64,000 nucleotides of DNA, from positions 124,001 through 188,000 of the forward strand of contig JAACPE010000002.1 in NCBI GenBank assembly GCA_009995595.1. Reading direction: 5' to 3'. Each line of letters begins with the position of its first letter. The stretch's first letter is position 1. The notes under the pieces are model-generated. The model did no database searches and was not told where the DNA came from. It saw only the letters and a program-made list of their open reading frames with translations. A program made the translations under genes and the position numbers. Source of the stretch: Alphaproteobacteria bacterium. Lineage in GTDB: Bacteria > Pseudomonadota > Alphaproteobacteria > Micavibrionales > Micavibrionaceae. Below are positions 1-64,000 of this stretch, piece by piece.

Positions 1-563
1 AAATGTACGTTTTTAAGGTTCGCTTCTTTTAAATCCCATTCGACAACCCGAATACGCTTGTTATCTAAGCCCATGATATCAAATGATTTTTCTATGGTTC
101 TGTTCGTAACAATAATTTCGGGGACGCCTTGATTCAAAAGGCCATAAACAATTGCCCGCGCTGCTCCCCCTGCTCCCAGCACTAATGCGGCGCCACTTGT
201 AAAATTAAATTCGGGGACGCTTTGTTTTATATTTTGTATAAAGCCGTACGCGTCTGTGTTATAACCATGGAGCTTATTATCAATAATTTTTACTGTGTTA
301 ACTGCCCCAATAGCTGTAGCCGTTTCGTCAATATAATCACATAAAGCCATAATGGTTTGCTTATGCGGCACTGTCACATTAAAGCCCACATATCCTTGGT
401 CAATTAAAGTGCTAATATCTTTTTTAAAATTATCAGGGGGAATATCTATTTTGTCATAAGACCCTTTAAGGCCGTATTTCTCAATCCAATGGCTATGGAT
501 AATTGGTGACTTACTATGGGCAATCGGATGCCCGATTACGCCCGCTTTAATAAAACTACTCAT
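1..563 (-). CDS. aroE: Shikimate dehydrogenase, 3' end outside window
   Basis: NADPH-dependent reduction of 3-dehydroshikimate to shikimate in cytoplasmic aromatic amino acid synthesis. About 187 N-terminal residues are visible. They begin MSSFIKAGVIGHPIAHSKSP, where the GHPIAHSKSP segment carries the shikimate-binding serines. Further on are NVTVPHK with the catalytic lysine, GAVNTV, and the nucleotide-binding glycine motif VLGAGGAARA. The ATG overlaps the stop codon of the preceding maf gene (ATGA), so the two are translationally coupled. The same ppsR-maf-aroE order occurs on one side of the Caulobacter origin. The C-terminal NADP-binding half lies beyond base 1, so its integrity cannot be judged. 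Confidence 0.93.
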   Translation of the reverse strand, partial: MSSFIKAGVIGHPIAHSKSPIIHSHWIEKYGLKGSYDKIDIPPDNFKKDISTLIDQGYVGFNVTVPHKQTIMALCDYIDETATAIGAVNTVKIIDNKLHGYNTDAYGFIQNIKQSVPEFNFTSGAALVLGAGGAARAIVYGLLNQGVPEIIVTNRTIEKSFDIMGLDNKRIRVVEWDLKEANLKNVH

Positions 564-1159
564 AATCCCAGCCCCTCCTTTTGCAAATAACCAATCAGGG
601 GCAAAAGAGGCATACCCAATATCGTAAAATAATCACCATCAATTTTTTCAAATAATTGTATGCCTTTTTGTTCAAGCGCATAACATCCAACACAACTTGT
701 TAAAATATCCCTGGCATCAGCAATGTAATAATTTAAAAAATCATCTGAAAAATCTCTCATTGTCAGTTTAGCTTGGCCTGTTTCATGCCATTCAATAGAG
801 CCATTTCTTGCAACAGCGACACTGGATATAAGTGTATGGCTATTTGCTCTAAAAGACTTCAAGCGCTCATAAGCTTGCTGCGTATTATTCGCTTTTGAAA
901 TTATTTCACTATTAAAAATTAAAATTTGGTCACTACCGACCACAAAGCTATCTTTTTCTTTGCCTGAAACGTACAGCGCTTTTTCTTTTGCTAAACCTAA
1001 AGCAATATCCTCAAAATTTGCTCCATTTTTTTTCATATTCACTTCTAATTGCCGCTCATCTATATCAGCGGACTTTATTTCAAAATCAAAGCCTGCATTC
1101 CTTAGCATTTCTTGGCGCGCCTTACTTTTAGAGGCCAATATCAATTTAGACCGGGTCAT
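560..1159 (-). CDS. maf: Maf family nucleotide pyrophosphatase
   Basis: Cytoplasmic nucleoside triphosphate pyrophosphatase of the Maf/YceF/YhdE family, thought to clear non-canonical or methylated nucleotides. The 199-residue length is normal. The N-terminus LILASKSKARQEML is the family phosphate-binding signature, VVGSDQIL holds the conserved acidic residue, and the later segment around SCVGCYALEQKG is in the expected place. The start overlaps the end of ppsR by 14 bases and the stop overlaps the aroE start, so ppsR-maf-aroE reads as one minus-strand operon. Which nucleotide it prefers cannot be told from the sequence. Confidence 0.92.
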   Translation of the reverse strand: MTRSKLILASKSKARQEMLRNAGFDFEIKSADIDERQLEVNMKKNGANFEDIALGLAKEKALYVSGKEKDSFVVGSDQILIFNSEIISKANNTQQAYERLKSFRANSHTLISSVAVARNGSIEWHETGQAKLTMRDFSDDFLNYYIADARDILTSCVGCYALEQKGIQLFEKIDGDYFTILGMPLLPLIGYLQKEGLGL

Positions 1160-2024
1160 GATTTTCCTCTTTTTTCGCCTTGCTGTTTCGCTTATTCAGT
1201 AAAACGATAATCTCCGCAGTTGTTTCCTCTACAGAGCGGCGCGTCACATCAATAACAGGCCATTTATTCTTTGAAAACAAACGTCGTGCATTACGAATTT
1301 CTTCTTCAATTCTTTCCAAATCCAAATATTCATTTTCTGAATACATTTTATGATCATCATCTGCATTCAGGCGACTGCGGCGTAAATTTTCTAATCGTTT
1401 TGGCGATTCAGTCAAACCAACAAAGAGTGGTTTTTTTAAAGATAATAGTTTTTCAGGAAACTGAACACCAGGAACAAGCGGCACATTTGCGGCTTTAATA
1501 CCGCACCGTGCCAAAAAAATACATGTTGGGGTCTTAGAGGTGCGCGACACACCCACTAAAATAACATCCGCATCTTCCAAACCATCAATATGCTGCCCAT
1601 CATCAAAATTGAGCGCATAATCGACCGCGTCCATTCGTTTGAAATAAGCCTCATCCAGTGCATGTTGAAGACCCGGTATTCCCTTAGGGGGTAATCCCAA
1701 ATATGAAGACATTGTTCGTAAAATCGGATCAAGTACAGGCATACATGGCACATCTAATTCAGAACAGGCGTTTTGCAGTTTACGACGTAATTTTTTATCA
1801 ACAAATGTAAATAAAACGGGGCCTGGCGATGTTTGTATGTCGGCAATAGCCCGATCAAGCTGCGCCTCACTTCGGATCATCGGCCAAAATCGCTCAGTTG
1901 GCTCAACACTATCAAACTGTGATAAAGCTGCGCGAGCAAGTCCTTGCAACGTTGTCCCAGTTGCGTCTGAAACCAAGTAGATATGAAACGATTGAACGGG
2001 GTCTTTAATATTTTTCACAGTCAT
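1146..2024 (-). CDS. ppsR: Pyruvate, phosphate dikinase / PEP synthase regulatory protein
   Basis: Bifunctional ADP-dependent kinase and Pi-dependent pyrophosphorylase (DUF299/PPDK-RP family) that switches pyruvate phosphate dikinase or PEP synthase off and on. The N-terminal LVSDATGTTLQGLARA and the P-loop GVSRTSKTPTCIFLA are diagnostic, and 292 residues is close to the family norm. This is the homologue of the gene that flanks the origin in Caulobacter and Rickettsia (CC0001/RP001). It starts the ppsR-maf-aroE operon. Its ribosome-binding site AAGGA (2029-2033) lies inside the 3' arm of a 10-bp inverted repeat, suggesting translational control. Confidence 0.93.
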   Translation of the reverse strand: MTVKNIKDPVQSFHIYLVSDATGTTLQGLARAALSQFDSVEPTERFWPMIRSEAQLDRAIADIQTSPGPVLFTFVDKKLRRKLQNACSELDVPCMPVLDPILRTMSSYLGLPPKGIPGLQHALDEAYFKRMDAVDYALNFDDGQHIDGLEDADVILVGVSRTSKTPTCIFLARCGIKAANVPLVPGVQFPEKLLSLKKPLFVGLTESPKRLENLRRSRLNADDDHKMYSENEYLDLERIEEEIRNARRLFSKNKWPVIDVTRRSVEETTAEIIVLLNKRNSKAKKEENHDPV

Positions 2025-2028
2025 AGTT

Positions 2029-2062
2029 ATCCTTATGCCCCTACTTTAAGGAGCATAAGGAT
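2029..2062 (-). promoter_or_regulatory. Hairpin hiding the ppsR ribosome-binding site
   Basis: A perfect 10-bp inverted repeat (ATCCTTATGC at 2053-2062 and its complement at 2029-2038, as read on the minus strand) flanks a 14-base loop. The 3' arm contains the AAGGA Shine-Dalgarno sequence five bases before the ppsR ATG, so in the folded mRNA the site is paired. No U-run follows on the minus strand, so it is not a terminator for the upstream gene. On the plus strand it is followed by TTTTT, but no plus-strand gene ends there. A translational switch is an inference. Confidence 0.55.
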
Positions 2063-2092
2063 TTTTGAGAAGTAAAAAGATGGTAAAATAAC

Positions 2093-3211
2093 TTATAGAT
2101 CGGGGAATATTTTTAGCGCTAACTCTTGATCACGAAACGGAACGCCTTCACGCATAACAACGTTTAAATCATGCGTAATCTGTAATAAATGCGCTAAATT
2201 AATCGGATCATCAATTTTACAAAAGTATGGGTCACGCATGATCGTCTCTGCTATACCCTTTAGGTATTGTGCCTCACGGCCTATTTGCGACATTTTTTCG
2301 ATAATATTGAAATGAGGGATATTAGAGCCAGCTTGATATGATTGATAACGTAAATCTTCATCCATCATCTCTAAAAATAGATGATCTGCTGCATCAATTC
2401 GTGATCGGTCTGCGTACCACTGACGGAAAATATGCGCTAGTGCCGCACCATTATAAAGCGCTGTTGGATAAGTATCAGCCACATTCAAAAGTACTTGTGC
2501 CATATCAGCATCTTCTGTTCCCAACACATGACGCCACAGCTCTTTATAGCCTGCATTTCTGAGTTCATAAGCAATCATTATAGCAAGAGAGTCAGTGTCA
2601 GCATGGCGTACGCGCTCTAAAAACATCGCCATTTTAGGATTATAATCTTTTACGAAGTTGTAATTTTGATTTTCATGCCAGATATCGCGTAATGCACGCG
2701 CAAAATTCATTAAAATCATATTTCTAAATAAAGACGAACGCCCTAAAGTTGCTGGATCAAGGCCAAAACTATCTATTTCTAATGTTTTTTCAGACGTATT
2801 AAGGTAATAACTGTCATTACCTGTGTCATTTAATGATATTAGCCATTCATTATCTTCAAAATGTCCTATAAGCATGTGACCCAGTGCGCTCTCAGTCATC
2901 ATGGCGCATAGCCACCCTAAAACATCCCGATCTGTCTCGAATGAATGTGGATAGGCTTCTAGATTATTAAATCGTTTAATTTCAAAAGGATTAAGATGAG
3001 CGAGCGTGTACTCATCATGGGTTAAGTCACAAAACTTGTGCTCATAATATTGATCAGACGATGAACTGACTAAATTATCCTGTCCCCTTTTATATGATTT
3101 GTTCATGATAGAATGTTCTGATTTCACGTCATCCCATCCATGGCTATGATTTTTGTTCGCTGGCGTGAGATCGATCACTCGCAAAGTTGATTCTGATGAC
3201 GTTTGCATCAT
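2093..3211 (-). CDS. Unrecognised protein, paralogue A of origin-side pair
   Basis: A 372-residue cytoplasmic-looking protein of unknown function with no signal peptide or membrane segment. I place the start at 3211 (MMQTSSES) because GAAGAGG lies nine bases upstream; the open frame extends further back but has no better site. It then overlaps the 3' end of the preceding gene by 68 bases. Residues about 161-350 match residues 171-355 of that neighbour in pattern: FARALRDIWHE versus IKELRRFWQNT, WYADRSRID versus WFLSDRCSIE, and IMRDPYFCKIDDPIN versus MILNDPIFTDVRDRSN. The two are therefore diverged tandem duplicates. I cannot name a family with confidence; a weak thought is the DUF6782-type proteins of alphaproteobacteria. 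Confidence 0.7.
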   Translation of the reverse strand: MMQTSSESTLRVIDLTPANKNHSHGWDDVKSEHSIMNKSYKRGQDNLVSSSSDQYYEHKFCDLTHDEYTLAHLNPFEIKRFNNLEAYPHSFETDRDVLGWLCAMMTESALGHMLIGHFEDNEWLISLNDTGNDSYYLNTSEKTLEIDSFGLDPATLGRSSLFRNMILMNFARALRDIWHENQNYNFVKDYNPKMAMFLERVRHADTDSLAIMIAYELRNAGYKELWRHVLGTEDADMAQVLLNVADTYPTALYNGAALAHIFRQWYADRSRIDAADHLFLEMMDEDLRYQSYQAGSNIPHFNIIEKMSQIGREAQYLKGIAETIMRDPYFCKIDDPINLAHLLQITHDLNVVMREGVPFRDQELALKIFPDL

Positions 3212-4412
3212 TCTGTGTGTCCTCTTCTTGACCCATGTTTTCATGGTTATCTTTATTTTCGAAAAAAGCGTGATGAATATCGCGCTCCTGATCAAGAGAG
3301 TGGGTTTGCAATTCCTGTTCCGCATCCTCAAAACTGCGTTCAAACTTAATAAACCATAAGAAATTGGCGTTTGAACGGTCTCTAACGTCGGTAAAAATGG
3401 GGTCGTTTAATATCATTTGGGCATAAGGTGCCAGGTAATTTTTGCCGAAAGGCTGTGACCCAAGCTGTGTAATTAGATCTATGGAAACCATTTTTGATGA
3501 TTGGGCATGGTCAATCATATAGCCTTCATACTCACCCAGCATCATTTGTATCAAATTTCTGTCCTCAATTGAGCATCGATCCGATAAAAACCAGGTTTCA
3601 AAAACTGCGCTACAGGCTTTTCCGTTGTTAATTGTTCTAAAATCCGTAAGTGCTTCTCTGGCGAACGCGCGTCCTAAATCGGAATGGGGTGAATTTTCAA
3701 TAATACTCCAATAACTTTTCTCACCTGCTAGTTTTAACTCCCATGCGCTTCGAATAATGGCGGTTTGTAAATCTGCAATTTGTGCACGATTTACCAAAAC
3801 GGCTTGATCAGGGTGAAACGCAAGAGGGTGTATACCTGTTCCTTGCGTATTTTGCCAAAATCGCCTTAATTCTTTTATGGCCGCAAATACAGCTTTCTCA
3901 AGAGTTTGCATAGGTTGTATAAATATAGACTCAGCTTCTTTATCTAAAAGTGAGCGCTCAACTTGCTTGGATAACAATATGTTAATACCTTTAGATTGCG
4001 CGTGACTGTATAGAGCTGATGCATAACGACTTTGTGATAAAACACCCAGTATCTGTGAAAGTTCAATTTTTTGGCTTTCACTTACCGCATTTAAATTTTT
4101 TGTACTGACAATAAAGTCTTGAAGCGCTTTATCGCGTGGTTGGGCAAAATCTAGCGATAAACGCTCGTAGGAATTAATTTTTGTTTTAAGCTCAGCGATT
4201 TCTATATCAAGGCTCTCATATAGTTTTACATCATCCTCTGATAATATAGCCTCGTCTTCAAAATCAAGCACATCATCCATATAGAAAAATGGCTGGTCAC
4301 TGATGATAGTGCACTCAACAGGCTGTGTATTGTTAATACTATAAGCCATGCGGCATGTTGGTTTATAACCCGCTTTTTTTGGTGCGTCTGTGTTATCTGG
4401 TGTGTTTGCCAT
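3144..4412 (-). CDS. Unrecognised protein, paralogue B of origin-side pair
   Basis: A 422-residue soluble protein of unknown function. The first 60 residues are acidic and probably disordered, and residues 60-90 look like a short coiled coil (LDIEIAELKTKINSYERL). The rest is predicted helical, with a block at about 171-355 shared with the downstream gene. It starts at ATG 4412. The 217-base gap upstream holds a perfect TTAA-N7-TTAA sequence (4571-4585), the core of a CtrA-binding site, so cell-cycle control is possible. The C-terminal tail (about 365-422) is charged and low in complexity and overlaps the next gene. No catalytic motif was recognised. Confidence 0.72.
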   Translation of the reverse strand: MANTPDNTDAPKKAGYKPTCRMAYSINNTQPVECTIISDQPFFYMDDVLDFEDEAILSEDDVKLYESLDIEIAELKTKINSYERLSLDFAQPRDKALQDFIVSTKNLNAVSESQKIELSQILGVLSQSRYASALYSHAQSKGINILLSKQVERSLLDKEAESIFIQPMQTLEKAVFAAIKELRRFWQNTQGTGIHPLAFHPDQAVLVNRAQIADLQTAIIRSAWELKLAGEKSYWSIIENSPHSDLGRAFAREALTDFRTINNGKACSAVFETWFLSDRCSIEDRNLIQMMLGEYEGYMIDHAQSSKMVSIDLITQLGSQPFGKNYLAPYAQMILNDPIFTDVRDRSNANFLWFIKFERSFEDAEQELQTHSLDQERDIHHAFFENKDNHENMGQEEDTQNDANVIRINFASDRSHASEQKS

Positions 4413-4570
4413 ATCCCTAATCTTTATTCCCTAAATTCCCATGCCTTAAGAACATGATGAAGGCTGTGCCCCTACGACTGCCTTACATCCTTATTATGGG
4501 GTGAAAAAGATTAACGAATTACTACCAAAACTAAGGTAAAAATTCTTTTTTAGAATAAAAATTCCGAATA

Positions 4571-4585
4571 TTAACAAGGGCTTAA
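4571..4585. promoter_or_regulatory. CtrA-box candidate
   Basis: TTAA, seven bases (CAAGGGC), TTAA: an exact match to the full CtrA site core of alphaproteobacteria. It lies between the minus-strand genes ending at 4630 and starting at 4412, with a TTGACA hexamer (4611-4616, minus strand) upstream that could be a -35 element. In AT-rich DNA a few such matches arise by chance per 64 kb, so position beside the origin is the main argument. Confidence 0.4.
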
Positions 4586-4629
4586 CAAAAGAGGGCTTCT
4601 TTTCCTATTATGTCAATAAATATGGTTTT

Positions 4630-5250
4630 TTATAACGCTTCTGTAATAGGGATATCATCAACCAGAAGCTCTTGCTCATAGACTTCGACAACGCCTTTTG
4701 GCGTTACAGATATTTTGCTTGCAAATAAAGATTGCTTGTAAACAAGGCTCGCTCCAAGGTAAAAATTACTACTCGCGTCCTTATTTATTAAATAAAGCGG
4801 GTCAATCATTTTGCTCAAAGCTCGTTTAGCGGCAGTCGTTGGTTCATCGCGCCAATTAATGTGTTCTGGGGTATCAACAATTTTAAATTGTCCTTCTGGA
4901 CTACGAACCATTGAAAAGAAAAATCGTACATAAGCCGAAATATTATCTTGGTGAAGAATAATGCCTAAAAGGTCATTTAACCTATAAATCGTATCGGGCG
5001 ACCAATCCAAAATATGAACATTCTGGTTGCCGCTATTATGCTGTATAAGGCTTAAAATCTGGCGTGGTTGCTTATCTTTATGATCAGTAATTTCAATGAG
5101 TGATGTGTTCTTATAAAAAGGGAGCGCACGCTTTAAAACACGTGAAGCGTCAATCTGAAACGGGGATATATCAATATGGGGGTTAATGGCATCAATTAAA
5201 GCCATAGCCTCTTCATTTTTTACTTCGTTAAAAAGCGTGCTCATTTTCAA
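4630..5250 (-). CDS. Conserved hypothetical protein next to origin
   Basis: A 206-residue soluble protein I do not recognise by function. The segment AYVRFFFSMVRSPEGQFKIV followed by INWRDEP has the feel of a conserved alphaproteobacterial hypothetical family, but that is memory rather than proof. No signal peptide, membrane helix or nucleotide-binding motif is seen. The C-terminal third alternates beta-like strands ending in VYEQELLVDDIPI. The start MKMSTLF could also be the second Met. It is transcribed away from the presumed origin, with its promoter inside the 5251-5693 gap, and is followed 217 bases later by the paralogue pair. Confidence 0.7.
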   Translation of the reverse strand: MKMSTLFNEVKNEEAMALIDAINPHIDISPFQIDASRVLKRALPFYKNTSLIEITDHKDKQPRQILSLIQHNSGNQNVHILDWSPDTIYRLNDLLGIILHQDNISAYVRFFFSMVRSPEGQFKIVDTPEHINWRDEPTTAAKRALSKMIDPLYLINKDASSNFYLGASLVYKQSLFASKISVTPKGVVEVYEQELLVDDIPITEAL

Positions 5251-5693
5251 ATATCCTTATAAATATCAAATCAAAAAGAAGTGTCGCATAAAATTAAAAA
5301 AGAGCCGAATCGATTCGCAGATTTAGAGATTTAACGTATTTTCAAATACCATCTATGCCTGAATGTTCACACATGTTCCATGTATGACCTTGTGTATGAA
5401 AACTGTTTAGATAAGAGGAGAAATTTTCAGGGTGTTTTACCCCCCACAACTCACAAAAATATTTTTATCCTCTCCCGCTGTGAGTTAGGAGTAAATAAGA
5501 TTGTGTGAATCTTTTTTCTCCCTCCAACGACTCGCCTATAAAACAAGGATGTTCTTCTTATAGTCTTTTTGTATTAAATTCGGGATAAAAACTAATCCCC
5601 GATACTCACAGCCCCTACTACTATCCAATACCTTTTTAAAATACTTTTTTAATTAGTAAGGTTCTGATTTACTGCTCGGCAGGATCGGAGAGA
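5251..5693. other. Candidate chromosomal replication origin (oriC)
   Basis: This 443-base gap between divergently transcribed genes lies immediately upstream of hemE, the position of the origin in Caulobacter crescentus and Rickettsia. It holds AT-rich tracts (for example 5630-5660), four GANTC motifs (5307, 5312, 5507, 5529) of the kind CcrM methylates, and a near CtrA box TTAA-N7-TCAA (5331-5345). TGTGTATGA at 5391 is one base from TGTGNATAA. TGTGAGTT/TGTGAGTA words appear at 5448-5455 (minus), 5479-5487 and 5603-5610 (minus). No perfect DnaA box TTATCCACA is present, so recognition would depend on weak boxes. The region must also hold the hemE promoter. Confidence 0.55.
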
Positions 5694-6746
5694 ATGATGC
5701 AAAAAAATAAACCCATTTTAAAAACCTTAGCCGGTGAAAAAACCGATATTGTGCCGTTTTGGTTCATGCGCCAAGCAGGGCGATATCTCCCAGAATATCG
5801 AGCCCTACGTGCCGAAGCTGGTGGTTTTTTAAATATGGTTTATAACCCTAAAAACGCCTCCGAGATTACATTACAACCTATTCGACGATTTCAAATGGAC
5901 GCGGCTATTTTGTTTTCGGACATCTTGGTGATACCTCAGGCTTTGGGGCAAAAACTTGAGTTTTTAGCAGGGGAAGGGCCTAAGCTTGAGGCATTAAATG
6001 TTGATAGTGATCTTGGATTCCTTAACCCTGATAAAATTGATGATGTTTTAAACCCTGTCTATGACACGGTTACAATGACTTGTGATAAACTCAAAAAAGA
6101 AGGATTTGATCAGACAGCTTTAATCGGTTTTGCTGGTTCTCCATGGACTGTTGCCACCTATATGGTTGAAGGGGGCGGCTCAAAAACCTATGAGAAAGTA
6201 AAATCATGGGCTTATGGCTCTCCAGAGAAATTTCAACAGTTAATTGATATTTTAATTGTCTCTACAAATCATTATTTAGAAAAACAGATTAAGGCAGGCG
6301 CTGAAATTATCCAACTTTTCGACAGCTGGTCTGGTGTTCTAGATCAAGTTAATTTTGAAAAATGGGTGATTAAGCCGACTGCCCAAATTGCCTTAAATCT
6401 TAAATCAAAATATCCCGATATCCCTATTATAGGCTTTCCGCGCGGCGCTGGGACGATGAGCTTAGATTATGCTCAAAAAACAGGCATTAGAGCGATTGGG
6501 CTCGATTTTACAATGCCTTGCGATTGGGCGGCCAAAAACTTACAGTCGATTTTACCCGTTCAAGGGAATTTAGATCCAGTTATGCTTTTAACAGGCGGCA
6601 AGGCTCTTGACGCAGCTGTTTATCATATTTTGGATAGCTTTCCTGACAAAGCTTTCATTTTTAATCTAGGCCACGGCGTGATAAAAGAAACACCACCTGA
6701 GCACGTTGGCCAAGTCGTTGAAATTATTAAAAGTTATAAGAGATAG
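5694..6746 (+). CDS. hemE: Uroporphyrinogen decarboxylase
   Basis: Removes four acetate carboxyls from uroporphyrinogen III to give coproporphyrinogen III in haem synthesis. The N-terminal signature PFWFMRQAGRYLPEYR and the second signature GFAGSPWTVATYMVEG are intact, and 350 residues is standard. Two adjacent ATGs (5694, 5697) follow GGAG at 5687-5690; the second has the better spacing. It is followed six bases later by hemH and then hemJ, a haem operon reading away from the presumed origin. Confidence 0.97.
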   Translation: MMQKNKPILKTLAGEKTDIVPFWFMRQAGRYLPEYRALRAEAGGFLNMVYNPKNASEITLQPIRRFQMDAAILFSDILVIPQALGQKLEFLAGEGPKLEALNVDSDLGFLNPDKIDDVLNPVYDTVTMTCDKLKKEGFDQTALIGFAGSPWTVATYMVEGGGSKTYEKVKSWAYGSPEKFQQLIDILIVSTNHYLEKQIKAGAEIIQLFDSWSGVLDQVNFEKWVIKPTAQIALNLKSKYPDIPIIGFPRGAGTMSLDYAQKTGIRAIGLDFTMPCDWAAKNLQSILPVQGNLDPVMLLTGGKALDAAVYHILDSFPDKAFIFNLGHGVIKETPPEHVGQVVEIIKSYKR

Positions 6747-6752
6747 ATAGTT

Positions 6753-7823
6753 ATGAGCAAAAAGAAAATCGCCATTGTTTTGATGAATCTAGGGGGGCCA
6801 GATAAAGCAGAGAGCATAAAGCCGTTTTTGTTTAATTTCTTTATGGATAAAAATATTATTGGCGCGCCGCTCCCTATTCGTTTTGCTGTAGCGAAATTGA
6901 TTTCTATACGCCGCTCTAAACGTGAGGCAGGCGATAGTTATGGCGAGCTTGGTGATAAATCTCCTTTACTTGAAAATACGGGCAAGCAAGCCGATGAACT
7001 TCTTAAGGCTCTTCAAAAAAAATCTAAAGATAATGACTATAAGATCTTTATTGCCATGCGATATTGGCACCCTATGACAGATGAGGTCGTCCAGAACGTA
7101 AAGGCCTATGACCCCGATCAGGTCATTATCATGCCGCTCTACCCCCAGTTTTCAACCACTACGACGCGCTCTTCGTTACAAACTTGGAAGAAAATGGCCA
7201 AAAAATTTGACCTAAAAAAACCAACAGCGACCGTTTGTTGTTACCCATGGGATGAAGGGTTTATAACCGCCAGCGCTGAAAACGTTAAAAAAATATACGC
7301 GCTGGCCAAAAAAGAAACAAATAAAGCTCCACGTGTATTGTTTTCCGCGCACGGCCTTCCTGAGAAAATTATTAAAAAAGGCGATCCTTACCAATGGCAA
7401 TGTGAGCAATCAGCAGAAAAAATTGCTGAAGCTACAGGGATTAAAGATCTTGATTGGCAAATTTGTTATCAATCGCGTGTTGGCCCTTTAAAGTGGATTG
7501 GTCCTTCAACAGAAGAAGCGTTACATAAAGCGGCGCACGATAAAGTCCCTGTTGTTATCCTGCCGCATGCTTTTACACAAGAACACGTTGAAACACTTGT
7601 TGAGATTGAGATTGAATATCGTGAAGAAGCTGAAAAAATGGGGCTTCATGATTTTTATCGTGTTCCCGTTGTTGGAACAAATGAAATATTTATTGGCGGC
7701 CTTGCCGATATGATTATGGCACGTATAGGTGATACAGGCATTAAGTCAGATGTTGGAGCGCCGCTTTGTCCCTCAGGGTATAAGGAATGTTGTATGCGCC
7801 AAGCTCATAAATTAGAGTTTTAA
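6753..7823 (+). CDS. hemH: Ferrochelatase
   Basis: Inserts ferrous iron into protoporphyrin IX, the last step of haem synthesis, at the inner membrane face. MNLGGP at the N-terminus, FSAHGLPEKI with the catalytic histidine, and PHAFTQEHVETLVEIEIEY are the family landmarks; 356 residues is slightly long. The tail has Cys339, Cys346 and Cys347, and there is an internal Cys pair (VCCYPW). Some alphaproteobacterial ferrochelatases such as that of Caulobacter hold a [2Fe-2S] cluster, so the cysteines may be ligands; this is inference. It lies between hemE and hemJ with short gaps. Confidence 0.96.
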   Translation: MSKKKIAIVLMNLGGPDKAESIKPFLFNFFMDKNIIGAPLPIRFAVAKLISIRRSKREAGDSYGELGDKSPLLENTGKQADELLKALQKKSKDNDYKIFIAMRYWHPMTDEVVQNVKAYDPDQVIIMPLYPQFSTTTTRSSLQTWKKMAKKFDLKKPTATVCCYPWDEGFITASAENVKKIYALAKKETNKAPRVLFSAHGLPEKIIKKGDPYQWQCEQSAEKIAEATGIKDLDWQICYQSRVGPLKWIGPSTEEALHKAAHDKVPVVILPHAFTQEHVETLVEIEIEYREEAEKMGLHDFYRVPVVGTNEIFIGGLADMIMARIGDTGIKSDVGAPLCPSGYKECCMRQAHKLEF

Positions 7824-7833
7824 GGGATAGATC

Positions 7834-8292
7834 ATGCAAGAATTCATTACTGACCCAACAGTGTACCTGTGGTTAAAAGCATTACATCTTATTGCTGTAA
7901 TGTCTTGGATGGCCGGACTTTTATATCTTCCGCGCTTATACGTATATCATGTGAAGGCCGTTAGGGGATCAGAGCTGTCCGAAACGCTGAAAGTTATGGA
8001 GCGCCGTTTACTTCGTTTCATCATGAACCCCGCCATGATTATCACATGGATTTTGGGTTTAACCATGTTAATTGGTAATGCTCAATTTCTCATGGTTGGT
8101 CAGGGGTGGATGCACGCCAAACTCTTATTGGTTATTTTATTATCAGGCGTACACGGTATGTTATCAAAGTTCCGTAAAGATTTCGAAAGCGACCAAAACA
8201 CTCAGTCAGAAAAATTCTATCGTATTTTAAATGAAGCCCCCACCGCTCTTATGATTATTATTGTTATATTGGCCGTGGTAGAACCATTTTAG
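7834..8292 (+). CDS. hemJ: Protoporphyrinogen IX oxidase, HemJ type
   Basis: Integral membrane enzyme oxidising protoporphyrinogen IX to protoporphyrin IX, the step that feeds HemH. The 152-residue protein has about four membrane segments. A conserved His lies in LKALHLIAVMSWMAGLLYLP near residue 18 and a Lys in WMHAKLLLV, both typical of the HemJ (TIGR00701) family that binds haem b. Neither HemY nor HemG is visible in the window, fitting the alphaproteobacterial use of HemJ. It begins ten bases after hemH. Confidence 0.93.
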   Translation: MQEFITDPTVYLWLKALHLIAVMSWMAGLLYLPRLYVYHVKAVRGSELSETLKVMERRLLRFIMNPAMIITWILGLTMLIGNAQFLMVGQGWMHAKLLLVILLSGVHGMLSKFRKDFESDQNTQSEKFYRILNEAPTALMIIIVILAVVEPF

Positions 8293-8376
8293 GATATGAC
8301 ACTTTATAGTAGCCCTCCCATTATTATGGCTAATAAATGTTTCTGTGATGTATTGGTAAGTTTTTTATCATAATTC

Positions 8377-8405
8377 TTGACTCAGACAATATAAATGCCT
8401 ATATG
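8377..8405 (+). promoter_or_regulatory. Probable rho promoter with long leader
   Basis: TTGACT (8377-8382), a 17-base spacer and TATATG (8400-8405) form a plausible housekeeping promoter. The following ~170 bases before the rho ATG contain no open frame, consistent with the autoregulated leader known for rho genes. No clear hairpin with a U-run follows hemJ, so read-through from the haem genes is also possible. Confidence 0.5.
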
Positions 8406-8582
8406 TGTCTTGTCTTTAAAGATTTCTGGGCATTGTTATAAGTATTTCAAGGGATTAGCCCTGTTGCGTGTGATGCTATTATTAAGCCGTACGCATTAAG
8501 AATATAAAAAGATTTATCTTCTATACTTTTAAGAGAAACCATTCATTTCATTTTTACACCCCCACCACACGAGAAACCTCGC

Positions 8583-9839
8583 ATGAATTTAAAAGAATTA
8601 AAAACACGCTCCCCTGCTGAATTGCTAGCGTTTGCTGAAGAGCTTGAGATTGAAAACTGCTCCACTATGCGTAAACAAGACATGATGTTTGCCATCCTAA
8701 AACAGCTCGCTGAACAAGATGTTCCAATTTCTGGCAGCGGTGTTTTAGAGGTTCTTCAAGATGGGTTTGGGTTTCTTCGTAGCCCAGAAGAAAACTACCT
8801 TCCTGGACCAGATGACATATACGTGTCGCCATCACAAGTGCGTCGTTTCGGCCTTCGCACCGGGGATATTGTCGAAGGTGAAATTCGCTCTCCTAAAGAA
8901 TCTGAGCGTTATTTTGCTCTTTTAAAAGTAAGCTCGATTAATGGCGAGCCACCTGAAAAAGTGCGTCACCGTATTAACTTTGATAACCTCACTCCGCTTT
9001 ACCCAGAACGTAAAATCAAACTTGAAATTGATGATCCTAAAAAAGATGACCGCACACAGCGCGTCATTGAACTCACATCGCCCATTGGCTTTGGTCAGCG
9101 CGCCTTATTGGTTGCCCCCCCTCGTACGGGTAAAACAGTGATGCTTCAAAACATAGCAAGCTCAATTGCGGCCAACCACCCTGATGCCTATTTGCTTGTT
9201 CTTCTTATTGATGAACGGCCAGAAGAAGTGACTGATATGGCCCGTTCTGTGCGCGGTGAAGTGATTTCTTCAACATTTGATGAACCAGCGGTGCGTCACG
9301 TACAAGTCGCCGAAATGGTGCTTGAAAAAGCAAAGCGTCTTGTTGAACACAAACGCGATGTTGTGATCTTGCTTGACTCGATTACGCGTCTTGCGCGTGC
9401 ATATAACACCGTTGTCCCGTCATCTGGTAAAGTCCTAACAGGGGGTGTTGACGCCAACGCCCTTCAGCGTCCTAAACGCTTTTTTGGGGCAGCGCGTAAC
9501 ATTGAACAAGGCGGCTCTTTGACGATTATTGCTACCGCATTGATCGATACAGGCTCACGTATGGATGAGGTTATTTTCGAGGAGTTCAAAGGGACAGGGA
9601 ACTCTGAGATTGTTATGGATCGTAAGATTGCCGATAAACGCGTCTTCCCTGCTATTGATATTCAAAAATCAGGAACACGCAAAGAAGAGCTTTTGGTTGA
9701 TAAAGATACCCTTCAGAAAATGTGGGTGCTTCGCCGTATCCTTAACCCAATGGGCACAATTGACGCCATGGAATTCTTGCTCGGTAAGCTGAAAGAAACA
9801 AAGAACAACGATGAATTCTTTAATGGAATGAATCAGTAA
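8583..9839 (+). CDS. rho: Transcription termination factor Rho
   Basis: Hexameric RNA-dependent ATPase and helicase that ends transcription. The 418 residues comprise an N-terminal Rho-N helical domain, an RNA-binding cold-shock-like domain with DGFGFLRS (about residues 60-67), and a RecA-like motor. The motor has Walker [11 protein letters not shown], Walker [17 protein letters not shown], and [20 protein letters not shown] with the Q/R loops. All key residues are present. The hemE-hemH-hemJ-rho order is standard beside alphaproteobacterial origins. An intrinsic terminator follows 28 bases after the stop. Confidence 0.98.
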
Positions 9840-9867
9840 AACTTCTCCAGTACATACATTTTTACTT

Positions 9868-9894
9868 AAGCCGCATATTATGTGCGGCTTTTTT
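9868..9894 (+). terminator. Intrinsic terminator after rho
   Basis: AAGCCGCA (9868-9875) pairs with TGCGGCTT (9883-9890) around a short loop, followed by a run of T to 9894. It ends the haem-rho transcription unit. Confidence 0.85.
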
Positions 9895-9954
9895 ATTGAG
9901 TAAAATTTGATCTAATTTCGTTCTAAATGTCCCCTAAAATCGAAACGATAGTGT

Positions 9955-9983
9955 TTGTCATAATATTAATTTCATGGTCTAAT
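9955..9983 (+). promoter_or_regulatory. Promoter candidate for secreted hypothetical gene
   Basis: TTGTCA (9955-9960), a 17-base spacer and TCTAAT (9978-9983): each hexamer is one base from the sigma-70 consensus. It lies just after the rho terminator and 116 bases before the next ATG, so the gene at 10099 is probably transcribed on its own. Confidence 0.5.
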
Positions 9984-10098
9984 TAAGTATAAGAACAAAA
10001 ACCAGCGCGTTTAAAAAGAAGCTCAAAAGAGCCAAAATAGATAAGAAGGCATTAAGCCCAAATAAACAAAAAACGCGTAAACGGTTGTGGTGGGTATT

Positions 10099-10584
10099 AT
10101 GATCGGTAATGATTTTTACATCTCTGTGCGTATGCTTCGCCGCCTTTCAGTGGTGGTAAGTGTGACGTTGCTTTTCTCGGTTTCAATGACACCTTCTGTC
10201 AGCGCGATTAGCACGATTAAAGCCTCCGCTCTCCAGCTTAATTTGGAGGCCATTAATAATAATAGAAGTTCTTTCACGTCTTCCTCTCCTTCGGCTCAAG
10301 CAGATTCCTGCCTTCCCCTTCTCAAACAAGTTCGCCTCTCTCCTGACGGATCTGATTTGAGCCAAAGCCAGCGCTCTGCTGGAATTACCCGGGCGTCTAT
10401 GCCTGTTACGTTAGGCTTTCTTATTGGTGTCCGTGTCGCCCTCGGGCCCAAGGAAGTTGTTAAGAAAGATCAACGGGTACAAGTTGGCTCAGAGATACTG
10501 CAGCGCTATGATACAGGGGAGAGCTATGCCCTCGCTGTCGCCGATTATCGCCGCTGTAAACAAAACATTGCCTTACAAAAATAA
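10099..10584 (+). CDS. Secreted hypothetical protein
   Basis: A protein of 161 residues with a likely Sec signal peptide ending VSA (SVVVSVTLLFSVSMTPSVSA); mature periplasmic or outer-membrane chain of about 125 residues. I use ATG 10099; a GTG twelve bases earlier or an internal ATG at 10132 are alternatives, none with a strong ribosome-binding site. The mature part begins with a Ser/Thr/Asn-rich stretch, has two cysteines (SCLPLL and RRCKQN) that could form a disulphide, and a segment VRVALGPKEVVKKDQRVQVG. I do not recognise a family. Confidence 0.6.
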   Translation: MIGNDFYISVRMLRRLSVVVSVTLLFSVSMTPSVSAISTIKASALQLNLEAINNNRSSFTSSSPSAQADSCLPLLKQVRLSPDGSDLSQSQRSAGITRASMPVTLGFLIGVRVALGPKEVVKKDQRVQVGSEILQRYDTGESYALAVADYRRCKQNIALQK

Positions 10585-10631
10585 TAAATAAAAAGGCTAA
10601 CTTAACGATAATACATAAATGCCCAGACTAA

Positions 10632-10692
10632 ACGCATTTGTCCCATGCGTCTCTTGATCGCTCCTGCTGCATCGTCCCGCGGCAGGAGCGAT
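10632..10692. other. Two adjacent hairpins between convergent genes
   Basis: ACGCAT/ATGCGT with a loop TTGTCCC is followed by a 14-bp stem (10657-10670 with 10679-10692, one G-U pair) and loop ATCGTCCC. Neither is followed by a T-run on either strand, so they are not ordinary terminators. Both loops carry GTCCC. They lie between the convergent ends of the genes at 10584 and 10715 and may protect or process the 3' ends. Confidence 0.5.
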
Positions 10693-10714
10693 TAGAGTCT
10701 GTGGCTCTTACTCG

Positions 10715-12298
10715 CTATTTAATCGGATACCAAGCGGGCGTTGCAAGGCCGACATGACGTGTGATTTCAGATATAATCAACAAAATAATCGCTGCGCCAA
10801 TATAGGCATATAAGCCAGAGGTACGCGTTTTGGCAGGCGCAACCATTTTTGTATTGGCTGCCATTAAATGCCCAATGGCCTGACTGCGGGCTTTATCGGC
10901 AAATTTTTTAATGATGATAGTGGTTAAATAACCGCATAGGGCAACAAGTCCCGTAGAGAGGATTATCTCAAATATTAAATGAGGCATTTTAACAATGATG
11001 GCGGCGTAGGTTTTCGTAAGAAGCAACCCTCCTATAAGAAGCACCGTTACAATTAAACCAGCTCCAAGCCCCATATATCGGGGTTTTCGCGTAACATTAC
11101 CGAGCGCCTGATCGCTTTGTTTTATAATCTGCATAACTGCGTCATTGCTTATGCCCATTGGGTATTTTCTTTTTAAGGCCATGAACGCCTTTTTCTTTGG
11201 CATGCTTGACACAAATAAAAGTGCAGAAGCAATTAATTTATATTGGCTCGCTTTTTTGATTAAATTCGCAACTCTTCCATCCCCTTGCGCCGCGCGGCCT
11301 AAATGCTCTAGCCCTGGTTCAATCATATCCTCAAGAAAAGGCTTTAGCTTAAGCATTTTGCCGCGATTACCAAAAAGATGTGCTGTAATAGGCTTACCAT
11401 TCACACTAAACACAAGGTCACCATAGGGAAATCTTGCTTTATAATGTATTGCCATACCGCCATCTTCGCGTCTGACTGACTCGGCGCTGATAAGGTCAAT
11501 ATGCTTTTGAGCCACTAGTTTATCGCCGCTATTCTCAATCGCATAAACAACAGGCGCAGGCACACTTGTACGATCCATCTCAAAAAGCGTTTTTATTGCA
11601 ATTTTTAATTTGGTAAAAACGCTAAATGCGCCACTCCCTTTACAAGGGTCGCATTTTGTCTTTCCTGCCCCATTACAGATCCGGCATTTAATTGTGCCGC
11701 GTTTTTGACAGAGCGGGCACGCGACCTGACGATGCCCAAAACAAAAATTACATTTTTGCTGCTTGTTATCCTGCCCCATAGTAAAACCATTGCCGCTACA
11801 TTTGCGGCAAGGAATCATGGTTTTGGCATGGCATTGTGTGCATGTTTCTTGGCATCGCCCATTACAGCGTTTACAGGTCGCACCACCTTGCCCTTGGCAT
11901 GATCCACATGGCTCATGTGTTGTGTACTCTATACCAAACTCAGGCAAATTAATTTCCTCACCATGGCTTGAAAACCCTTTGTCAGTGCGGTTTAAGAGTT
12001 TTCCTGTGATGACTTTACGTGACTCATCATTCTTTCCCATTTTGGCGATGGTTTGTGCAATCTCTGCGCCTAGCATTTGGGCGTTGGGCAATAATGCCCC
12101 TTGAATATGTTTGCCTACTTTACGCTCTTGCTCTGTTATATGGGTGAGTTCAATATGGGTAATACCCTGCATATCAAGCACTTCACCACGTGCCTCTTTT
12201 ATTTGCACAGAATCTGCTGTTGCGCCGTTCCCATCACAAAGCTCCCTCATAATCATAAGGGATTTTTTTGCCAGCTCTTTAGGATCGGCAGAGCACAT
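10715..12298 (-). CDS. Membrane protein with eight-CxxC zinc-binding module
   Basis: A 527-residue protein without recognisable overall family. After a ~130-residue soluble head come eight CxxC motifs at residues 131, 142, 153, 164, 183, 194, 205 and 216, several as CxxCxG, as in the DnaJ cysteine-rich zinc domain but twice as long. No J domain (HPD) is present. A soluble region (about 225-400) follows, then about three transmembrane helices near the C-terminus (around 410-515). It begins six bases after the dienelactone hydrolase gene, so the two are probably cotranscribed. A membrane-tethered zinc chaperone or redox role is conceivable; function is unknown. Confidence 0.75.
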   Translation of the reverse strand: MCSADPKELAKKSLMIMRELCDGNGATADSVQIKEARGEVLDMQGITHIELTHITEQERKVGKHIQGALLPNAQMLGAEIAQTIAKMGKNDESRKVITGKLLNRTDKGFSSHGEEINLPEFGIEYTTHEPCGSCQGQGGATCKRCNGRCQETCTQCHAKTMIPCRKCSGNGFTMGQDNKQQKCNFCFGHRQVACPLCQKRGTIKCRICNGAGKTKCDPCKGSGAFSVFTKLKIAIKTLFEMDRTSVPAPVVYAIENSGDKLVAQKHIDLISAESVRREDGGMAIHYKARFPYGDLVFSVNGKPITAHLFGNRGKMLKLKPFLEDMIEPGLEHLGRAAQGDGRVANLIKKASQYKLIASALLFVSSMPKKKAFMALKRKYPMGISNDAVMQIIKQSDQALGNVTRKPRYMGLGAGLIVTVLLIGGLLLTKTYAAIIVKMPHLIFEIILSTGLVALCGYLTTIIIKKFADKARSQAIGHLMAANTKMVAPAKTRTSGLYAYIGAAIILLIISEITRHVGLATPAWYPIK

Positions 12299-12304
12299 CG
12301 TTGT

Positions 12305-13018
12305 TTAACTCAAATTTTCTTTAAGGAATAAAATAGAGTGGCTATCTGCAATTTCGGCATTACCCGCATCATAATTATCTCCGCCCTCACGTGTAAAAGC
12401 ATGATCCATATCGGGGTAAGAATGCAGAACAATATTGTCACGGCCACCAAGCGTTTGTCTTATTTGTGTTTGCGCCTCAGGGGGGACAAAACCATCTTTT
12501 TCTGCAATGTGAAGCATAAGTTTTCCTTTTATAGACTTGGCATCTGCCAATAAATTTTCAATACCAACGCCATAATATCCTATAGAAGCTTTAACATCAC
12601 TATGACATGCCAGCAGATAAGCGAGCTTGCCACCGAGGCAATACCCAAGGCAACCAACATTCCCGTTGCTATTGGCATGGCCTTTTATGGTATGAAGGGT
12701 CTGTTTAAGATCTTCGATTCCCTTATCGATATCAAACTGTCCGAATAAATCAAAAGCACGTTGAAGCTGCTCAGGGATCTGATCAGAAAGCTCGATTTTA
12801 GGCTCAACGCGCCAGAATAAATCAGGGGCAATAGCAATAAATCCCTGAGAAGCGAGCCAATTACATTTCCCGCGCAAACCATTGTTTACACCAAATATTT
12901 CCTGGATAACAATAACGCATGGTGCGGGGTTATCGGGGCTGACCCCTTCAGGCATTGCCACATAAGCATCGAATGATCCGCCATTTTTTGCGGGAATTGT
13001 TAAAGTTGTGTTTGTCAC
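12305..13018 (-). CDS. Dienelactone hydrolase family protein
   Basis: A 237-residue alpha/beta hydrolase of the dienelactone hydrolase (carboxymethylenebutenolidase) family. The nucleophile elbow GYCLGG has Cys in place of Ser as in true DLH, with Asp in AEKDGFVPP and His in PDMDHAFTR completing the triad. IQEIFGVN near residue 40 is another family landmark. No other aromatic-degradation genes are nearby, so the natural substrate is unclear and a general esterase or detoxification role is possible. It is cytoplasmic and divergent from mnmE. Confidence 0.9.
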   Translation of the reverse strand: MTNTTLTIPAKNGGSFDAYVAMPEGVSPDNPAPCVIVIQEIFGVNNGLRGKCNWLASQGFIAIAPDLFWRVEPKIELSDQIPEQLQRAFDLFGQFDIDKGIEDLKQTLHTIKGHANSNGNVGCLGYCLGGKLAYLLACHSDVKASIGYYGVGIENLLADAKSIKGKLMLHIAEKDGFVPPEAQTQIRQTLGGRDNIVLHSYPDMDHAFTREGGDNYDAGNAEIADSHSILFLKENLS

Positions 13019-13111
13019 TGATTAGTTTCCTCTCTTTACTATCAATCAAAAGGACGGTATCACGGGTTTTTATGGAAGTCTATTTTAGACAAATACAAGG
13101 GCAATAAACAA

Positions 13112-14482
13112 ATGACTGAGGCCACTACAGATACGATCTTTGCTTTATCAAGCGCCGCTGGGAAAGCTGGCTTGAGCGTAATTCGTGTATCTGGCCCTAA
13201 AGCATGGGAAAGCTTGGCGGCGCTAACACATAAGGACAAACTTCCCGCTGCTCATCAGGGCAGGCTTATGACGCTCCGCAACCTGAAAACAGGCGATATT
13301 ATTGATAAAGCACTGATTATTGGCTTCAAGGCCCCCGCCAGTTTCACAGGCGAAGATGTGATTGAATATCACTGTCATGGCTCTTTGGCCGTTGTCGATG
13401 AAATGCTTGCCGTTCTAAGTTCATTTGACGGGCATCGTCTAGCAGAGCCAGGGGAGTATACCCGCCGCGCCTTTGAAAATGGTAAAATGGATTTAACAGA
13501 GGCCGAAGCTGTTGCTGATCTTATTGATGCTGAAACGACCGCACAGAAAAATCAGGCCTTAATGCAAATGGGCGGCGCGCTTGCTAATCTTTACAATGGA
13601 TGGGCTAAAGAGCTTACAAAAGCGCTCGCTTATGTTGAAGCCATTATTGATTTCCCTGATGAAGATGTCCCTGACACAGAAACACAAAAAGCTGTCCCTG
13701 CGATTGGGAAAATTACGGCTGAAATTAAAGATCACCTCAATGATAATCGGCGCGGTGAGCGCCTTCGACAAGGAATACACGTTGCCGTAATCGGCGCGCC
13801 AAACGCTGGTAAATCTTCTCTTGTCAATGCGCTAACGCAGCGCGATGTGGCTATTGTCTCAAGCATTGCGGGGACGACACGCGATATTATTGAGGCGCAT
13901 TTAAATCTAGGTGGATATCCTGTCATACTCTCCGATACGGCGGGTTTGCGCCCTGATCAGCTTAGTGATGATGCCCAAGGCAGCATTGAATCTGAGGGTA
14001 TCCAGCGCGCCCTTAAACGGGCAATAGAAGCCGATATCCGATTACTTGTTTTTGATGGATCGGCTGATAAGGTTGATCACCATACGCTTGATTTAATTGA
14101 TGAGAATGCAATTGTTCTCATGAACAAGTCAGAGATAGCAAATGCTCAAATGACGGCTCTTTTAAAAGACTATCACGCTTATACTATTTCCGTGAAAACG
14201 GGCGCGGGACTTGCTGAATTTTTAAATCATTTAACGTCTAAAATTAAGGCTCTCATGGGCTCGCGTTCCGCTGGAGATGCACCAAGCTTGACGCGTAGAC
14301 GCCATCGGGCGGCGTTAGAGAGCGCTTTAGAAAATCTGACTTTGGCCATGGCGCAGGATCAGCCGGAGCTTATGGCGCAAGAACTTCGTATTGCGCTGTC
14401 TTCGCTTGGCCGGATTACAGGGCGCGTCGACGTTGAAGATCTCCTTGATGTTATTTTTCGTGACTTTTGTATAGGTAAGTAA
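13112..14482 (+). CDS. mnmE: tRNA uridine-5-carboxymethylaminomethyl modification GTPase
   Basis: With MnmG, makes the cmnm5/nm5 group on wobble U34 of tRNAs. The 456 residues show an N-terminal folate-binding domain with GEYTRRAFENGKMDLTEAEA, an inserted G domain with GAPNAGKSSL (G1), DTAGLR (G3) and NKSE (G4), and the C-terminal catalytic tail FCIGK with its conserved Cys. The partner mnmG follows after a short gap. Length and motifs are complete. Confidence 0.97.
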   Translation: MTEATTDTIFALSSAAGKAGLSVIRVSGPKAWESLAALTHKDKLPAAHQGRLMTLRNLKTGDIIDKALIIGFKAPASFTGEDVIEYHCHGSLAVVDEMLAVLSSFDGHRLAEPGEYTRRAFENGKMDLTEAEAVADLIDAETTAQKNQALMQMGGALANLYNGWAKELTKALAYVEAIIDFPDEDVPDTETQKAVPAIGKITAEIKDHLNDNRRGERLRQGIHVAVIGAPNAGKSSLVNALTQRDVAIVSSIAGTTRDIIEAHLNLGGYPVILSDTAGLRPDQLSDDAQGSIESEGIQRALKRAIEADIRLLVFDGSADKVDHHTLDLIDENAIVLMNKSEIANAQMTALLKDYHAYTISVKTGAGLAEFLNHLTSKIKALMGSRSAGDAPSLTRRRHRAALESALENLTLAMAQDQPELMAQELRIALSSLGRITGRVDVEDLLDVIFRDFCIGK

Positions 14483-14556
14483 TGTCGCTTTAAACCTTTC
14501 TTGCTTTTATTGGAAAATGCTAGCTTTTTCGCGGGTTTTTGGCTATAACCCGCATC

Positions 14557-16488
14557 ATGAACAAACGTTTTGATCAGCACTATGATGTTATTGTGATTGG
14601 CGGCGGCCATGCTGGTTGTGAAGCGGCGGCGGCGGCGGCGCGCATGGGCGTTAAAACGGCGCTTTTGACGCATAAACTTGAAACGATCGGTGTCATGTCT
14701 TGTAACCCTGCTATTGGCGGCCTTGGAAAAGGCCATCTTGTGCGTGAAATTGACGCACTTGATGGGCTAATGGGCCGCGCAATTGATCAGGCGGGAATCC
14801 AATTTCGCATGCTTAACGCTTCAAAAGGACCTGCTGTTCGTGGGCCGCGCGCACAGGCCGACCGTATGTTATACCGTGAAGCGATGCAGCATGAGCTGAA
14901 TAATACTGAAAACCTGACTTTGCTTGAAGGCGGAGCAGAAGACCTGATATTAGAGGGACAGGAAGTTATCGGCGTTAAAACAGGGACAGGCATTGAGCTT
15001 GGATGTTATGCCCTTGTTATTACAACAGGAACTTTTTTGCGCGGCCTTATTCATCGGGGTGAAGAAGTCATTCCTGCGGGGCGCGTAGGCGAGAAACCAG
15101 CAATTGGCCTAGCGCAGACGCTCGAAAAGCTCGAATTTCCCCTCGCCCGTCTAAAAACAGGTACGCCCGCACGTCTTGATGGGCGTACAATTAATTGGGA
15201 CATCCTTGAGGCGCAAAAGCCTGATGCCACGCCAATACCTTTTTCTTATATGAATAACAGTATTTCCGTGCCGCAAGTTGATTGTGGTATTACCTATACG
15301 AATGAAAAAACGCATGAGATTATCCGCAATAATCTTCATCGCGCCCCTATGTACTCTGGACAGATTGAAGGAACAGGACCGCGTTATTGCCCCTCTATTG
15401 AGGATAAAATTGTTCGATTTGCCGATAAAGAGCGTCACCAGATTTTTCTAGAGCCAGAAGGATTAGATGACCATACTGTTTACCCTAATGGCATATCAAA
15501 TGCTTTACCTATAGATGTTCAGATGGCGTTACTTGCGACTATTAAAGGGTTAGAAAAAGCGCGCGTCATTGAGTGGGCTTATGCAATTGAATATGATTAT
15601 TGTGATCCACGTGATTTAAAGCAAACCCTTGAATCTAAACGTATTTCTGGCTTATTTCTGGCGGGTCAAATCAACGGCACAACAGGGTATGAGGAAGCAG
15701 GAGCGCAAGGCCTGATGGCGGGTATTAACGCCGCCTTACAGGCAAAGACAATAGATAAGGGTGTTTCACGTGAAACGACCGAGCCTTTTATTCTTGATCG
15801 TGCTGATGCGTATATCGGCGTGTTGATTGATGATCTCATATCACGCGGCGCACCAGAGCCTTATAGGATGTTTACAAGCCGTGCAGAGTACCGCCTTCTT
15901 CTACGCGCTGATAATGCCGATCAGCGCCTGACCGATAAGGGTATTGAGATAGGTTGTGTTAATGTTTCACGTGAAACTATTTGGTCAAAGAAGAAAGCGT
16001 CACTTATGCAGGGCCATGAGCTCGTTAATAAATTAAGTGCTATTCCAAACGACCTTGTTAAGGCCGGTATTGATGTCAATCAGGACGGTCGCCGCAGAAC
16101 CGCTTTTGATTTATTGCGCTATCCTAATATTGGCTGGGCTGAGATTGAAAACATTTGGCCAGAGTTATCTCAGATTGACACTGATATAAAAGAGCAGATA
16201 TCTATTGATGCAATGTATTCAGGGTATATGGCGCGGCAAGAAGCTGATATTGCGGCTTTTAGAAAAGACGAGCAATTAATATTACCAGCGCATTTAAATT
16301 ATGACGATATCGGTGATCTGTCCGCTGAGGTAAAAGATAAGCTTGTTCGCGCAAGGCCTGTTACCTTGGGGGCGGCGGCTCGTATTCCTGGCGTGACACC
16401 CGCTGCTGTTATTTCCCTTCTTCGTCACGTTAAGAAGAGCCCCGCTAAAATTAAAGCGGCAAAAGAAAAGCAATCTAATGCCGGTTAA
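14557..16488 (+). CDS. mnmG: tRNA uridine-5-carboxymethylaminomethyl modification enzyme
   Basis: FAD-dependent partner of MnmE in U34 modification (GidA). [14 protein letters not shown] near the N-terminus binds FAD, and [18 protein letters not shown] is the family signature; 643 residues is normal. I start at ATG 14557 rather than a TTG at 14539. Two GTTTCACGTGAAAC parS palindromes lie inside the frame (15763 and 15964), each encoding the peptide VSRET in the C-terminal half. The gene overlaps rsmG by 11 bases. Confidence 0.96.
15763..15776. other. parS: parS site 1, inside mnmG
   Basis: GTTTCACGTGAAAC, a perfect palindrome identical to the conserved ParB loading site. It is read in frame as VSRET within mnmG. 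Confidence 0.93.
15964..15977. other. parS: parS site 2, inside mnmG
   Basis: A second perfect GTTTCACGTGAAAC, again giving VSRET in the mnmG frame (VNVSRETIW). Confidence 0.93.
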
Positions 16489-17092
16489 ATATCACGGCAT
16501 AATAATTCCTGATGAGGCCGATCATAAGTTGAAGGCCTATTTGTCCCTTTTACAAAAATGGCAATCTAAGATAAATCTTATCAGTCCACAAACTCTCCCC
16601 AACGCTTGGGAAAGGCATTTTATTGACTCAATGCAGGTGTCAGAGCTTTTGACAATTGATGATAAAGTTATATTTGATTTTGGTTCAGGAGCAGGTTTTC
16701 CTGGCCTTGTTTTGGCAATGCTGAACCCAGATAAAAAATTTACCATGGTTGAATCTGATCAAAAGAAATGCTCTTTTATGCGCACTGTTTCACGTGAAAC
16801 CGAACTGGCTAACGTCAACATAGTCTGTGAGCGTATTGAAGACGTTTCACGTGAAACAAAGCCTGATGTTATTATGGCACGAGCGCTTGCCTCGCTCGAT
16901 AAACTTTTCTTTTACTCACAAGATTGGATAAAAAGTAACCCAACGCCTCGCTTTATCTTTCCTAAGGGTGAGCAATACGATCAGGAAGTGAGTGAGGCGC
17001 AGCGTAATTGGTTGTTTCACGTGGAACAAAAACCAAGTAAGACCGACGCTCTGGCCACTATATTATTAATTTCTGACGTTGTGCCTAAGTAA
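16478..17092 (+). CDS. rsmG: 16S rRNA G527 N7-methyltransferase
   Basis: SAM-dependent methylation of G527 of 16S rRNA (GidB); loss confers low-level streptomycin resistance in other bacteria. The SAM-binding motif [16 protein letters not shown] and the 204-residue length fit. It overlaps the mnmG end by 11 bases, and parA follows about 120 bases later. Three parS sequences are embedded: two perfect ones giving VSRET ([16 protein letters not shown]) and one with a single change giving FHVEQ. These peptides are probably tolerated insertions imposed by the DNA element. Confidence 0.95.
16787..16800. other. parS: parS site 3, inside rsmG
   Basis: Perfect GTTTCACGTGAAAC, encoding VSRET in the rsmG frame. 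Confidence 0.93.
16844..16857. other. parS: parS site 4, inside rsmG
   Basis: Perfect GTTTCACGTGAAAC only 57 bases after site 3, again read as VSRET. Confidence 0.93.
17014..17027. other. parS: parS site 5 (one mismatch), inside rsmG
   Basis: GTTTCACGTGGAAC differs at one position from the palindrome; such single-change sites are functional in other ParB systems. It is read as FHVEQ in rsmG rather than VSRET because the site lies in a different register of the frame. Confidence 0.8.
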
Positions 17093-17215
17093 TTCTCTCG
17101 TATAAGCGCTGTTAATAATGCAATAAAAATGCAAAAGAAGCTTGAAGAAATTCAAACAGGCCTTAAAGTAAGATTATACAACCATTGATATAGTCAGCAA
17201 ATGAAGGATTACGCC

Positions 17216-18118
17216 ATGATCGCCAATTTCATTCGATCTCCGTTAAAAGAGTTAAATGAGGGCAGTAATTCGAATGCGCCTACACACAGTGTTACTAAAC
17301 GCATACCCCGAATTTTATCAGTAGCCAATCAAAAGGGGGGCGTTGGCAAGACGACAACATCGGTCAATCTAGCAACGGCCCTAGCTGCGATTGGTAAAAA
17401 GGTTCTTCTTGTTGATTTGGATCCCCAAGGGAACGCGGGAACAGGATTGGGCTTAGTGCGGGCTAAAATAAAAGCGAGCACTTATGACGTTATTTTTGGA
17501 GACTGCACCTTGCAGGAGGCAATACACCAAACAAAAGTCCCACGCTTGCATGTTCTGCCTTCTTCCATCCATCTTTCTGGCGCAGAAATTGAGCTTGTGA
17601 ACGAAAGCCGCCGTGAATATCGTTTACAAGAAGCGCTGCGTGTGCCAATGGGGTATGATTATGTGATTATAGACTGCCCGCCTTCGTTAAGTTTGCTGAC
17701 CTTAAACGCGCTCGTAGCTTCAGATTCTATTATTGTGCCGCTGCAGTGTGAATTTTATGCGCTTGAAGGCCTAAGCCATCTTGTAAAAACAATTGAGCGT
17801 ATTAAGAAGAATTTTAATCCGCTCCTTGATATTCATGGTGTTGTTTTAACGATGTTTGATGGGCGTAATAACTTATCGGGCATGGTCGCCGATGATGTGC
17901 GTGATTATTTTGGCGAGAAAGTTTATAAGACAGTTATTCCGCGTAACGTCCGTTTGTCAGAGGCCCCTTCTTATGGCCTGCCTGCAATTGTTTATGATAT
18001 GCGCTGCCCTGGTGCCAAGGCCTACATTCAGCTTGCCAAAGAAGTGCTCAAGCGCGAAAAAGAAATTATTGGTAATAGCCAACAAAATAGTTTTGATCCA
18101 TCAAATGAGGCAGCGTAA
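17216..18118 (+). CDS. parA: Chromosome-partitioning ATPase ParA
   Basis: Deviant Walker-A ATPase that binds nucleoid DNA and pulls ParB-parS complexes. KGGVGKTTT with the signature lysine and VDLDPQGNAGTGLGL are intact. I place the start at ATG 17216, preceded by AAGGA with seven bases spacing; an in-frame ATG at 17201 would add five residues. About 30 residues precede the ATPase core. parB follows two bases after the stop. Five parS sites lie just upstream in mnmG and rsmG. Confidence 0.97.
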   Translation: MIANFIRSPLKELNEGSNSNAPTHSVTKRIPRILSVANQKGGVGKTTTSVNLATALAAIGKKVLLVDLDPQGNAGTGLGLVRAKIKASTYDVIFGDCTLQEAIHQTKVPRLHVLPSSIHLSGAEIELVNESRREYRLQEALRVPMGYDYVIIDCPPSLSLLTLNALVASDSIIVPLQCEFYALEGLSHLVKTIERIKKNFNPLLDIHGVVLTMFDGRNNLSGMVADDVRDYFGEKVYKTVIPRNVRLSEAPSYGLPAIVYDMRCPGAKAYIQLAKEVLKREKEIIGNSQQNSFDPSNEAA

Positions 18119-18120
18119 AA

Positions 18121-19071
18121 ATGGCTGATGATTTTGACGAAGAATTGGAAAGTATCCTTAATCCTAAAAAGCGCGGCCTGGGCCGCGGCCTAGGCGCATT
18201 ATTCGAAGATGAGGAAGGTGAATACCCAAGCGTTGAGCAAAGCGAAGAAGAAAGTTTTGCTCTAAGAAAAACAGTTGGTATTGACAGACTATTTCCGAAC
18301 CCAGACCAGCCGCGTCAATACTTTGATGAGAAATCTATCAACGATCTAGCCGATTCAATTAGAGAGCATGGTCTCCTCCAGCCTATTTTAGTGCGCCCTG
18401 ATAAGGCGGTACCCAATCGATATGAAATTGTCGCGGGGGAGCGTCGCTGGCGGGCGTGTCAAAAAGCACAACTACATGATGTTCCAATTGTTATTCGTGA
18501 CCTTGATGATGATGCCACACTACAAATTGGCTTGGTTGAAAACCTTCAACGCCGTGACTTAACGCCGATTGAAGAAGCACGAGGATATGCCCGTTTAGCA
18601 GAGGATTTTGGTCATTCCCACGAAGAAATCGGAGAAGCTGTTAGTAAGAGCCGAAGCCATGTTGCGAATATGATTCGTCTTTTGGGCTTACCTGACAGTG
18701 TTCAAATTATGCTCACCAAGGGTGATTTAAGTGCAGGCCATGCCCGCGCTTTATTAAAGGCAGAAAACCCAACTATCTTGGCACAAGAAATTATTGCCAA
18801 TGGCCTTTCAGTCCGTGATGCAGAAAAGATGGCGGCGCAAAGTATTGGCCGTTCAATCCAAAAACGCACTCACTCCAGTGGAGATAAAGGTAAAGACAAA
18901 GATGCAGATCTGATTGCTTTAGAAAAAAGCTTGTCAGATCAGCTTGGTATGAATTTTTCAATTGATATGAAAGATGCAAAAACAGGCCGTGTTGCAATTG
19001 ATTTTTTATCACTAGACCAACTTGATGATCTTTTACAACGTTTGAGCACATCTCCAAAAAAATCACATTAA
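18121..19071 (+). CDS. parB: Chromosome-partitioning protein ParB
   Basis: CTP-dependent DNA clamp that loads at parS. The 316 residues begin with an acidic tail and GRGLGALF, the short motif that stimulates ParA. The CTP-binding box GERRWRA, the helix-turn-helix region around SKSRSHVANMIRLLGLP, and a C-terminal dimerisation domain follow. The operon partner parA is immediately upstream. It ends two bases before the convergent holA stop. Confidence 0.97.
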   Translation: MADDFDEELESILNPKKRGLGRGLGALFEDEEGEYPSVEQSEEESFALRKTVGIDRLFPNPDQPRQYFDEKSINDLADSIREHGLLQPILVRPDKAVPNRYEIVAGERRWRACQKAQLHDVPIVIRDLDDDATLQIGLVENLQRRDLTPIEEARGYARLAEDFGHSHEEIGEAVSKSRSHVANMIRLLGLPDSVQIMLTKGDLSAGHARALLKAENPTILAQEIIANGLSVRDAEKMAAQSIGRSIQKRTHSSGDKGKDKDADLIALEKSLSDQLGMNFSIDMKDAKTGRVAIDFLSLDQLDDLLQRLSTSPKKSH

Positions 19072-19073
19072 AA

Positions 19074-20090
19074 CTATCTTGTGGCGCTGATGGATAAAAT
19101 TGCCTGAGAACAGAGCGTTTCAACAGGCGTTCCTGTCTGTTTTGATTGCGCCTCCAAATCATTTAAACGGTCTAAAACCCGGTTTATTTTAGGCATCGTC
19201 CAGCGAACTATTTGAGATTTAAAAGCGCTTTCAAATTTATAGAAAATGGGAGGTTGCAGGCCTTTAATTGCTTGGTCTAAGTTTTGCCCGCTTCTAATAA
19301 GGGCTTGCATATAATGAAGTCTTTTAAAATGATTTTGTAAGCTACGAAGGATAATAACTACGGGAATTCCCTCTTGTAGGAGCTGTGCGTAGGACGTCAT
19401 GGCGTTTTGGGGCTGTGCTCCTGCTACAGCATAAATTAAATCGTCAATAGAACCGGATCCCGCATCGCCGCAACAAGCCTGCACATCATTAAGGGTTATT
19501 TTACGTTTCTCTTGCCCCATATAAGTAATAAGTTTCGCGATCTCACCACGTACGCGCCCCCTATCGCCTGCAATACTTGCCGCCAGCCAATTAAGTGCAT
19601 CCATATCAATCATCAGATTTTCTTCGGATAAGTTTTGGCGAATGACCTGTGATACACCGCGTTCATCTTCTATATAACATGGGATGGCAGCGGCATTTTT
19701 GGATTTCTCACAAAGAAGACGCAATGAAGATCGGTTTGTAAGTTCTCCTGCTTCGATAATAACCAGGTTTTCGCCGCTTGGGTCTTCCAGATATTGTTTG
19801 ATTGTTGTTGTAATTTTGTCTGTTGCATTTTCAATATGGATAAGGCGTGACCCACCCATCATCGAAAATGCCTTTGCTTCGTCTGATAAACGTGCCGTAT
19901 CATCATGAAGTTGATCTGCTGTGAGCGTGCTAACATTAAAGGGATCAGTTAAATCAGGCACAATAGTTTTGCCTATAAGTTTTGCCCGTTCGCGCATAAG
20001 GCCATTATCAGGCCCATAGATTAAGACCACCCTTGCCTTTGGGTCGGGGGATTTAACAAAAGGTTCGATTTGTTTCCACGTTAATTTCAT
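19074..20090 (-). CDS. holA: DNA polymerase III delta subunit
   Basis: Clamp-loader subunit that opens the beta sliding clamp. VVLIYGPDNGLMRERA at the N-terminus and the domain layout over ~338 residues match HolA. I start at ATG 20090 (MKLTWKQIEP); a GTG at 20117 would add nine unusual residues. In many alphaproteobacteria the order is leuS-lptE-holA facing parB; here an extra gene and a probable small RNA intervene between lptE and holA. Confidence 0.92.
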   Translation of the reverse strand: MKLTWKQIEPFVKSPDPKARVVLIYGPDNGLMRERAKLIGKTIVPDLTDPFNVSTLTADQLHDDTARLSDEAKAFSMMGGSRLIHIENATDKITTTIKQYLEDPSGENLVIIEAGELTNRSSLRLLCEKSKNAAAIPCYIEDERGVSQVIRQNLSEENLMIDMDALNWLAASIAGDRGRVRGEIAKLITYMGQEKRKITLNDVQACCGDAGSGSIDDLIYAVAGAQPQNAMTSYAQLLQEGIPVVIILRSLQNHFKRLHYMQALIRSGQNLDQAIKGLQPPIFYKFESAFKSQIVRWTMPKINRVLDRLNDLEAQSKQTGTPVETLCSQAILSISATR

Positions 20091-20251
20091 AGAGCAAGCA
20101 TAAAGAAAAAGCCGCACTCCTACAATAAGAAGAGCGCAGCTTCCCAGTGTAATACTTTTTGTCTTTAAGCTGTTGTTTTATGGATGCGCATTTTTAATAA
20201 GCGCGCCTGCTTCATATTTTTTCTATCATGAACAAAATAGGATTTTTCAGA

Positions 20252-21370
20252 TTATAATCTTGGCGGTGTTAGTCCCGAACAATTCCCGTTTGATAAAGTC
20301 AGTGCGCCCAGTTGACCTAAAGCATATTGTATTTGAAAACGCATGTTTTCTGGTTGATCTGCCTGCAGGGGGATCGCTCTTGCTTCTTTTGTTTTACCAG
20401 CAAGATCGAAGGCGGTTACTAAGATTTTAGATTCCGCAGCATTTAAAGTTACTTTTGCGCTGCTTAAATTACTATGGTTATAGCTGGGCCAAGTTTCCCG
20501 AGGCATAATAACGCAAAGACGATTATCTGGGAATAAATCTTTTAAGCGTTTATCAACTAGGATATTAGGTTCTTCAGGGTCTATTCGGCCAACCGTTACC
20601 CTCTTTGTTTCGAACAGACGCTCAGGATTGACCAAAGGGGTAAAAATACAATTTATGGATTGAGGAGCTGGAGAGTCACTCAGAGTATCTCCTCTTAGTG
20701 CAGGGTTGCCCGGTGCCCCATTTCTCGGCTTTTGTGCATGCGGGTGAACAATAAAAGCGCCCCATGTTCTTAACACAGGCTCGTTTCCAATATTTGTATT
20801 GGAGCGATGTGTAATGGCGCCGCCCATGCGTACCAGAGTTTTTGTTTCAGGTGTTATCGCATAGCCTTCAGGGTGTAGTATTTCTGTAGGAAGCCCATCT
20901 GAAAACTGATAAGTTAAATCAATAGGATCGATTTCATCATGGTGAGTGTGCCACCTAGAAAAATTAGGGCGGCCTGCCGTTAACGGGTCTACGGTCGTTC
21001 TTTGGACTACAAGTACGATTTCACTTTTTTCAAAATAATCCCGCCCTGCAAATTGGATAAGGTCCTGTGCTACAAATGCTGCGCAATCTACAGTGAATGA
21101 TAAAGCTGTTGGGATCCCAATATGCCCTTGGCCAGCACGTTTAATAGTAACGCCGTTATGGGATATTGTGTTGGCCCCTATAATGCTTGGAATTACTCCA
21201 AGGGCAACAGGCTCAGAATTAATAATATCTCTGCGAGATGCTGTTAGACCATAGCTTGCTAATTCATGATGTTTAAGAGGGTTCCATGATACGCCATTTG
21301 TCTCTCTGTTAAGTGACATATTGGTAATTAGAGGAGGGTTCCATATTTGTTCAGTTAGTCCCATTTGCAT
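20252..21370 (-). CDS. Unrecognised 372-residue protein between lptE and holA
   Basis: No signal peptide and no membrane segment. The middle of the protein carries histidine-rich strands: FSRWHTHHDEIDP, then ILHPEGYAI, GGAITHRSNTN and WGAFIVHPHAQ, a spacing reminiscent of a double-stranded beta-helix (cupin or 2-oxoglutarate oxygenase) metal site. I cannot assign a family. It interrupts the usual lptE-holA pairing, and its upstream region is occupied by a terminated small RNA, so it probably has its own promoter or depends on read-through. Confidence 0.65.
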   Translation of the reverse strand: MQMGLTEQIWNPPLITNMSLNRETNGVSWNPLKHHELASYGLTASRRDIINSEPVALGVIPSIIGANTISHNGVTIKRAGQGHIGIPTALSFTVDCAAFVAQDLIQFAGRDYFEKSEIVLVVQRTTVDPLTAGRPNFSRWHTHHDEIDPIDLTYQFSDGLPTEILHPEGYAITPETKTLVRMGGAITHRSNTNIGNEPVLRTWGAFIVHPHAQKPRNGAPGNPALRGDTLSDSPAPQSINCIFTPLVNPERLFETKRVTVGRIDPEEPNILVDKRLKDLFPDNRLCVIMPRETWPSYNHSNLSSAKVTLNAAESKILVTAFDLAGKTKEARAIPLQADQPENMRFQIQYALGQLGALTLSNGNCSGLTPPRL

Positions 21371-21457
21371 CGTCCAAAATTCTCCTGCGACCTTAAAGGT
21401 CTGGATTTATAAACTCTGATTGATGGAGGTTTTTTGGTATGCGCTGAAAAACAGGCA

Positions 21458-21601
21458 TAAAAAAAGCGCTTCAACCGTCAGGTTCCTTTTAAATTAAGGG
21501 ACCATAGCGGTTCGTACGCTATAGCGCTCTTTAGCCTTTTTTACGTGGTGCAAGCTGCCCCTTCAAATGCCACGATAGATTGCCTGATGAAAGCGCTCTA
21601 T
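21458..21601 (-). ncRNA. Probable structured small RNA, ~140 nt
   Basis: On the minus strand TTGACT (21632-21637), an 18-base spacer and TATTAA (21608-21613) predict a start near 21601. The transcript then folds: its 5' end (21583-21597) pairs with its 3' end (21465-21482) through about 14 pairs with a bulge and internal loop. Three hairpins lie inside (CGTGG/CCACG, ATAGCG/CGCTAT, and GGTCCCTT with AAGGAACC allowing one mismatch). Seven U residues follow the closing stem. Promoter, closed multi-branched fold and terminator together argue for an independent RNA rather than an mRNA leader. I do not recognise it as 6S, 4.5S or tmRNA. Confidence 0.55.
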
Positions 21602-21662
21602 ACTTATTTAATACATAATTTGCGATAATAAAGTCAATATAAAAATCACCCTTAAGGATATT

Positions 21663-22175
21663 TTATTTATTGAGTTGGAGGGTTATGCGCTGTTCAATTT
21701 TGCGGGCAAGATCATCCAAAATGGCATCACGCGCATTTTGTTCAGAGGAGCGTGTTGCAAATTCACTTTCAAGCACGTTATAGCTGCTAAAGCTATAAAG
21801 CGTTTGAGAAAAAATAGTTTCTTGCGATGTTAAATGAATTAAACGTACTGGCGCAAAAATCTTAAGCTGGCGTCTAGTCGCTTCAGATTCAACAGTGATG
21901 TCAAAATCCGTCTCTTGTTCGTTTAAAGGGCCGATACTGAGTTGGTAAAGCGGATTCTCTGGATATCCATTTTTATAAAAACGATCAATCAGAGCGTTGC
22001 GTAAATACTGCCCTTCACGATTAGCAAGCGGTGAAATATTAATCTGGCTTAGCGCTTGACTGACTTCTATTGTCTGTGCGCTTTGGCTGTAATCCCCATA
22101 GACAGGGGAAAAGCCGCAGGCAGAGATTAACCCCAATGTCAAAAGTGTCATATATGCTTGGGCAAGTTTGGGCAT
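21663..22175 (-). CDS. lptE: LPS-assembly lipoprotein LptE
   Basis: Outer-membrane lipoprotein that plugs LptD in lipopolysaccharide export. The 170-residue protein has a signal peptide with lipobox LISAC (Cys20) followed by GFSPVYG, a start typical of alphaproteobacterial LptE. The rest is short beta strands without further motif. Its ATG overlaps the leuS stop by one base, the usual leuS-lptE arrangement. Sequence conservation in this family is low, so context carries much of the weight. Confidence 0.85.
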   Translation of the reverse strand: MPKLAQAYMTLLTLGLISACGFSPVYGDYSQSAQTIEVSQALSQINISPLANREGQYLRNALIDRFYKNGYPENPLYQLSIGPLNEQETDFDITVESEATRRQLKIFAPVRLIHLTSQETIFSQTLYSFSSYNVLESEFATRSSEQNARDAILDDLARKIEQRITLQLNK

Positions 22176-24733
22176 TATCCCGCTACCACGTTTACAATAC
22201 GCCCGGGGACAATAATCATTTTCTTGACGGATTTTCCATCTAATGCTTTTAGGACGCCGTCTTGTTCAAGCGCGATCTTTTCGTAGTCATCTTTTGATGC
22301 ATCGGCGGCCATTGTTATGGTTGCGCGGACTTTCCCGTTTACCTGTACGCCAATCGTCACAGTATCATTGGCTAGCAGTGATTCATCGACCTCAGGCCAT
22401 GGTGTGTCTGCTAATATTGTGGAATGTCCCAATTGTTCCCAAAGTTCTTCGGCCAAATGGGGCATCATGGGGTTAATCAGACATGTGAGTGCCTCTAACC
22501 CCTCACGAAGCGCCCATTTATCTGAATCATCATAGAGCTTAAAGGCTATGAGCGCGTTTGATAGCTCACGAATACGCGCAACAGCCTTATTCATATGGAA
22601 CGCCTCAATATCATCAGCCACCCCTTTAATGGATTGATGAATGAGAGATCGAATCTTGGCCGCGGTATCTGAAAAAACTTCAGGTTTTCCTGTCCCTGAT
22701 TTAGGGAGATCGTCTTTTATGTCGCTGATATTGCGGTAGAGCTTATTGATAAAGCGCCAGGCGCCCTCAATGCCGCCCTCTGTCCACTCTAAATCACGCT
22801 CAGGCGGGCTGTCGGAGAGAATAAAAAGACGTGCGGCATCGGCGCCGTATGTCTTAAGAATATCTTCGGGATCAACGACGTTTTTCTTTGATTTGGACAT
22901 TTTTGTGATGGCGCCTTGTTCAACGGCCTTGCCGTTATCGCGGCGCACCCAGCCTTTATCATTTTGGGTAACATCGGCAGGAAAGCACCAGTTTCCGTCG
23001 CTATCTCTATAGGTGGCATGTGTGACCATCCCTTGAGTGAATAGCCCGGAAAATGGCTCTTGCGGCACTTCATAGCCACAATCTTTAAGCGCCCTGGTAA
23101 AGAAACGTGAATAAAGGAGGTGCAAAACAGCATGCTCAACGCCGCCAATGTATTGATCGACGGGCATCCAGTAGTTTGATTTTTCATTCGCAAAGCCGCT
23201 TATCTCGTTTTTAGGGTCAAGATAACGCAGGAAATACCAGCTTGACTCAAAGAAGGTATCGCATGTGTCCGTCTCACGCTGCGCTGCTTTGCCGCATTGA
23301 GGGCAATCAACATTTTTCCAGGTGGGGTGACGATCAAGCGGGTTGCCGGGTGTGTCATAATTAATGTCGTAAGGTAACTCGACAGGTAAATCTTTTTCAG
23401 GGACAGGAACGATACCACAATCCTTGCAGTGAATCATCGGAACAGGGCAACCCCAATAACGCTGGCGCGAAATACCCCAATCGCGAAGGCGGAAAACAGT
23501 CGCGCCTTTTCCTATTCCCTTTGCTCCGAGGGCTTTTATGACGGCTATTTTGGCATCTTCGACTTGCATGCCGTTAAAATTTTCGGAATTCATGATTTTG
23601 CCGGGACCAATGTAAGGCTCATCTTGAATATCAGGCGTCCCTTCTGGGCTTTCAACAACTTGGATGATTTTAAGGCCATATTTATGAGCAAATTCATGGT
23701 CGCGGGCATCATGCGCGGGGCATCCAAAAATTGCGCCAGTGCCATAATCCATAAGGATAAAATTCGCAATAAAGAGCGGTAATTCTTCGCCCGTAAAGGG
23801 ATTGGTGACCGTATAGCCTGTATTAAACCCAAGCTTTTCAGCTTTTTCAATGGCTTCTTCTGATGTACCGACAGATTGACAGGCGGCGATAAAATCATCG
23901 AAACCGTCTTTATCACCCGCCAATTTTTTAGCCAAAGGATGGTCAGCGGCCATTGCAAAAAAGCTCGCGCCGTAAAAAGTATCAGGGCGGGTTGTATAAA
24001 TGTCTAATTTGTCATCCGTGCCGTTAATGGGGAAAGAGGCATTCATCCCCGTTGACTTGCCAATCCAGTTGGCCTGCATGGTGCGAACCTTATCAGGCCA
24101 GCGATCAAGACCATCAATGGCCTGAAGGAGATCGTCAGCATATTCAGTGATCTTAAAAAACCACTGATACATTTTGCGCCGCTCAACAGGCGCGCCAGAG
24201 CGCCAGCCTTTCCCATCAACGACCTGCTCATTGGCAAGAACGGTGTCTTCTACAGGGTCCCAGTTCACAACGGACTCTTTTTGGTAAGCAAGACCCTTAT
24301 TATAAAAATCAATGAACATTTTTTGCTCATGCTTATAATAAGACGGATCGCAAGTTGCGACCTCGCGGCTCCAATCAATAGCAAAACCGAGAGAGAGCAA
24401 CTGCGCCTTCATCTGCGCGATATTCTCATAAGTCCAATCTTTGGGATGTGTCCCGCGTTCCATCGCCGCATTTTCAGCAGGAAGGCCAAGCGCATCCCAG
24501 CCCATGGGGTTTAAGACATTGAATCCTTTGGCTTTTTTATAACGCGCCACAACATCGGCCAGTGTATAATTACGCACATGCCCAACATGAATGCGCCCCG
24601 ATGGGTAAGGAAGCATCGATAAGATGTATGATTTAGGCTTGGACGTGTCCTCAGTTACCTCAAAGCATTTGCGCTGCGTCCAGACATCACGCCACTTCTT
24701 TTCGGTTTCTTTTATATTATACCGCTGCGTCAT
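22175..24733 (-). CDS. leuS: Leucyl-tRNA synthetase
   Basis: Class I aminoacyl-tRNA synthetase charging tRNA-Leu, cytoplasmic. The 852 residues show the HIGH-type motif in [14 protein letters not shown], the CP1 editing domain, a zinc-knuckle region around CKDCG and CPQCG, and KMSKSKKNV. It is preceded by the DUF3576 lipoprotein gene and followed by lptE with one base overlap. Complete. Confidence 0.98.
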
Positions 24734-24759
24734 TTTCTTCTCTTCTATAAGCTGTATGT

Positions 24760-25311
24760 TTATTCGTCTTTTAAGGAAGCTACGCGGAGCTGACGGGCGC
24801 GGGTCAAAATCGCATCTTCCATTTGTGTTTCAGTTTCCTTAGACACAGCAACATCCTTCCAGGCGCCGCGTATTTGCTCTTGCTTGAACACTTTGACCTT
24901 AACGCCATTGGACACAAGTTGTTTATCAAGGATAAAGGCGTTCACTTTAAAGCGCTCATTGGGCTTTTCTGCTGATGAATACCAATCTGTAATGATAACG
25001 CCGCCAAACGGGTCTGCGCTGGAAAGGGGCATAAAAGAAACGGTATCAAGCGTTGCCCGCCATAGGAAACTGTTCACGCCAATCCCTGTTGAGCCATCAG
25101 TCGCCTCTTTTTTATTACCGAATAAATTAAAACCGCCTTCGCCAAGGATGCTTTGTTTTTCGCTATAGATGTCCTCGCCCGTTGTTGTCCGGTCAAGGCC
25201 TGATGGATATTTTGCCTCTCCCTTTGGCAGCGAATCACCGCAAGCGGTGAGGCTGAGCGCGCCAAGGCAAAGGATAAGGGTTAAGAAGTGAGTCTTGTAT
25301 ATATATGACAT
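24760..25311 (-). CDS. DUF3576 family lipoprotein
   Basis: A 183-residue predicted lipoprotein with signal peptide and lipobox LTAC (Cys24), followed by a linker and a conserved region [27 protein letters not shown]. This matches the alphaproteobacterial family usually found just upstream of leuS. Its function is not known; outer-membrane location is likely. It is 26 bases upstream of leuS and likely cotranscribed with leuS and lptE. Confidence 0.88.
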
Positions 25312-25483
25312 TATTATTGTCTCCTTTATTACACTCTTTGATTATCACGCTACGCGCCGCTGCTCAAGCACTGTATCGCTTAAAACTGCTGTAACTCCTA
25401 ATATGACGCCTTATAAGGGCGAATAAACTGTGGCAAAAATGCAACAAATTAAAAAAATTTGTGTCTTTTTTGCAAAAATCGCG

Positions 25484-25512
25484 TTGACGGTAAGGCAAAT
25501 CGAAGGCTTAAT
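25484..25512 (+). promoter_or_regulatory. Porin promoter candidate
   Basis: TTGACG (25484-25489), 17 bases, then CTTAAT (25507-25512). It lies about 90 bases before the porin start, leaving an untranslated leader that ends in a strong GGAGGA ribosome-binding site. Confidence 0.4.
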
Positions 25513-25603
25513 CGGAGCGTTATCAAATGATAACACCTTGTATTGGTCAATCCTGGCCAATCTCAAGCACATAAACTAAAGTATTTTCAATTGGAGGAAT
25601 ACA

Positions 25604-26746
25604 ATGAAAAAAACTCTTTTAGCTAGTGCTGCTATTGCTGGTATCGTTTTCGCTTCTGCTCCTGCTCAAGCGCAAATGGAACTAACAATCGGTGGTCATT
25701 CAAAAAACTACATTGGTTATCTAGATCAAGATGACCGCGCTGGTGTTGAAACACGTAATTTCGACATGCAACGTGAAACAGAACTTCACTTCAATGGTGA
25801 AGCAACTTTAGACAGTGGCCTAACTTTCGGTTTCCAAGTTGAAACAGAAGTTGACGGTGGCGATGATGAAAACACAATCGAGGAATCGTATGTTTACATG
25901 TCAGGCACATGGGGCCGTGTAAACCTCGGTTCAGAAGATGGTGCTGCTTACTTGCTACAAGTTGCTGCTCCTTCAGCAGACTCAAACATTGATGGTATCC
26001 GTCAATACATCCAACCTGTAAATTATGCAAACTTAAATGCTGCTTTTGCGGGTCCTGATGCTATTGCTTCTGCTCCTTTCGGTACAAGAGGCCAAGTTGA
26101 AGGTTTCGATTATGACCAAGACGTTACTGGTTCAGCAGAAAAAATCACATATTTGTCACCAAACTTCAATGGTTTCCAAGCTGGTGTGTCATACACTCCA
26201 GATGTAAACGATGCTGACCAAGCAGCGCTCGGTAACGGAAACCCTGTAAGTAATGGTTTTAACTCAGATGATGTTGCTGGCTCTTTAGGCGCAGCAATGG
26301 AAGCAGCTGTTCGTTACGAAGGCGTGTTTAACAATGTCGGTTTCGCAACTGGTGCTGGTTACACAAACATTGATCGTGAAGCTGGTAATCTTGATGATTA
26401 CGATGAGTGGAACGTTGGTCTTGACCTAGATGTCGGTGCGTTTGGTATCGGTGCAGTTTACAAAGACACAGACACAGGCGCTGCTGCTAACTCAGACATC
26501 GACACATATGTTGTTGGTGCTGACTACACAACTGGTCCATTCAAATTTGGTGCATCATACTTTGATCAAGATGATCAAACTGTTGGCGCAGCTGAACTTG
26601 AAACACAGCGTTACACAGGTGGCGTAATCTACACAGCAGGCCCAGGTCTGACTTTCCGTGGATCACTCTCACACATTGAACATGAAAGAGGCGCAGTTGA
26701 TGCTGACGCAACTTCACTTATGGGTGGTGTTCAAATCAACTTCTAA
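25604..26746 (+). CDS. Outer-membrane porin
   Basis: A 380-residue general diffusion porin of the Gram-negative porin_4 type. The signal peptide ends APAQAQ (about residue 23) and is followed by alternating amphipathic strands with acidic, Gly- and Asn-rich loops, and the chain ends with an aromatic residue (GGVQINF), as expected for BamA-assembled barrels. GGAGGA lies six bases before ATG. An intrinsic terminator follows, so it is a single-gene unit. The codon usage is strongly biased (GCT, GGT, CTT), suggesting high expression. Substrate preference is unknown. Confidence 0.93.
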   Translation: MKKTLLASAAIAGIVFASAPAQAQMELTIGGHSKNYIGYLDQDDRAGVETRNFDMQRETELHFNGEATLDSGLTFGFQVETEVDGGDDENTIEESYVYMSGTWGRVNLGSEDGAAYLLQVAAPSADSNIDGIRQYIQPVNYANLNAAFAGPDAIASAPFGTRGQVEGFDYDQDVTGSAEKITYLSPNFNGFQAGVSYTPDVNDADQAALGNGNPVSNGFNSDDVAGSLGAAMEAAVRYEGVFNNVGFATGAGYTNIDREAGNLDDYDEWNVGLDLDVGAFGIGAVYKDTDTGAAANSDIDTYVVGADYTTGPFKFGASYFDQDDQTVGAAELETQRYTGGVIYTAGPGLTFRGSLSHIEHERGAVDADATSLMGGVQINF

Positions 26747-26771
26747 TCGAAGTTTGATCTAAGAATTATAA

Positions 26772-26800
26772 AGAGGCGTCTTATAGGCGCCTCTTTTTTT
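26772..26800 (+). terminator. Intrinsic terminator after the porin gene
   Basis: AGAGGCG (26772-26778) pairs with CGCCTCT (26788-26794), followed by seven T. It isolates the porin transcript from yggS. Confidence 0.9.
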
Positions 26801-26819
26801 GCGCTTACTCCCTGCTTGC

Positions 26820-26906
26820 GTCATTGCGAGCATCAGCGAAGCAATCTAGTATAATGTTTATCATAATGATACAGATTGCCGCGTCGCTTTCGCACCTCGC
26901 AATGAC
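26820..26906. repeat. Palindromic repeat element (REP/MITE-like)
   Basis: The arms GTCATTGCGAG...GCAATCT and AGATTGC...CTCGCAATGAC form an imperfect inverted repeat of about 30 bases per arm around an AT-rich centre. The termini CGTCATTGCGAG/CTCGCAATGAC are a widely distributed intergenic palindrome type in many bacteria. It lies between the porin terminator and yggS. Only this copy is seen in the window. Confidence 0.75.
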
Positions 26907-26917
26907 AAAGGAATACT

Positions 26918-27598
26918 ATGTCTGATATTTCCAAAAATATTGAAACCATTCAAACCATCATTCAAAAATTGGCAAAGGCGCATGATATCGCGCAAGACAA
27001 CATCCATCTTGTTGCCGTTAGTAAGCGGCAACCGCTGGAGAAATTAAAAGAGGCGTTGGAGTGTGGGCATCGGTTATTTGGTGAAAACCGCGTGCAGGAA
27101 GCTATAGAGCATTGGGCAGATTTTAAAAAAGAGCATAACGATATTAAACTCCACCTGATTGGCCCGCTTCAAACCAATAAAGTGAAAGATGCTGTATCCT
27201 TTTTTGATGTGATCGAAACACTTGATCGTGAAAAACTGGCAAAGACGCTCTCAAGCGAGATGAAAAAACAAGGCCGTAGCCTTCCTTGCTTTGTTCAGGT
27301 GAATACGGGCGATGAGCCGCAAAAGGCAGGGATAAGCCCAAAAGATTTAAGCCTCTTTCTCACTCTTTGCCGTGGTTTGGATTTAGATATTGTCGGCCTG
27401 ATGTGTATTCCGCCAGTGGATGAGCCGCCCGCCCTGCATTTTGCCTTTTTAAAGAAATTGGCGCAGGAAAACGGTTTAAATAATCTAAGCATGGGTATGA
27501 GCGCCGATTATGAGCGCGCGATTCCGTTATGCCCTGATCATGGGCAGCTTTATATTCGTATAGGAACAGGTGTTTTTGGTGCGCGCGATAGCGCCTGA
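26918..27598 (+). CDS. yggS: PLP homeostasis protein, YggS/PLPBP family
   Basis: Single-domain alanine-racemase-like PLP-binding protein that buffers pyridoxal phosphate and affects amino acid balance; not a racemase. AVSKRQP near residue 35 holds the PLP lysine and GENRVQEA follows. GLMCIPP and LSMGMSADYERAI are the later landmarks. The 226-residue length is normal. It begins 11 bases after the palindromic repeat and converges on the gene ending at 27602. Confidence 0.94.
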   Translation: MSDISKNIETIQTIIQKLAKAHDIAQDNIHLVAVSKRQPLEKLKEALECGHRLFGENRVQEAIEHWADFKKEHNDIKLHLIGPLQTNKVKDAVSFFDVIETLDREKLAKTLSSEMKKQGRSLPCFVQVNTGDEPQKAGISPKDLSLFLTLCRGLDLDIVGLMCIPPVDEPPALHFAFLKKLAQENGLNNLSMGMSADYERAIPLCPDHGQLYIRIGTGVFGARDSA

Positions 27599-27601
27599 GG
27601 C

Positions 27602-28420
27602 CTAAAAGCTCTGCCTCGCAGGCATTGGGGAAAGGGATATCTCGGTAATGCGCTCACGGGCAGGCACATCAAAGGCAAGATCAATCTTATCTATAACCGG
27701 GGCAGCTTTATTTTGTCCAAATGATATATTTTCATAAGCGGCTACTTGCTGTTGAACAATCATATTTCCTGCTGTGCGCCCATCAGCCAATTGTGTTTTG
27801 GTAAAACGGCGCCCTACTTCTGGTAAACTGGCAAAAGGTGCCGCTGTTGATGGTAAATCATCACGCGTTATAGACCCCTTGCCCTGATCCGAACCCATCG
27901 CGTGCGCCACCGCATTGAGGCGACTTTCGGGGTCATTCATATTAATATGCGCTTGTTTTCTTTGTGTATCGGGCGATATGCCCGCCATTGTTAAAACACT
28001 GCCCGTTACATCTTTGCCGGTTTGTATTTGCGCAATAGCGTTGATCGTGCCGCTTATCGCGCCTATAGGCCCGCCAAAGAGGCCGCCGCCAATAATCTGT
28101 GAGGCAGGCTTGATTGTATCCCCCGACAGCTCGCGGTAGACCATGCCAAGGACAGGGATATGATGAAGCGGGTTAATAACGTCAATAACATCGTCAAATT
28201 TATATGAATCTGGGTTTTTACTATGATGCGCGGACGCCAAGCTTTTGACGGTTCTCGGCTCTTCTATTGCCTGAGAGAGTGCCGCCTTAAAATTATGTGT
28301 TTGGGTGGTTTGGATTGTTTTGGCTGATTGCGATTTCCATGACTGGACGCTGTGATACCCTAAGGTATTGGTCTGCTTTTGGCCAGCGGTGCGCGCATCG
28401 AAATCAAAATGTTGAACCAT
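27602..28420 (-). CDS. Alphaproteobacterial hypothetical protein
   Basis: A 272-residue protein without assigned function. Its central block DDVIDVINPLHHIPVLGMVYRELSGDTI followed by a Gly-rich hydrophobic hairpin (IIGGGLFGGPIGAISGTINAI) is the type seen in conserved hypothetical proteins of this class; the glycine segment might insert in a membrane. The N-terminal 80 residues are polar and Gln/Ser/Thr-rich. No signal peptide. It stands divergent from the regulator at 28562 and convergent with yggS. Confidence 0.65.
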   Translation of the reverse strand: MVQHFDFDARTAGQKQTNTLGYHSVQSWKSQSAKTIQTTQTHNFKAALSQAIEEPRTVKSLASAHHSKNPDSYKFDDVIDVINPLHHIPVLGMVYRELSGDTIKPASQIIGGGLFGGPIGAISGTINAIAQIQTGKDVTGSVLTMAGISPDTQRKQAHINMNDPESRLNAVAHAMGSDQGKGSITRDDLPSTAAPFASLPEVGRRFTKTQLADGRTAGNMIVQQQVAAYENISFGQNKAAPVIDKIDLAFDVPARERITEISLSPMPARQSF

Positions 28421-28561
28421 GGGCTCTCCTTACCTTTATCATTATCGCAAATCGTATGCCATATTGGTTTTGTTTAAAATCAGTGGTTTAAAGTGTTCAG
28501 GCATCAGTCCTGTATTAAAATAGGTTGTTGTTTTGGCTATTACTGGGTAATTTTCGCCTAG

Positions 28562-29137
28562 ATGATTACTCTTTTTGTTAAAAACACTGTGCTGCGGGAT
28601 AGTTTGAAGCGTTTACTTGAGCGCTTGGGCGATAAAGTTGAAATACGCCTCGTCGAAGCGTCTGAAGACAACGATATGAGTAAAACTCATTTGATCATTA
28701 CAGATCAACTCGATTTGAATAGTTCGGATATCACTGTGATGAATGTCAGCGAGGAGGAGTTACCTATAAGACCCTCTATCTTTTTGATGAGAGTGCAAAG
28801 AGCGCTAGAAAAAAATGCAGGCAGCCGTGGCCTTAAAAAGATCCACTTAGGGTCATATATTTTCAGACCCCATAATTTTTTACTTCAAACTCCTGATAAA
28901 AACGAGATCGTTTTGACCGAAAAAGAACGTGATATCTTGCTTTATATTTATCGGCAGATGCCAAATCCTGTCATGCGGGATGCGTTGTTGCATGCTGTTT
29001 GGGGGTATGGCGATAATATTGAAACGCATACATTAGAGACGCATATTTATCGCCTGCGCCAAAAAATAGAGACAGATCCATCAAGCCCTCAGTTTTTACA
29101 AACGACGGATGAGGGTTATATTCTTAACATGGTTTGA
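28562..29137 (+). CDS. OmpR-type regulator with degenerate receiver
   Basis: A 191-residue protein whose C-terminal ~100 residues form a winged-helix (Trans_reg_C) DNA-binding domain: VLTEKERDILLYIYRQ, LLHAVWGYGDNIETHTLETHIYRLRQKIE, and a terminal hairpin TTDEGYIL. The N-terminal ~85 residues resemble a shortened receiver, but the acidic pair after strand 1 is missing (ITLFVKNTVLRD). Phosphorylation-independent action is therefore likely. No sensor kinase gene is adjacent. Its targets are unknown; the flanking hypotheticals at 27602 and 29138 are candidates by position only. Confidence 0.82.
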   Translation: MITLFVKNTVLRDSLKRLLERLGDKVEIRLVEASEDNDMSKTHLIITDQLDLNSSDITVMNVSEEELPIRPSIFLMRVQRALEKNAGSRGLKKIHLGSYIFRPHNFLLQTPDKNEIVLTEKERDILLYIYRQMPNPVMRDALLHAVWGYGDNIETHTLETHIYRLRQKIETDPSSPQFLQTTDEGYILNMV

Positions 29138-29680
29138 TTATAGTTTGGATTTTGCAACACGCACGGCTTGGCGAAGGCTCTCGACAAAGCTCTCTGCTTT
29201 TTCGATATAAAGGGAGTCTATCCCCTTTCTCGATAACAACTCCAAATCCTCAATAAGAGTATAAATTTTGCGCACCTCTTCTGATTCGACAAGATCAGCG
29301 GTCGATATCTCTTCGATTTGCGGCGCGCGCGGCGGCTTTTGCGTTTGTTCAGCCATAGTTTGATAGGCGTTTGTAGCACGGGCAACAAAGGTATTTTGCG
29401 GTTTTTGTTGTTGTGTCTGAAACGGTGCCATTTGATTGGAAATATCGGCTTTATCGCTAAATGTTTTATCCTTTAAAAAGTCGATTAAAAAAGCCTGAAG
29501 AGATGTCACAGAAACGCTTGTGTTATCTTCCCAGAGATTAACGCTAATGTGGGTGTCTTCTTGCGCCTCTTTATTACCGCGCCCTTGTTCTTTTTCTTCA
29601 CGCCGAATGGCTTGGCGTGTATCGGTTGATTCCGCTTGTCTGAAAACTGTTTTAAATAAAGGCCCTAAATTAGAAAACAT
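29138..29680 (-). CDS. Hypothetical protein
   Basis: A 180-residue cytoplasmic-looking protein. The N-terminal half is polar and rich in Gln, Glu and Arg with likely disorder. The last ~60 residues are predicted helical (EVRKIYTLIEDLELLSRKG, then ESFVESLRQAVRVAKSKL). No family recognised. It converges on the regulator gene with no gap and is followed upstream by another minus-strand hypothetical. Confidence 0.55.
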   Translation of the reverse strand: MFSNLGPLFKTVFRQAESTDTRQAIRREEKEQGRGNKEAQEDTHISVNLWEDNTSVSVTSLQAFLIDFLKDKTFSDKADISNQMAPFQTQQQKPQNTFVARATNAYQTMAEQTQKPPRAPQIEEISTADLVESEEVRKIYTLIEDLELLSRKGIDSLYIEKAESFVESLRQAVRVAKSKL

Positions 29681-29741
29681 AATTTTTGACTTCTTTCCTG
29701 AGCCATACTATGCCTTTTTTAGGGTTTTGTCATGCCTAGCG

Positions 29742-30479
29742 CTATTCGGGTTTGTTAACGCGGTATTGACCGTCATAAAGATTATTCAAATCGCGCGTTT
29801 GTGGCGCGATATACCAAGGGGCTGTTTTTTCCCATATAATAGAGCCGCTATCATCAATAATAAGATAAGAGACAATATCAGCAGTCATAATCCATTGATC
29901 AAGCCCATCAATATTGTGTGGCGCTTCGTGGTCTGTGACGCTGGGTTTAAGTTCAATATAGGCGCTTGGATTACGGGACTTGTTCAGTTTATTTTTTATA
30001 TACTCATATTCTTCGTCATCAAGAGCCGCGCTGGTATAGGCTTTCATATTTGACGGGACGACTGTGATATATTGATCCAAAAATTTATAGGGGTAATAAG
30101 ATTCATCTCCAACATTCTTATAACTAATAACCATAATATTATGCAGGATATTCATATCTTTTGCATCTGGGATTGCTTCAAAATCAATCTTCACCGCGGC
30201 TCGAATTTTGATAAGGCCGTTTTCGGTGTCATATTCTTGATATTTTTCCACAAGGCGAAGCTTTTCATCATATAGAACCTTCTCTCGCATAGCCCAGGGG
30301 GTTGAATTATAAGGGGGTTGGCCGATAATCCATGTGTCGAAATTAGGGATTTTGCCGCCTTTTTTATAAAAAGCAATGGCCACATCCTCTGGTGTAGATG
30401 TTTGCAAAGTAAATTGGGCGTGCGCGCCATTTAATGACACAATTGCAAAGGTTATAATTAAAGAAAAGAGAAGCTTCAT
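29742..30479 (-). CDS. Periplasmic hypothetical protein
   Basis: A 245-residue exported protein: the signal peptide MKLLFSLIITFAIVSLNGAHA is followed by QF, with a clear AxA cleavage site. The mature chain has an N-terminal segment STPEDVAIAFYKKGGKIPNFD and mixed alpha/beta composition, with a single repeated theme of Trp (ETPW-like STPWAMREKVLYDE, SIIWEKTAPWYIAP). I recall similar uncharacterised proteins but cannot name a domain with confidence. It is divergent from the Smr-domain gene. Confidence 0.7.
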   Translation of the reverse strand: MKLLFSLIITFAIVSLNGAHAQFTLQTSTPEDVAIAFYKKGGKIPNFDTWIIGQPPYNSTPWAMREKVLYDEKLRLVEKYQEYDTENGLIKIRAAVKIDFEAIPDAKDMNILHNIMVISYKNVGDESYYPYKFLDQYITVVPSNMKAYTSAALDDEEYEYIKNKLNKSRNPSAYIELKPSVTDHEAPHNIDGLDQWIMTADIVSYLIIDDSGSIIWEKTAPWYIAPQTRDLNNLYDGQYRVNKPE

Positions 30480-30556
30480 AGTTTTGTCTTAGTTTTATCC
30501 TGCGTTTATAATAGTATGCCTTATATAATTAAGGTGTTGCAACTTGGTAAATGTAA

Positions 30557-31120
30557 ATGACTAAAGATAGGGACGATAAAAAAGAAGGCTTTCATCTTTG
30601 GAAGTTGTTTACCAAAGATATAGAGCCGATTAAGGACCCCAAATGGGATGAATTGGAGGCCACTTTGGGCGCTTCGTCCCAAGAGAGGGAAGTCGCCGAA
30701 AATGCCCCGAATGAGAGTGTTTTACCTCCTATCAAGGAGCCTGAAAAAATACGAGGGTACACTGATAGCGATTTTCAGATGGATCGGCGTACGCATGAGC
30801 GGCTTCGTAAAGGTAAAATACCAATTGAGGGTACATTAGATCTTCATGGTAAAAATCAGGGACAGGCTAAAGATGCCCTAGAAGCATTTATTTTAAGGGC
30901 GGTCTCACAAAAAAAACGATGTGTTCTGGTGATTACAGGAAAAGGCAAGACAGGCCATACAAGCGATCAGTGGATGGTGCAGGGTGAGGGTGTATTAAAA
31001 GCCCGTGTTCCTGAATGGCTATCGCTTCATCCATTACGCCCCCATGTACTAAAAACAGTGCAAGCCCATCAAAGCCATGGAGGCAGCGGGGCGCTCTATG
31101 TTTATTTGAGAAAAAGCTGA
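30557..31120 (+). CDS. Smr domain protein
   Basis: A 187-residue protein with a ~85-residue N-terminal polar region and a C-terminal Smr (small MutS-related) domain. The domain shows LDLHGKNQGQAKDAL, VLVITGKGK, GVLKARVPEWL and HGGSGALYVYLRK, the expected order. Stand-alone Smr proteins have nuclease activity, on RNA of stalled ribosomes or on branched DNA in different lineages. The LDLHG and TGKGK motifs are intact, so activity is likely. It converges with the M23 peptidase gene with no gap. Confidence 0.9.
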   Translation: MTKDRDDKKEGFHLWKLFTKDIEPIKDPKWDELEATLGASSQEREVAENAPNESVLPPIKEPEKIRGYTDSDFQMDRRTHERLRKGKIPIEGTLDLHGKNQGQAKDALEAFILRAVSQKKRCVLVITGKGKTGHTSDQWMVQGEGVLKARVPEWLSLHPLRPHVLKTVQAHQSHGGSGALYVYLRKS

Positions 31121-32152
31121 TTATGGGAGGACTGTAACAGTGCTTTCAAAAGACCATTTTTCTTCCTGTCCCTCTTTTATTTGACGTACGATGGTCACTT
31201 TTCCTATATAAACGCCTGGCTGTAATGGCGGTGAAGAAATCTTTTTACCAGTATAATAAAATTGTTGGGCGCGCGTTTTGTCTTGAATAATTTGTTGTGA
31301 TGCAAAAAGCTTTAAATTTGGATTGAATATCTCAATATTTATACTGTCACCTTTTTTTGCTCCAAGATAGCTAAACCAAAAAAGAAGCTTTTGAGCAGAT
31401 TGTGGCAGAGTTTCTTTTACAGAGTTTTCATTATAAATATCGTTGAGATCGATAATCTCATCCGTAAATCCACCTTGGTTAAGGATGAGGCGTTGATTTG
31501 TATCATCGATTTTTTGTGACCATATCCCCTTGCTTGTGGCACCGCATTCTTTGGTATTGGGCTTATTGGTGAATGGATCAATTATTTCACCCCGCAAGAT
31601 GACGCCAAAATGTAGATGCGGAAATTCGGTCACGCCAGATAAGCCAATTTGGGCAATTTTATCCCCCGCTTTCACTTTGCTGCTGGGTTTTACAACAATT
31701 GAGTTTTGTTTCAGGTGACAATAAATTGTTTCAAGCCCGTCGCCATGATCTATTAAAACGGCATTGCCGCATTCTTTACGCTGCGCCTTAATGTTTTCGA
31801 TTTCTTCGTCTGTTTTAATAATGTCGATATCGCCATCGCGAGTTTTTTTAACAATCCCATCGGCAGGCGCTAAAACATCAACACCGCGCTCCATCTCCTG
31901 AATAGTTAAAATTCCGATATCTGTTCCTTTATGACCATCATATGTGCGTGCGCCACAAAAGCGATCCGTTGCCTTCTCATCATCGGGGATCATATCCACG
32001 TAATTATAAATCCAGCAATCTTGGCCTAATTGGCAATCAACGGGCCAATCAAGGGCGGGGCGCTTTATGACTTTAGCAAGGGATGTGCTTTCAGATGCGC
32101 TTACGACTTGAGTGAATAGTGAAAGAGATAATAAAAGGGCAATAAAGCGCAT
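31121..32152 (-). CDS. M23 family metallopeptidase, secreted
   Basis: A 343-residue exported zinc peptidase of the lysostaphin/M23 type acting on peptidoglycan cross-links. A signal peptide (ending near VSAS, residue 20) precedes the catalytic domain: HKGTD supplies the first His/Asp ligands and HLHFG the catalytic/ligand histidines, with IDHGDGLETIYCHL between. All ligands are present. About 130 extra C-terminal residues (from KECGATS) form an uncharacterised beta domain. Its start shares one base with the hslU stop (TAATG), an unusual coupling of a cell-wall enzyme to the HslUV protease. Confidence 0.9.
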   Translation of the reverse strand: MRFIALLLSLSLFTQVVSASESTSLAKVIKRPALDWPVDCQLGQDCWIYNYVDMIPDDEKATDRFCGARTYDGHKGTDIGILTIQEMERGVDVLAPADGIVKKTRDGDIDIIKTDEEIENIKAQRKECGNAVLIDHGDGLETIYCHLKQNSIVVKPSSKVKAGDKIAQIGLSGVTEFPHLHFGVILRGEIIDPFTNKPNTKECGATSKGIWSQKIDDTNQRLILNQGGFTDEIIDLNDIYNENSVKETLPQSAQKLLFWFSYLGAKKGDSINIEIFNPNLKLFASQQIIQDKTRAQQFYYTGKKISSPPLQPGVYIGKVTIVRQIKEGQEEKWSFESTVTVLP

Positions 32153-33498
32153 TATAGAATAAATTTACTAAGGTCTGTATTTTTAGCCAGATCAGAAACG
32201 TGCTCGATAACATCTTTGCCATCAATTATAATTTTTTCACCGCTTCGGTCACTTGCGGTATAGGAAATATCATCAAGGAGCTTTTCCATCACGGTTAAAA
32301 GGCGGCGTGCCCCGATATTTTCGACCGTTTCATTTACTTCAAAGGCGATACGGGCAATCTCATTGATCGCCTCATCAGTAAAATCAAGATCAACGCCTTC
32401 TGTGCCGATGAGCGCTTTATATTGTTTAATGAGGCAGGAATCTGTTTCGGTGAGAATACGTTTAAAATCAGCCTCAGTGAGAGCGCGCAGCTCAACACGA
32501 ATAGGCAGACGCCCTTGCAGCTCTGCAAGTAAATCTGATGGTTTGGCATAGTGAAATGCGCCGCTTGCGATAAATAAAATATGATCTGTCTTAACAGTGC
32601 CGTGCTTGGTTGTCACGGTTGTTCCTTCAATGAGTGGGAGCAAGTCACGCTGAACACCTTCACGGGAAACATCCCCACCTTTTGCATCATGACGCGCGGC
32701 AATTTTATCAACCTCGTCAATAAAAACGATTCCGTTTTGTTGCACAAGATCTAGGGCGGTTGAGATGATTTTATCTTCATCAAGAAGCTTATCGGACTCT
32801 TCCGTCACAAGGACATCATATGATTCCAATACTGTTAATTTTTTGCGCTTGGTTTTACCGCCCATACCTTTACCAAAAATATCACCCATGCTCATCATAG
32901 AAACAGAGGCGCCTGGCATGCCCGGGATATCAAACATATTGGCGAGGGGATTGGCGTTATCTTGTAGATCAAGCTCAATTTCTTTGTCGTTAAAATCACC
33001 ATTACGAAGTTTTTTACGAAAAGCATCCCGCGTTGTTTCCGACGCTTCATCACCGACAAGCGCGTTCAAAACGCGATCTTCGGCGTAAACTTCTGCTTGG
33101 GCGGTCACTGTTTTACGCATTTTTTCACGTGTCATATGAATTGAAACCTCGACGAGGTCGCGGATAATGGACTCAACGTCTTTGCCGACATAACCAACCT
33201 CTGTAAATTTGGTAGCCTCTACTTTAACAAACGGCGCGTTTGCAAGTTTTGCAAGGCGGCGCGCAATTTCTGTTTTACCAACACCTGTTGGGCCAATCAT
33301 TAAGATGTTCTTGGGATAGACTTCTTCTTGCATCTCAGCGGGAAGCTGCATGCGGCGCCAGCGATTACGCAAAGCAATTGACACAGCGCGTTTAGCGTCA
33401 CTTTGACCAATAATATTGCGGTCAAGTTCATGGACGATTTCACGCGGATAAAGGGCCGGGGTGGACGTTGTAGGTTCTAGGTCTTTCATAGTGTTCAC
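32152..33498 (-). CDS. hslU: HslU, ATPase subunit of HslUV protease
   Basis: AAA+ unfoldase that feeds substrates to HslV. The 448 residues contain Walker [15 protein letters not shown], an I domain (about 110-240), Walker [14 protein letters not shown], and a C-terminus ending in KFIL that docks into HslV. The DNA sequence shows the start ATG at 33498, overlapping the hslV stop by one base. Complete and standard. Confidence 0.97.
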
Positions 33499-34019
33499 TA
33501 TAACTTTTCAATGATGATATTATTATTTGTATAAACACAAATATCAGCGGCAATTTCCAAACTTTTTCGGGCTATTGTTTCTGCGTCCATATCGCTTCGA
33601 TCAAGAAGAGCGCGGGCGGCGGCGAGGGCATAATTTCCCCCTGATCCAATGCCAATAATTCCATCTTCAGGCTCAACGACATCACCCGTGCCAGAGAGGA
33701 TAAGAGAGGCGTCCTTATCGCAAACAGCCATGAGAGCCTCTAAGCGCCGGAGATATTTATCTGTACGCCAATCTTTGGCCAGCTCGACACAGGCACGGGT
33801 CAGTTGACCTGGATGAGCCTCTAACTTTGCTTCTAAACGCTCAAAAAGCGTGAAGGCATCAGCAGTAGCGCCAGCAAATCCAGCAATAATGGTGTTATCT
33901 TTACCAAGGCGTCGCACTTTTCGGGCATTGGCCTTCATGACGGTTTGCCCAAGGGATACTTGACCGTCTCCAGCAACGACGACTTGATTATCTTTTCGAA
34001 TTGCGAGTATTGTTGTCAT
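33498..34019 (-). CDS. hslV: HslV, peptidase subunit of HslUV protease
   Basis: Threonine protease of the two-component bacterial proteasome relative. I start at 34019 ([10 protein letters not shown]), since the mature N-terminal Thr must follow the initiator Met; the open frame extends 21 codons upstream but would bury the catalytic residue. [19 protein letters not shown] is the family signature. Length becomes 173 residues, normal. It leads the hslV-hslU-M23 unit and is divergent from hisB, leaving a 56-base promoter region. Confidence 0.96.
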
Positions 34020-34075
34020 GTCTAAGACATGCCTTAGAAATTGACCTGACGTCAAGATGAAAGATACGAAATAAA

Positions 34076-34681
34076 ATGACAAATACTTTAGAGAGAACCG
34101 CCACGATTAATCGTAAAACAAAAGAGACGGATATTAAGCTGTATTTGAATCTGGATGGCACAGGTCAAAGTAATATTAAAACGGGCATCGCCTTTTTGGA
34201 TCATATGCTGGATCAAATTGCACGCCATGGTTTGTTTGACTTAACAATTTCCTGTGATGGAGATTTAGATATTGATGCCCACCATACCGTTGAGGATACG
34301 GCGCTTGCCTTAGGTGACGCGATCAAGACGGCGCTGGCTGATAAGCGCGGGATTGTGCGGTATGGTCATGCTTATGTGCCGATGGATGAATGCTTAAGCC
34401 GTGTTGCGCTTGATTTATCCAATCGCCCTTATTGTATCTGGAATGTTAAATTCACGATTGATCGGTTGGGTGAAGTGATGGAGACGGAGCTTTTTGGCCA
34501 TTTCTTTCAGGCACTATCACAAACAGCAGGTATGACGCTTCATTGTGAGAATTTATATGGTGAGAATAATCATCATATTATCGAAAGCGTTTTTAAGGCT
34601 TTTGCCCGTGCTTTGCGTACGGCAACAGAGATTGATCCCCGTGCAGGCGACCAATTGCCGAGCACAAAGGGGGCATTGTGA
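34076..34681 (+). CDS. hisB: Imidazoleglycerol-phosphate dehydratase
   Basis: Dehydrates imidazole glycerol phosphate in histidine synthesis. Monofunctional form of 201 residues. The metal-binding motifs [14 protein letters not shown] and ENNHHIIES are both present. It stands alone on the plus strand: hisD is convergent immediately downstream, whereas many alphaproteobacteria have hisB-hisH-hisA-hisF-hisE in one run. Confidence 0.97.
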
Positions 34682-34704
34682 TTTATAGGTAAGCTGTCCC
34701 TTAT

Positions 34705-36021
34705 TTAGTTATTCTTTATATTTCGATCACGAATAACGTTACCATGGGCAGGAAAGCCCTCATAATCAGTCATAACTGTGACTGACTGCCTTAGAGCATT
34801 AAAGCCTTCTGGGTTCATTTTGGCGATGGATGTTCTTTTAAGAAAATCCCAAATAGAAGTACAGCTATAAGTGTGGGCATTACCACCCGTGGGCAGTACG
34901 TGGTTCACCCCTATGCCATAGTTTCCAAATGATGAAGGTGTGTTTTCGCCAATAAGAATCTCGCCTGCATTTTTTATTTTAGGGACAGTAACCTCTGGGT
35001 TTGATACCTTTACCAAAAGGTGCTCTGTGGCGTATTCATTGCAAAAATCAATAGATGCCTCAAGGTTTTGGGTCAGAATAATACCGCTGTAACTTGCCAT
35101 ATTTTCAATGAGCCAGCCGCGTTGTGGTTCGGGTAACTTATTGATCTCAATGGGCAAATGCTTAAGAACATAATCAGCCAGCGTTTTGTCATGTGTCACA
35201 AGAAGTGCCGCTGAATCGGGGCCGTGCTCCCCCTCATTCAAAATATCAAGAACAGTATTATGAGGGTCTGCTGATTCATCACAGAGTATAATGGATTCAG
35301 AAGGCCCTGCAGGCATACCAGCATCAATGATGCCGCTTAGCGCCTTTTTAGCTGCAGCAACATAAGGCGATCCCGGCCCTAGAACTTTTTTTACCGCTGG
35401 AATTGTTTGCGTTCCATAGGCTAGGGCGGCTATTGCTTGCGCTCCTCCTACTTTATAGACGTTTTTAACCCCAGATATCTGCGCCGCATAAAGCAACGCG
35501 TCCCCGATTTTACCATCGGGGCGTGGTGGTGTTGTCATTGCAACCGTCTCAACGCCCGCCAGTGTTGCGGGGATACCAAGCATATAAACTGCAGAAGGAT
35601 ATTGGTTCTTGCCACCTGGAACATACAAGCCGACAGAAGAAATAGGTGTTATTTTTTCACCAGCCCAGACGCCTGCCTCGACCTCAAATAGCCAATCGCG
35701 ATCTTTTTCCATGCGGCGGATTTGCTCTTCATGAAATCGGCGAACATTCCCTGCGCAGAGATCAATAGCGGCTTTCACATCGCGATCAAGGTTTTCGTGC
35801 GCCTGGGCGAATTCTTCGTCGGTGACTTTAATGTTTTGGATATCTGCTTTATCGAACTTGGCTGCATATTCAAAAAGGGCGGTATCACCTTTATCGCGAA
35901 CATTATCCAAAATAGGCCGAATTTGGCTTGAAAGCGCTTCAATATCGGCCTCGGAGCGGCGCATAATGCGTTTTTGTGTAGCTTCATCCGTTTTTGCCCA
36001 TTCATAAAAGCCGATTTTCAT
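34705..36021 (-). CDS. hisD: Histidinol dehydrogenase
   Basis: NAD-dependent zinc enzyme converting histidinol to histidine in two oxidations. 438 residues. VYVPGGKNQYPS-type nucleotide region, GPSESIILCDESADP, EHGPDSAALLVT with zinc and catalytic ligands, and NHVLPTGGNAHTYS near the C-terminus are all intact. It is divergent from hisH with a 51-base intergenic and convergent with hisB. Confidence 0.96.
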   Translation of the reverse strand: MKIGFYEWAKTDEATQKRIMRRSEADIEALSSQIRPILDNVRDKGDTALFEYAAKFDKADIQNIKVTDEEFAQAHENLDRDVKAAIDLCAGNVRRFHEEQIRRMEKDRDWLFEVEAGVWAGEKITPISSVGLYVPGGKNQYPSAVYMLGIPATLAGVETVAMTTPPRPDGKIGDALLYAAQISGVKNVYKVGGAQAIAALAYGTQTIPAVKKVLGPGSPYVAAAKKALSGIIDAGMPAGPSESIILCDESADPHNTVLDILNEGEHGPDSAALLVTHDKTLADYVLKHLPIEINKLPEPQRGWLIENMASYSGIILTQNLEASIDFCNEYATEHLLVKVSNPEVTVPKIKNAGEILIGENTPSSFGNYGIGVNHVLPTGGNAHTYSCTSIWDFLKRTSIAKMNPEGFNALRQSVTVMTDYEGFPAHGNVIRDRNIKNN

Positions 36022-36072
36022 GGTTTTTATCCCTCAAGTTTTGTACATAATGCTCTTAAAGGATTTAAGGAT

Positions 36073-36741
36073 ATGACTCAACCACTTCTCGCTATCGTTG
36101 ATTACGGATCAGGTAATTTACGCTCTGCTGCAAAGGCATTTGAGCATGTCATTGATCAACACACCCTTGATTTTCAGGTATTAATCACAAATAAACCCAG
36201 TGATATTGCGCGGGCGGATCGTATTGTTCTGCCTGGGCAGGGCGCTTTTGGTGATTGTATGAATGGCTTAAAGGCAGTCAATGGAATGATTGAAGCGCTT
36301 GAAAAGGCGGTTTTGGCTGATAAAAAACCTTTTTTAGGTATTTGCGTGGGTATGCAACTTTTGGCTGATAAGGGGTTGGAGCATGGTGAGCATGAAGGGT
36401 TAGGATGGATAGCAGGACAAGTTATACCCATGCAGCCAAAAGCTGATTTAAAAATCCCACATATGGGCTGGAATACGATGGACTACACAGATTATGCCAA
36501 AAAAATCGTCCCTTTTTTAAAAAAGAAAGAAAATAACGCCACTTATTTTTACTTTGTTCACTCTTTTATGTTTGAATCAAAAGATAAGGCGAATATTTTA
36601 GGCACAACAGATTATGGCGGCGCGGTTGCCGCTATCGTTGGTAAGGGCAATATTTTAGGCGTTCAATTTCACCCTGAAAAAAGCCAAGACGATGGGATCG
36701 CCCTGTTGGAAGGTTTTTTAAGGTGGACACCTATGGTCTAA
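36073..36741 (+). CDS. hisH: Imidazole glycerol phosphate synthase, glutaminase subunit
   Basis: Class I glutamine amidotransferase that supplies ammonia to HisF. I start at ATG 36073 (MTQPLLAIVDYGSG) with AAGG six bases upstream; the open frame extends 33 codons further back into hisD and is not coding there. The catalytic Cys lies in FLGICVGMQLL and His/Glu in GVQFHPEKSQ. 222 residues. Partner hisF is about 1.7 kb away on the other strand. Confidence 0.95.
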   Translation: MTQPLLAIVDYGSGNLRSAAKAFEHVIDQHTLDFQVLITNKPSDIARADRIVLPGQGAFGDCMNGLKAVNGMIEALEKAVLADKKPFLGICVGMQLLADKGLEHGEHEGLGWIAGQVIPMQPKADLKIPHMGWNTMDYTDYAKKIVPFLKKKENNATYFYFVHSFMFESKDKANILGTTDYGGAVAAIVGKGNILGVQFHPEKSQDDGIALLEGFLRWTPMV

Positions 36742-36787
36742 AGGACTATAGCCACTAGGGATAATAGAGAGCTTATAAGGGGAAAGC

Positions 36788-37354
36788 ATGGGCGATCAAA
36801 CGCAACTTAAGACAATAGACCCAAAAATTATGGTGGAGCGCGTCAGCGAGCAACTCTCACCCAATGATTTGAATGATTTATGTGACGCGACGGATGCCGC
36901 CATTGAAGGTGGTGGTGGATTTGGTTGGGTTGAGCTACCTGCGCGCGATACGCTAGAAAATTATTGGCGCGGCGTTGTAACGGCGCCAACACGTGAGCTT
37001 TTTGTGGCGCGGCTTGATGATACAATATGTGGCACAACACAATTAATGCTGCCTCCTAAAAATAACGAGGCGCAAGGCCATGTTGTTCACCTGACCACAA
37101 ATTTTGTTGCCCCTTGGGCGCGTGGCTACCATCTTGCTAAAATGCTACTTGAAGAAGTTGAAAAGCATTGTTTAGCAGAAGGGTATGCCGTCATTAACCT
37201 TGATGTACGCGAGACAATGACAAGAGCGATTGAGGTTTATGAAGGTATGGGATACGTGCAATTTGGTTTGCATCCTTACTCAGTGCGTGCAAAAGGGGAA
37301 ACGATTAAATCACGCTATTACTATAAAGTGATTAATCCCAAGTTTTTTGAATAG
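36788..37354 (+). CDS. GNAT family N-acetyltransferase
   Basis: A 188-residue acetyltransferase. The acetyl-CoA motif appears as ARGYHLAKMLLEEVEKH in place of the usual Q/RxxGxG/A, followed by LDVRETMTRAIEVYEGMGY, the typical C-terminal helix and strand. Substrate is unknown. It is 46 bases after hisH with its own AAGGGG ribosome-binding site, so may be cotranscribed, but nothing in it points to histidine metabolism. Confidence 0.85.
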   Translation: MGDQTQLKTIDPKIMVERVSEQLSPNDLNDLCDATDAAIEGGGGFGWVELPARDTLENYWRGVVTAPTRELFVARLDDTICGTTQLMLPPKNNEAQGHVVHLTTNFVAPWARGYHLAKMLLEEVEKHCLAEGYAVINLDVRETMTRAIEVYEGMGYVQFGLHPYSVRAKGETIKSRYYYKVINPKFFE

Positions 37355-37357
37355 GCC

Positions 37358-37398
37358 AATTGCCCGTATTTTCAAAAAAATGAGTGCGGGTAATTTTA
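37358..37398. terminator. Bidirectional terminator between GNAT gene and hisE
   Basis: AATTGCCCGTA (37358-37368) pairs with TGCGGGTAATT (37385-37395) with two wobble pairs around a 16-base loop, and T-runs lie at the plus-strand side (37394-37400) with A/T-rich sequence on the other. It sits between convergent genes. Confidence 0.5.
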
Positions 37399-37716
37399 TT
37401 CTATACGCGCAGCCTTTTCATCATGACCGCTGGAACCGAGGCGAGATTGTAAGATGGTCATGATGTCGTCGGGTTTGAGGTTTTGGTCAGCCCAAAGGAT
37501 CATGAGGTGAAAGAGTAGGTCGGCGCTTTCTGCCGCTAATTTTTCTTTATCGCCCTGCAGCGCCTCGATAGCAGTTTCAACGGCTTCCTCTCCAACTTTT
37601 TGTGCGATCTTGGCGGTGCCTTTGTTAAAAAGGGAGGCGACATAAGAGCTTTCAGGATCTGCGCCTTTGCGCTCTTGAATAATTTGAAATAACTCATCAA
37701 TAATGTGTTTAGGCAT
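37396..37716 (-). CDS. hisE: Phosphoribosyl-ATP pyrophosphatase
   Basis: Hydrolyses phosphoribosyl-ATP to phosphoribosyl-AMP, the second step of histidine synthesis. 106 residues with EEAVETAIEALQGDKEKLAAESADLLFHLMI, the helical metal-binding region of the MazG-like fold (key residues: Glu pairs at EEAVE and ESAD). It follows hisF directly; stop and start codons abut. HisI is not in the window. Confidence 0.95.
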   Translation of the reverse strand: MPKHIIDELFQIIQERKGADPESSYVASLFNKGTAKIAQKVGEEAVETAIEALQGDKEKLAAESADLLFHLMILWADQNLKPDDIMTILQSRLGSSGHDEKAARIE

Positions 37717-38481
37717 TTATATGTTCCTCATGGTTATGCCAGCGCCGTGCATGGCGGCTTTTGCCTCTTTAATCGTATACTCGCCAAAATGAAAGATAGA
37801 GGCGGCAAGAACGGCGGAGGCTTTGCCTATTTTCACGCCTTCCACCAAGTGATCAAGCGTTCCAACCCCGCCTGACGCAATAACAGGGACAGGAACGCTC
37901 TCGGATATTCTCCGTGTCAGGTCAAGATCAAAGCCTGATTTACTGCCATCTCGATCCATAGACGTGATGAGAAGTTCTCCTGCGCCGTATTCGGCCATTT
38001 GCATGGCCCATTTGACGGCGTCTATCCCAGTAGGATGACGCCCGCCATGGGTAAAGATTTCCCATTTATTTGTGGCGGTTTTTTTGGCGTCAATAGCGAC
38101 AACGATGCATTGATTGCCACATTTTTGTGATGCTTCACGAACAAATTCAGGATTTTTTACCGCCGCCGAATTAATCGCAATTTTATCAGCGCCTGCCTCA
38201 AGGAGGTTGCGAATATCTTGTAGCTCTCGAACACCGCCGCCAACAGTAAGAGGCATAAAAACGGCGTCTGCCGTGCGCGAAACCACGTCCAAAATTGTAT
38301 TGCGGTTATCGGAGGTTGCGGTGATATCCAAAAAACAAAGCTCATCTGCGCCCTGGTCATTATATACTTTTGCCTGTTCTACAGGGTCGCCGGCATCAAC
38401 CAGATCAACAAAGTTAACGCCTTTAACAACGCGTCCTTCATGAACATCAAGGCAGGGAATGATGCGTGAACATAATGCCAT
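37717..38481 (-). CDS. hisF: Imidazole glycerol phosphate synthase, cyclase subunit
   Basis: TIM-barrel cyclase producing IGP and AICAR using ammonia from HisH. 254 residues. Catalytic Asp residues lie in [14 protein letters not shown] (near residue 11) and IVVAIDAKK (near residue 130). [18 protein letters not shown] and [12 protein letters not shown] are the phosphate-binding motifs. Transcribed with hisA and hisE. Confidence 0.97.
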
Positions 38482-38482
38482 G

Positions 38483-39211
38483 CTATGCGGCCAACCTTAG
38501 GGCTTCAAGCGGATTAATGCGTCCATCATACAGCGCTTTGCCGATAATCATGCCTTCGATACCTACTTTGTCTGCAGCTTTGACGGCTTCTACATCTTTG
38601 AGAGAGCCTACGCCGCCAGAGGCGATGACAGGAATAGAGATGCTTTCGGCGAGTTTAATAGTGTTTTCCATGTTGAGGCCCTCTCCCGTGCCATCACGAT
38701 TGATGTCAGTATAGATTACAGCGGCAAGGCCATCGTCTTCAAATTCTTGGATGAGGTCGATCACAGAGCGTCCTGATTTTTCAACCCAGCCTTCGGTCGC
38801 AATATCATCACCGTACGCATCCGCGCCAATCGCAATTTGACCGGGAAAGTTTAGGCAGGCCTCTTTGACAAGTGCAGGATTTTTGACCGCAACGGTGCCA
38901 AGGATGACACGGGATACGCCCGCGTATAGCCATGTTTCAATTTGCTTAAGGTCGCGGATACCCCCGCCCAGTTGCAGGGGCAGATCAACCGCATCAATGA
39001 TCGACTGAACGGCGTTTGCATTGACAGGTTTACCTTCAATCGCGCCGTTCAGATCAACGATGTGAATCCAAGAAAACCCGCTTTGCGCCCATACCATGGC
39101 TTGCGCGGCGGGATTGTTATTATAAATAGTTTCAGATGCCATATCGCCCTTATGCAGGCGTACACATTTTCCGTCTTTTAAATCAATAGCAGGGTAGATA
39201 ATCATCTTCAT
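38483..39211 (-). CDS. hisA: ProFAR isomerase
   Basis: TIM-barrel isomerase (1-(5-phosphoribosyl)-5-[(5-phosphoribosylamino)methylideneamino]imidazole-4-carboxamide isomerase). 242 residues; catalytic Asp in [13 protein letters not shown] and [12 protein letters not shown], phosphate sites LQLGGGIRD and [11 protein letters not shown]. The start could be the first Met (39211) or the second at 39205. It heads hisA-hisF-hisE and is divergent from the HIT gene. Confidence 0.97.
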
Positions 39212-39254
39212 TTATGTATATATTTTAGCGAAACTTGTAAAGTGAGAGAGCGCC

Positions 39255-39611
39255 ATGACATACGACCCCAATAATATTTTTGCGAAAATACTCAAAGGGG
39301 ATATTCCCTGTAATAAAGCCTATGAGGATGAACATGTGTTTGCGTTCCATGACATAGCCCCCCAAGCACCTGTTCATGTGCTTGTGATACCAAAAGGGCA
39401 GTATGTTGATCTGAGTGATTTTTCTAAAAACGCGAGTGAGCAAGAGATTATGGCCTTTCACCGTGCCGTTGCGCATCTAACCACTGAGCTTGGATTAAAC
39501 AACAATGGGTATCGCGCTATTGCAAATTCAGGATCAAATGGCGGACAAGAAGTACCTCATTACCATTTGCACCTGTTAGGCGGCAGACCTATGGGCGTGA
39601 TGGTATCATAG
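39255..39611 (+). CDS. HIT family protein (HINT type)
   Basis: A 118-residue histidine-triad nucleotide-binding protein, probably a purine nucleoside phosphoramidase or AMP-lysine hydrolase. IFAKILKGDIPCNKAYED at the N-terminus and HYHLHLLGG (the HxHxH triad) are diagnostic. GQEVPHYHLHL is complete. Its last 23 bases overlap the convergent RAP-domain gene. Confidence 0.95.
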   Translation: MTYDPNNIFAKILKGDIPCNKAYEDEHVFAFHDIAPQAPVHVLVIPKGQYVDLSDFSKNASEQEIMAFHRAVAHLTTELGLNNNGYRAIANSGSNGGQEVPHYHLHLLGGRPMGVMVS

Positions 39612-40806
39612 GGACGATACCAACTTCTGTCCCTAAAATAACAGCGCGAGAAACTGTCTGCACTGTGTTTGCGGCTTTTTGCATAAAAGATCGCGCTATT
39701 AATAGACAGCATTCCTCGCCAAAGCGCTGGTTCCCTACCTGACGTCCTGATAGGGCATAGGAGATTGGTTCGGGTATACGCAAAAAAGGCGTTTTTGTCT
39801 CTCTGGCTAAAAGCGCACTACGAAAAAGATCTGATCCTTTATAAGCAGGATTCATGGTGGCGGCAGGCACGTGACCTGCGGTTTTTATATGGTGGGTAGG
39901 CCCGTCGATTTCAATATGCACAGGGCGTTTATTAAAATATGCGGTGAAATCCACTGCTTGTGGGAAAGAGGGTAACGGGGCTTCGCGTTTTTCCGTTTTA
40001 ATACCCGCCCTTTCAAATAATTTTCTGATATCTTCTTCGAGTTGGGACGTTCTAGGAGAGTGATGAGGATTTTGGAAAGTTTCATCCCAGCTAAACCATT
40101 TTCCAACATCATATCGCATTTTATCAACATTAGTCCCCCTAGATTGAGGCGCCAATTGAGGTCTTATAAGGGCAGCAATTTCACTATATTCAGTTTTAGG
40201 AAAAATGCTGTCTTGTATGGCAATCGCCCATACAAAATCAGTTTTATTGCGCCCATGGAGAAAGTTTCCGCACTCTCTTAATCGAACAATTAATTGACTA
40301 GCCAAAGAGCGGGGAAGTTGAACCCCTAAATAGGCTGCGGCTGAATAATGTACGCCAAAATCAATAGGTCTAAAAACGCCGGTTCTTTCTTGAATTTGCG
40401 CAAACCATTTTTTATGAAATTCCTGACTAGGTTTGATGCCTAAGTTATAGAACCCACGTATGGCATGACTTAGGTCTACAGGGTCAAATTCTGACATTTT
40501 ACCGAGGGCTTGTTTTTCCCATCTGTGAAGATTTCCAAGAACAATTTTCCTAAGCTCTTTGGCCCTTTGATTACCAAAATCATTACCCTGACTTTCATAA
40601 TCGCGAACTATTTGCCCGGAACGATCAATAATTATAGAGAGTTGTTTTGGATTAAGTTTGAATCGATCTAGAGATTCCCATTGTTTTTGAAAAAAATCTG
40701 GGCCGTTATTGTAGTTATTTATATTAAGAAAATAGGCAATTAGGTTATCAAGATCAGCCTCAGTGCGGGCCAATTTGCTGAGAGGGCCTCCTTTTAGAGC
40801 GGACAT
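39589..40806 (-). CDS. RAP-domain protein with OPR/FASTK-like helical repeats
   Basis: A 405-residue soluble protein. Residues about 285-350 resemble the RAP domain: VDFTAYF, then PVHIEIDGPTHH, a spacer with TAGH, and LARETKTPFLRIPEPISY, matching the fold proposed to be PD-(D/E)XK nuclease-like (D286 and E299/D301 in suitable positions). Residues about 106-140 and 145-178 read as ~38-residue helical repeats (FDPVDLSHAIRGFYNLGIKP; RPIDFGVHYSAAAYLGVQLP) like octotricopeptide or FASTK repeats, which bind RNA in organelles. A post-transcriptional RNA role is inferred. No signal peptide. Bacterial examples are uncommon, mostly in host-associated lineages. Confidence 0.72.
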   Translation of the reverse strand: MSALKGGPLSKLARTEADLDNLIAYFLNINNYNNGPDFFQKQWESLDRFKLNPKQLSIIIDRSGQIVRDYESQGNDFGNQRAKELRKIVLGNLHRWEKQALGKMSEFDPVDLSHAIRGFYNLGIKPSQEFHKKWFAQIQERTGVFRPIDFGVHYSAAAYLGVQLPRSLASQLIVRLRECGNFLHGRNKTDFVWAIAIQDSIFPKTEYSEIAALIRPQLAPQSRGTNVDKMRYDVGKWFSWDETFQNPHHSPRTSQLEEDIRKLFERAGIKTEKREAPLPSFPQAVDFTAYFNKRPVHIEIDGPTHHIKTAGHVPAATMNPAYKGSDLFRSALLARETKTPFLRIPEPISYALSGRQVGNQRFGEECCLLIARSFMQKAANTVQTVSRAVILGTEVGIVPMIPSRP

Positions 40807-40877
40807 AGCAATACTTTCTATAAATTATAGAAAGTAAGTTAGGTATAAAATTTGTTCTTGTCGAGGATTATTGTAAC

Positions 40878-41528
40878 TTAATGCCGCAAATGGATGGGGA
40901 AAAGAATGATATTGTCTGTTTGCACCTGTGCCTGCTGCTGGCTCGCTATTGAAATAATAGCGTCTTGGGTCATCTCTGGCTCTTTATCGTAGATAAAGAA
41001 ATCTTCAGCGCTTTCTTTATCAATGCGGCCTGCCTCTTCCAAAATATAATTTGCAATTTCCATGTGCGCGCGAGCTTGAATCGATAGAAGATTAGATAAA
41101 ACCACAATAGGGGCAAGCTCATCTTCATGTTCTGCGCTAAGGGCGTCTAATAAATCTGCAAGCGCCTCTAAATCTTCGGGTACTGTCATCAAGACATCAA
41201 GAAAATCGGCTTCTGGTAATGACCCACGTTTTAGGTCACGAATAAAATTGGGACCATAATCGGCAACAATTTGGACGCATTCTGCGTAAAGTCCGCCCGC
41301 TATGGGGTGAACTGTTTTTGACTGTTCTGCAATATGCTGCGCCGATAGGGCAATTGCGAGAAGCGCCGAGTCGGGGTCAATCTCGCTCAAGGCTTCATGC
41401 AGGCCATATTGCATATCAGGCTCTACTTCCAAGCCATAATTCAAAATATCATTGACCGCAATCGGCACAATAAGTTTGGCATGTAAAAGCTCTATTTGCT
41501 GCGCTGTTAATGACGTGTTCATCCCCAA
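40878..41528 (-). CDS. Helical hypothetical protein
   Basis: A 216-residue acidic, almost entirely helical protein rich in Ala, Leu, Glu and Asp. No signal peptide or membrane helix. Blocks such as DPDSALLAIALSAQHIAEQ and EDLEALADLLDALSAEHEDELAPIVVLSNLLSIQARAHMEIANYI suggest a helical-bundle or repeat fold. The start could be Met1 or Met3 (MNTSLTAQQIELL). No family recognised. It follows the RAP gene upstream by 71 bases on the same strand and is divergent from comM. Confidence 0.6.
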   Translation of the reverse strand: MGMNTSLTAQQIELLHAKLIVPIAVNDILNYGLEVEPDMQYGLHEALSEIDPDSALLAIALSAQHIAEQSKTVHPIAGGLYAECVQIVADYGPNFIRDLKRGSLPEADFLDVLMTVPEDLEALADLLDALSAEHEDELAPIVVLSNLLSIQARAHMEIANYILEEAGRIDKESAEDFFIYDKEPEMTQDAIISIASQQQAQVQTDNIILFPIHLRH

Positions 41529-41752
41529 ATACCCTTTTTAAGTGTCCCCTAAAACCTTATGGTTTTGTTTTTATGAAGGCCGTTTGTCCTTTATATTGGA
41601 TGATAATAATGGATAATGGTGAATAATCGTTTAAGAACAGGTGAATCAATCCTTAACGAACGTATTTTTTTTTAGGGTGTATCAAAAGCAGTATTGTTTC
41701 TGTTTTGTTCTTATGTCATAAGGAAAGAGAAGATTGCTAAAGGACATAGGAC

Positions 41753-43273
41753 ATGGTCGCGCGGATTAATACGGTCGCCTTTCAAGGGGTTGAAATACAG
41801 CCCGTAGATGTACAGGTTCAAATTTCTAACGGCCTGCCCTGTTTTACAATCGTGGGGCTGCCTGATAAGGCTGTAGCAGAGAGTAAAGAGCGCGTTAGAT
41901 CGGCGCTTCATGCCCTAGGAATAGCGCTCCCTGCCAAACGATTGACAGTGAATTTAGCGCCAGCGGATGTTCATAAAGAAGGCTCACATTTTGATCTGCC
42001 TATCGCGCTTGGTCTTTTGGCGGCGATGGAGATTATTCCGAAAGTTGAAATGGAAGAATTTGTTGTCCTTGGTGAGCTTGCGCTTGATGGCGGTATACGA
42101 AAAGTTGCAGGCGTGCTCCCCGCCGCTATGCATGCTTCAAGCAATGATAATGCTCTTATATGTCCCGCAGATTGCGGCGGCGAGGCGGCGTGGGCAGGGG
42201 ATTTAAATATCCTCGCCCCACAAAATTTATTGCAAATTATAAATCATATGAAGGGTACTCAGGTGCTATCGCGACCTGAAGGGAAGCTTGCTGATGATGC
42301 ATCTGCTCGCCATTTTCCAAATTTATCAGAGGTTAAGGGCCAAGAAACAGCAAAGCGCGCTCTGGAAGTTGCTGCTGCTGGTGGGCATAATTTATTAATG
42401 ATTGGGCCACCAGGAGCGGGCAAGTCTATGCTTGCCTCTTGTATGCCTAGCATTTTACCGCCTTTATCACCCCGCGAAGCGTTAGAGGTATCAATGATCC
42501 ACTCAATCGCGGGAAATCTGCCAGAGGGGGGATTAATGCAGACGCGCCCATTTCGTGACCCGCATCATTCCGCCTCACTGCCTGCGCTTATTGGCGGCGG
42601 CCAAAAGGCAAAACCGGGTGAGGTGTCATTGGCCCATCGTGGAGTTTTGTTTTTGGATGAGCTGCCAGAGTTTTCGCGCGGGTCATTAGAGGCGCTACGC
42701 CAGCCGCTTGAGACGGGTAAGGCTGTCGTCGCCCGGGTCAATCACCATGCAACATATCCTGCCGATTTCCAGCTGATCGCTGCAATGAACCCTTGTCGGT
42801 GCGGGTATTTGGGTGATGTGACACAAGAATGTACAAAGGCTCCTCGCTGTGGCTCTGATTATCAAAATAAACTGTCTGGGCCTTTATTGGACCGCATTGA
42901 CATTCAAATTGAAATGCCCGCCGTCAATATTGCTGATTTATCTGTATCAAGTGGTGAGAGCTCGGCACAGGTCGCGGCGCGTGTCATACAGGCACGCACT
43001 ATTCAATTGGCGCGTTTTAAGGCGTGCGATGAGGAGAATATAACGGTGAATGCCGGGGCAAATGGCGATATCTTAGAGAAAACAATGCACATGAAACCAA
43101 GTGCAAAAGATCTCTTAACGCAATATGCAGAGCGTTTAAAAATATCAGCGCGTAGTTATTATCGCTTAATTCGCGTGGCACGCACTATCGCAGACTTGGA
43201 CAATGCCGCTTTTAACATTCAAGATCATCATATTGCCGAAGCGCTCAGTTATAAGAAAATAAGGCACATATAA
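41753..43273 (+). CDS. comM: ComM/YifB family Mg-chelatase-like AAA+ ATPase
   Basis: A 506-residue member of the YifB/ComM family; ComM is a helicase that promotes branch migration in natural transformation in other Proteobacteria. An N-terminal Lon-like (ChlI) domain precedes the AAA+ domain with MIGPPGAGKSMLASCMP (Walker A), LFLDELPEFSRG (Walker B) and a C-terminal domain ending YRLIRVARTIADL. Cys residues in PCRCGYLGD and APRCG are typical. Whether this organism is competent cannot be told here. Confidence 0.95.
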   Translation: MVARINTVAFQGVEIQPVDVQVQISNGLPCFTIVGLPDKAVAESKERVRSALHALGIALPAKRLTVNLAPADVHKEGSHFDLPIALGLLAAMEIIPKVEMEEFVVLGELALDGGIRKVAGVLPAAMHASSNDNALICPADCGGEAAWAGDLNILAPQNLLQIINHMKGTQVLSRPEGKLADDASARHFPNLSEVKGQETAKRALEVAAAGGHNLLMIGPPGAGKSMLASCMPSILPPLSPREALEVSMIHSIAGNLPEGGLMQTRPFRDPHHSASLPALIGGGQKAKPGEVSLAHRGVLFLDELPEFSRGSLEALRQPLETGKAVVARVNHHATYPADFQLIAAMNPCRCGYLGDVTQECTKAPRCGSDYQNKLSGPLLDRIDIQIEMPAVNIADLSVSSGESSAQVAARVIQARTIQLARFKACDEENITVNAGANGDILEKTMHMKPSAKDLLTQYAERLKISARSYYRLIRVARTIADLDNAAFNIQDHHIAEALSYKKIRHI

Positions 43274-43473
43274 TTAATGTTGTTGTTTATCAAGGCGTTA
43301 ACAATCATCCCCTTTGTGATAGCTGTTGAAAGACGTGTAAATTTGTGTCGTGTCATCCAAATAGAGTACACTTAAGTGTAGAGAGATATTTTGAGTCACA
43401 ATACTAAAACGCTCTTAACGAAGTATTAGGGAAATATCTATAGTATAGGGAAAGAATTTAAGGGGTTTATGTT

Positions 43474-44283
43474 TTGGCAATTGATAGCGTAACAGAAGAC
43501 AGTCATATCGCACAGGTGGATCGCACGATTGCTCTTGCGTCACAAGAGCAAATAGTATCGACCGTTGAAATTGGTATGGTTGCCCAAGCCGAGCGCCAGC
43601 AAGCGGGCGCGCAAGCCGAAGAACACAAAGCGGCAACCGCGGATTCAGGCGCGTCATCAGGATCCAGTATTCTTCCAAGTTCACCATCCCCAGCAGAAGG
43701 TAGCGCAGAAGGCCGTGTATACGGTGAAATGTTGTGGGAAAAATCAGGAATCCATGCGGCGGCAAAGATTGTGAAAACGGGGATTGATATTGTCCAAGAT
43801 CGTGGCACAGGATTTGATGCAGGCCGTATTGAAAAATTAAGCGGCGGGACAATTAACGCAAATAATGTACGATCCATTGATCATTATGCCAAAGAGATGT
43901 CAGGTATGGGTCTTGGAAATGCCAAGCGCGATTCTTTTAAAGCGGCTGGTGATAACGGCGCGGGTGTTGCAGAGCGCGCGCGCATTCAAGGTGAATTCAC
44001 ATCAAAGAGTAAAGTTTCAGGCATGGCAGTAAAGCCCGATGCCATTAATGTCCAACTTGTAAAAACGCTTGTGCAATCTAAGAAACTGGCCTCAGAGCAA
44101 GAATTGGCGCAAGGTTTGAAAGTCAAACCGCAAGTTGAAGCCAATATGGCGCAAGCCAGAGCAATGGGTATGAACCCAACAGGCCCTAAATCGCCAAGCT
44201 TAACGCATGATTTGGCAAGTGGGCCGAAATTTAAAGCACCCGTAGAAGAAGGCACAAGAGATACCTCGTCATCGTGGGCGTAA
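43474..44283 (+). CDS. Hypothetical protein, Ala/Ser/Gly-rich
   Basis: A 269-residue protein starting at TTG 43474, with AGGGG nine bases upstream. Residues about 45-75 are low-complexity (Ala, Ser, Pro, Gly), followed by a conserved-looking core VYGEMLWEKSGIHAAAKIVKTGIDIVQDRG and then helical segments to the end. No signal peptide. A TTAA-N7-TTAG sequence lies at 43415-43429, one base from a CtrA box. The gene at 44331 follows at short distance and is similar in composition. Function unknown. Confidence 0.55.
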   Translation: MAIDSVTEDSHIAQVDRTIALASQEQIVSTVEIGMVAQAERQQAGAQAEEHKAATADSGASSGSSILPSSPSPAEGSAEGRVYGEMLWEKSGIHAAAKIVKTGIDIVQDRGTGFDAGRIEKLSGGTINANNVRSIDHYAKEMSGMGLGNAKRDSFKAAGDNGAGVAERARIQGEFTSKSKVSGMAVKPDAINVQLVKTLVQSKKLASEQELAQGLKVKPQVEANMAQARAMGMNPTGPKSPSLTHDLASGPKFKAPVEEGTRDTSSSWA

Positions 44284-44330
44284 CCACGGACGTGAAAAAA
44301 AGGTGATCCTGAAAAGGATAGAATGAAAAA

Positions 44331-44777
44331 ATGGCATTAGACCAGTTTGCAGTATCAGCACCCGATCCATTGGCAGAAACGTATTCGTTCTCTGCTCAAG
44401 TGCCTTCTAATGGTATTCAGATTGTGAATGAGCGGGGTCAGTTTGAGAATACTGTGGGTGTGTCCCAAGGATACGCCATGAATGCTTTTGGTGGGGGTTT
44501 ATCAAACGATAAGCCACAACAGAGTATGCAAGTACAAATAAATCCTGATTTATTGGCAAGAATAGATATGGCAAGCATGTTACCTCAGTCTGCCCCGAGC
44601 TTTGGCGGCGGCATAATAGGGGATATCATGGGTGCAGCAAAAGGTTTAGGCGATGACATCTCAGCAGCGGCTGAGGCAATTAATCCTGCCCAACAAGTTC
44701 AACCAGCGCCTGTAACGGCGATTGAACATACAGTGCAGCACACATGGGCGGCCCCAGCCTTCGGTCGCACGATGTAA
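44331..44777 (+). CDS. Hypothetical protein, Ala/Gln/Gly-rich
   Basis: A 148-residue protein with no recognisable domain. Mid-section AMNAFGGGLSND and FGGGIIGDIMGAAKGLGDDISAAAEAI contains Gly-rich and small-residue helices. No signal peptide. It lies 47 bases after the preceding hypothetical, with AAAGGATAG before the ATG, suggesting an operon of two. It ends one base before the convergent membrane-protein gene. Confidence 0.5.
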   Translation: MALDQFAVSAPDPLAETYSFSAQVPSNGIQIVNERGQFENTVGVSQGYAMNAFGGGLSNDKPQQSMQVQINPDLLARIDMASMLPQSAPSFGGGIIGDIMGAAKGLGDDISAAAEAINPAQQVQPAPVTAIEHTVQHTWAAPAFGRTM

Positions 44778-45356
44778 TTAATCTATATTTTTAAAAATAT
44801 CATAAAATCGTGAGGCAATCGTGACCCAGCAGGCGATCCCAAAAAGCGTGGCAATGGCTGAAAAGGCCTCGGTAGACACAAGCCCTATCAATATCATAAA
44901 AAGTATAATCTCATACTCACCGATTAAATGAGAGGGATGATAGAAAGCACGCCCTTTGCTAAAATCCGTATGAGTCATTCTTATTGAATTTATGCCCCAC
45001 GCACTGGCAAACAGTCCAACATAAGTGAGAAGGATGAAGCTGCCGGCTGTTTCTTGTCCGATACTCATCATAAAAATAAACGCGGCCATGACGGTTTGGC
45101 GCATTATCATGTGCGGAATATTGACGGGCGCTGATTCGATATCATTCGCCCCCGCTGCAAAAGAGGCCGTAAAGGTAACCAGAATAAGAAAAACTGCGAT
45201 AATTGGAGGCATAAATCCAATAAAAACCACGCCTATGAGCCCCATAATCATACAGCCTAGCCAGATCACGGCAGGCGCTGCATCAAATAGGCTTATTTTC
45301 AGGCGAAGGCTTAAAAAAATAGAATTAAGGGTTGGGCCAAATAAAGAGTGGATCAT
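44778..45356 (-). CDS. Membrane protein, CDP-alcohol transferase-like
   Basis: A 192-residue integral membrane protein with about six hydrophobic helices. The topology resembles CDP-alcohol phosphatidyltransferases, but the catalytic DGx2ARx8Gx3Dx3D motif is not visible, so a functional enzyme of that class is doubtful. No other family recognised. It is divergent from the LprI-like gene. Confidence 0.6.
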   Translation of the reverse strand: MIHSLFGPTLNSIFLSLRLKISLFDAAPAVIWLGCMIMGLIGVVFIGFMPPIIAVFLILVTFTASFAAGANDIESAPVNIPHMIMRQTVMAAFIFMMSIGQETAGSFILLTYVGLFASAWGINSIRMTHTDFSKGRAFYHPSHLIGEYEIILFMILIGLVSTEAFSAIATLFGIACWVTIASRFYDIFKNID

Positions 45357-45482
45357 GGGTGTAAATTTTCTGTTTGAATTCTTTTAATTCGTGAATTTCT
45401 ATGTGATTATACATGATCTATTGCGCTTGCGTAGATTTAATGGGGTCTTGCCCTTATTTCATTTATTATCTGGAAAGCTCAT

Positions 45483-46385
45483 ATGCTCAAAAATACAATA
45501 CGCCTTTGTTTTATAGGCTCCTTTTTTCTTACATTGCCTGTTTGGGCGCAAGGGCATGACTTTTACTGTGAAAAAGCTGAAAGCACGGCCGCCCTTCAAA
45601 AATGCCTGACACAGCATCTTAAAAGTGCGCAAGACAGGCTGAATAAGATTTATCAAGATTTGAGTGCAAAACAAGAGGGCGAAGATGCCAAAACGCTGGC
45701 GGCGCTTCAGCAGCAATGGCTAAATTATCGTGATGCAGAGTGCACTTGGGAAGCATCGCGCCCCAATACACCTGCCCTTAAGCGCACAAATGAGCTTTCT
45801 TGTATGGCGCGCGTGACGGATGACCGTGCTGATATTCTTTCAACAGTATTGATGGATGCAACAGAATTAACACAGGTAAGAGAGTATGGATCTTTTCCAC
45901 GCTGGATGAATGTGGCGGCAAAGGGGAAATCTTCCGTATTTTGGGATTATCGTAATAGAATGAGCGCCGATTTAAATTGTGACGGGGAGCAAGAAAAGCT
46001 GATGTGGGGTGTTTCTCTTGATCAAGTGCAGGCTCATGAGGGGGCCGATAGCAAGCTTTATAATACATCCGTTACTATTGCTATTGGTGATAATCCAGCA
46101 ACAGGAAAACCGTCTGTTCAATACATAACCCTTCCAGTTTTGGGCGCAGATGGAGTGGATAATTTATGTGACCATAACATAGCCCTTAAGGTCGTCGCGG
46201 CAGAAGAAAGCAAAGAAGCCATTAAAACTAAGCAAGATTCAGAAGAAAAGCCCGTATGCCAGACAATTTTACAGGTGAATGATAAGAAATGTAGCGCAAA
46301 ATCAATCCTTTGGACTGGTAAAACCTATGCGCTTGAGATAAAACAGGAAGAATATTCAGAATTAGAAAAAGAGAAAAATGAATAA
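45483..46385 (+). CDS. LprI N-terminal (DUF1311) domain protein, exported
   Basis: A 300-residue protein with a signal peptide ending VWAQG (about residue 22). Residues 25-115 match the DUF1311/lysozyme-inhibitor LprI pattern: FYCEKAESTAALQKCLTQHL, LNKIYQDLSAK, QQWLNYRDAECTWEA and ELSCMARVTDDRADIL, with conserved cysteines. The remainder (about 130-300) is an unassigned region with DLNCDGEQEKLMWG. A periplasmic inhibitor or envelope role is plausible. Its stop overlaps the next start by eight bases. Confidence 0.8.
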   Translation: MLKNTIRLCFIGSFFLTLPVWAQGHDFYCEKAESTAALQKCLTQHLKSAQDRLNKIYQDLSAKQEGEDAKTLAALQQQWLNYRDAECTWEASRPNTPALKRTNELSCMARVTDDRADILSTVLMDATELTQVREYGSFPRWMNVAAKGKSSVFWDYRNRMSADLNCDGEQEKLMWGVSLDQVQAHEGADSKLYNTSVTIAIGDNPATGKPSVQYITLPVLGADGVDNLCDHNIALKVVAAEESKEAIKTKQDSEEKPVCQTILQVNDKKCSAKSILWTGKTYALEIKQEEYSELEKEKNE

Positions 46386-46962
46386 TATAAAACGTGTATG
46401 TGTTTACTGTGGGTCATCCTCTCGGGTTAATCAAGCTTTCAAAGACGGCGCAACTTACATTGGTAAGGAAATAGCGGCCAATGGGTGGGGCGTCGTGTAT
46501 GGCGGCGGCCGTGTTGGTCTTATGGGCTTGGTTGCTGACGCTGTACTGGAGAGTAATGGGGAGGTAATTGGTATTATCCCTGAACATATTCAGGCACGTG
46601 AAGTTGAGCATAATGAACTGACCGAACTCCATGTTGTTCATGATATGCATACGCGCAAGCAGATGATGGTTGATCGTTCTGATGCTTTTGTTATTTTATC
46701 AGGTGGGCTTGGTACGCTAGATGAGTTTTTTGAGCTGCTCACGTGGAAACAGCTTGGACTTCATGACAAGCCAATAATTGTGGTCAATATGAATGATTAC
46801 TGGACAAAGCTTATTGAGAGTATTCATAATATAGCTAATGAAGGTTTTATGCGCCAAGAAGATATTGGCTTATTTGTTGTTGTTGATGATGTCACTAAAG
46901 TTGTTGATGCGCTTAAGAATGCGCCTAATCAAAAATTTGACCCATCAACAAAATGGATTTAG
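46378..46962 (+). CDS. LOG family protein (lysine decarboxylase-like), TIGR00730
   Basis: A 194-residue Rossmann protein of the LOG family, whose members release cytokinin bases from nucleotides or act as nucleotide 5'-monophosphate nucleosidases. VYCGSSSR, VYGGGRVGLMG and the catalytic region LSGGLGTLDEFFE are present; the usual PGGxGTxxE has Ser in place of Pro, with the Gly, Thr and Glu residues kept. Overlaps the previous gene by eight bases. Confidence 0.88.
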   Translation: MNNIKRVCVYCGSSSRVNQAFKDGATYIGKEIAANGWGVVYGGGRVGLMGLVADAVLESNGEVIGIIPEHIQAREVEHNELTELHVVHDMHTRKQMMVDRSDAFVILSGGLGTLDEFFELLTWKQLGLHDKPIIVVNMNDYWTKLIESIHNIANEGFMRQEDIGLFVVVDDVTKVVDALKNAPNQKFDPSTKWI

Positions 46963-46992
46963 AGAGTTAAAATTTAAGGAATCTAATATCAT

Positions 46993-48051
46993 ATGCCTAT
47001 AATGCTTGATTACTATTTACACGATATGGACGCCGCAAATGATTTTGCGCGCAAAGCATTAGGGCGTATGAAAAAAGATGGTATCCCGGCTGTCCCGCAA
47101 AATTATGAAGTATGGTATGTCTATTATGCCAATGTGAATCCAAAGCTGCGCGATGAAATTAATGCGATCATTAAAGAAAATGACAAGCTCACGGTTCGTG
47201 ACTGTCAGGATCTTTATGAGAAATATATTAATAGTGGACAAGATAAAGAAACAGTCCAGCGCGCCGGGGATCAAATTCGGGCTACTTTGAACGATGTCTC
47301 TGGTGTTGTGCGTAATGTAAAAACGGTCACGGCCGATTACACAGGCTCGCTTCAAAATGTAAAAAACAAAGTGACCGAAGCGACGACGCCGGCAGAAATG
47401 AAAAGTTTTGTTGATGAAATACAACATGATACAGAGCGCCTTTTGCAATACAGCACGCAATTAGAAAAGCGTCTTGATGAGTCGTCCATTATCATGGATG
47501 AGCTTAAGAGAGATATTGATCGTATCCGCCGTGAAGCCGTGACGGATGGATTAACAGGCCTTGCCAATCGAAAATCGTTTGATGAACAAATTGCGCGCAT
47601 CTGGCGTGATTGTAAGAAAAATGGCGGGACGTTCTCGCTGCTTATGGTCGATATTGATCATTTTAAAAACTTTAATGATAATTATGGTCACCTGATTGGT
47701 GATCAGGTTTTGCGTCTTGTAGCGATGACAATGATTAATAAAGTAAAAGGACAGGATATGGCCGCCCGCTTTGGCGGTGAAGAATTTGCGGTTATTTTAC
47801 CAGAAACAAATATTACAGCCGCGTTTACAGTTGCGGAAAATCTTCGTCAAGCTATCGAACAAAAAGAAATCATCAACCGTTCAACTGGTAAGCAATTAGG
47901 GCGTATCACTGTCTCAATTGGCGCGGCGCAGTATTATGGCCTTGAAGATGTTGAGGGCTTAATTACTCGCGCAGACCGTGCACTTTATAAAGCAAAAAAT
48001 AAAGGGCGTAATCAGGTCGCCAAGGCAGAAACGCCGCACGATATGGCATAA
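46993..48051 (+). CDS. Diguanylate cyclase (GGDEF)
   Basis: Produces cyclic di-GMP. 352 residues: an unassigned N-terminal region with a long helical/coiled segment (about 85-180), then a GGDEF domain with the active site GGEEF at residues 261-265. The I-site reads K252-x-x-D255 instead of R-x-x-D, at the standard five-residue distance, so product inhibition may be weakened. No membrane segment, so cytoplasmic. LOG gene precedes and uvrD follows. Signal input is unclear. Confidence 0.93.
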   Translation: MPIMLDYYLHDMDAANDFARKALGRMKKDGIPAVPQNYEVWYVYYANVNPKLRDEINAIIKENDKLTVRDCQDLYEKYINSGQDKETVQRAGDQIRATLNDVSGVVRNVKTVTADYTGSLQNVKNKVTEATTPAEMKSFVDEIQHDTERLLQYSTQLEKRLDESSIIMDELKRDIDRIRREAVTDGLTGLANRKSFDEQIARIWRDCKKNGGTFSLLMVDIDHFKNFNDNYGHLIGDQVLRLVAMTMINKVKGQDMAARFGGEEFAVILPETNITAAFTVAENLRQAIEQKEIINRSTGKQLGRITVSIGAAQYYGLEDVEGLITRADRALYKAKNKGRNQVAKAETPHDMA

Positions 48052-48081
48052 TGCTATGTCTATGATTATTTGTTAAATCCT

Positions 48082-50325
48082 ATGGAAGATTTTGATTCCC
48101 TTATTTCTTTATCAGAAAGTCCGCATTCTGATCCATCCGTTCCTGTTGCAAATGCTACTTATCTGGAGGGCCTTAATGCACCACAACGAATTGCAGTTGA
48201 AACAATTGATGGCCCTGTTTTAGTTCTTGCTGGCGCGGGAACGGGAAAGACACGTGTTTTAACAACCCGTTTAGCCCATATTTTACAATCAGGGCGCGCC
48301 ATGCCGGGGCAGATTTTGTCAGTCACATTTACAAACAAGGCCGCACAAGAAATGCGCCGTCGTGTAAGTAGTATTTTAGGCGGTCAGCATGTTGAGGGAT
48401 GGTGGCTTGGAACATTTCATGCCTTGGCTGCTCGTATGCTGCGTGTTCATGCTGACCGTGTTGGACTGTCTTCGAATTTCACAATTCTTGATTCTGATGA
48501 TCAAGTGCGCCTTGTTAAACAGCTTATGGACTTGCAAGGGATTGACCAAAAGAAAAACCCACCAAAGGTGGTTGCAACAAAAATAAGTAGTTGGAAAGAT
48601 AAAGGCCTTAATCCCCCTGATATTACAGGTAATGATTTAGGGGATGAGGCAGACCGTCTTGCTTTATCTCTTTATCGCCCATATCAAGAACGCCTTATTG
48701 CCCTAAATGCGTGCGATTTTGGCGATTTACTCCTGCATATGATTACGATTTTTAAAGACCCCGCACATGGCGATGTCTTAGAAGACTATCATCGCCGATT
48801 TAAATATATCATGGTGGATGAATACCAAGACACGAATGTGGCGCAGTATTTATGGCTTAGATTACTTGCTAAAAAATTAAATAATATCTGCTGCGTCGGG
48901 GATGATGACCAGTCCATATATGGCTGGCGCGGTGCAGAAGTTGATAATATTTTGCGTTTTGATCAAGATTTCCCCGGGGCGACTATTGTGCGCCTTGAAG
49001 AGAATTACCGATCAACGGAGCATATTTTAGCGGCGGCTAATGGTGTGATCTCCCACAATGATAACCGCCTAGGCAAAGAGCTTTTTACGAGCGCCAATAG
49101 CGGTGATAAAATTATCGTGCGCGGCCTTTGGGATGGCGGCGCCGAAGCACGATGGGCTTGTGAAGAAATGGAAGCACTTCAATCAAAGGGTTGGAGAGCA
49201 TCACAAATGGCCGTTTTAGTGCGTACATCTTTTCAGATGCGTGAATTTGAAGAGCGTTTTATTCAGTTAGGATTGCCTTATCGTGTCATCGGTGGCCCGC
49301 GTTTTTATGAGCGTATGGAAATTCGGGATGCACTGGCTTATTTGCGCGTGGTCGTACAATCAAGTGATGATTTGGCTTTAGAGCGTATTATCAATAAACC
49401 CAAGCGCGGCCTGGGTGATTCAACGCTTCAAACACTTTACACCCATGCGCGGGTTAAACAAATTAGTCTTTATGTTGCAATCCAAGATTTATGTCAGACT
49501 GAAGAATTAAAGCCAAAAGTGCGCGGCACGCTGATGCGCCTCATTGATGACTTCGAACGCTGGAAATCATTAGCAAGTAGCATGGCGCAAAGTGAATTGG
49601 CAGGTCTTATTCTTGATGAATCGGGCTATTTAGGTATGTGGCAAACCGATAAAGCGCCCGATTCTCCGGGGCGGGTTGAGAACTTAAAGGAACTGACGTC
49701 CAGTATGGAGGAGTTTGAGGGCCTTCAAACATTTTTAGAGCACATTGCGCTGGTGCTGGACAATCAAGATAGCAATAATCAAGAGTCAATTACGTTGATG
49801 ACCTTGCATGGTGCAAAGGGGCTTGAATTTGATTGCGTATTTTTGCCCGGCTGGGAAGATGGTCTTTTCCCCTCGCAGCGCTCTATGGATGAGAATGGCC
49901 TTAAGGGATTGGAAGAAGAACGCCGCCTTGCGTATGTGGGTATTACGCGGGCGCGAAAAAAAGCATTTATTTCTTTTGTCGGAAACAGACGCATGCATGG
50001 CAGTTGGGTCAATGCGATACCATCACGTTTTGTTGATGAACTGCCCAAAGCCCATATTGAAGCCAATAGCGAAATGGGCATGTATAGTGCGGGTGGCAAT
50101 CAGGGACGTTCATCACATTGGGATTCTTCTGGTATTGGTGTTCAATCCCGGCTCGTTGTTGAGGTTGAGCGTAAAACAATCAGTGGTTTTTCGATGGGGA
50201 CGCGTGTTTTTCATGAGAAATTTGGTTACGGCAAGATTATTCATATTGACGGCCAAAAACTTGATGTTGCTTTTGAAAAAAGTGGTCAAAAACGGGTCAT
50301 GGATAGTTTTGTTAGGCAAGCTTAA
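48082..50325 (+). CDS. UvrD/PcrA family DNA helicase
   Basis: Superfamily 1A 3'-5' helicase for mismatch and excision repair or removal of obstacles. I start at ATG 48082; a TTG twelve bases earlier is an alternative. Motif I AGAGTGKTRVL, motif II DEYQDTN, motif III GDDDQSIYGWRGA, and C-terminal motifs LMTLHGAKGLEFD and ERRLAYVGITRA are complete. 747 residues. UvrD versus PcrA naming cannot be settled from sequence alone. Confidence 0.96.
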   Translation: MEDFDSLISLSESPHSDPSVPVANATYLEGLNAPQRIAVETIDGPVLVLAGAGTGKTRVLTTRLAHILQSGRAMPGQILSVTFTNKAAQEMRRRVSSILGGQHVEGWWLGTFHALAARMLRVHADRVGLSSNFTILDSDDQVRLVKQLMDLQGIDQKKNPPKVVATKISSWKDKGLNPPDITGNDLGDEADRLALSLYRPYQERLIALNACDFGDLLLHMITIFKDPAHGDVLEDYHRRFKYIMVDEYQDTNVAQYLWLRLLAKKLNNICCVGDDDQSIYGWRGAEVDNILRFDQDFPGATIVRLEENYRSTEHILAAANGVISHNDNRLGKELFTSANSGDKIIVRGLWDGGAEARWACEEMEALQSKGWRASQMAVLVRTSFQMREFEERFIQLGLPYRVIGGPRFYERMEIRDALAYLRVVVQSSDDLALERIINKPKRGLGDSTLQTLYTHARVKQISLYVAIQDLCQTEELKPKVRGTLMRLIDDFERWKSLASSMAQSELAGLILDESGYLGMWQTDKAPDSPGRVENLKELTSSMEEFEGLQTFLEHIALVLDNQDSNNQESITLMTLHGAKGLEFDCVFLPGWEDGLFPSQRSMDENGLKGLEEERRLAYVGITRARKKAFISFVGNRRMHGSWVNAIPSRFVDELPKAHIEANSEMGMYSAGGNQGRSSHWDSSGIGVQSRLVVEVERKTISGFSMGTRVFHEKFGYGKIIHIDGQKLDVAFEKSGQKRVMDSFVRQA

Positions 50326-50400
50326 AAAACCGCTATTTTAGGCTAGATATTCACCCCCTAAAGCGTTAATTTAAATGAAATTTATTAAAGGAAATTATTC

Positions 50401-51369
50401 ATGGCTAATCATACGCCAAAAACTATTTGTATATTTGGGGGTACGGGGTTCTTAGGCCGTCATATTGTCCAAGATTTGGCGCGTTTGGGCTATCGCATAA
50501 AAATTGTAACGCGTATCCCTGAAAGTGCATATTTCCTTAAACCTTACGGTGATGTTGGACAAATAGCCCCTATTCAATGTGGGTATGATGAAGACTCAGT
50601 AACGAGAGCCATTCAAGGGAGTGATGTTGTCATTAACCTTGTTGGTATTTTGTATGAAAAGGGAAAAGCTAAATTTAAGAAAATTCATACTGATTATCCC
50701 GCGATGATTGCGAAAATCTGCAACGATAAAAAAGTCACTCAGTTCATTCATGTGTCAGCCCTTGGTGTTGATAAGAGCCTTTCAAAATACGGTAAGTCAA
50801 AACTAGCAGGTGAGAAGGCTGTTTTGTTGGCTTATCCAAAAGCAACGATCTTAAGACCCAGTATAGTGTTTGGCCCTGATGATGGCTTTTTTAATATGTT
50901 TGCAAAAATGTCAACTATTGCGCCCGCACTTCCCCTTATTGGTGGCGGCACAACAAAATTTGAGCCTGTTTTTGTCGGTGATATTGCGCAAAGCATTGCG
51001 AATTTGATTGCAAACAACTTGCCCAATAATGAGAACCCGCAAGGGAAGATTTATGAGCTAGGCGGCCCAGATGTTGAGACATTTAAAGAGCTGTTGGAGC
51101 GTTTGGGGGAGACAACGGGGCGCAAACGCGCTCTGATTTCTATTCCAGTGCCCATTGCAAAAGTGCAAGCGGCGTTTATGAGCCTTGCGCCCAGGCCGAT
51201 GCTGACAATGGATCAGGTTAAATCATTAAAGACAGATAATATTGTGCAAGATGGGGCGCTGACGTTCAAGGATTTAGGTATCAAGCCAAAAGCCATGGAA
51301 ACAATTTTACCAACATATTTGGCATGTTACAGACGCGGCGGCCCTTTTGGGAACAAAAAGGCCGCATAA
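50401..51369 (+). CDS. Complex I NDUFA9-like NAD(P)-binding protein
   Basis: A 322-residue atypical short-chain dehydrogenase of the NDUFA9/39-kDa type found in alphaproteobacteria and mitochondria. ICIFGGTGFLGRHIVQDLA binds the dinucleotide; VSALGVDKSLSKYGKSKLAGE covers the usual YxxxK region, with Tyr and Lys spaced as Y-G-K-S-K. ILRPSIVFGPDDGFFNMFA is typical. Its likely role is assembly or stability of NADH dehydrogenase, by family analogy only; no nuo genes lie in the window. Confidence 0.88.
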   Translation: MANHTPKTICIFGGTGFLGRHIVQDLARLGYRIKIVTRIPESAYFLKPYGDVGQIAPIQCGYDEDSVTRAIQGSDVVINLVGILYEKGKAKFKKIHTDYPAMIAKICNDKKVTQFIHVSALGVDKSLSKYGKSKLAGEKAVLLAYPKATILRPSIVFGPDDGFFNMFAKMSTIAPALPLIGGGTTKFEPVFVGDIAQSIANLIANNLPNNENPQGKIYELGGPDVETFKELLERLGETTGRKRALISIPVPIAKVQAAFMSLAPRPMLTMDQVKSLKTDNIVQDGALTFKDLGIKPKAMETILPTYLACYRRGGPFGNKKAA

Positions 51370-51420
51370 TATAGACATGATCTAGCCCTACAGTACGTGT
51401 CTAACGGAGAGTGAAAAAAT

Positions 51421-52368
51421 ATGAATAAACTACTATTGAGTGCCTTGGTGTTTGGGTGTGCGCTAAGCGCGCAGATGTCGCTGTCATTCGCAAAAGATCC
51501 ATTTTCTATTGTGGCTGTCGTTAACGATGATGCTATATCTTCTGCTGATGTGGATGCGCGGATGGCCTTGATGATGGCATCATCGGGCCTGATGCCAACT
51601 GAAGAAAATCGGCAGCGTTTACTTCCGCAAGTCGTTGATACTCTTGTTGAAGAGCAAATAAAAGTGCAAGAAGCTCAGGCGCAAAATTTGGAAGTCACGC
51701 CAGAAGAAATTTCCCAGGGGTTTGAAACACTTGCTGCGCAAAATAAATTAAAGCCAGAGGAATTTGCAAAAGTGTTGCAGTCCCAAGGAATCCCAAAATC
51801 AACATTGATGAATCAAATAAAATCACAAATCGCATGGACAAAAGTGGTCACTGACGTTTTGCGCCCACGTATTGATGTAACCGAAGCGGATGTTAATTCG
51901 CAAATGGTTCGCATGAAAGAGACGATGGGTAAACAAGAATATAAAATAGGTGAGATATTCTTACCTGTGGCAAACGCGGAAGATGATGGAAAAACGAAGC
52001 AACTTGGTGAGAAAATTATCGAAGAAATGCGCAATAAAAAGGTACCTTTTGAAGTAGTGGCCGCGCAGTTTTCTCGTGCGCCAGGCGCGCAGCAAACGGG
52101 CGGCATGAGCTGGGTTCAAGAAGGCCAGCTCCCTAAGGAATTGGAAGTGCCATTTATGGCGCTGAACGAGGGTGACATGACAGCTCCGATACGGGGCCTT
52201 TCCGGTTATCATATCTTAACGCTTAAAGAGACACGTATCGTCAATGAAGAAACAATTCCCGATGAGCAAACAATGACTAATAAAATTGGCCTAGAGCGTC
52301 TGGATCGTCTGCAGCGCCGTCATCTTTCTGATCTTAAGGCTTCTGCTTTTATTGATCGTCGTGGATAA
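51421..52368 (+). CDS. SurA-like periplasmic peptidyl-prolyl isomerase
   Basis: A 315-residue exported chaperone. After a signal peptide (ending about residue 25, SFAKD) comes the SurA N-terminal domain beginning IVAVVNDDAISSADVDAR, then a single parvulin domain (about 170-280) with EIFLPVA, FEVVAAQFSRAPGAQQTGGMSW and GYHILTLKETR. It probably escorts outer-membrane proteins such as the porin to the Bam machinery. Its 3' end overlaps rsmA; the pdxA gene that usually sits between surA and rsmA is absent. Confidence 0.92.
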   Translation: MNKLLLSALVFGCALSAQMSLSFAKDPFSIVAVVNDDAISSADVDARMALMMASSGLMPTEENRQRLLPQVVDTLVEEQIKVQEAQAQNLEVTPEEISQGFETLAAQNKLKPEEFAKVLQSQGIPKSTLMNQIKSQIAWTKVVTDVLRPRIDVTEADVNSQMVRMKETMGKQEYKIGEIFLPVANAEDDGKTKQLGEKIIEEMRNKKVPFEVVAAQFSRAPGAQQTGGMSWVQEGQLPKELEVPFMALNEGDMTAPIRGLSGYHILTLKETRIVNEETIPDEQTMTNKIGLERLDRLQRRHLSDLKASAFIDRRG

Positions 52369-53206
52369 TAGCTTTCTTAATGATTTGCCGCTGTTAAAGG
52401 ATGTGATCCGTGATCATGATCTTGTTGCAACAAAATCATTGGGGCAGAACTTTCTTCTTGACCAAAATATTACCGATAAAATTGTTAGCAAATCAGGTGA
52501 TCTAAGTGGCTCTACTGTATTTGAGGTCGGCCCCGGTCCTGGCGGTTTGACGCGATCGTTATTGCGTCATAATGCTAAAAAAGTAATTGCGATTGAATTT
52601 GATGAACGTGCTGTGATGGCCTTACAAGGTTTGAGAGAAGCCTCACAAGGCCGTCTTGATATTATTCATGCTGATGCGCTTGAAACGGATTTATTGAGCT
52701 TATCTGAAGGGTCAAGGGTGATTGTTGCTAATCTTCCTTATAATATTGCAACGCCTCTATTAGTTGGTTGGCTCAAACAAATACGAGAGAATGCCCACGC
52801 GTTTGAGCAAATGATATTAATGTTTCAAAAAGAAGTAGCGCAACGTATTACTGCGCCAGTTGGTGATAGGCATTATGGCCGCTTGGGTATTTTATCTCAA
52901 TGGCTCTGCGAGGCGCATATCTTGTTTGATTTGCCGCCAACGGTCTTTTCCCCACCGCCAAAAGTAACATCAAGCGTTGTGTCTTTTAAACCAAAAACTT
53001 TGGAAAAAAATTCGCCTCAGTTTCAGTCGATTGAAAAAGTCACAGGGGATGGTTTTGGTAAACGGCGCAAAATGATCCGCCAGAGTATGAAGGCGTATAC
53101 GCCTTATTTCGATGACTTTAATATTCTTGAAACACAGCGGGCGGAAAATTTATCTATACAAGATTTCGTTAATTTGGCGTATGCACTTGAAAATGATAGC
53201 GCCTAA
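52352..53206 (+). CDS. rsmA: 16S rRNA A1518/A1519 dimethyltransferase
   Basis: KsgA; makes m6,2A at two adjacent adenines in 16S rRNA helix 45. SLGQNFLLDQNI, the SAM-binding FEVGPGPGGLTRSLL and catalytic NLPYNIATPLL are all intact. 284 residues with TTG at 52352, which overlaps the surA-like stop; a GTG at 52361 is the alternative. No strong ribosome-binding site is seen, consistent with translational coupling. Confidence 0.95.
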   Translation: MIVVDNSFLNDLPLLKDVIRDHDLVATKSLGQNFLLDQNITDKIVSKSGDLSGSTVFEVGPGPGGLTRSLLRHNAKKVIAIEFDERAVMALQGLREASQGRLDIIHADALETDLLSLSEGSRVIVANLPYNIATPLLVGWLKQIRENAHAFEQMILMFQKEVAQRITAPVGDRHYGRLGILSQWLCEAHILFDLPPTVFSPPPKVTSSVVSFKPKTLEKNSPQFQSIEKVTGDGFGKRRKMIRQSMKAYTPYFDDFNILETQRAENLSIQDFVNLAYALENDSA

Positions 53207-53850
53207 AGCCCGTCTTGAAGGCCGCGTACAAAATCAGACATTCCTTTATTACGGTGGCGTTTGAGGCGCTCGGCATCTAAAATCATTTGTGCCTGCATCG
53301 TTGCGGTATCAATATTAGAGTTAATGAGAACATAATCATATTCCGAGTAGTGGCTCATTTCATCATTTGCCTTGCTCATACGATCACGAATTTGTGTTTC
53401 AGTCTCCAGTGTGTTTTTAGAGCGGTTACGAAGACGTTGTTCAAGTTCACGCGCGGAAGGCGGCAAAATAAATACTGTAACTAAATCATCGCGCGCCATT
53501 TCCCGAAGTTGTTGTGTGCCTTGCCAATCAATATCAAAGATGACATCGTTTCCAGCAGCGAGTGCCTCTTCGACAGGTGCTTTGGGTGTGCCATAATAAT
53601 GACCAAACACTTTGGCGTGCTCTAACATATCCCCGTTATCGACCATGCTACTAAATTCTGCTGTATCAACGAAGTAGTAGTCTTGCCCTTGAACTTCGCC
53701 TGCGCGGCGCGGGCGCGTTGTGGCAGAGATAGAGATAATGAGGTTCTTATTATTTTTGAGTAGTGCGCGCGTAATCGTTGTTTTTCCTGCTCCTGAAGGA
53801 GAAGATAGGACATACATAAGGCCGCGGCGTTGCAAAACAGATTGATCCAT
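53203..53850 (-). CDS. gmk: Guanylate kinase
   Basis: Phosphorylates GMP to GDP. 215 residues with the P-loop LSSPSGAGKTTITRALL, STTRPRRAGEVQGQDYYFV and VIFDIDWQGTQQLRE. Standard length. It converges on rsmA with an overlap of four bases. Confidence 0.97.
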   Translation of the reverse strand: MDQSVLQRRGLMYVLSSPSGAGKTTITRALLKNNKNLIISISATTRPRRAGEVQGQDYYFVDTAEFSSMVDNGDMLEHAKVFGHYYGTPKAPVEEALAAGNDVIFDIDWQGTQQLREMARDDLVTVFILPPSARELEQRLRNRSKNTLETETQIRDRMSKANDEMSHYSEYDYVLINSNIDTATMQAQMILDAERLKRHRNKGMSDFVRGLQDGL

Positions 53851-53952
53851 ATTTTTTTACTTTTTGCATATTGTAATGCCTTAAGGATGAAGTGCAAATG
53901 ATGTTTTTGGTTTATTCATAAAATGCTAAGGTGTTGCTCAAGAGGGGGAGAA

Positions 53953-54747
53953 ATGAAAAATCCAAAAAATATCCTGATCACAGGTGCATCAAGCGGAATA
54001 GGCGAAGCTTTAGCGCTTTTGTATGCCGCGCCAGATATACGTCTTTATATGAATGGACGTAACGAAGAGCGTTTAAATGCCGTCGCTGAAAGATGCCGTA
54101 TACAAGGGGCGCAAGTTGAAACAAGCCTAGTCAATGTGACGCATAAGGCGCAAATGCAATTATGGATAAGCCAAATTATTCAGATTCACCCTCTTGATTT
54201 AATTATTGCTAATGCTGGTATTTCTGGCGGCACCTCTGGACAAAAGGGCGGAGAACCCATATCCCAAGCGCGCCAAATATTTGATGTCAATTTAAACGGC
54301 GTGTTAAATACGATAGAGCCTGCGCTGGATGATATGCTCAACAGACAATCAGGGCAGATCGCGATTGTAAGTTCGCTCGCTGGATATCGTGGCTGGCCTG
54401 GCGCTCCTGCTTATAGTGCATCAAAAGGCGCTGTACGTTTTTATGGTGAGGGGTTGCGTGGCGCTCTGAAAGGCACAGGTGTCAAAGTGAATGTTATTTG
54501 CCCCGGTTTTGTTGCCTCGCGCATTACAGATGCAAATGATTTTAAAATGCCCTTTAAGATGTCAGCGCATGACGCCGCCATTATTATTCAAAAGGGGCTT
54601 ATTAAAGATAAAGGGCGAATAGCCTTCCCAATACCGACACTATTTGTCAGCTGGTTTTTATCTATACTGCCAGACGCTTTAGCGCAGAAGATACTCACAG
54701 CGCTCCCCGCTAAGGGGGCTATTGTTTTGGAAGATATTCCGAAATAG
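53953..54747 (+). CDS. SDR family oxidoreductase
   Basis: Classical short-chain dehydrogenase of 264 residues. I start at ATG 53953 because GGGGGAG lies upstream with good spacing; the frame is open for ten more codons. TGASSGIGEAL binds the cofactor, NAGISGG and the catalytic Ser/Tyr/Lys (SSLAGYRGWPGAPAYSASKG) are complete. Substrate unknown; the C-terminal hydrophobic segment LFVSWFLSILPDALAQKI may associate with membranes. The end overlaps the convergent glycosyltransferase by 29 bases. Confidence 0.92.
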   Translation: MKNPKNILITGASSGIGEALALLYAAPDIRLYMNGRNEERLNAVAERCRIQGAQVETSLVNVTHKAQMQLWISQIIQIHPLDLIIANAGISGGTSGQKGGEPISQARQIFDVNLNGVLNTIEPALDDMLNRQSGQIAIVSSLAGYRGWPGAPAYSASKGAVRFYGEGLRGALKGTGVKVNVICPGFVASRITDANDFKMPFKMSAHDAAIIIQKGLIKDKGRIAFPIPTLFVSWFLSILPDALAQKILTALPAKGAIVLEDIPK

Positions 54748-55657
54748 CGGCGCTTACCATTGGGATTGAAAGATCATTCAAATCATCAACTTTAAGTGTT
54801 TTGACGCAAGGCCCTTTGGGCGCATGGCGCACGGGGTTTGAATACTTGGAGAATAAAACAATAGTCGGGCAACCCGTTGGCGCTATTAAGTGCATGGGAC
54901 CTGTATCATTGCCAAGCGCAAAGAGCGCGCTGCGGGAAAGGACAGCAATCTGGTCAAGACTTGTCTGCCCCGTTAAATCAAGACAATCAGGGCATGCTTG
55001 TTTGATTTGCGCCGTTATCTCTCTCTCAGCGTCAGTCCCTAATAAAACTGATTGTATGCCTTGGTTACAAAGTTCTTTACAAATTTTACCATATCTAATG
55101 GCAGGCCATCGCTTATAGGGATGTTGGGGCGCGCTACCTGCTATAATCAGGGCGTATTTTCCTCTAAGATTAAAATTTGATAGATCAGCCTGTATCCATT
55201 CAAGCGTGTCAATTTTGACATCATCAATGCCCGCAACTTTAAGGGTCATTTTATGACCGTCAAAGGCTTGCCCTGCTGTACGCTCTTTGCTGTTATTACG
55301 ATGTGATGCCCCTTTTGCAACGCCAGACCATTCCGGCTTTGGGTTAAATAGTTTGAAATAAAAGGACGTACGGTCATTGTTTTGGAGGTCATAGACACGT
55401 AAAAATTGGCCCTCATTAAACTGCTTTTTTAAACTACGCCATTTTGAAAATTCAAAAAATCTTGGTTTTTCATCAATCCATATCTCGTCACAATGTCCTG
55501 ATTTTTGAACTAATGCTTCAAAAGGTTTGGTTGTTAAAAGCGTTATTTTTGCATCAGGATGGTGCGAGCGTATGGCCTGCATAGGGCCAAGTGCCTGTAT
55601 AAAATCGCCCAATGCGCCAAGCTTAATAATAAGGATATTTTCTTTATTTGGCGGCAT
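54719..55657 (-). CDS. Glycosyltransferase family 9 (heptosyltransferase-like)
   Basis: Probable LPS-core or cell-envelope sugar transferase. ILIIKLGALGDFIQALGPMQAIR at the N-terminus and GNDTGPMHLIAPTGCPTIVLFS are the GT9 signatures. I start at 55657 (MPPNKENI), overlapping the upstream glycosyltransferase gene by 14 bases; the open frame extends 26 codons earlier. About 312 residues. Donor and acceptor sugars cannot be assigned. Confidence 0.88.
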   Translation of the reverse strand: MPPNKENILIIKLGALGDFIQALGPMQAIRSHHPDAKITLLTTKPFEALVQKSGHCDEIWIDEKPRFFEFSKWRSLKKQFNEGQFLRVYDLQNNDRTSFYFKLFNPKPEWSGVAKGASHRNNSKERTAGQAFDGHKMTLKVAGIDDVKIDTLEWIQADLSNFNLRGKYALIIAGSAPQHPYKRWPAIRYGKICKELCNQGIQSVLLGTDAEREITAQIKQACPDCLDLTGQTSLDQIAVLSRSALFALGNDTGPMHLIAPTGCPTIVLFSKYSNPVRHAPKGPCVKTLKVDDLNDLSIPMVSAAISEYLPKQ

Positions 55658-56858
55658 AGGTTTGAGCGTGCTGCGCTTGTTGTGAATTAAAGGAAGGCAC
55701 ATTATATTTTTCTTGCAATAATTCTGCGTACACATTCAACGTTTCATCAACCATTCTCTCACGTGTGAAATTATTTGCAATATGTGCCATAGCGCGGGTT
55801 GCTAAAATAGCGCGTTGATTATCGTTAAGGCGAAGGGCTTCTTCGATAGCATTAGCAAGCGCGCTTGAGTCATTTGGTTCAATCAGCCACCCTGTCTCAT
55901 TTTTAATAACCGTTTCCATAGCACCGCCGTGATTAGTCGCAATGATAGGGCGACCCATAGCTTGGGCTTCAATCGGAATGCGGCCAAAGCCCTCAGGGTC
56001 TGTTGAAGCACTGACGACAACAGCCGAGAGCATATAGACCGCGGGCATATCATTACAGTGATCGACAATACGAATTTGGCCACCAAGATTTTTTTCTTTA
56101 ATTGCTTGTTCAAGTTCTTCGCGGTACCCGGTCCGCCCTTGATCTGACCCCAGTAAAACACAAAAGACATCCTTATTTTTTATCTTTGCCACAGCGTCTA
56201 TTAAAACATGATGCCCCTTCCAGCGGGTGAGACGGCCAGGTAGAAGAATGATATTTGCCCCTTCTGGAAGGCGCCATTCTGAAGAAATTTTAATCATCTG
56301 TGCAGGGCGTACTATAGTTGGATGAAATTTATCGAGGGCAACGCCGCGATGAATAAGGCGGATATTACGCTGGTCGATATCATAATTATCTAAAAGATAA
56401 TTTGCTACATGGTTTGAAATGGCAATAACACGCTCACCGCGGGCAATTACTGAGTTATAAAGTCGTTTAGCTTTGCTATTAATATTATAAGGGGCATGGC
56501 AGGTTGTCATGTATCGCGCATTTGTTTTTTTGCACGCTTTTATCGCTGACCACGCTGGGGCGCGGCTGCGTACGTGTACGATATCGACGTTATGTTGTAT
56601 AATAAGCTTTCGAAGTCGTTTTATATTACTCCATATGGTCAGGGGATTTTTGCTATGAACAGGTAAATCTATATGAAGAGCGCCAATTCGGTTTAGCTCA
56701 TGCACGCGCGAGCCACCATGAGAAACAACAATTGCTTTTGAGCCTGAGCGTACTAACTCTGCGGCAACATCAAGGCATCCTTGTTCGGCGCCGCCCGGGC
56801 CGAGCTCAGGGATAATCTGCATGATGACAGGGATTTGGGGCATTTGATTTTGAGGCAT
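55644..56858 (-). CDS. Glycosyltransferase family 4
   Basis: A 404-residue GT-B enzyme. PELGPGGAEQGCLDVAAEL near the N-terminus, LLPGRLTRWKGHHVLIDAVA and EGFGRIPIEAQAMGRPIIAT (the E-x7-E motif) are typical of GT4 transferases of LPS or exopolysaccharide synthesis. It is cotranscribed with the GT9 gene (14-base overlap). No other polysaccharide genes are adjacent, so the product is unclear. Confidence 0.9.
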   Translation of the reverse strand: MPQNQMPQIPVIMQIIPELGPGGAEQGCLDVAAELVRSGSKAIVVSHGGSRVHELNRIGALHIDLPVHSKNPLTIWSNIKRLRKLIIQHNVDIVHVRSRAPAWSAIKACKKTNARYMTTCHAPYNINSKAKRLYNSVIARGERVIAISNHVANYLLDNYDIDQRNIRLIHRGVALDKFHPTIVRPAQMIKISSEWRLPEGANIILLPGRLTRWKGHHVLIDAVAKIKNKDVFCVLLGSDQGRTGYREELEQAIKEKNLGGQIRIVDHCNDMPAVYMLSAVVVSASTDPEGFGRIPIEAQAMGRPIIATNHGGAMETVIKNETGWLIEPNDSSALANAIEEALRLNDNQRAILATRAMAHIANNFTRERMVDETLNVYAELLQEKYNVPSFNSQQAQHAQTYAAK

Positions 56859-56939
56859 TTGAAAACGCTGATTTGAATTTATAACCGCTAAGGTTTAGCA
56901 TATTCGGTGTTAAACTAGAAATAAAAAGGCATATTGATC

Positions 56940-57683
56940 ATGATTCAGTATTTAAAACGCAAACATAAACCTGATTTAGCTTATGCGCTTTATGAGGGTC
57001 GTGAAGAGAACACTCCGATGATTATGTTTTTAGGAGGATTTCGTTCAGATATGGAAGGCACAAAAGCAATTTTTTTGGAAAATTTCTGTAAGGAAAAAGA
57101 ATTGAGGTATGTCCGTTTTGATTATTCTGGCCATGGTATATCAAAAGGGAGCTTCTTGGATGGCTGTATCGGGCAGTGGGCCGCGGATGCACAAGATATT
57201 TTGGATCATTGCGCTGTGGGGCAAGTGATGCTTGTGGGGTCGTCTATGGGGGGATGGATAGCATTTTTATTAGCCTTACAGAACAAAGAACGTATTCATT
57301 CTATAGTTGGTCTAGCTGCCGCGCCGGATTTTACAAAAATTATGGAAGAACGAATGAGTGAGGCACAAAAAAAATTGCTTGAAAGCCAAGGGTATTTTGA
57401 CCTTGAAAACGAGTATTCTGATGATCCTTACATTATCACTAAAAAACTCATTGATGATGGCCGAGAGCGGAGCTTGTTGCATGCGCCTATTCAAATTGAC
57501 TGTCGCGTACGCCTCATTCAAGGTAAAAAAGACACGGATGTGGCATGGCAAACGGCAGAGATCATTCAAAATGCGATCATGCACAAAGATGCTGAAATTA
57601 TTATCCTAGATGAAGCGGATCATAGATTATCCAGTCCTGATCAGCTTAGAATTTTAAAAGAGACAATACTCGCGTTAATTTAG
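56940..57683 (+). CDS. ABHD10-like alpha/beta hydrolase
   Basis: A serine hydrolase of about 247 residues. FLGGFRSDMEGTKA and RFDYSGHGISKG precede the nucleophile elbow GSSMGGW; the acid is likely in GKKDTDVAW and the base His in DEADHRL. The order and motifs resemble mitochondrial ABHD10 (an acyl-thioesterase/depalmitoylase), and bacterial homologues are common in alphaproteobacteria. Start ATG 56940; a TTG six bases earlier is possible. Cytoplasmic. Confidence 0.88.
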   Translation: MIQYLKRKHKPDLAYALYEGREENTPMIMFLGGFRSDMEGTKAIFLENFCKEKELRYVRFDYSGHGISKGSFLDGCIGQWAADAQDILDHCAVGQVMLVGSSMGGWIAFLLALQNKERIHSIVGLAAAPDFTKIMEERMSEAQKKLLESQGYFDLENEYSDDPYIITKKLIDDGRERSLLHAPIQIDCRVRLIQGKKDTDVAWQTAEIIQNAIMHKDAEIIILDEADHRLSSPDQLRILKETILALI

Positions 57684-58087
57684 CGGCGTTTATAGGTTGA
57701 TTTATTCGTTTTGCCTTGCATGTACGTCTTTGTATGTGAAACGGACATATTATGGCTTAAGAATTTATTCAAAAGAATAATAACAAAGGCAATTAAGAAA
57801 GGGATTAATCCGACAACCATCGTTGGCAGCCTCAGTATTGGGTCAATTCCATTGCGCCATACAGATTGAGGCGCAGCACTACGAAGTCCTTGAAAAGTAT
57901 TGGGCGCATATTGAATAAACACCCATCCTGCATCTGTTATTTTGAACTTTGCAGGGTCTATATTTAAATTTTTAGATTGTATAATTTTATCCTGACTTGA
58001 AAAATAGTTATAGTAGACATCATGTGCCACACCCATCAAAAATGGGATAAGAAGGATAATTAACAGTGTTTTTGACCCGCTAGACAT
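57680..58087 (-). CDS. Small membrane protein, function unknown
   Basis: A 135-residue protein with two predicted transmembrane helices (about residues 7-24 and 86-107) separated by a ~60-residue periplasmic domain, ending in a basic tail (KTNKSTYKRR). I do not recognise a family. It overlaps the convergent hydrolase gene by four bases and lies upstream of the tRNA gene. Confidence 0.65.
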   Translation of the reverse strand: MSSGSKTLLIILLIPFLMGVAHDVYYNYFSSQDKIIQSKNLNIDPAKFKITDAGWVFIQYAPNTFQGLRSAAPQSVWRNGIDPILRLPTMVVGLIPFLIAFVIILLNKFLSHNMSVSHTKTYMQGKTNKSTYKRR

Positions 58088-58220
58088 AATTTCTTGCTCG
58101 TATTATTTCAAATCAATCAACTTACATTACCATTTAAGGGTAACACATCAAACATTAAAGATTATTGTCTCTTATCTTGTAAAGTTTCTTTAATTTGGCT
58201 AATGTCTGCACGATTTATGC

Positions 58221-58310
58221 GGACAGGTGGCCGAGTGGCTTAAGGCGCACGCTTGGAAAGCGTGTTAGGGTTCATCCCCTACGCGGGTTCGAATCCCGCT
58301 CTGTCCGCCA
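58221..58310 (+). tRNA. tRNA-Ser(GGA)
   Basis: A 90-base class II tRNA. Acceptor stem GGACAGG pairs with TCTGTCC; the anticodon loop TTGGAAA has GGA (58255-58257), reading UCC and UCU serine codons. A long variable arm and T-loop GTTCGAATC follow, and the 3' CCA is encoded. The last 32 bases overlap the end of the SulP open frame on the other strand. Confidence 0.97.
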
Positions 58311-59946
58311 TTCTTTCTTTTTTATCCATCACACTAGCATAATCGACGAGAATTCCGTAATTTGGGTCTTCAATAAGGTTTACTTCTACCATGTCTTTGG
58401 CTTGTTTGAGCAAAAGGACGCAATCAGGGCTGAGATGCACTAAATGTAGCTTTTTGCCTGCTTCTTGGTATTTAACAGCCATTGCATCAATTGCCTCTAA
58501 GGCAGAATGATCCCATACGCGCGCGCGGCTAAAATCAATTACGACATCATCTTCTTCGTCATTTTTGGGGTCAACTTCATCACGGAATTTAGAGATTGAG
58601 CCGAAGAATAAAGGGCCATGGAGCTTGTATACTTTATTGCCGTCCTCCTTGTTGTGCCAAACAGTCACCCAAAATTTATTCGCAGATTTCCATGCGTAAA
58701 CGAGAGCGGACACAATCACACCGATAATAACGGCGATTGCGAGGTCATAAGCAACAGTGATTGAGGTCACTAAAAAGATTACAAAGGCATCTTCTTTAGG
58801 GATTTTGGTTAAAATACCCATAGAGGCCCAGGCAAATGTCCCAATCACAACCATCATCATAAGGCCGGTTAATGCGGCCAGTGGAATCATTTCAATCCAG
58901 TTTGCAGCAAAGAGGATAAAAAATAGTAAAGTCATCGCGGCGGTAATTCCCGATAATCTGCCGCGCCCGCCAGATTTAATATTAATCATAGACTGCCCAA
59001 TCATAGCGCATCCGCCCATCGCCCCAAAAAAGCCACAGGTTGTATTGGCGAGGCCCTGGCCTATACATTCTTGGGATGTGCGCCCTCGTGTGTCTGTCAT
59101 TTCGTCGATGAGGGTAAGGGTCAGTAAACTTTCAATAAGCCCAATCGCGGCAAGAGTCAGGGCAACCGGGAATATAATAGTGAGAGTTTCATAGGTAAAA
59201 GGAACCATTGGGATATGAAACTGCGGCAGACCACCAGCAACACTGGCCAAATCACCGACGGTCTTTGTATCCAGATCAAGACCAATGACTAGTGCAGAAA
59301 CGGCCAAAATAGATACAAGCGGTGCTGGGAGCAATTTACCGAATTTAGGGATTTTTTGAAAAGCCCAGATAATAAGCATTGTCAAAAGCGTTAAGCCAAT
59401 CATGAGTTGCATTTCAGTGCCCTGCATCCAGTTTCCACTAAAAATAACATCAATGGCGCTGTGCCCCCCTTCGGAAGCGGCGCCCATCTCGTGACCTTCT
59501 TTATTACCCTTAAATTGTCCTAGTTGTGCGAGGAAGATCACAATAGCAAGGCCGTTTACGAAGCCGAGCATCACGGGATGAGGGACGAGCCGAATGAATT
59601 TACCCATATGGAAAAGGCCAGCTATGATTTGTATCAGCCCAGCAAGCAAGACAGCCGCGAATAAATATTCTACGCCGTAAAAGGAAACTATGCCAACCAT
59701 GACAACGGCCATTGCCCCTGTTGCCCCTGAAATCATACCGCTTCGCCCACCAAAAATTGATGTGATTAGGCCAACTATAAAGGCAGCATATAGCCCGACA
59801 AGCGGATCAACTTTTGCAACAAAAGCAAAAGCAATGGCCTCAGGTACTAGCGCCAGGGCTACAGTAATGCCTGATAGAATATCGGCTTTCGGGTCTGTTG
59901 TTAGGTGAAATTTTCTAACAAGGCGCGGGATAGTTTTTGCGGGCAT
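58279..59946 (-). CDS. SulP family anion transporter
   Basis: A 555-residue SLC26/SulP permease (sulphate, bicarbonate or other anion) with 10-14 hydrophobic segments and a C-terminal STAS domain (about residues 430-540; VVIDFSRARVWDHSALEAID). LVPEAIAFAFVAKVDPLVGLYAAF and the glycine-rich helices are typical. The last residues, ADRAGFEPA, are encoded antisense to the tRNA-Ser T-arm; such tails are common artefacts of reading past the true gene end, but here no earlier in-frame stop exists. Confidence 0.92.
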   Translation of the reverse strand: MPAKTIPRLVRKFHLTTDPKADILSGITVALALVPEAIAFAFVAKVDPLVGLYAAFIVGLITSIFGGRSGMISGATGAMAVVMVGIVSFYGVEYLFAAVLLAGLIQIIAGLFHMGKFIRLVPHPVMLGFVNGLAIVIFLAQLGQFKGNKEGHEMGAASEGGHSAIDVIFSGNWMQGTEMQLMIGLTLLTMLIIWAFQKIPKFGKLLPAPLVSILAVSALVIGLDLDTKTVGDLASVAGGLPQFHIPMVPFTYETLTIIFPVALTLAAIGLIESLLTLTLIDEMTDTRGRTSQECIGQGLANTTCGFFGAMGGCAMIGQSMINIKSGGRGRLSGITAAMTLLFFILFAANWIEMIPLAALTGLMMMVVIGTFAWASMGILTKIPKEDAFVIFLVTSITVAYDLAIAVIIGVIVSALVYAWKSANKFWVTVWHNKEDGNKVYKLHGPLFFGSISKFRDEVDPKNDEEDDVVIDFSRARVWDHSALEAIDAMAVKYQEAGKKLHLVHLSPDCVLLLKQAKDMVEVNLIEDPNYGILVDYASVMDKKERMADRAGFEPA

Positions 59947-60050
59947 AATATTATCTTTTATGGTTTGGGGTTAAGTACAAGGTGGGAGCCGTAGACTGAA
60001 TTTACGCTAAAATAAAGGGGTTTACCCTATAAGTCTAGGGCGCTGTACTG

Positions 60051-61892
60051 TTAAGACTTCATTTCTTCAATTTCAAGCCAGCGATTTTCGTAGCGCTCAA
60101 GCTTAGTTTGAAGGTCACTTAGCGCTTTTACGACTTCGTGAAATTCTTCAGGGTCACGTTTGTAAAAGTCAGCATCGGCTAATTTTGTATTACAAAGTGC
60201 AATTTCTTTTTCTGTTTTCTCAATTTTTTTAGGAAGTTCTTTAAGCTCATGCTCTAGCTTGAACGTAAGTTTTACAGGTTTTGTGTTCGCTGCGGGAGGA
60301 GTCTCTTCTTTTTTTACAAAGACGGCCTCTTTTTTTATTTCTTCTTTTTGGGAGGGATTATTTGATTTTGTTTTTTGGGCAATATAATCACTATAGCCAC
60401 CAATACAAGTGCTCACTTTGCCTTGACCCTCAAAGGCTAAAATACGGGTTACTGTCTGATCCAAGAAATCACGGTCATGCGATACGATAATCAGTGTGCC
60501 TTTATATTGCGATAGAATTTCTTCCAGCATATCAAGTGTATCGGTATCAAGATCATTCGTTGGCTCATCTAAAATAAGGCATGTTTTTGGATTGGCTAAA
60601 ATTTTTGCTAGCATCAGGCGATTTTTTTGTCCGCCTGATAGAGTCACGACTTTGTCGTATACACGTGAGGGGTCAAACATAAAATCTTTTAAATAACCGC
60701 AGACATGGCGCTGCTTTCCCATTACATCAATATAATCGCCACCACTTGGCGATAGTACTTTTTTTATTGTGTGATCTGGATCAAGATCACTTCGTTTTTG
60801 ATCAAAGTATGAAAATTCTAATTCTTTACGTTTTTTGACGCGCCCCTGATCTGGCTGTAATTCACCGATAAGCATTTTTAAAAAAGTAGTTTTACCAGAG
60901 CCGTTTTTACCTAAGACTCCAATTCTTTCACCACGCTGTATGCGTAATGAAAACTTATTTAAAATTGGAATTGTTTTTCCATCCTCTTCGAATGACTTAT
61001 AAACGTTATAAAATTCAGCAACAATTTTTGATGAGTTTTCAATTGTCTCAGGCACATCAATATTAATCGTGCGTGTGGCGCGGCGATAGGCGGCCTGGTC
61101 CGCTTCCAATTGTGCACGCATTTCTTTTATCAATTCAACGCGGCGCACATTACGTTTGCGGCGGGCTTTAACACCTTTGCTTGCCCACTCTACTTCTTGG
61201 GCGACAATTTGTTTTCTGTTATGAAGTTCGCGCTCTTCTTGTTCGAGCAGATTGGTTGACCACTCTTCAAAATATTTAAACCCGCGTGGACTTACTTTCA
61301 GTGTCCCTCGATCAAGCCAGAAGACTTGATTTGTGATGTTTGAAAGAAAAGTTTTATCGTGTGAAATACATAAAAGTGTGCCGCGATATGAATTTAAATA
61401 TCCTTCAAGCCATTCAATCGCCTCTAAATCCAGATGGTTTGTTGGTTCATCAAGAAGAAGGATGTCAGGCTCTTCAACTAAGGCGCGAGCAAGACCTGCT
61501 CGGCGCATTTGACCGCCCGATAAGCGCGTCATTTTGGCGTGAATATCCAGATGAAGGGCTTCGGCAATCATATCAACTTTATATTTGTGAAGCTCTTTAT
61601 CCGCATCTTTAATTTCAGTGAATATGAAATCAAAGACCGTTTGACCTTCCGTCGGTTCTATATCTTGTTGAAGGTAACCAATAGTAACCCCTTGCTCTTC
61701 CCAGCGCTCACCGGCATCAAGATCCTGAACACCCGTAATAACGTTCATTAGGGTCGTTTTTCCCGTACCGTTTTTCCCAACCAGAGCAATACGGCTCTTT
61801 TCATGGATATTAAAAGAGAGGTTCTCAAAGACTGGGATCTCAGTATAGCGAATAAGTGCGTCTTTAACAGAAAGGAGAAGAGGTTGCGGCAT
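60051..61892 (-). CDS. ABC-F family ATPase, Uup-like
   Basis: A 613-residue soluble twin-ABC protein without membrane domain. Walker A motifs GKNGTGKTTL and GKNGSGKTTF, signatures LSGGQMRRAGLA and LSGGQKNRLMLA, and Walker B segments LLLDEPTNHLD and LILDEPTNDLD are complete. The C-terminal coiled coil from about 530 (ELPKKIEKTEKEIALCNTKL) and the length match Uup. Acts on ribosomes or on DNA/replication intermediates in different reports. Convergent with nothing; its stop is about 100 bases from the SulP start. Confidence 0.94.
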   Translation of the reverse strand: MPQPLLLSVKDALIRYTEIPVFENLSFNIHEKSRIALVGKNGTGKTTLMNVITGVQDLDAGERWEEQGVTIGYLQQDIEPTEGQTVFDFIFTEIKDADKELHKYKVDMIAEALHLDIHAKMTRLSGGQMRRAGLARALVEEPDILLLDEPTNHLDLEAIEWLEGYLNSYRGTLLCISHDKTFLSNITNQVFWLDRGTLKVSPRGFKYFEEWSTNLLEQEERELHNRKQIVAQEVEWASKGVKARRKRNVRRVELIKEMRAQLEADQAAYRRATRTINIDVPETIENSSKIVAEFYNVYKSFEEDGKTIPILNKFSLRIQRGERIGVLGKNGSGKTTFLKMLIGELQPDQGRVKKRKELEFSYFDQKRSDLDPDHTIKKVLSPSGGDYIDVMGKQRHVCGYLKDFMFDPSRVYDKVVTLSGGQKNRLMLAKILANPKTCLILDEPTNDLDTDTLDMLEEILSQYKGTLIIVSHDRDFLDQTVTRILAFEGQGKVSTCIGGYSDYIAQKTKSNNPSQKEEIKKEAVFVKKEETPPAANTKPVKLTFKLEHELKELPKKIEKTEKEIALCNTKLADADFYKRDPEEFHEVVKALSDLQTKLERYENRWLEIEEMKS

Positions 61893-62047
61893 AGGGAGTT
61901 ATAGCGATTTTTTTTGAAAACGGCAGATATATTTTTTCGGCAAAGATAGAAATAAAAATAATATTTTAAATCAATGTGTTACGTGTAAATTTTTTACATA
62001 ATTTGACAAAAATAAGGCAGATACGCAATGATTAAAAGGTAGCAAGT

Positions 62048-62062
62048 TTAAAACTTTATTAA
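62048..62062. promoter_or_regulatory. CtrA-box candidate before surface-fibre locus
   Basis: TTAA, AACTTTA, TTAA: an exact TTAA-N7-TTAA, ending 17 bases before the ATG at 62080, just ahead of a strong AGGAG ribosome-binding site. A TTGACA hexamer lies at 62003-62008. The region is AT-rich, so chance is a real alternative. Confidence 0.4.
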
Positions 62063-62079
62063 CTTTTAGGAGAACTATT

Positions 62080-62628
62080 ATGAGAAAGACTACAAAATTA
62101 GCCTTAACTTTAACTTGTGCAGCTGTGATGGGCTTTACTGCTGCGCCAGCTAAAGCAAATGACCTTATTAATTCATCAGTTAGTGGTTATGTCGGCGGGG
62201 ACATCACACAGAGCGTAAGTGGTTATGGAGCCAACGCAGATCTAAACGTTGGGTCTATTGATACAGAGTTTTCATATGGTCCAGGAGGTGCGTATCGTAA
62301 TTTAGAAGCAGAAGGTCGCGTTGGTGGGGATGTTACACAGATTGCTAGAACTGGTGGCGGTTGGGTATCCCCAGATTTTAAATTAGAGGCGCAAATTGGT
62401 AATATTAAAGCAACGGCAGCGACAAACAGCTATGCTTTTGGAGCAGTTGAAGGTGATATCACCCAAGTAGTGGATGGAGAATCATCTGCCGAACTTCATG
62501 TTGGTAGCATGATGACTGATAATGGTACTATTGAAAATAGCACCGCTATAGGTTTTGTAGGTGGTGATGTAACACAACGCGCAACAAATGGTGCGAAAGC
62601 ATCAGCCCGCGTAGGTTCATTAAGATAA
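62080..62628 (+). CDS. Secreted curlin-like repeat protein
   Basis: A 182-residue protein. The signal peptide ends AKA (residue 26). The mature chain has four imperfect repeats of about 37-43 residues built on G-x-V-[GE]-G-D-[IV]-T-Q, with the Asp at residues 41, 84, 126 and 163, each followed after 10-22 residues by a hVGS/IGN strand. Short beta strands rich in Gly, Ala, Thr and Asn with a conserved Gln resemble CsgA-type amyloid subunits and holdfast anchor proteins of Caulobacter. Strong AGGAG before the ATG suggests high production. An intrinsic terminator follows. No homologue family can be named with certainty. Confidence 0.72.
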   Translation: MRKTTKLALTLTCAAVMGFTAAPAKANDLINSSVSGYVGGDITQSVSGYGANADLNVGSIDTEFSYGPGGAYRNLEAEGRVGGDVTQIARTGGGWVSPDFKLEAQIGNIKATAATNSYAFGAVEGDITQVVDGESSAELHVGSMMTDNGTIENSTAIGFVGGDVTQRATNGAKASARVGSLR

Positions 62629-62641
62629 TAAAAGAATTAAG

Positions 62642-62672
62642 GCCCGAGAGTAAACCTCTCGGGCTTTCTTTT
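62642..62672 (+). terminator. Terminator inside the surface-fibre locus
   Basis: GCCCGAGAG (62642-62650), a five-base loop, CTCTCGGGC (62656-62664), then TTTCTTTT. A strong intrinsic terminator that would make the first gene's transcript much more abundant than the downstream genes, unless read through. Confidence 0.9.
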
Positions 62673-62698
62673 ACCCAAAATTAAAAAGTTAAGAAAAG

Positions 62699-62995
62699 AT
62701 GAAAAAAATAATATTAACAATTATATTATCTGCATACGCTGTCATACCTATAGCAGCGCATGCAAATGAAATGATTAACTCAAGCGCAGAGGGCTATATA
62801 GGTGGTGATATCGTACAATCTGCATCTGGGGCATCAACCAATGAGATTTTCGTGGGGTCGATTGTTAATGAATCTGGTCGTTCACTGAGAAATATTCATG
62901 TACAAGCCCATGTTGAAGGGGATATAGTTGTAAATACAAATAATGGTGCGCATTCACGAGTTTCTATAGGGTCATATATTCAAAAAAGACGATGA
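62699..62995 (+). CDS. Secreted curlin-like repeat protein, two repeats
   Basis: A 98-residue exported protein. The signal peptide ends HAN (about residue 22-23). The mature start EMINSSAEGYIGGDIVQSASG closely matches the first repeat of the upstream protein (DLINSSVSGYVGGDITQSVSG), and a second unit VEGDIVV...VSIGS follows. It is half the size, as expected for a minor or nucleating subunit. The stop overlaps the next ATG by four bases. The leading ribosome-binding site is weak (AAGAAAAG). Confidence 0.7.
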   Translation: MKKIILTIILSAYAVIPIAAHANEMINSSAEGYIGGDIVQSASGASTNEIFVGSIVNESGRSLRNIHVQAHVEGDIVVNTNNGAHSRVSIGSYIQKRR

Positions 62996-63306
62996 AAAAC
63001 GCTCTTCTTGCTTTAATATTACTAATACCATCCTATTCTGCGATTGCGCAGGATAAGCCGAATGCAGGTATAGAAAATCTCTATCGCGGTGTAAAAACAA
63101 ATGATTTAATAACTTTTCTTCCACCTCGTCTTGGGCAAGACTCTCTATTAAATAATAACAACGAAGATGGATTTTTTTCTAGGGATAACGGCTGCCCAAA
63201 TGAAATTTTAATTGGCTCTGTCGCTGAAGATTCGGGTATAAGAGGGTCTGTTGACATTGATGTCGTCATTGATAGTGATATTACTATTGTGTGTGGCGGC
63301 TTATAA
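62992..63306 (+). CDS. Small exported protein of the surface-fibre locus
   Basis: A 104-residue protein with a signal peptide ending IAQ (about residue 19). Most is Asn/Leu/Arg-rich and unlike the other two, but its last third, CPNEILIGSVAEDSG with VDIDVVIDSDITIVCGG, matches the unit NEIFVGSIVNESG with VEGDIVV in the preceding protein. Two cysteines (CPNE and VCGG) could form a disulphide. It overlaps the previous gene by four bases and is 12 bases before the lipoprotein. Function inferred as accessory subunit. Confidence 0.65.
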   Translation: MKNALLALILLIPSYSAIAQDKPNAGIENLYRGVKTNDLITFLPPRLGQDSLLNNNNEDGFFSRDNGCPNEILIGSVAEDSGIRGSVDIDVVIDSDITIVCGGL

Positions 63307-63318
63307 AAAGCCTTTTGA

Positions 63319-64000
63319 ATGAAATCTCTTGCTCAAAAATTTTCTACTATTTTGGTATCGCTCGCACTTACCGCATGTGCAGCGAACCCTCTACAAACCA
63401 AAGTTAAGCCCAAGAACGAACCAACTTATAACTTTACGCAGAGTTCTCAGGTCTTGTCTTGTGTAGGAAATTTTATTAACCTTGGCAATAAGCCGCCTGT
63501 TGATATTTTTATTAGCAGCATTCCTGATCACACTATCCCAACAATTGAGACAGGTTTTTTAACTAAAAATGCTATTATGATGGTGAACACGGCTTTTGAT
63601 CGCCTTCAAACAGAATTAGTGAGTATAGTTGGTAATGATGGGGGTATGAAAGATCGGCTTCAAGTTCAAGTTTTAGGGGCTTTTACAGAATTAAACCGCA
63701 CGACGCGCTCTAGTGCTGCAAGCGGTGAAGTTATTATTCCTGGTGGTTTTGAGTTAGAATTTGGAAATGATCAGGCCTATAACCATATCGCATTAGATTT
63801 AGCGCTTAGCTACAAAAATAGGATCGTTCCAGGAACAAGCACAAGTGTAAGTATCCAAATTGATGGAGGATCAGGAGATATTACCCTAAGTTACGACGAG
63901 GGCGATGAATTTGCCGCGATTGGCGCACTTGGTTTTTCTGGCCAAGAGGGTTTTCACTCTGCACAACGCTTGTTGGTTGAAACGGCTGTTGCAATAATGA
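63319..64000 (+). CDS. CsgG/HfaB-like outer-membrane lipoprotein, cut by window end
   Basis: The open frame runs from ATG 63319 through base 64000 (at least 227 residues). The signal peptide ends with lipobox LTAC (Cys20). Features resembling the CsgG fold: SIPDHTIPTIETGFLTKNAIMMV, VLGAFTELNRTT, NHIALDLALSY and FHSAQRLLVETA, matching the conserved strands and terminal helix of CsgG and HfaB. Such lipoproteins form secretion pores for curli or holdfast-anchor subunits. Its position directly after three small beta-motif exported proteins supports that role. The 3' end is missing. Confidence 0.75.
   Translation, partial: MKSLAQKFSTILVSLALTACAANPLQTKVKPKNEPTYNFTQSSQVLSCVGNFINLGNKPPVDIFISSIPDHTIPTIETGFLTKNAIMMVNTAFDRLQTELVSIVGNDGGMKDRLQVQVLGAFTELNRTTRSSAASGEVIIPGGFELEFGNDQAYNHIALDLALSYKNRIVPGTSTSVSIQIDGGSGDITLSYDEGDEFAAIGALGFSGQEGFHSAQRLLVETAVAIM

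Follow-up and report, generated by a model that had tools for sequence, protein, structure and literature searches.

Pores of the CsgG class are known from curli and from the holdfast anchor, and csgH is present in many alphaproteobacterial curli systems; the exporter of the Fap fibrils is a FapF-type barrel. As described in PMC3521004, the minimal curli repeat is X6QXGX2NX10, the CsgA of Enterobacteriales carries 4-5 repeats, CsgB is an internal homologue and CsgG is the exporter. The same source describes alphaproteobacterial curli systems without csgC, csgD and csgE, with about half of the genera also being without csgF. In the holdfast anchor, the targeting of the small exported anchor proteins is described as depending on HfaB, and HfaA as a CsgA-like protein forming SDS- and heat-resistant multimers (PMC6707917).

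Here we analysed a window of 64 kb (the whole stretch of DNA under study), taken from a 1.99-Mb genome, and found in it a cassette of four co-directional ORFs, which we named A, B, C and D. In its working, with a putative pore and small repeat clients, the cassette most likely resembles curli and the holdfast anchor, and by the tests that we ran it belongs to neither of them. We consider it probable that the four genes form a self-contained cassette for a surface fibre or adhesin, exported via an outer-membrane pore of the CsgG/HfaB class. What is new in it is the repeat family, which Pfam, NCBIfam and PHROGs do not recognise and which is paired here with a predicted CsgG-class pore; the kind of exporter was already known.

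Layout and distribution of the cassette

In the list of ORFs of the window, the cassette starts at position 62080. Gene A (62080..62628, + strand; 182 aa) encodes a predicted exported major repeat protein, gene B (62699..62995, +; 98 aa) a predicted exported minor repeat protein, and gene C (62992..63306, +; 104 aa), the start of which overlaps the end of B by 4 nt, a small predicted exported protein. Gene D (63319..64000, +; open at the window end) encodes a lipoprotein that we assign to the CsgG/HfaB class. By eye, A, B and C carry signal-peptide-like N-termini (AKA/ND, AHA/NE and AIA/QD, respectively) and the N-terminus of D carries the lipobox LTAC. No tandem repeats were found at the DNA level. 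Upstream of A, the region up to the divergent ABC-F gene (61893..62079, +) marks the edge of the cassette relative to the empty site described below. It contains a promoter-like TTGACA-18-AATGAT at 62003-62032, a weak signal, with 11 promoter-like sites counted against 8.8 expected.

An earlier sequence-only reading of this DNA had placed the rest of the locus past the window. This holds for the 3'-terminal 470 bases of D, whose stop lies at window coordinate 64470 (L001 3320-4471), 227 of its 383 aa being inside the window, and not for any further gene of the locus: D is followed on the opposite strand by an ArsC-like gene and then by a FAD oxidoreductase (names given by eye), and the locus therefore consists of the four genes A to D. 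The csg or hfa genes that the same reading proposed to look for beyond 64000 do not follow D.

A profile of D and a profile of A picked out the same four of 104 family genomes, in four of 39 genera. These carriers are the window's genome, G482, G473 and G018, all placed in this one family; in the window's own genus, one of the ten genomes of this set has the cassette. Searched with the window's D, the class gave 4 of 385 genomes and the relatives 2 of 58, in both cases including the window's own, and a contig-level scan for D gave one locus. The order A-B-C-D was constant in all four carriers, with flanking genes that differed on both sides each time. The proposal that a repeat protein, a smaller repeat paralogue, an accessory protein and a CsgG/HfaB-class lipoprotein make up one cassette was borne out by this conservation in 4/4 carriers.

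We compared the site of the cassette with nine other genomes of the genus. Seven were uninformative, six having other neighbours within the 1.5-kb flanks and one (G003) a paralogue only. In the same-genus genomes G009 (L060) and G001 (L061), the ArsC and ABC-F genes are adjacent, with few bases between them and without the cassette, and their ABC-F genes are the closest to that of the window (84% and 82%, respectively). In the window, 2.56 kb separate ArsC from ABC-F and hold the cassette, which runs on the other strand. The SulP gene farther out, on the far side, is kept in G009 and not in G001. A SulP-type transporter ORF of the window (58279-59946, - strand; name given by eye) is overlapped over 32 bases of its 3' end by a tRNA-Ser(GGA) gene (58221-58310, +). 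The comparison favours a gain of the cassette in the window's lineage, as this is simpler than two losses, and the cassette has apparently relocated between chromosomal sites. No recombinase was seen within it. Carriage by mobile elements was rejected, since no D relative was confirmed in viral contigs (a pattern scan gave 70 stretches, none of which held up) and none was found in plasmids or phages.

We call the host Micavibrio-like, and it may have a predatory life style; the carriers are relatives of bacteria whose living depends on adhesion to prey. For Micavibrio aeruginosavorus, an obligate epibiotic predatory life style and attachment to the prey are described (PMC3189940). In the titles and abstract starts of open-licence PMC articles we found no description of an A-B-C-D cassette, and our literature search gave nothing joining CsgG, DUF4384 and Alphaproteobacteria.

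Gene D and its relation to the holdfast anchor

All four D proteins matched the NCBIfam model HfaB (NF037935), with E values of 8.4e-5 for the window and 5.5e-4, 7.5e-5 and 5.7e-8 for the other three, and scores (21.9 bits for the window's D; 19.2, 22.0 and 32.3 for the others) far below the equivalog cut-off of 300 bits in every case. Moreover, hhalign aligned D with a profile of three HfaB proteins at 94.9% (E 4.4e-8, 233 columns); these are small alignments, on which relations that were not found gave 3.6% (C against a distant C') and 11% (distant repeat proteins). PF03783, the Pfam CsgG family (gathering threshold 20.8 bits), had no match in the window's genome, the full-length D of the window matched no Pfam family at E<=10, and the D proteins of G018, G482 and G473 gave no Pfam CsgG match. 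The sequence-only reading had called gene 4 a CsgG/HfaB-like lipoprotein and had named a miss at PF03783 as a result that would refute it; D does miss this profile, and it matches HfaB. This profile is a blunt test for D, because an HfaB protein passes it (59 bits) and the path from D to CsgG leads by way of HfaB alone. In addition, PF03783 is described as having a low specificity for the CsgG of curli, with 171 correct matches out of 601 (PMC3521004, Table 1).

When D, its wider relatives and HfaB were combined in one profile and this was run against the PDB, the five sequences obtained at E<=10 were all CsgG (E 2.5e-7 to 2e-6). Without the HfaB rows the same search reached CsgG only at E 0.58, and the link from D to CsgG therefore runs via HfaB. 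A PDB sequence search with D alone gave no CsgG match; together with the Pfam result, this led us to reject D as a direct match of CsgG. Cys20 (in the lipobox), Cys48 and Cys239 of D are invariant in 11 aligned proteins. The predicted model of D (pLDDT 33.5) was unusable for structure comparison. As D combines a significant match to a member of the CsgG/HfaB superfamily with a lipoprotein signal (the lipobox seen by eye), we place it, from its sequence, in the CsgG/HfaB class and not among the HfaB orthologues. The D of G482 (L012 7068-8459) is 463 aa long and exceeds the D proteins of the remaining carriers by 80-119 residues, mostly in its C-terminal part.

The Caulobacter HfaA-HfaB-HfaD genes, like the cassette, set a CsgG/HfaB-class lipoprotein beside small exported proteins. 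This raised the possibility of a holdfast-anchor analogue, in which A to D would hold an exopolysaccharide to the cell as a complex in the outer membrane, in the manner of the Caulobacter HfaABD, with no independent fibre. HfaB is indeed the sole named NCBIfam match of D, HfaA is described as CsgA-like and as forming SDS- and heat-resistant multimers (PMC6707917), and all four carriers encode a polysaccharide exporter of the Poly_export type, but exporters of this type are widespread and are located elsewhere in the carrier genomes. Two nearby genes would fit this reading: in G018 the cassette is followed by an acyltransferase-3-like gene (by eye), and in the window a glycosyltransferase-like gene (55644-56858) is found about 5 kb upstream; beyond these, no polysaccharide gene was seen by eye beside the four cassettes. 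The gene order also differs (HfaA-HfaB-HfaD in L017, L019 and L020, against A-B-C-D), and D lies far below the HfaB cut-off. The HfaA model (NF037934), which gave 137.5 and 76.3 bits with two real HfaA proteins, matched none of the A, B and C proteins of the four carriers (ten searched at E<=1, the A proteins of G482 and G473 at E<=0.1), and a search of the window's genome for HfaD (NF037936) gave no match, the Caulobacter control being positive. We therefore regard a holdfast-anchor analogue as unlikely. Separately, L023 and L024 (G293 and G060) each carry two partial HfaD-like matches about 0.7-1.2 kb apart, which suggests tandem HfaD-like genes.

The repeat proteins and the hairpin behind gene A

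Protein A is made of four units of about 36 aa at residues 32-74, 75-116, 117-153 and 154-182 (window 62173-62301, 62302-62427, 62428-62538 and 62539-62625, + strand) and has no Cys beyond residue 28. In the six-frame translation of the window (127,996 residues) there are five copies of the strict motif G-x-[VI]-x-G-D-[IV]-[TV]-Q, four in A and one in B, and none of the 20,000 sequences obtained by shuffling mature A contained it; the A proteins of the other three carriers have no copy of it. Over the 16 units of the four A proteins, conservation is highest at A-x-G-x-V...[IV]-x-Q and [VI]-G-S-I: two Gly occur in every unit, Val and Gln in 15/16 and Ala in 14/16. GD is not constant among the units and is missing from those of G473.

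The unit HMM was trained on A units and compared with 3,800 shuffled decoys, the best of which reached 11.6 bits. It recovers, by construction, four units in each of the four A proteins (160-190 bits), and because it was built from A units only the B scores are independent. All four B proteins matched it at 25-34 bits, above every decoy (24.8 bits for the window's B, a score reached by 0 of 3,800), and the A profile detected B in three of the four carrier genomes. The window's B has one clear unit at residues 28-65 (62780-62893) and a degenerate one at 66-98. The C proteins scored 2.7-3.9 bits, which is not significant, as 111-218 of the 3,800 decoys reach that. Since C aligns with B by hhalign over the segment GSI...D[IV] (83%, E 8.7e-6) but fails the unit HMM, it contains a half-unit at most; conserved over the four carriers are an LPPR segment and two Cys that flank this half-unit. 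The sequence-only reading had counted four, two and one shared units in A, B and C. The four of A are confirmed, the two of B become one strict and one degenerate unit, and C has no strict copy.

No family was named for the window's A, B and C in Pfam, NCBIfam or PHROGs beyond chance-level matches, and in Pfam and NCBIfam the same was true of A of G018 and of the B and C proteins from the remaining three carriers. The weak matches that we set aside as chance were SASP (0.13) and PgaA (0.019) for the window's A, BasB (0.12) for B of G482, and PorB (0.026) and Frtz (0.028) for A and B of G018. With regard to the curli accessory proteins CsgE and CsgH, the C proteins of the four carriers gave no Pfam match at E<=1, and a C profile gave no relevant match in the PDB at E<=10. 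The best reading of these scans is that the A-type repeat represents a new family, unrecognised by the three libraries.

The predicted model of A, obtained from a two-sequence alignment (mean pLDDT 72.2, pTM 0.73), is all-beta with about three strands per unit, and the fold of A is probably a beta-solenoid. Among the 106 Foldseek rows obtained with this model, the FapC and CsgA fibrils took the first two places, at scores that are not significant: no row reached E<=0.001, the best one, FapC, had an E value of 0.011, and the TM scores of the fibrils were 0.10-0.12. We take this resemblance as a hint only. The likeness to Fap lies in that first row; the exporters differ, being of the CsgG/HfaB class in the cassette and a FapF-type barrel in Fap.

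The gap between A and B (62629..62698, +) is 70-73 nt long in the four cassettes and contains a terminator-like hairpin, which in the window is formed by GCCCGAGAG..CTCTCGGGC at 62642-62664 and is followed by TTTCTTTT to 62672. When segments of 45 nt, sampled every third base across each cassette, were ranked by fold stability, the A-B gap came first in all four (rank 1 of 782, 752, 882 and 753). The hairpins are GC-rich and precede a T-rich tract, and their letters differ in each of the four genomes. Against dinucleotide shuffles, z was -5.56 for the window, -1.83 for G018 and -2.85 and -4.05 for the other two; the hairpin of G018 is weak, 11 of 200 shuffles being equally stable. A consensus terminator scan reported the window's hairpin for the - strand only, which argues against a terminator. 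Even with this result, the hairpin suggests a partial terminator that would raise A over B, C and D, an excess that one would expect for the major subunit of a fibre.

With comparably weak scores, the model of A is also similar to the adhesin domains of tapirins and to ice-binding proteins, and the repeat proteins might then be non-fibrous beta-solenoid adhesins or binding proteins, shown singly by way of D. We find this improbable, as a polymer accords better with a subunit of four units, its smaller paralogue and a hairpin by which A would be overproduced, although this argument is indirect. An ordinary divergent curli (Csg) operon is the least probable account, and a very remote one: the 4-5-unit major subunit, the short paralogous second subunit and the CsgG-class exporter of curli parallel the layout of the cassette, and csgC, csgD, csgE and, in about half of the genera, csgF are described as missing from alphaproteobacterial curli anyway (PMC3521004), but the curlin repeat (PF07012) and CsgF (PF10614) were found in none of the four carrier genomes, with positive E. 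coli controls for both, PF03783 was unmatched in the window's genome, and the unit of about 36 aa with its core A-x-G-x-V...[IV]-x-Q...VGSI is unlike X6QXGX2NX10, in agreement with the earlier observation that the repeat differs from that of CsgA.

Proposed working of the cassette and its wider relatives

In the fibre or adhesin cassette that we favour, D would be lipid-anchored at the outer membrane and oligomerise into a pore. The major protein A, the minor protein B and C would cross the inner membrane by their signal peptides and traverse D unfolded, the clients possibly being recognised via the similar mature N-terminus of A and B (AND-L/M-I type), a type from which the B of G473 departs (by eye). 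Outside the cell, A would fold as a beta-solenoid and stack into a filament, perhaps of amyloid character, which B would seed or cap, and C, with its half-unit and conserved Cys pair, would anchor the filament or guide its assembly. The hairpin behind A would let part of the transcription pass, giving many copies of A per B, C and D. The probable function of such a structure in Micavibrio-like bacteria would be attachment to prey or surfaces. If the fibre is real, the cassette would be a small natural system in which to study the minimal needs of CsgG-class export and nucleation, and a candidate prey-attachment organelle in Micavibrio-like predators. It would also hold a transcript-level device for setting subunit ratios, in which the position of the hairpin is kept while its letters change.

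D has wider relatives in the class. By hhalign, it aligned at 98.3% with three CsgG-like/DUF4384 proteins of other Alphaproteobacteria, which have a D-like N-terminal domain. A class-wide search with these three proteins gave 18 of 385 genomes at E<=1e-10, the CsgG-like part being covered in eight and the DUF4384 part alone in ten. Among the eight, a small repeat protein adjoins the pore gene in four (G153, G289, G353 and G402), and three of these (G153, G289 and G353, from three different families) also encode a C-like protein that shows the pattern C…GNV…G[DN][IV]; there the gene order is repeat protein, C-like, D-like. In the remaining four (G409, G058, G079 and G398), no repeat or C-like protein was seen beside the CsgG-like gene. 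The pattern for the C-like proteins was written after two distant ones; it then found the third, and missed the true C of G482. Since hhalign gave only 3.6% (E 0.012) for C against the distant C', we retain this likeness as a motif resemblance alone. The distant repeat proteins did not score as homologues of A: the unit HMM scores of four of them lie within the decoys (reached by 67 to 2,567 of 3,800), for the fifth, that of L007, no match was reported, and hhalign aligned signal peptides only. Unlike D, the CsgG-like/PG_binding_1/DUF4384 proteins carry PG-binding and DUF4384 domains, in both of those scanned, and no B was recognised in the CsgG-like/DUF4384 loci, whereas the cassette has one.

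With a repeat protein, a Cys-pair half-unit protein and a CsgG/HfaB-class pore as their common core, these loci and the cassette might together represent a further class of nucleation-type fibres beside curli, Hfa and Fap, present in several alphaproteobacterial families. The Micavibrio-type branch of that class, to which a minor subunit and a conserved partial terminator belong, would be a cassette that shifts between chromosomal sites and serves epibiotic predators in holding their prey. We put this forward as a tentative proposal, possible and yet less probable than its opposite.

Other genes were seen in the surroundings of the CsgG-like/DUF4384 genes. A caspase-like gene (by eye) lies near this gene in three of the eight relatives (L005/L014, L016 and L057, in G409, G153 and G079, respectively), and a Crp/Fnr-type regulator (by eye) in G409, G402 and G058. 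G402 also encodes two near-identical exported repeat proteins of two units each (L015 2992-3315 and 5163-5492), about 2 kb apart and upstream of its CsgG-like gene.
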